Shown here one piece after another: positions 1 through 16,786 of a DNA stretch of 16,786 bases. How positions within the stretch are numbered: the first letter of the stretch is position 1; each line of letters starts with the position of its first letter. The stretch comes from Lentisphaeria bacterium (GTDB lineage Bacteria; Verrucomicrobiota; Lentisphaeria; Oligosphaerales; PUNB01), in contig SLNM01000151.1 in NCBI GenBank assembly GCA_007133055.1, forward strand, positions 1 to 16,786. Direction: 5' to 3'. The notes under the pieces are model-generated. The model did no database searches. It saw only the letters and a list, made by a program, of their open reading frames with translations, and had not been told where the DNA came from. The position numbers and the translations under genes were made by a program.

Positions 1-62
1 CGTCAGCCCGGAGTCATGAAGACACGAAGTCATGAAATCAATAAAACTAAGGACTACGCTTT
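1..62. other. Short intergenic leader with a doubled 8-mer
   Basis: The window opens in non-coding sequence upstream of zupT. The 8-mer GTCATGAA occurs twice (13-20 and 29-36), separated by GACACGAA. This resembles the simple cgaagacacgaag-type repeats seen in bacterial intergenic DNA, but it is too short to classify. AAGGA at 50-54 is a usable Shine-Dalgarno for the ATG at 63. No promoter could be assigned. Confidence 0.35.
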
Positions 63-884
63 ATGGAAATGGAAGGCAGTATCGGTTTTGCATTCGTCCT
101 GACTTTGTTCGCCGGTCTTTCGACCGGAGTGGGGGGTGCCATCGCATTTTTCGCCAAACGCACCAACACCCGGTTTCTGGCCGTTGCTCTAGGGTTTTCC
201 GCCGGGGTGATGATCTATGTTTCCTTTGTTGAAATCATGCCGGAGGCGTTTGAGTCGCTGGGCGACGGCGTTGGTGGCCTTGGCGGGGAGCTGCTTGGAA
301 CTCTCGGCTTCTTCGGCGGCATGCTGCTGATCGGGGCGATCGACCGCTTGGTGCCGTCCTTTGAGAATCCACACGAGCTGCATAGAGTGGAGGAGATTGC
401 CCAACCCCATGAAAAGGTTCCGGCGGACACTCGGGCACTGCATCGCATGGGACTGCTTTCCGCCTTGGCCATCGCCATTCACAACTTCCCGGAGGGGCTG
501 GTAACTTTCACCGCCGCCATGCGCGATCCCGCCCTCGGAGTGACCATCGCCATCGCCATCGCCATCCACAATATCCCCGAAGGCGTCGCTATTTCAGTGC
601 CTATCTACTATGCCACCGGCAGTCGACGCAAGGCTTTTCTGCTCTCATTTGTGTCCGGGCTGGCAGAACCACTGGGCGCGATCGTCGGTTTTTTCCTCTT
701 GCGCGCCTTGCTGGGAGAGATATTTTTCGGCGTGGTTTTTGCCGGGGTCGCCGGAATCATGGTGTTCATTTCCCTCGATCAACTTCTGCCCGCCGCCGAG
801 CGCTATGGCAAGCATCATCTGTGTATTTACGGCTTGATATCGGGAATGGCGGTAATGGCCGCTACTTTGGTGATATTGGACTAG
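63..884 (+). CDS. zupT: ZIP-family zinc/divalent metal transporter (ZupT-like)
   Basis: A 273-residue inner-membrane protein of the ZIP family, which imports zinc and often iron or manganese. The two diagnostic ZIP signatures are visible: HNFPEG at about residues 140-145 (TM4) and HNIPEG at 169-174 (TM5), which together form the binuclear metal site. About eight hydrophobic segments are present, starting directly at the N-terminus (residues 6-30 and 38-60). The loop between TM3 and TM4 (about 100-128) is polar and carries His/Glu residues ([16 protein letters not shown]), as is typical of this loop. Length and layout fit bacterial ZupT (about 260-270 residues). The ATG at 63 has AAGGA 8 nt upstream. 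The stop at 884 lies 3 nt before the next gene, so the two are probably cotranscribed. The exact metal cannot be read from the sequence. Confidence 0.93.
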
Positions 885-887
885 CCT

Positions 888-1700
888 ATGAAACCATTAG
901 TCTTTTCCATACCTGACAGCAATCAATCCGCCTGGCTTGACCAAGTGGCGCAAAGCGATGTTCTGCGGGTTCTGGAGCTGCCCTGCGAGTATCTGGACAC
1001 ACCATCCCAGTGGCAGAGTTTGTCTGACCGGGGATTGACTGTAGCCGCGGCACGCGACCTGATCGCCCCCGAAGCGATGCGAAACCTCAGCGGCTTGTCC
1101 GAAACCCACCGCAACCAGCTCCTCAGCCTGGCCGGATCTCGACTGGCAAGGCTGCGCGAACACGGGGTGGGCACCGTAGTTTTTGATTTCGGAATCGGTC
1201 GCCACGCGGGCGATGATACGTCCTCGCGGTTTGGCCTGAGCGTGAGGTTTCTGCGAGACCTGATGGTGGCGGCGGCGCCGCAGGATGTCAATGTCTGCCT
1301 GCAAGCCAGATTTCCATTCGTCTTTCCGCAGTCTCCGCAGTGGGACTTGATCGGAAACTTAATCCATGAAGTAATGCACCCGAACTGTCGGCTGACGCTC
1401 GACTTGTTCGCCTCGGAGCTGGAGGATGGTTTTGAAGAACGGGAATTTCTACGCCAGTGCGGATACCACCTGAGCGTACTGCGCTTTTGTTTCGAACCAA
1501 TGGCCGGACAGAAGCTTTTGGCCGACTCAGCCAGCGCCTGGCGCAATGCGCTGGCAAACTACCTTTTCAAGGGGCTGGTGGTATTGCGCCCGGTCGGTGA
1601 AATCCCGGTTGAAAAGATTGAAAGTGTGCGACGCAGCCTGGAAACCCAGGCGGAACTGATAATAACACAGGGAGAATCGGCGGATGACGACTTTGTCTGA
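888..1700 (+). CDS. Unrecognised TIM-barrel-like protein between zupT and argD
   Basis: A 270-residue soluble protein that I cannot assign to a named family. It shows a regular alternation of hydrophobic strands and helices: VLRVLELPCEYL, GVGTVVFDFGIGR, VNVCLQARFPFVFP, RLTLDLFASELE, LSVLRFCFEP and GLVVLRPV. This suggests a TIM barrel of the xylose-isomerase-like (sugar phosphate isomerase/epimerase) type. Acidic residues at strand ends (FDF, LDLF, FEP) sit where such enzymes often bind metal, but no full catalytic set is evident. There is no signal peptide or TM segment. It starts 3 nt after zupT with no strong ribosome site, which suggests translational coupling, and its last 17 nt overlap the start of argD. 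The overlaps argue that it is a real gene. The fold is inference; the function is unknown. Confidence 0.72.
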   Translation: MKPLVFSIPDSNQSAWLDQVAQSDVLRVLELPCEYLDTPSQWQSLSDRGLTVAAARDLIAPEAMRNLSGLSETHRNQLLSLAGSRLARLREHGVGTVVFDFGIGRHAGDDTSSRFGLSVRFLRDLMVAAAPQDVNVCLQARFPFVFPQSPQWDLIGNLIHEVMHPNCRLTLDLFASELEDGFEEREFLRQCGYHLSVLRFCFEPMAGQKLLADSASAWRNALANYLFKGLVVLRPVGEIPVEKIESVRRSLETQAELIITQGESADDDFV

Positions 1701-2895
1701 AACAATAGACCTGCAACGACAGTTTGTCCTGCCCACCTATTCGCCGGAGCTGGTTCTAGCCCGCGGCGCCATGTCCCGGGTATGGGACCAGACAGGACGG
1801 GAGTATTTGGACTTCACCAGCGGCATCAGCGTTTGCAACCTCGGCCATTGCCACCCTCGCGTAACCGAGGCGATTCAGCGCCAGGCCGCCACTTTGGTAC
1901 ATGTTTCCAACCTGTTCTACAACCAGCTCCAGCCACGGCTGGCCCGGGTCGTCTCCCAACTTGCCTTCGGAGGAAGAGTTTTCTTCTGCAACAGCGGCGC
2001 CGAGGCGAACGAGGGGATCATCAAATTTGCCCGCCGCTGGGGCGGCGGCTCGGGAAGGTGCCGCATTGTATGCATGGAGAATTCCTTCCATGGCCGTACA
2101 CTGGCCACTTTGGCGGCGACCGGCCGAGCCAAGTACAGAATGGGATTTCAACCGGACACTCCGGGATTCGTGCATGTTCCCTTCAATTCGATCAAGGCGG
2201 CCGAGCAGGCGCTCGACTCGTCAACCGCGGCGGTGCTGGTGGAACCGATACTGGGGGAGGGCGGGGTGATCCCGGCCAATGTCGAATATCTGCGGCAACT
2301 GCGCCGCCTCTGCGATGATCGCGGAATCCTGCTGCTCTTCGATGAAGTTCAGTGCGGCATGGGCAGGAGCGGTGAGATGTTCGCCTTTCAGCATTATGGT
2401 GTCGAGCCCGACGGCATGACTCTGGCCAAGGCTTTGGGCAACGGCTTTCCGATCGGCGCCTTTGTCGTACGAGAACAGTGGGCCGATATTTTCGAACCCG
2501 GAACGCACGCCTCCACTTTCGGCGGCAATCCGCTGGCCTGCGCCGCCGGCCTGGCGGTCTTCGAGACTTTCGAGCAGGACAATGTGCTCGATCATGCCCG
2601 CCGAATGTCGGGGCTGCTGCGTGCCGGACTCGATGAACTGGGGCGAAGGCATACTCTAATAGAAGAGGTTCGCGGGGTCGGCATGATGCTCGGCATTGAC
2701 TTGCGAACCCCGGTCAAGCCCGTGCTGCAAGGGGCGGCAAAGGCGGGGCTTTTGATCCTGTCTGCCGGAGAGAACACCCTGCGGCTGCTGCCGCCACTTA
2801 CGGTCGGCGAAACCGAGGTTGACGATGCCTTGTCCATCCTGGACCAGGTCTTGTCAGCGGCGGGAGCGCAAACGAATGGAGACGGGCAATCCTGA
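1684..2895 (+). CDS. argD: Acetylornithine/ornithine-type class III aminotransferase
   Basis: A 403-residue PLP-dependent class III aminotransferase, most like ArgD, which converts N-acetylglutamate semialdehyde and glutamate to N-acetylornithine and 2-oxoglutarate in arginine synthesis (and succinyl-diaminopimelate in lysine synthesis). Family motifs are all present: NSGAEANE at about 103-110, SFHGRT at 134-139, DEVQCGMGRSG at 220-230, the PLP lysine K249 in TLAKALGNG, and STFGGNPLACAA near 278-289. The length matches ArgD (about 390-410). GGGAG at 1670-1674 precedes the ATG at 1684. Its 5' end overlaps the upstream TIM-barrel gene by 17 nt and its 3' end overlaps the convergent der by 42 nt. 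No other arg genes are nearby, so a related specificity (ornithine or succinylornithine) cannot be excluded. Confidence 0.9.
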   Translation: MTTLSETIDLQRQFVLPTYSPELVLARGAMSRVWDQTGREYLDFTSGISVCNLGHCHPRVTEAIQRQAATLVHVSNLFYNQLQPRLARVVSQLAFGGRVFFCNSGAEANEGIIKFARRWGGGSGRCRIVCMENSFHGRTLATLAATGRAKYRMGFQPDTPGFVHVPFNSIKAAEQALDSSTAAVLVEPILGEGGVIPANVEYLRQLRRLCDDRGILLLFDEVQCGMGRSGEMFAFQHYGVEPDGMTLAKALGNGFPIGAFVVREQWADIFEPGTHASTFGGNPLACAAGLAVFETFEQDNVLDHARRMSGLLRAGLDELGRRHTLIEEVRGVGMMLGIDLRTPVKPVLQGAAKAGLLILSAGENTLRLLPPLTVGETEVDDALSILDQVLSAAGAQTNGDGQS

Positions 2896-4206
2896 CTTCG
2901 GGAAGAAGGCTGACTGCAACTGGTTTTTCAGGTATTGCCGATAGTTTTCACGGGCCAGCCTGCCATCGTTGACGAACAGAAGAAACTGCGGCGGCGGATT
3001 GCCGACCATGGTGCCGTAGAAGAACTTCAGGCGCCCCCTTTTCTCGGCCGGCGGCGGTGTCCGCGCAAAAACGTCATGAACAAACTGATTGACCATGGCG
3101 GTGGGGATTTTCAGGCTGGCTCGCTCGCGCAGTTCGAAGAGCGCTTCGAGCAGGCTCTGCAGATTGTAGCCGCTGACTGCGCAGACTCCGATGATCGGGG
3201 CGTATTGCATGAATGGCAGGGACTGTTCCAGACGGCGGCGCATCTCACGCATCTTGACATGCCGCCCGGCCAAATCCCATTTGTTGGCAACAATAATGCA
3301 TGGCTTATTCTCACTTTCGATCAAGCGCGCGATGCGCCGATCCTGAGCCGAGTTCGTGTCCCCGGCATCGACCACAAAAACCACTGCCTGGCTGCGCTTG
3401 ATGGCGTTTTCCGCACGCATGACGCTGAACAGCTCGACCGCACTGTCGACCCGGCGTTTCCGGCGCAGCCCGGCGGTGTCGATCAGGGTGAACAGGGCTC
3501 GTTCCTGGTCATTTTGCACGGTGATCGGGATATCAACGGCATCGCGGGTGGTGCCGGCGATGTCGCTGACCATCACTCTCGGTTCACCAAGCAGAGCATT
3601 GACCAGGGAGGACTTGCCGACATTGGGGCGGCCGACGACCGCCAGTTGCAGGCCCGGCTTTTCGATTTCCGAGGGAGCTGAGAGCGGCAGCCGAGCCGCC
3701 AGCTCCGCCACCAATGTTTGAAGATTGCGGCCATGACTGCACGAAATCGGAACCACCGGCTGCCAGTCCAGTGCGGCGAACTCGTTGGCTGCGGCTTCCG
3801 CCTGCTGCGCATTGTCGGCTTTGTTGACGGCAACGATAACTTGGGAGGCGCCGCCACGACGCAGCAGCCGGGCAAATTCCCGGTCCAGGGCAGTAATCCC
3901 ATCCCGGCTGTCCACCACCCAAATCAGGCAGTCGGCCTCTCGGATCGTCTCTTCAACCTGATCACGGATCAGACGGTCAAATGCCGACACCCTGCCGTCG
4001 TCGGCGAAAACACCCAGCCCGCCAGTGTCGGTCAGGAGACATTGCCGCCCGGCCAAATGCACCGGGCTGACCACACGATCCCTGGTCACCCCGCTCTCCC
4101 GGTGGACAATGGAGACACGGCGGCCAGCCAGTCGATTGAACAAAGAGGACTTGCCGACATTGGGGCGGCCGACAATGGCCACTACAGGCAGGTTTTGATT
4201 GGTCAT
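2854..4206 (-). CDS. der: Ribosome biogenesis GTPase Der (EngA)
   Basis: A 450-residue protein with two tandem TrmE-Era-EngA-like GTPase domains and a C-terminal KH-like domain, the unique architecture of Der, which is needed for 50S subunit assembly. Domain 1 has GRPNVGKS (13-20), DTGG (60-63) and NKAD (128-131). Domain 2 has GRPNVGKS (192-199), DTAG (243-246) and NKWD (308-311). The KH-like part runs from about residue 350 to the basic tail (RLRSRR). Bacterial Der is usually 435-490 residues. The ATG at 4206 is chosen because the first P-loop then sits at the expected position and GGA lies about 8 nt upstream. The last 42 nt overlap the end of argD on the opposite strand. A 224-nt gap separates it from the PAS gene upstream, so it may have its own promoter. 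Confidence 0.97.
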   Translation of the reverse strand: MTNQNLPVVAIVGRPNVGKSSLFNRLAGRRVSIVHRESGVTRDRVVSPVHLAGRQCLLTDTGGLGVFADDGRVSAFDRLIRDQVEETIREADCLIWVVDSRDGITALDREFARLLRRGGASQVIVAVNKADNAQQAEAAANEFAALDWQPVVPISCSHGRNLQTLVAELAARLPLSAPSEIEKPGLQLAVVGRPNVGKSSLVNALLGEPRVMVSDIAGTTRDAVDIPITVQNDQERALFTLIDTAGLRRKRRVDSAVELFSVMRAENAIKRSQAVVFVVDAGDTNSAQDRRIARLIESENKPCIIVANKWDLAGRHVKMREMRRRLEQSLPFMQYAPIIGVCAVSGYNLQSLLEALFELRERASLKIPTAMVNQFVHDVFARTPPPAEKRGRLKFFYGTMVGNPPPQFLLFVNDGRLARENYRQYLKNQLQSAFFPKSGLPVSIRLRSRR

Positions 4207-4430
4207 TGGAGATTCCGTGTTGGAAGTAAAAGACAGCTTAGAAACCTGATTTTTGACCGAAATCGGGGTTTTAAGAGGTCAGGCGCGACCCGTCGCACAC
4301 GCCTGCGGTGCCGCCCTCCCCCTTGAGCTATCGCCGCCGAGAAGTCGCTAAAGTGGCTATTTTGGCCGAAAAACCCGCCTCCGAGTTTGGCAGCCGGCGC
4401 GAATCTTTTCCTATCGCTGACTGATGCTGC

Positions 4431-5582
4431 TCAGCAAGGCTCCAGGCAAATCAATATGGCGGTGCCGTTGTTTTCTCCGCTGTTGGAAATAATCATGTGC
4501 GCCTGACGAAAAACCCCGTTGATCTCGACCGTTTCCTTCTCCTGCCCGGAGTGAATGAAGCGGGCCAGGCCACTGTCCGGTTCCGCTGCATTGATTGATC
4601 CCAGCAGCTCGCGGGCCGAGCGATTCATACTTAAAACCCGCAACTGCCGATCAACCACCAAGGCGGCCAGAGCACGTTGTTCAAGCTCCTGCATGACCAG
4701 GTCCTTGATATTTTCCAAACGACGGATTCGAATTTCCGCCTCACGGTGGAGTTCTTCCAGCTTATTGTCCAGTTGAACCTCAAACTGATGGCTCAGTCGG
4801 GCCGCCGCCTCGTGCTTGCTGGCTTTGCCCTTGTCGTAATCCTCAATCACCTCCTGGCAAAGCATCCTTATTTGCAGAATGCTGGCATGGTCAACACTTT
4901 TCAAATCGGGCGGGAGGCGGAAGGTGTGATCGGGTGCGAGACTCACCGGAGGTTCCGGGGGTGGCTCCTCAAAATCACCCAGGTCCAGTTCAAAAACTCG
5001 TTGTCCCGAAGTTGGCGGCGGTTTAGCCGCGGCAGGCTCCGGCTCGACGGAGGATGCTTCCGGCCCGGCTGCCGCCTTGCGACTAGGCGCAGCGGAGTCA
5101 GCTTTCATGGCAGTGCCCGGCCCGTAGGTTGTTTTAGCCTTGACTTCACGAATGTGCGGAAGATTGCGCTCCTGCAGCAGAGCCTGCAACGGTCTTCCGT
5201 TCTTTCCCGCAAGATTGACAACAATGTCGACAAAACAGGTCAGCTCATCGCCCGTAATTCCACGATGCCAGGAAAGCCCCGCGACCCCCTTGGACAGCAA
5301 CATGGCGGCCAGCTTTCTGAACATCGGACTGGCAGGTTCGAGCGCAACGCCGCGATAGAAGATTTGGTTGTCTTTGAAAGTCAGGGTTAACTTGCCGTTG
5401 CAAGCGTTAATCGCCTGCTCGAAATCAAATGTGCGGTCAGCCACCGCCCGCTTGAAAACCGGGTGCCGGTGGTGATATACAACGGCAATATTAACCAGCA
5501 CGGCCAGGCTGCGGACCATTTCGTCAACCAAGGCTATGGTATCATTCGGCTGGGATTGTGGTTGGTTGCTCATAATTATCAA
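4431..5582 (-). CDS. PAS-domain protein with an N-terminal HD/HEAT-associated-type domain
   Basis: A 383-residue soluble signalling protein of unknown target. The N-terminal about 150 residues (HHRHPVFKRAV, LTLTFKDNQIFYRGVAL, KGVAGLSWHRGIT) look like the globular domain often found before HD-GYP or HEAT modules. A low-complexity Ala/Pro/Glu linker follows (about 165-225), then a charged, probably coiled-coil helix (about 255-305). A C-terminal PAS-like domain starts at RALAALVVDRQLRVLSMN. No kinase, GGDEF, EAL or HD output domain is present, so it probably works through partners. TTG at 5582 lies 10 nt after AGGA and 3 nt after the stop of the PilZ gene; ATG at 5573 is the alternative start. 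The spacing indicates an operon with the PilZ gene. The domain calls are from pattern recognition only. Confidence 0.75.
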   Translation of the reverse strand: MIIMSNQPQSQPNDTIALVDEMVRSLAVLVNIAVVYHHRHPVFKRAVADRTFDFEQAINACNGKLTLTFKDNQIFYRGVALEPASPMFRKLAAMLLSKGVAGLSWHRGITGDELTCFVDIVVNLAGKNGRPLQALLQERNLPHIREVKAKTTYGPGTAMKADSAAPSRKAAAGPEASSVEPEPAAAKPPPTSGQRVFELDLGDFEEPPPEPPVSLAPDHTFRLPPDLKSVDHASILQIRMLCQEVIEDYDKGKASKHEAAARLSHQFEVQLDNKLEELHREAEIRIRRLENIKDLVMQELEQRALAALVVDRQLRVLSMNRSARELLGSINAAEPDSGLARFIHSGQEKETVEINGVFRQAHMIISNSGENNGTAILICLEPC

Positions 5583-5585
5583 TGG

Positions 5586-5939
5586 TTACTTATCCTGTTG
5601 CCCGCCGGTTCTCACTTGAATGAACTGTCGAAGAACAGAAGCGTTCTCGGCGGACAAGTTTTCGAATTCCATGCCGACTTCGTACATGGCCAACCCGTCC
5701 GCTTCGCGAACCCAGCGCACCACTCCTAGTGTTTGGATCATTTTCTGAAGGGTATGCAGCAGAACTTCAACTTGCAGGCGGGTTCCGACCGGGACAAAGT
5801 CGGGGGTGCGCAACTGCATGCCTGTGGCCGAAATATCCTTGCTCAGCACTTGCAGCGCCTTGCGACTGCCGCCAGGGGCGGCGTAGGTTACGGTCAGGCT
5901 CATTTCCTCTTTCACTCGGAGGGCACGTCGCTTGTCCAT
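5586..5939 (-). CDS. Single-domain PilZ protein, candidate c-di-GMP receptor
   Basis: A 117-residue protein that is essentially one PilZ domain. The two c-di-GMP-contacting motifs are intact: RxxxR (R4 to R8, in RRALR) at the N-terminus and the [D/N]xSxxG box DISATG at residues 35-40. Beta-strand-like segments follow (LQVEVLLHT, TLGVVRWVR, YEVGMEF), ending in a helix (NASVLRQFIQV). PilZ proteins bind cyclic di-GMP and relay it to motility, exopolysaccharide or secretion targets. The ATG at 5939 has GAGGAA upstream with spacing of about 10 nt. It is first in a two-gene unit with the PAS protein (3-nt gap), so the pair probably forms one signalling output. No target can be inferred from the neighbours. 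Confidence 0.88.
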   Translation of the reverse strand: MDKRRALRVKEEMSLTVTYAAPGGSRKALQVLSKDISATGMQLRTPDFVPVGTRLQVEVLLHTLQKMIQTLGVVRWVREADGLAMYEVGMEFENLSAENASVLRQFIQVRTGGQQDK

Positions 5940-6165
5940 AGACTAAATTTCCTCGCTCACAATACCAGCCTGATTCGTGACTGATTCACGGCACAACCGG
6001 TCTGTATTGCATATCCCTCTGCGGCGAAAAAGGCAAGCACAATTAATTTGGCCACCGACCGCAAACGCAGGGGTCAAAAAAAGAATGCATGTAAGGTGAG
6101 CTGTCAATCTACCGTTTCCACTCCGAAAGTCAACCCCTACACAAAATTTGCCGAAAATTTTGTTT

Positions 6166-6194
6166 TAGCCCGAATTTCTGCGAAAGTCGGGCTA
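6166..6194. repeat. Hairpin, 8-bp plus 4-bp stem
   Basis: TAGCCCGA (6166-6173) pairs with TCGGGCTA (6187-6194). After one A-G mismatch, TTTC pairs with GAAA, leaving a 3-nt loop. There is no T-run on either side, so it is not a standard intrinsic terminator. The role is unknown. Confidence 0.55.
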
Positions 6195-6308
6195 GGTTGG
6201 TGCCGTTCCGCGGCAGCGGGCAGAAGGGTAACTCCAGAACTCCCTTTTTCTGGCTCAAAGGTCGCACAAGTTGAACACCATAAAATCGTTGTCGTTGCCA
6301 GCGTAGCG

Positions 6309-6360
6309 GTTGTCGTAATCATTATCGACGAGGTTCGATGACGATCACGATTACGACAAC
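6309..6360. repeat. Long imperfect inverted repeat
   Basis: GTTGTCGTAATC at 6309-6320 is the exact reverse complement of GATTACGACAAC at 6349-6360. The arms extend to 19 nt with 17 pairs (6309-6327 against 6342-6360) around a 14-nt loop. The arms are built from GATTACGA-like simple sequence. No T-run follows. It could be a transcribed structured element or a relic of an intergenic repeat family. Confidence 0.7.
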
Positions 6361-6644
6361 GGTTTGACTTCGGGCGTCTTACTTGTGTGCTCTGCCGAGC
6401 TCTGGCAACTCACAAGGGAAGCCCCCCGCAGGGCGACGATAATGGAGAGAGCCCGGCTGAAAAACAACGCTTACTTGCGGTTGGGATACGTGGGACTTGC
6501 GGCTAAGCCGGAACCACTAAATGCACGGCAGATTGTTATATAACGTCTTTTCTGTGGGTGAATTGCGGCTCTCGCAACTCTCCCAGTTGATGAAATGAGG
6601 CTGTTTTCAAGGTTTCCGGGGTTCTGAAGCCGAAATTATTTTTT

Positions 6645-6791
6645 TCTCGCAAAGTCGCAAAGATCGCCAGGAAAACCTTTTCTTCTCAAAGACCTGGTCC
6701 AAGTTCGCGATGTACGGCAATCGCTGCATCAACAATATGTCTGCTTATCTGGTTTTCATCCATTCTTTGCGATCTTTGCGACTTTGCGAGA
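6645..6791. mobile_element. 147-bp miniature element with perfect 23-bp inverted ends
   Basis: TCTCGCAAAGTCGCAAAGAT and three further bases (6645-6667) recur as an exact reverse complement at 6769-6791, giving 23/23 identity. Between them lies the start of a GxxExxY-type reading frame on the minus strand. Cgcaaag-rich repeats of this kind are, to my recollection, common around GxxExxY genes in many phyla; that link is recalled, not searched. The unit looks like an internally deleted, non-autonomous copy. No target-site duplication is clear at the borders. Confidence 0.72.
6686..6763 (-). pseudogene. GxxExxY-family gene remnant, first 25 codons
   Basis: Reading the minus strand from the ATG at 6763 gives MDENQISRHIVDAA followed by IAVHRELGPGL, then TGA at 6686-6688. 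This matches the usual N-terminus of GxxExxY proteins (about 120-130 residues, often MDENxIS...AxxVHxxLGPGLLExxYE). The break comes exactly at the start of the motif that names the family. After the stop, the same frame continues EEKVFLAIFATL into the left inverted repeat, which resembles a degenerate tail, so most of the central domain appears to be deleted. The intact family has unknown function. The remnant is too short to have been listed as an open frame. The assignment rests on motif memory, but the match over 25 residues is strong. Confidence 0.78.
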
Positions 6792-7019
6792 GTTATTCTT
6801 AGTTCATTGGCAGGATATAATCGCCATTGACCCACAGATTTTGCCATAGAGCCAAAATTTTTAGGTGCGGGAGCGTGGCTAGTTCGGGTATCTATGGGGC
6901 TTCAAGTTCAGGAATATCGAAGCATCAATTGAGCAATCGCCCTATGCAAAGCTGTCTTCAGAACAGCTATGGTATTTTCAGAGGGCAAGGAACAGGTGCT
7001 TTCTCGATAGGTGTTTTTC

Positions 7020-8261
7020 ATGAAAAAGGTCAAATATTTACTGGTTGGCGGCGGGCTCGCTTCATGCGAAGCAATCAAAGGCATTCGCAGGCATGACCGG
7101 GAAGGCGGCATTGCCATGGTGGAACAGGAAATCCGGCTGCCTTACAATCGGCCGCCTCTGTCGAAGGCTTTCCTCAAAGGTGAAAAAGAAGAGCATGACT
7201 GTTTTTGCGCCCCGTCCTCCTTTTATCGGGAGCACAAAGTAGAACTGTTGCTGGGACGTCGTGCGGTCATGCTTGACGCGGCCGAACAAAAAGTCATCCT
7301 CGACCGCGGCGGGGAGGTTTCATTTGACCGAGCGCTTCTGGCCACCGGCGGCCGGCCGATCCAACCACCGCTGCCGGGTCTGGACTTGCGGGATATCTAT
7401 TTCCTTCGCACACTTGACCAGGCGGCGGCTATTCGCGCCGCGGCCAAGCCGTCGCGCCAGGCAGTGGTGATCGGCGCCGGCTTCATTGGTCTGGAAATTT
7501 CCGCCAGCCTCAATTCCCTGGGGGTGGATGTAACCGTGCTCGAACTGGCCAACCGGATATGGCCGCGTGTTGCCGACCCCGAAACGGCGGAACTGGTCAA
7601 GGACTATTACCAGAAGCGGGGGGTGGATATTCTAACGGGAGAAAAAGTTGTGCGGTTCGAAGGCGAGAACCGGCAGGTCGGCCAGGTGGTTCTGGAATCC
7701 GGTCGTCAACTGCCCTGCGATTTCGTGGTCTGCGCCGTCGGCATCGAACTCAACACCGAGCTGGCCGAGCAAGCTGGGCTGACCCTTGACAACGGTGTGG
7801 TGGTCGATGCCGGAATGCTCAGCAGCCATCCCAGTATCTACGCCGCCGGCGACATCGCCAACTACCCCGATCCCTACTTCGACAAGCGCCGTCGGGTGGA
7901 GCACTGGGGGCAGGCCGAATACACCGGTGGCCTGGCCGGGGAAAACATGGCCGGAGCCAACCGCGAATATGACCTGCTGACTTATTTCTGGTCCGAAGGC
8001 TTTGACCTGCACTACGAATTCGCCGGCGAAGAGGGAGTCTATGACCAGACGCTGAAACGCGGACGGTTCCCGGAAGATGATTTCGCCGCCCTATTCCTGG
8101 CAGAACAGCGACTGCGCGGGTTTTTGAGTGTCAATCCCGAGAAAAAAACCCAGTCGGCTCTGGAAGAGCTGATCACATCCCGGGTCGACCTCAAAGGGCG
8201 GGAGCAAGCTCTGGCCCAGCCCGGCAGCGACCTGGGCAAATTGATCCGGGACAATAATTAA
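7020..8261 (+). CDS. FAD-dependent NAD(P)H oxidoreductase, ferredoxin/rubredoxin reductase type
   Basis: A 413-residue flavoprotein of the pyridine nucleotide-disulphide oxidoreductase superfamily, of the type that reduces ferredoxin, rubredoxin or AIF-like partners. The N-terminal FAD motif is VGGGLAS (about 9-15), slightly off the classical GxGxxG. LLATGGRP lies at 107-114, the NAD(P) Rossmann motif VIGAGFIGLE at 150-159, and the second FAD motif YAAGDIA at 274-280. The tail from about 320 looks like the Reductase_C domain (YFWSEGFDLHYEFAG). There is no CxxC redox pair, so it is not a thioredoxin- or lipoamide-type enzyme. An upstream GTG at 7011 is in frame, but ATG at 7020 is preferred because ATAGG sits 8 nt before it and the Rossmann strand then begins at once. 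The aldo/keto reductase follows 17 nt downstream, so the two form an operon. The electron partner is unknown. Confidence 0.88.
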   Translation: MKKVKYLLVGGGLASCEAIKGIRRHDREGGIAMVEQEIRLPYNRPPLSKAFLKGEKEEHDCFCAPSSFYREHKVELLLGRRAVMLDAAEQKVILDRGGEVSFDRALLATGGRPIQPPLPGLDLRDIYFLRTLDQAAAIRAAAKPSRQAVVIGAGFIGLEISASLNSLGVDVTVLELANRIWPRVADPETAELVKDYYQKRGVDILTGEKVVRFEGENRQVGQVVLESGRQLPCDFVVCAVGIELNTELAEQAGLTLDNGVVVDAGMLSSHPSIYAAGDIANYPDPYFDKRRRVEHWGQAEYTGGLAGENMAGANREYDLLTYFWSEGFDLHYEFAGEEGVYDQTLKRGRFPEDDFAALFLAEQRLRGFLSVNPEKKTQSALEELITSRVDLKGREQALAQPGSDLGKLIRDNN

Positions 8262-8278
8262 CATGAAAGGAGACCACA

Positions 8279-9283
8279 ATGGACATGGAATATCGTAATT
8301 TAGGCAGAACCGGAGTCAAGGTCAGCCCTCTGTGCCTGGGCTGCATGATGTTCGGCAACCGAACCGGGCCGGAGGATTCGTATGCGATCATCGACCGCGC
8401 CTTGGAGGCTGGCATAAACTTTCTCGACACCGCCAATGTCTACAGTCGCGGCGAAAGCGAGAAAACCACAGGCGAAGCACTGAAACGCAATGGACAGCGT
8501 GACAAAGTTATCCTGGCCACCAAAGTTCACGGCAGCATGGGCGAAGGTCCTAACGACCGGGGCAACAGCCGCCGCCATATTATCGAACAATGCGAGGCCA
8601 GCCTGCGCCGATTGCAGACCGACTGGATCGACCTCTATCAAATCCATCGACCGCAGTCGGACATCCCAATCGACGAAACACTGCGTGCACTCGACGACCT
8701 GGTCCGCGCCGGCAAGGTTCGGTACCTTGGCACCAGCACCTTTGCCGCCTGGCAATGTGTTGAATCACTGTGGGCCAGCCAGCGGTTCAACCTTAACCGG
8801 TTCGTCTGCGAGCAGCCACCCTACAACCTACTGGACCGACGCATCGAACGGGAGCTGCTGCCGATGGCCAGAACCTACGGCTACGGGATTATTCCCTGGA
8901 GCCCTCTGGCCGGCGGGCTGCTGACCGGCAAGTACAAACGAAACGAAGATGCACCGGAAAACAGTCGCTTCAGCCGACGCCAGGACAGCCCTCGTGTGAC
9001 ACCGGCCATGTTCGACGGGGTGGAGGGCTTGCAGCCCCTGGCCGACGACAAGAGCTGCACCATGGCTCAACTGGCTCTGGCCTGGTGCCTCCGGCAACCG
9101 GGGGTAACCGCGCCGATCATCGGCCCGCGCACGATGTCGCAGCTCGAGGACAACCTGGGGGCGCTGCAAGTAACGGTGAACGACCAGGACTGTGAAACAA
9201 TCGACCGGCTCAATGGCCCGGGCCAGGCGGCTTCGCCTTTCTATCAGGCCGATTTCGGACCGCATCAGTTCCCGGTGGAATAG
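8279..9283 (+). CDS. Aldo/keto reductase
   Basis: A 334-residue NADPH-dependent oxidoreductase of the aldo/keto reductase superfamily with a TIM-barrel fold. It falls in the bacterial group related to YghZ, Gpr and the potassium-channel beta subunit. The catalytic tetrad is visible: D50 and Y55 in [12 protein letters not shown]82 in ATKVHG and H123 in LYQIHRP. Cofactor-binding segments near the C-terminus ([16 protein letters not shown] and PIIGPRT) are also typical. The start at 8279 has a strong AAAGGAG at 8266-8272. It lies 17 nt after the flavoprotein gene, so they are probably cotranscribed as a carbonyl-reduction or stress-response unit. The substrate cannot be told from sequence. Its stop is 16 nt before the polX remnant. 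Confidence 0.94.
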
Positions 9284-9299
9284 ATATTACTGGCAGACC

Positions 9300-9878
9300 A
9301 TGGAGAATCCCGGCATCGCCAAAATTTTCGAGGAGATCGCCGATCTCCTTGAGCTGCGCGAGGGAAACCCCTTCCGCGTACGCTCCTATCGCAATGCCGG
9401 GAGAAACTGTCTGTTCGGCTGGCCGACGGTTTGCAGGTCGACTTTCGATAATTCAATGAATCATCGTTCGGCGCCGCTTTGCTCTACTTTACCGGCAGCA
9501 AGCCGCACAACATCAAATTGCGCAAGATTGCCAATGAGCACGGCTGGAAGCTCAACGAATACGGTTTGTTCGAGGGCGAGAGCAGGCTGGCGGGGCAAAC
9601 CGAGGAGGAAATCTACGGGAAACTGTCGCTTGCCTGGATTCCGCCCGAGCTGCGCGAAGACACTGGCGAACTGACGGCGGCGGGCCAAAATCAGTTGCCG
9701 AACCTGCTGCAGGCAGACGATCTGCGCGGCGACCTGCACTGCCACACCACGGCCACTGACGGCCAGAACACAATCGGTGAAATGGCCGAGGCCGCCAGCA
9801 TTCACTATAACTTCAATCTCTCCACCTCAGCCATGACCGACCGAATGCGCCGTTGGCGCGGGGGGCTGCAAATGGAAC
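9300..9878 (+). pseudogene. polX: Broken DNA polymerase X / PHP exonuclease gene
   Basis: A decayed copy of bacterial PolX (about 570 residues when intact), a repair polymerase with N-terminal HhH/Pol-beta domains and a C-terminal PHP nuclease. From the ATG at 9300 the true N-terminus is seen ([19 protein letters not shown], then [12 protein letters not shown], about 36 residues). Sequence then jumps to the end of the polymerase core in another frame: [10 protein letters not shown] from 9419, an in-frame TAA at 9449-9451, then [27 protein letters not shown] and [13 protein letters not shown]. The PHP start [14 protein letters not shown] follows (about 9725-9766), and similarity fades at GLQMER near 9877. 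About 180 residues with the polymerase active site and most of the PHP domain are missing. The remnant ends exactly where a REP-like repeat begins at 9879. It cannot encode a working enzyme. Confidence 0.9.
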
Positions 9879-9933
9879 GCCCTGGAGCCGTCCGGCCTCG
9901 GACGGTATTAACGGCGGAGACCCGCCGTCTCCA
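9879..9933. repeat. REP-like double-hairpin repeat, copy 1
   Basis: Two adjacent 7-bp stems with 4-nt loops: CCGTCCG (9888-9894) with CGGACGG (9899-9905), and ACGGCGG (9911-9917) with CCGCCGT (9922-9928). The 55-nt unit recurs inverted at 16628-16682 with only two mismatches, and its distal half recurs at 16591-16616. This behaves like an intergenic palindromic repeat family of the genome. Confidence 0.85.
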
Positions 9934-10246
9934 AAAGCGACGATTGTGGCGGACGATTCTTGTGTGTGATCGTAAATTCGCAGTCGTCAGCCGCTTCTGT
10001 CTTTTTCTTATGAAGACGGCCTGGCAAGAGCGACCAAGGGTGGCGACGAAGTATGCAAATGTCCGACGCGCTGGCCTGGTGAAATAATGGGGCTATATTA
10101 TGCACAGCGGCCAATGACAATGGCCAGAGTGCATTCATTCTCGGCCAGGAGCTTCTCCGTCTCGGGCGGGATTGCCAGGCGGCGCTTTAGTAGAGTCTAT
10201 GTTTTTCTGATACGGAAATCAAATAAGGCAGTACAAGGTGCAAACA
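9934..10246. other. Gene-free stretch between the polX remnant and the BamD-LptE gene
   Basis: About 310 nt with no supportable gene. The open frames here (for example 10087-10281 on the plus strand and 9908-10138 on the minus strand) are short, lack domains and look random. A small stem GGCCA/TGGCC lies at 10109-10125. The part just after the repeat (GACGATTGTGGCGGACGATTC, 9938-9958) may belong to the repeat unit. AAGGTG at 10235-10240 is the ribosome-binding site of the next gene. The promoter was not identified. Confidence 0.4.
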
Positions 10247-11830
10247 ATGAAAAACACAATTCTCCCTGTGTCTCGGTTTAAATGGGCGAGTGCTATTTGT
10301 GTGTTGGTATTCCTGGCTGTCTGGCGACCATCTCACCTGCTTGCCGAAGAGGTGGTCGGCCCGGTGGTCGGCAACGACCCGGGCTGGCGAGTGGAGACGG
10401 GCTTGCTGCGTCGACAGGAAGTGGACTTGCAGGAGCGGGTCAACCAGCAAGTTGCCAGGGGGCAGTTCGCGGCGGCGGCTCGAACCTACGGGCGAATGGC
10501 CAATCTGGCCACTCGCCGGGTCAATGCCGCCTGGGCCACCATGCATAAGGGCGAGGCGCAGATCGCCGCCGGTCGCCTGTGGCAGGCGGCCGGGAGCTAT
10601 AAGTCAGCGATCCAACGGTGGCCCGGAGAAATCAATTTTCGCCAGGCAATCAATCGACTGCGGGAAATAGCCGAGGCTCTGGCCACTCAGCCCAGCTCGA
10701 TCCTGGGGGTGATCCCAGTATCGAGAACAGATCAGGCCATCGAGCTGTACAAGTTCATCGTCGAACATGCCCCCTCCGGACCGAACGCCGCCGCGGACGC
10801 CATGCGGCTGGCCGAGCTCCAGCTTCAGGAGCGTCAGACCGAGGCGGCAATGGCCTCGTTTAAACAGGTCTACGAACGTCATCCCCGGTCTGACGAAGCG
10901 CCGCGGGCCGCCATAAAGTATATTGACCTGCTGCTTGAGCGAGCCAGGCGCGCCCATGGGCATCCGCAAATGCTGGCGGAGGCGCGCGAGGAGGCACGCG
11001 GCTTCCTGCGTCGTCACCCGCGCCACGAGCTGGCCGGGGAAGCTGAAAATATGCTTCGGGAAAGCGAGGAGCTACTGGCCGCCTACTACCTGGAGCTGGC
11101 CGCCTTCCATATGCATCCGGTCCGCTCCCAGGTCGACTCCGCCAGGCGATACCTGAACATAGTGATCGAACGCTTCGGGAACACTGCGGCGGCGCCGAAG
11201 GCGAATGAGATGTTGCGGCAGCTCGACAATCCAGCCGGCAATTCGCCGTCCGCTGGCAATTCCGGATCAAATTCTCCGGCGGGCAACTCGGCAGCGTCCG
11301 AAGACTTCACATATACGGAGGAGGACATACAGGCCATGGAGATCATCCCCGTGCGGCTTAGGCCCCTGAGCGCGGCGCCGCTGCCCGCTTTTTCCAGCCT
11401 GGCAGTGGTGTCCGTGCGCAATCACTCCATGGAACCAGAACTGGGAACGGTTTTTCAGCGGCAACTGCACGAAGAAATTATGCGCGAGGAAACTGTCGCA
11501 CTGCAAAGTGCGGACAATGCCGATTTATGGTTGGAAGTGCGAATCCACAGCCTCGATTACCGGGCCAGTGCGTCGGCCAGAATTCGCCGGGAACAAGACC
11601 TGCCAGACTCTTTGAGCACTCATTCCACCACTATTTACACAGCCTCCCTGAATCTGGACTATCAGGTGCTAACTCCGAACCGGGAAGTGTTAATTGAATG
11701 GCAGTCGGTTGGTGGCGAGGCTGATTTTCCGGCCATGCCTGACATGGCCATGTCCAGGGAAACGGCGATTCGCCAGTCAGCCAGCGATGCGGCCAGGAAG
11801 CTGATGCACAGCATCGTAGATTCCTGGTAG
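10247..11830 (+). CDS. Predicted BamD-LptE fusion, periplasmic outer-membrane assembly protein
   Basis: A 527-residue exported protein with two parts. Residues 1-34 form a signal peptide (basic RFK, hydrophobic core ASAICVLVFLAVW, likely cut near HLLA-EE). There is no lipobox cysteine, unlike normal BamD and LptE, which are lipoproteins. Residues 60-328 are TPR-like; the stretch with LLAAYYLELAAFH and ARRYLNIVIERFGNTAAAPKANEML matches the BamD pattern (KxxxAxxYLxxxxY...AxxRxxxVxxxYP...A). A linker of AGNS-type repeats covers about 329-351. Residues about 365-527 match LptE: FSSLAVVSVRNHSMEPELGTVF, a QLHEEIMRE helix, NADLWLEVRI, LNLDYQVL, VLIEWQSVGGEADFPA and a final helix SRETAIRQSASDAARKL. 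ATG 10247 is chosen over the in-frame GTG 10238 because AAGGTG lies 6 nt upstream. ispF follows after about 50 nt. The domain calls come from recognition, not from searches. Confidence 0.75.
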   Translation: MKNTILPVSRFKWASAICVLVFLAVWRPSHLLAEEVVGPVVGNDPGWRVETGLLRRQEVDLQERVNQQVARGQFAAAARTYGRMANLATRRVNAAWATMHKGEAQIAAGRLWQAAGSYKSAIQRWPGEINFRQAINRLREIAEALATQPSSILGVIPVSRTDQAIELYKFIVEHAPSGPNAAADAMRLAELQLQERQTEAAMASFKQVYERHPRSDEAPRAAIKYIDLLLERARRAHGHPQMLAEAREEARGFLRRHPRHELAGEAENMLRESEELLAAYYLELAAFHMHPVRSQVDSARRYLNIVIERFGNTAAAPKANEMLRQLDNPAGNSPSAGNSGSNSPAGNSAASEDFTYTEEDIQAMEIIPVRLRPLSAAPLPAFSSLAVVSVRNHSMEPELGTVFQRQLHEEIMREETVALQSADNADLWLEVRIHSLDYRASASARIRREQDLPDSLSTHSTTIYTASLNLDYQVLTPNREVLIEWQSVGGEADFPAMPDMAMSRETAIRQSASDAARKLMHSIVDSW

Positions 11831-11883
11831 CTGAACCGGTGAGGCAATTGCCGGGAAATATCTCTTGAAAGATCGGTGTGCCA

Positions 11884-12399
11884 ATGTCGATATCAGCCTT
11901 CAGAATCGGCCACGGCTTCGATGTTCATCCGTTGGTTGCGGGGCGCAGGCTGGTGCTTGGCGGCGTGGTTGTTCCGCATGACAAAGGGCTGGCGGGACAC
12001 TCCGACGCCGATGTCCTCCTGCACGCGGTGGCGGACGCTTTCCTGGGTGCGGTGGCGGGCGGCGATATCGGCCAATGGTTCCCGGACAGCCAGGAGCAAT
12101 ACCGGGATGCCGACAGCCGTCAGTTACTGGAGCAGATCATTCACTCTCCCCGCCATCAAGCATGGCATCTGGTCAATCTGGACTGCACCATCATGGCCGA
12201 ACAGCCTCGCCTGGCCATCCATGTCCCGGCAATTCGCCACAGTATCGCCAGCCTTTTTGCCGCCGACCCGGAGCAAATTTCCGTCAAGGCCACCACCTGC
12301 GAGAAGCTCGGGTTTGTCGGTCGCGAGGAGGGGATAGCCGTCTCCGCCGTAGTCCTGCTGAGCAGGACTGAATATCGGGGAAATAACATTCGACAATGA
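11884..12399 (+). CDS. ispF: 2-C-methyl-D-erythritol 2,4-cyclodiphosphate synthase
   Basis: A 171-residue IspF, the MEP-pathway enzyme that cyclises CDP-methylerythritol 2-phosphate to MEcPP with release of CMP. Metal ligands D13 and H15 lie in IGHGFDVHPL and H47 in GHSDADVLLHA. The nucleotide-binding region SVKATTCEKLGFVGREEGIA near the C-terminus matches the family consensus. Intact IspF is about 157-160 residues and trimeric; this copy has a short C-terminal extension (SRTEYRGNNIRQ). ATG 11884 is preferred to the in-frame GTG at 11878, although the ribosome site is weak for both. It shows that the organism makes isoprenoids by the MEP route. No ispD is adjacent. It lies about 50 nt after the BamD-LptE gene and may share its transcript. 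Confidence 0.97.
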   Translation: MSISAFRIGHGFDVHPLVAGRRLVLGGVVVPHDKGLAGHSDADVLLHAVADAFLGAVAGGDIGQWFPDSQEQYRDADSRQLLEQIIHSPRHQAWHLVNLDCTIMAEQPRLAIHVPAIRHSIASLFAADPEQISVKATTCEKLGFVGREEGIAVSAVVLLSRTEYRGNNIRQ

Positions 12400-12459
12400 G
12401 CGTTGTTCGGTGTCCCCATAGTTGATCGGGACCAGACTTTAATCTTGTAATTGGTTTGC

Positions 12460-12493
12460 GACTCCGGGGTACCCGATCTATTAATCCGGAGTC
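12460..12493. terminator. Possible bidirectional terminator hairpin between ispF and fetB
   Basis: GACTCCGG (12460-12467) and CCGGAGTC (12486-12493) form an 8-bp stem with an 18-nt loop in the gap between two convergent genes. There is no clear T-run on either side, so the call rests on position and symmetry. Confidence 0.45.
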
Positions 12494-12507
12494 AGCAACT
12501 CACGAAG

Positions 12508-13326
12508 TCAGGATTTGGTGGTTGGTTCGGGTGTGATCTTCAGAAAATCTTCGTCGGGCAGGCCGCCGGCGTCGAAATTACCGCGAACAATGAAGAGCAG
12601 GTTGAGAGCGACACCTGCGATTGTGCATACGTAGATAGCCAGCATGATGGCGATTTGATAGCGCACCGCCGCCAGCGGGCTTTCATTGGCCAGGATCTGT
12701 CCGGTCATCATACCGGGCAGAAAAACGATCCCCATGGTGGTCATGCCTGCCAGGGTCGGCTTGGCGGCGGCGGCCACGGCCCGCTGCAGAAATGGCTTGA
12801 GCGCCTCCATTTGACTGGCGCCGAGCGCCAGCCGATAATAGTAGAGATCATAATTATCCTGCAAGTTATCGCGCAGCCCGCCGACACCGATGATATTGCC
12901 GCGCAGAGAGTTGCCCAGCAGCATGCCGCCAATGGCCACGGCGTAGCGAATCTCCAGCATGTGGGGGCGACTCATGACGATGACTAAAAAGTACCAGAGC
13001 AGGAAGAGAGTAACAGTAAGCATCGAAAAGGCGGTGGGCGGTAAAAACTTCGACAGTGGCAGCTCGCAATTGCGCACCACGCTGCCGGCGGCGAAAAGGA
13101 TCATCAGTAAAACCCAGGCCAGGGTGATCGCCGGATGATCAAGGTCGAAAAGGTAATGCAGAAAGAATCCGACAAGCAGGAGCTGGCCGCTCATGCGCAA
13201 TACTGCTACCACTGTGCCGCGAATCAGAGGCAGGCGCAGACGGGCGAAGGCGAAGATTGGAATCGACAGCAGGAGGAAACTGGCGAGCAGTGCGAGGATG
13301 GTGATTTGGGGGGCGACCGAATTCAT
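12508..13326 (-). CDS. fetB: ABC transporter permease FetB/YbbM (UPF0014)
   Basis: A 272-residue polytopic inner-membrane protein of the UPF0014 family, the permease of the FetAB system that in E. coli has been linked to iron export and resistance to peroxide. Hydrophobic segments appear near residues 8-28, 43-62, 68-86, 98-116, 130-148, 190-215 and 222-248. The conserved stretches are visible: IRGTVVAVLRMSGQLLLVG, the family block AIGGMLLGNSLRGN, a LRDNLQDNYDLYYYRLALGAS loop, and TTMGIVFLPGMMTGQILANESPLAAVRYQI. Its start overlaps the stop of fetA by 4 nt (ATGA), the usual sign of coupled translation of permease and ATPase. The substrate is inferred from the family only. Confidence 0.93.
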   Translation of the reverse strand: MNSVAPQITILALLASFLLLSIPIFAFARLRLPLIRGTVVAVLRMSGQLLLVGFFLHYLFDLDHPAITLAWVLLMILFAAGSVVRNCELPLSKFLPPTAFSMLTVTLFLLWYFLVIVMSRPHMLEIRYAVAIGGMLLGNSLRGNIIGVGGLRDNLQDNYDLYYYRLALGASQMEALKPFLQRAVAAAAKPTLAGMTTMGIVFLPGMMTGQILANESPLAAVRYQIAIMLAIYVCTIAGVALNLLFIVRGNFDAGGLPDEDFLKITPEPTTKS

Positions 13327-13979
13327 CGTGGTTCTTTCCTTTCAATTGCCCGGACGCGACTTTTTTCCTGGCTCCAGGCTGGATCGTGGGAGACCGCGAG
13401 CACGGTTTTTTCCGGCAGGTCCAGAAAATACCGGGCAATTTTCTCTTTAAGTTTTCCATCCAGCGCCGCCGTTGGTTCGTCCAGCAGCAAAATAGGTCGG
13501 TCGAGCAACAGAGCAAGAATCAGCGAGAAGCGCTGGCGTTCTCCGCCGGACAGTTTGTTCAGGCTTTGATCGAGCAGTGCGGGTGCGAACTCGAAATCGG
13601 CGCATAGCTCATCCAGCCGTTGCTCCGGCGCGTCAAGGTGGCGATTGGCCATGAACCCCATGCTCTCCACGATCAGCCGCCGCGGAGTTTGTTCGTACTG
13701 GGGAGGTGTTTGCGGTACATAGGCGACGGTGCGGCGCACTTCCCAGCTTAACCGGGGAGTGATTTTGGTGCCTTGGCAATAGACAGCGCCCTTGGCGGGG
13801 GGGCGCCCATCAATCACCAATTTGAGCAGACTGCTTTTGCCGCTGCCCGAAGGACCGAGCAGGACTACTTTTTCCCCGGTCCCAATGCTCAAGTTGAAGT
13901 CCTGCATGATTACTCGACCGTTGAAAGCAAGGGAAATGTCCCTGTATTGCAGTAAGGCAGTCTGGTCGGTTCGGGGCAT
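13323..13979 (-). CDS. fetA: ABC transporter ATP-binding protein FetA/YbbL
   Basis: A 218-residue ABC ATPase and partner of the FetB permease. Walker A GPSGSGKS is at 42-49, the Q-loop at Q90 (YVPQTPPQ), the signature LSGGE at 143-147, Walker B with catalytic glutamate ILLLDEPT at 163-170, and the H-loop histidine at H198 (AVSHDP). The short length without accessory domains fits FetA/YbbL. The ATG at 13979 has AAGGA 10 nt upstream. It overlaps fetB by 4 nt and begins 41 nt after the TIGR04138 gene, so the four genes from the HIT hydrolase to fetB look like one transcript. Confidence 0.93.
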   Translation of the reverse strand: MPRTDQTALLQYRDISLAFNGRVIMQDFNLSIGTGEKVVLLGPSGSGKSSLLKLVIDGRPPAKGAVYCQGTKITPRLSWEVRRTVAYVPQTPPQYEQTPRRLIVESMGFMANRHLDAPEQRLDELCADFEFAPALLDQSLNKLSGGERQRFSLILALLLDRPILLLDEPTAALDGKLKEKIARYFLDLPEKTVLAVSHDPAWSQEKSRVRAIERKEPR

Positions 13980-14020
13980 GAATATTTCGTCCTTGGACTA
14001 TCCTGGCGCGCGGGGATATG

Positions 14021-14446
14021 TCAGGCGATGTACCTGGTTGCCTTCGAGTCCGTTGCGGTTGCGGGTCCGGCGGGAGCGGGGGGCTCCAGAAATTCCCGGT
14101 GGAAATCGTATGCATCGTCAAAATCGGCCAGGACATCCTCGCGCCTGGAAGCCAGTATCCCCGCCCGAACCATGGCAAAGACAATCTCGCCAACATCCCG
14201 GGTCGAGCGCAGTCCCCAAAAATTCAGGACATCCAGGGCCAGTGGTCCGTATTCCTGCCGCGCCAACTGGCGGAACCCCTCGAGTAAGTCGGCGGCATTA
14301 AGATGCTGGTGCCGGGCTTGACCCCTGACTTCGCGGTTGGCGAAAGACAAGGAGCGCGCCACAAAGAACCATGCTTCCCGCCGATAGCGTCCGCCCTTTG
14401 CCGCCAGGGCTTCAATTCTTTTGGCCACCTCCGGATTCTGCTTCAT
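14021..14446 (-). CDS. TIGR04138 (Minf_1886) family PVC conserved protein
   Basis: A 141-residue cytoplasmic protein of unknown function. I recognise the pattern of the Planctomycetes/Verrucomicrobia conserved hypothetical family TIGR04138: an aromatic helical start (YRREAWFFVARSLSF), then HLNAADLLEGFRQLA, the core EYGPLALDVLNFWGLRSTRDVGEIVF, and ADFDDAYDFHREF. The Pro/Ala-rich tail (EPPAPAGPATAT) is variable. The start ATG at 14446 overlaps the stop of the HIT gene as TAATG and has GAGGG about 10 nt upstream. The in-frame ATG at 14455 is less likely because its Shine-Dalgarno would be too close. The HIT, TIGR04138 and ABC order is suggestive of cotranscription but gives no function. This gene is the best taxonomic clue in the window. 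Confidence 0.8.
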   Translation of the reverse strand: MKQNPEVAKRIEALAAKGGRYRREAWFFVARSLSFANREVRGQARHQHLNAADLLEGFRQLARQEYGPLALDVLNFWGLRSTRDVGEIVFAMVRAGILASRREDVLADFDDAYDFHREFLEPPAPAGPATATDSKATRYIA

Positions 14447-14886
14447 TATTCCCATTCCCTCGAGTCTGCCAGTTTCTTTCGTACCATATTGGCGATCTGC
14501 TCCTTTTCACGGTCGTCCTCATACTGGTCATGCCGGTCGGGCAGCAGTGCGAACGGGTCGCTGTTTCTTCGGGGGATCACATGCAGATGGGCGTGCGGCA
14601 CCACCTGCCCGGCGCAGGCGCCGTTGGCCAGAAGCAAATTGAATCCGTCTCCGTCAACCGCCCGCATCAGAGCGGCGGCAATCCTGGGTGCCACTTCCAT
14701 CATGCGCCCGAGATAGTCGGCGGGTACCGTGGTCAGGCTGACATGATGCTGCCTGGGAATGATCAGAGCGTGCCCCTTGCTGACCGGCGCAATGTCAAGA
14801 AAGCAAAGCACCAAGTCGTCCTGGTAAAGATCGACGGACGGAATTTCCCGGCGAATAATCCGGCAAAAAACACAATTCTCTTCCAT
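14446..14886 (-). CDS. HIT-family nucleotide hydrolase/transferase
   Basis: A 146-residue histidine-triad protein, a superfamily that cleaves nucleoside phosphoramidates, Ap4A-type dinucleotides or adenylylated compounds. The catalytic triad HAHLHVIPR sits at about 98-106 (H98, H100, H102). The N-terminal CVFCRI (C5, C8) together with downstream His residues (H39, H47/H48) fits the zinc site of HinT-like and FHIT-like bacterial members. The block APVSKGHALIIPRQHH is also typical. The C-terminal charged extension (DRHDQYEDDREKEQI) is longer than in HinT. It is the first gene of the minus-strand operon, divergent from rpsD across a 278-nt gap. The substrate is unknown. Confidence 0.93.
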   Translation of the reverse strand: MEENCVFCRIIRREIPSVDLYQDDLVLCFLDIAPVSKGHALIIPRQHHVSLTTVPADYLGRMMEVAPRIAAALMRAVDGDGFNLLLANGACAGQVVPHAHLHVIPRRNSDPFALLPDRHDQYEDDREKEQIANMVRKKLADSREWE

Positions 14887-15164
14887 GATTCAAAACTCCC
14901 TGGTTGCGTTGCAGTTTTCAAGGGTTCCAAGATAGGTTGATTTTTCAAAATTTCAATGATCAGTTGCATTTGCATGAACTATGACTACAGTAACCGTTCT
15001 GTTTTGGCTGCAGGTACGTTTTCCATCCATCCCGACGCCTTATGTTCTGGCTCGGCTCGGGCATTTCCCTGTCTGGGATCATTGCCTGCCGGGGATGGAT
15101 ACCTGGACCGAATCATGCTGTCAGTTTTTCTTTCAATTGGTCAAAAAAGGAATGCGAAACCAAG
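14887..15164. promoter_or_regulatory. Divergent intergenic region, HIT operon / rpsD
   Basis: A 278-nt gap that must hold the promoters of both the HIT-TIGR04138-fetAB operon and rpsD. An AT-rich patch lies at 14939-14960. I could not assign -35/-10 boxes with confidence and see no clear hairpin or riboswitch. An in-frame extension of rpsD to 15042 is open, but its sequence does not resemble S4. The 11-mer TTGCATTTGCA at 14964-14974 recurs at 15924-15934 on the other side of rpsD. Confidence 0.4.
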
Positions 15165-15761
15165 ATGAAACAAGGATCCAAGCACAAACTTTGTCGCCGC
15201 CTAGGCTCCTGTGTCTGGGGCAGCCCCAAGTGCCCCAGCAACAAACGTCCCTACCCGGCGGGCGCGCACGGCAAGAACCGGCGCGGCAAACTGTCCACCT
15301 ACGGCGAGCTGCTGGCCGAGAAGCAACGCTTGCGCGCCCACTACGCGCTTACCGAGAAGCAACTGCGCATTGCCTACAGCAAAGCCAGAAGCGGTGTCGG
15401 CTCGGTCCCCGAGAAGTTCATGCAGATGCTGGAACTGCGTCTGTCCTCGGTGGTTTTCCGCAGCGGGCTGGCACCCACTATCTTCGCCGCCAAGCAGGCG
15501 GTTAACCATGGCCACGTCATGGTCGATGGCCGACGCATCGACCGCGGCGGGTACTTGGTCAAGCCCGGGCAGACGGTCTCGATCAACCCTCAGAAATCGC
15601 CATCCATCGCCACTATCGCCCAACGAACCGACGTGGTGGTGCCGCCCTACCTGGAAGCGGACACCCAGAACTGCAAGGTCAAGCTTGACCGCATGCCCGA
15701 GGCCGATGAAATTCCGGCCAACGTCGAGGTCATTCGAGTTATTGAATTCTACGCCCGATAA
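15165..15761 (+). CDS. rpsD: 30S ribosomal protein S4
   Basis: A 198-residue S4, the primary 16S rRNA-binding protein that nucleates 30S assembly. The S4 N-terminal region reads KLCRRLGSCVWG, PYPAGAHG and YGELLAEKQRLRAHYALTEKQLR. The S4 RNA-binding domain follows (LELRLSSVVFRSGLAPTIFAAKQAV, NHGHVMVDGRRID, YLVKPGQTVSI). The C-terminus ends in VIEFYAR, like the usual V[IV]E[FY]YSR/K ending. The ATG at 15165 is chosen because it gives the normal S4 length (about 200). The longer open frame from 15042 adds 41 residues unlike S4. Three cysteines (10, 16, 23) occur near the N-terminus, but not in the four-cysteine zinc pattern. It stands alone, away from the alpha operon. Confidence 0.95.
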   Translation: MKQGSKHKLCRRLGSCVWGSPKCPSNKRPYPAGAHGKNRRGKLSTYGELLAEKQRLRAHYALTEKQLRIAYSKARSGVGSVPEKFMQMLELRLSSVVFRSGLAPTIFAAKQAVNHGHVMVDGRRIDRGGYLVKPGQTVSINPQKSPSIATIAQRTDVVVPPYLEADTQNCKVKLDRMPEADEIPANVEVIRVIEFYAR

Positions 15762-15985
15762 GGACGTGGCACTCAGGCATGGACTGGCGAGACTCCGCCT
15801 CCGCTCCGACGAGTATGGCGACCCCTTATCGCGGCTTGATATCTGAATAACCTCGATTTCGAAGTCAAAAGCGGGTTCCGGCCTGTCTCGCAACTGAACG
15901 CCAGTATTGCCGGCAAGTATCAATTGCATTTGCACATCCTTGAGACTGCGCAATGGCCGGCCTGCGGGTTTTTGCCTATTCCCTG
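15762..15985. other. Intergenic region after rpsD
   Basis: 224 nt between two convergent genes. CGATAAGG (15756-15763, overlapping the rpsD stop) and CCTTATCG (15824-15831) form an 8-bp inverted repeat enclosing 60 nt, which could base-pair in the transcript 3' end. No strong terminator with a T-run is seen. No gene is supported. Confidence 0.4.
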
Positions 15986-16453
15986 CTACCAGACAATGAA
16001 CTCTAAGTACTTTGCGCCCCGCCGGTAGGTGCCTTCAATGCGCCATTCGCCATCGGCATTGTCTACCACAATGTAATCTCGCCACTCGCCATTGGGATAG
16101 GTCAGCAGGTAGAGAATGCGGACATCGCGCACACGCGAGAACAAGTTTACGCCCGACCATTCACGCAGGATTTCGCGGCTTTGGAGCGCACCGCGCTCGG
16201 CGCGTGTCTGTGTATGGCCTCTAGCGAAATCCTCGCGGGAAACCTGGCGCCGGTACGCTGCCGACAGGCATTGATCGTAGGCGTCGTCAAAGCGACCCTC
16301 CGCAATCAGTCGGCAATAGGTTTCCACCACCCCCTGATCCACCTCCTCGATCGACCATTCCTCCGCGCCCCGCAAGGCGAGAAAAATCCCGCCCGCGATC
16401 AGCGCCGGGATCAGAATGAACAGAAGCCAGTTCAAGGATCGTTGCTTTAGCAT
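15986..16453 (-). CDS. Small membrane-anchored protein, possible NTF2-like fold
   Basis: A 155-residue protein of no family I can name. An N-terminal hydrophobic segment after a basic start (LKQRSLNWLLFILIPALIAGGIFLAL, about residues 2-27) is a signal anchor with no lipobox. The rest is predicted to be outside the cytoplasm: a helix with VVETYCRLIAEGRFDDAYDQCLS, then REDFARGH, followed by strands ending in WRDYIVVDNADGEWRIEG. This order (helical start with the xxxYxxLxxGxxxxAYxx pattern, then a sheet with two W-containing strands) is typical of small NTF2/SnoaL-like or DUF4864-like domains. ATG 16453 is preferred over ATG 16459 because AGGAG then has 8-nt spacing. It is flanked by repeats on its upstream side. 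Function unknown. Confidence 0.72.
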   Translation of the reverse strand: MLKQRSLNWLLFILIPALIAGGIFLALRGAEEWSIEEVDQGVVETYCRLIAEGRFDDAYDQCLSAAYRRQVSREDFARGHTQTRAERGALQSREILREWSGVNLFSRVRDVRILYLLTYPNGEWRDYIVVDNADGEWRIEGTYRRGAKYLEFIVW

Positions 16454-16459
16454 AGCCAT

Positions 16460-16786
16460 TACTCCTGGTTCTTTGGTTTTTCCCTTCCATTGCCCGGCCC
16501 CACCGCCGCCCGTCCGTAGGTCGTTTATCCGAGCCGACCATCTCCCCCGTAGGTCGGGAGTCTGTCCCGACCACTCCCGGAGCGGCCTTCTGGAGACGGC
16601 GGGCTCCGCCGTTAATCACGGGTCTCCTGGGGACGGCGGGCCTCCGCCGTTAATACCGTCCGAGGCCGGACGGCTCCAGGGCAAACAGACCCCCCGCGAA
16701 CCGCCGGTAACACGGTCGTCCCCGACCGTATCGGTGAGCGGGGTGCAGTCCTACGGGCGGGGACGACCGTAGATACAATGAACCGC
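16460..16786. repeat. Repeat cluster at the right edge
   Basis: No gene; a mosaic of palindromic units. A degenerate pair of CCGTAGGTCG...CCGACCA-TCCC units lies at about 16514-16578. The second contains a perfect hairpin GGTCGGGA (16552-16559) / TCCCGACC (16565-16572). Two units of GG(A/G)GACGGCGGGC(C)TCCGCCGTTAAT follow (16592-16616 and 16629-16654). The second continues into a copy of the 9879-9933 repeat (16628-16682, inverted). A 12-bp inverted repeat ACGGTCGTCCCC (16712-16723) / GGGGACGACCGT (16759-16770) closes the window. The cluster probably continues beyond the edge. Confidence 0.8.
16628..16682. repeat. REP-like double-hairpin repeat, copy 2 (inverted)
   Basis: The reverse complement of this segment matches 9879-9933 at 53 of 55 positions, with an unbroken run of 41. 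Both hairpins are kept: CCGTCCG/CGGACGG and the ACGGCGG/CCGCCGT pair. The two copies are 6.7 kb apart in opposite orientation. Confidence 0.85.

Follow-up and report, generated by a model that had tools for sequence, protein, structure and literature searches.

The gene at positions 10247-11830 (plus strand) of the window, that is, of the whole 16,786-nucleotide stretch of a Lentisphaeria bacterium analysed here, encodes a protein of 527 residues (plus stop). Its sequence, Pfam and NCBIfam matches, structure model and fold comparison confirm it as a predicted exported protein uniting a BamD-like TPR region with a complete LptE fold. With a probability of about 0.6, it is a natural fusion of two adjacent genes, whose product would be exported unlipidated, dock on BamA and present LptE to the folding LptD. 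The fusion of both modules in one protein, already proposed in the earlier note from the letters of the window, is upheld by diverged relatives with the same architecture.

The protein begins with a hydrophobic segment, continues with helical TPR repeats and an AGNS-rich linker, and ends in an alpha/beta domain. The signal peptide region (residues 1-36, the end being approximate; 10247-10354, plus strand) is read from the sequence, the model placing a helix at residues 8-25, and it contains no lipobox cysteine, in agreement with the earlier reading. The TPR helices (residues 61-327; 10427-11227, plus strand), delineated by Pfam, NCBIfam, the structure model and fold comparison, lead into the linker (residues 329-351; 11231-11299, plus strand), which is recognised by its composition and predicted to be disordered, with low pLDDT at residues 335-355. 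The following segment (residues 356-376; 11312-11374, plus strand; low pLDDT at 365-376) aligns with the C-terminal tail of the unfused BamD-like proteins of the order (e.g. KWLLPL). The LptE domain (residues 379-527; 11381-11827, plus strand), identified by PF04390, the class LptE model and its predicted fold, completes the protein.

PF04390 (LptE) matches residues 383-521 above the Pfam cut-off (40.8 bits vs 23, E = 4.1e-10), and fold comparison of the predicted structure recovers the LptE fold; the C-terminal domain is thus LptE, as had been expected, and not a member of another family. In both respects it resembles the LptE (RlpB) of LptDE complexes, from which it differs in having no signal peptide or lipidated N-terminal cysteine of its own and in being tethered to a TPR protein. 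PF04390 alone detects LptE in 20 of 95 class genomes and in 28 of 43 class rows, and the class LptE profile reaches the sequences of solved LptE structures weakly (best 0.0022).

For the TPR half, the YfiO/BamD model of Pfam is narrowly passed (25.9 bits vs a cut-off of 25) and TPR_6 is matched at E = 8.9e-7. The NCBIfam BamD model, TIGR03302, matches residues 160-326 with 58.5 bits (E = 6.6e-16), which, unlike in BamD, is below the NCBI cut-off of 81.4, and the YbgF TPR model scores close behind. All 23 class rows sampled are matched, at E 0.001, by the BamD model, and all of them by the YbgF model as well; BamD-model matches over the cut-off occur in 15 of 95 class genomes and are mixed, consisting partly of the paired gene (e.g. 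in G099, G097, G060 and G153) and partly of long TPR proteins. The profiles leave room for a generic TPR protein, a reading weakened by the fold comparison with BamD: the five-TPR BamD fold is recovered in the predicted structure, which about residues 112-333 match; residues 115-333 of the model align to residues 27-229 of E. coli BamD (YfiO). The earlier assignment of this part to BamD therefore stands in that it ranks with BamD by fold, and is tempered by unrelated TPR chains, which score near. While the modelled TPR fold is shared with E. coli BamD, the fused protein differs from this lipoprotein in the missing lipobox, in extra helices ahead of the aligned part and in carrying LptE at its C-terminus. 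Second in the Foldseek list comes an engineered BamA-BamD fusion (PDB 5efr), in which a Bam component is also fused; it is a laboratory construct with a different partner from that of the natural fusion.

The same architecture recurs in relatives. Protein searches returned a second fused protein, P0002 (49% identity, 99% coverage), and a third, P0003 (41% identity, 100% coverage), and the class survey added locus L007 in genome G048 (42-43% identical), so that four fused sequences, the window's own and three diverged relatives, could be compared. A scan of named genomes placed fused loci in Lentisphaeria bacterium CSSed165cm_64 (SLSR01000013.1) and Lentisphaerae bacterium B1Sed10_208R1 (PUNB01000239.1), whose isolate labels suggest lake sediments, presumably those of soda lakes. 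Trees were built from 47 rows, of which 4 are the fused sequences and 43 come from loci L008-L051; in both of them the fused sequences cluster together (TPR part, support 100/99; LptE, support 100/100). Among the fused proteins the linker is 19-41% identical, the TPR part 43-54% and LptE 45-60%, and, judged from these alignments, the fused proteins are two conserved domains joined by a loose tether.

An assembly or frameshift artefact joining two separate genes might be suspected, since the genome is still in draft form, with 384 contigs, and the polX-like gene upstream looks broken. It is refuted by the diverged sequences from other assemblies which have this architecture, each of them also lacking the LptE signal peptide and cysteine, and retains hardly any credibility.

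The class survey, which used the fused alignment as query against the window's own genome and those with a completeness of 80% or more, gave matches in 159 of 164 genomes. Loci were inspected from 130 of these (3 fused, 127 others), leaving aside 29 matching and 5 non-matching genomes. The survey of related genomes proposed in the earlier note found the fusion in three genomes, G000, G048 and G049, all from the window's family, and separate neighbouring genes elsewhere among the loci inspected; across the class loci and the 40 inspected in the rest of the phylum, only the window's family is fused. Candidates for more independent fusions were rejected: long frames in the phylum (G200, G204, G216, G220, G225 and others) hold the two domains in different overlapping frames, and long class frames (such as G021, G022 and G047) turned out to be separate ORFs. 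No viral relatives of the fused protein appeared in one scan of viral contigs.

In 126 of the 127 other class loci a BamD-like ORF is followed by a separate LptE ORF on the same strand, the exception being L013, where the contig ends and no LptE lies beside the BamD-like ORF. Outside the class, LptE is matched in 196 of 202 phylum genomes. At the 40 loci chosen there for family spread and for long frames (L170-L209), the BamD-like ORF lies directly upstream of LptE on the same strand in 37, no BamD-like match being found at the other three (L171, L180 and L199). Such a bamD-lptE operon has already been published for the verrucomicrobial relative Methylacidiphilum fumariolicum SolV, where, in the part of that report available, bamD and lptE are two separate genes and BamD is called a lipoprotein, unlike the lipobox-free fused protein (PMC10542722). 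Spacing within the class, which rests on LptE start codons picked by script (n = 123 pairs; no TPR start was identified for L031, L114 and L126), ranges from an overlap of 26 bases to a gap of 487, the median being an overlap of 1 base. The genes overlap in 71 of the 123 pairs, by exactly 4 bases in 38, which suggests co-translation; more than 50 bases separate them in 13. Five class loci (L017, L018, L020, L036 and L040) encode long BamD-like proteins of 566-684 residues, those of L017 and L018 having C-terminal ends rich in charged residues.

The two partners differ in their predicted lipid anchors. A [GASN]C motif at residues 11-40 is present in all 126 unfused class LptE rows vs 7 of 124 TPR partners, so that, to judge by this motif, LptE is a lipoprotein in the class and the BamD-like protein is usually unlipidated even when unfused. 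These counts vary with the pattern: an alternative gave 91/126 LptE and 8/129 TPR rows in the class, and another one, used outside the class, finds a lipobox in 36 of 40 LptE proteins and 6 of 37 TPR partners. The earlier premise of two lipoproteins deprived of their anchors calls for correction, in that the LptE anchor was lost and the BamD-like partner mostly had none to lose. The class LptE model matches the proteins of the fused genomes from its position 32-34 onward (32 in the window), the junction lying near the first LptE strand, with the tail segment known from the order relatives kept. Only the lipid anchor of LptE thus appears to have been lost in the fusion, together with its signal peptide. 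The simplest account would be one deletion which took out the bamD stop and the LptE signal peptide and lipobox. As far as the sequences tell, the fusion arose in one Lentisphaeria family from genes which adjoin across the phylum.

With the class LptE model, the fusion is the only match in each of the three fused genomes, and it is also their top TIGR03302 match (54.5-73.1 bits), the remaining ones having lower scores. The search for separate genes called for in the earlier note yielded neither an lptE apart from the fusion nor a BamD match scoring above it, in genomes which are 68, 86 and 88% complete (G000, G048 and G049, respectively), a completeness at which a separate gene could have been missed. 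These matches also bear on whether the TPR half might be, instead of the BamD of the Bam machine, a dedicated scaffold which holds or escorts LptE and LptD in a role like that of BepA, a protein with TPR content. Its nearly constant pairing with lptE, the second TPR model close in score and the mostly missing lipobox would fit such a scaffold. The first rank of the fused protein, the other BamD-model matches falling in frames 241-1911 residues long, argues against it, as does a fold match which spans nearly all of E. coli BamD. Moreover, bamA is near the bamD-lptE pair in two genomes (in the order bamA, 106-residue ORF, bamD, lptE in G151, and about 3.3 kb away in G119), and the unfused relative P0004 is annotated 'outer membrane assembly lipoprotein YfiO'. 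A scaffold is, on balance, distinctly unlikely, and the reading of the TPR half as BamD is preferred.

The partners expected of a BamD-LptE protein were also sought. BamA was found in all 62 class genomes searched, the window's own included (contig C350, frame 2615-5014), and LptD in the window's genome (PF04453, 28.5 bits vs a cut-off of 22.4, in a frame of 801 residues on contig C99), by a model which detects LptD in just 19 of the 62. The window's genome has a second BamA-like match, under the cut-off, with 159 bits in a 623-residue frame (G000:C45:8707-10287, plus strand). In G119, locus L212 holds within about 7 kb bamA, a TPR-like ORF, an opposite-strand ORF, which we take to be lpxK-like from a motif, and the BamD-like gene.

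As for the neighbourhood in the window, the next gene downstream, outside the fusion, is ispF of the YgbB family (11884-12399, plus strand; Pfam 5.4e-62); by sequence it is also downstream in L135 and L136, and ispF-like ORFs are present at 39 of the 127 class loci vs none of the 40 outside the class. In the polX-like gene upstream (9243-10087, plus strand), the helix-hairpin-helix and polymerase beta thumb domains lie in different overlapping frames, the second of which stops early; decay or an assembly error may be responsible. For three minus-strand ORFs of the window Pfam gives no match at E 0.001, namely 4431-5579 (382 residues, adjoining a PilZ-domain gene), 14024-14455 (144 residues) and 15990-16459 (156 residues). 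Two promoters were found vs 1.0 expected and two terminators vs 2.2 expected, which gives nothing to build on.

The most likely role of the fused protein would be to bring LptE, the plug, to the Bam machine and present it there during LptD folding; the tethering of the LptD partner to the Bam complex suggested in the earlier note is in this sense plausible. One signal peptide would export it, unlipidated, to the periplasm, where the TPR half would dock on the POTRA domains of BamA as BamD does. The LptE half, flexibly tethered by some 45 residues, would then be present where LptD folds, and the LptD barrel would close around it. The tether would stand in for lipid-directed delivery of LptE and would fix LptE:BamD at 1:1. 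LptD is described as a slow Bam substrate which must fold around LptE (PMC6887485, as far as the text was available). In E. coli, according to the accessible part of another study, Tyr-726 of LptD can be crosslinked to BamD while LptD is being assembled, and the BAM complex is presumably where LptD and LptE meet (PMC8423444). That study also describes BepA as a periplasmic protein aiding the LptD-LptE encounter at this complex, a role like the one proposed here for the fusion; unlike BepA, a metallopeptidase, the fused protein has no peptidase domain listed by Pfam.

The chief problem of this model is posed by a tether that lasts, as every completed translocon would retain a BamD unless the linker were cut or the cell tolerated a standing complex. 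Cutting is what would happen if the fusion were a delivery precursor, whose linker a periplasmic protease cleaves to release a free BamD-like protein and a free, unlipidated LptE. This would do away with the stoichiometry problem and suits a linker which is disordered and the least conserved part of the protein, yet the freed LptE would have no membrane anchor, which unfused class LptE keeps without exception; such a precursor is unlikely. A standing complex is possible, if doubtful: the fusion would be a permanent coupler of Bam and Lpt, with BamD covalently on every LPS translocon in a supercomplex with unlipidated LptE. In that case, the phylum-wide bamD-lptE pair would encode a less tightly joined version of this assembly unit.

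No report of a BamD-LptE fusion was recognised, by title, opening of the abstract or passages, among the open-access papers listed by the searches, and within the literature searched the fusion, the phylum-wide pairing and the mostly lipobox-free partner appear to be new. That the fusion joins genes neighbouring across the phylum is context beyond what the sequence of the window alone could reveal. The evidence ties together two essential machines, both parts of which were already known, and gene order and fusion alike point to BamD as the partner presenting the LptE plug to LptD. A review, as far as its text was available, speculates that BamA acquired its lipoproteins via folding LptD (PMC11784454), and the fused locus bears on this idea. 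Finally, an LptE which works without a lipid anchor, as it would in the fusion of this Lentisphaeria family, offers a natural experiment on the purpose of that anchor.
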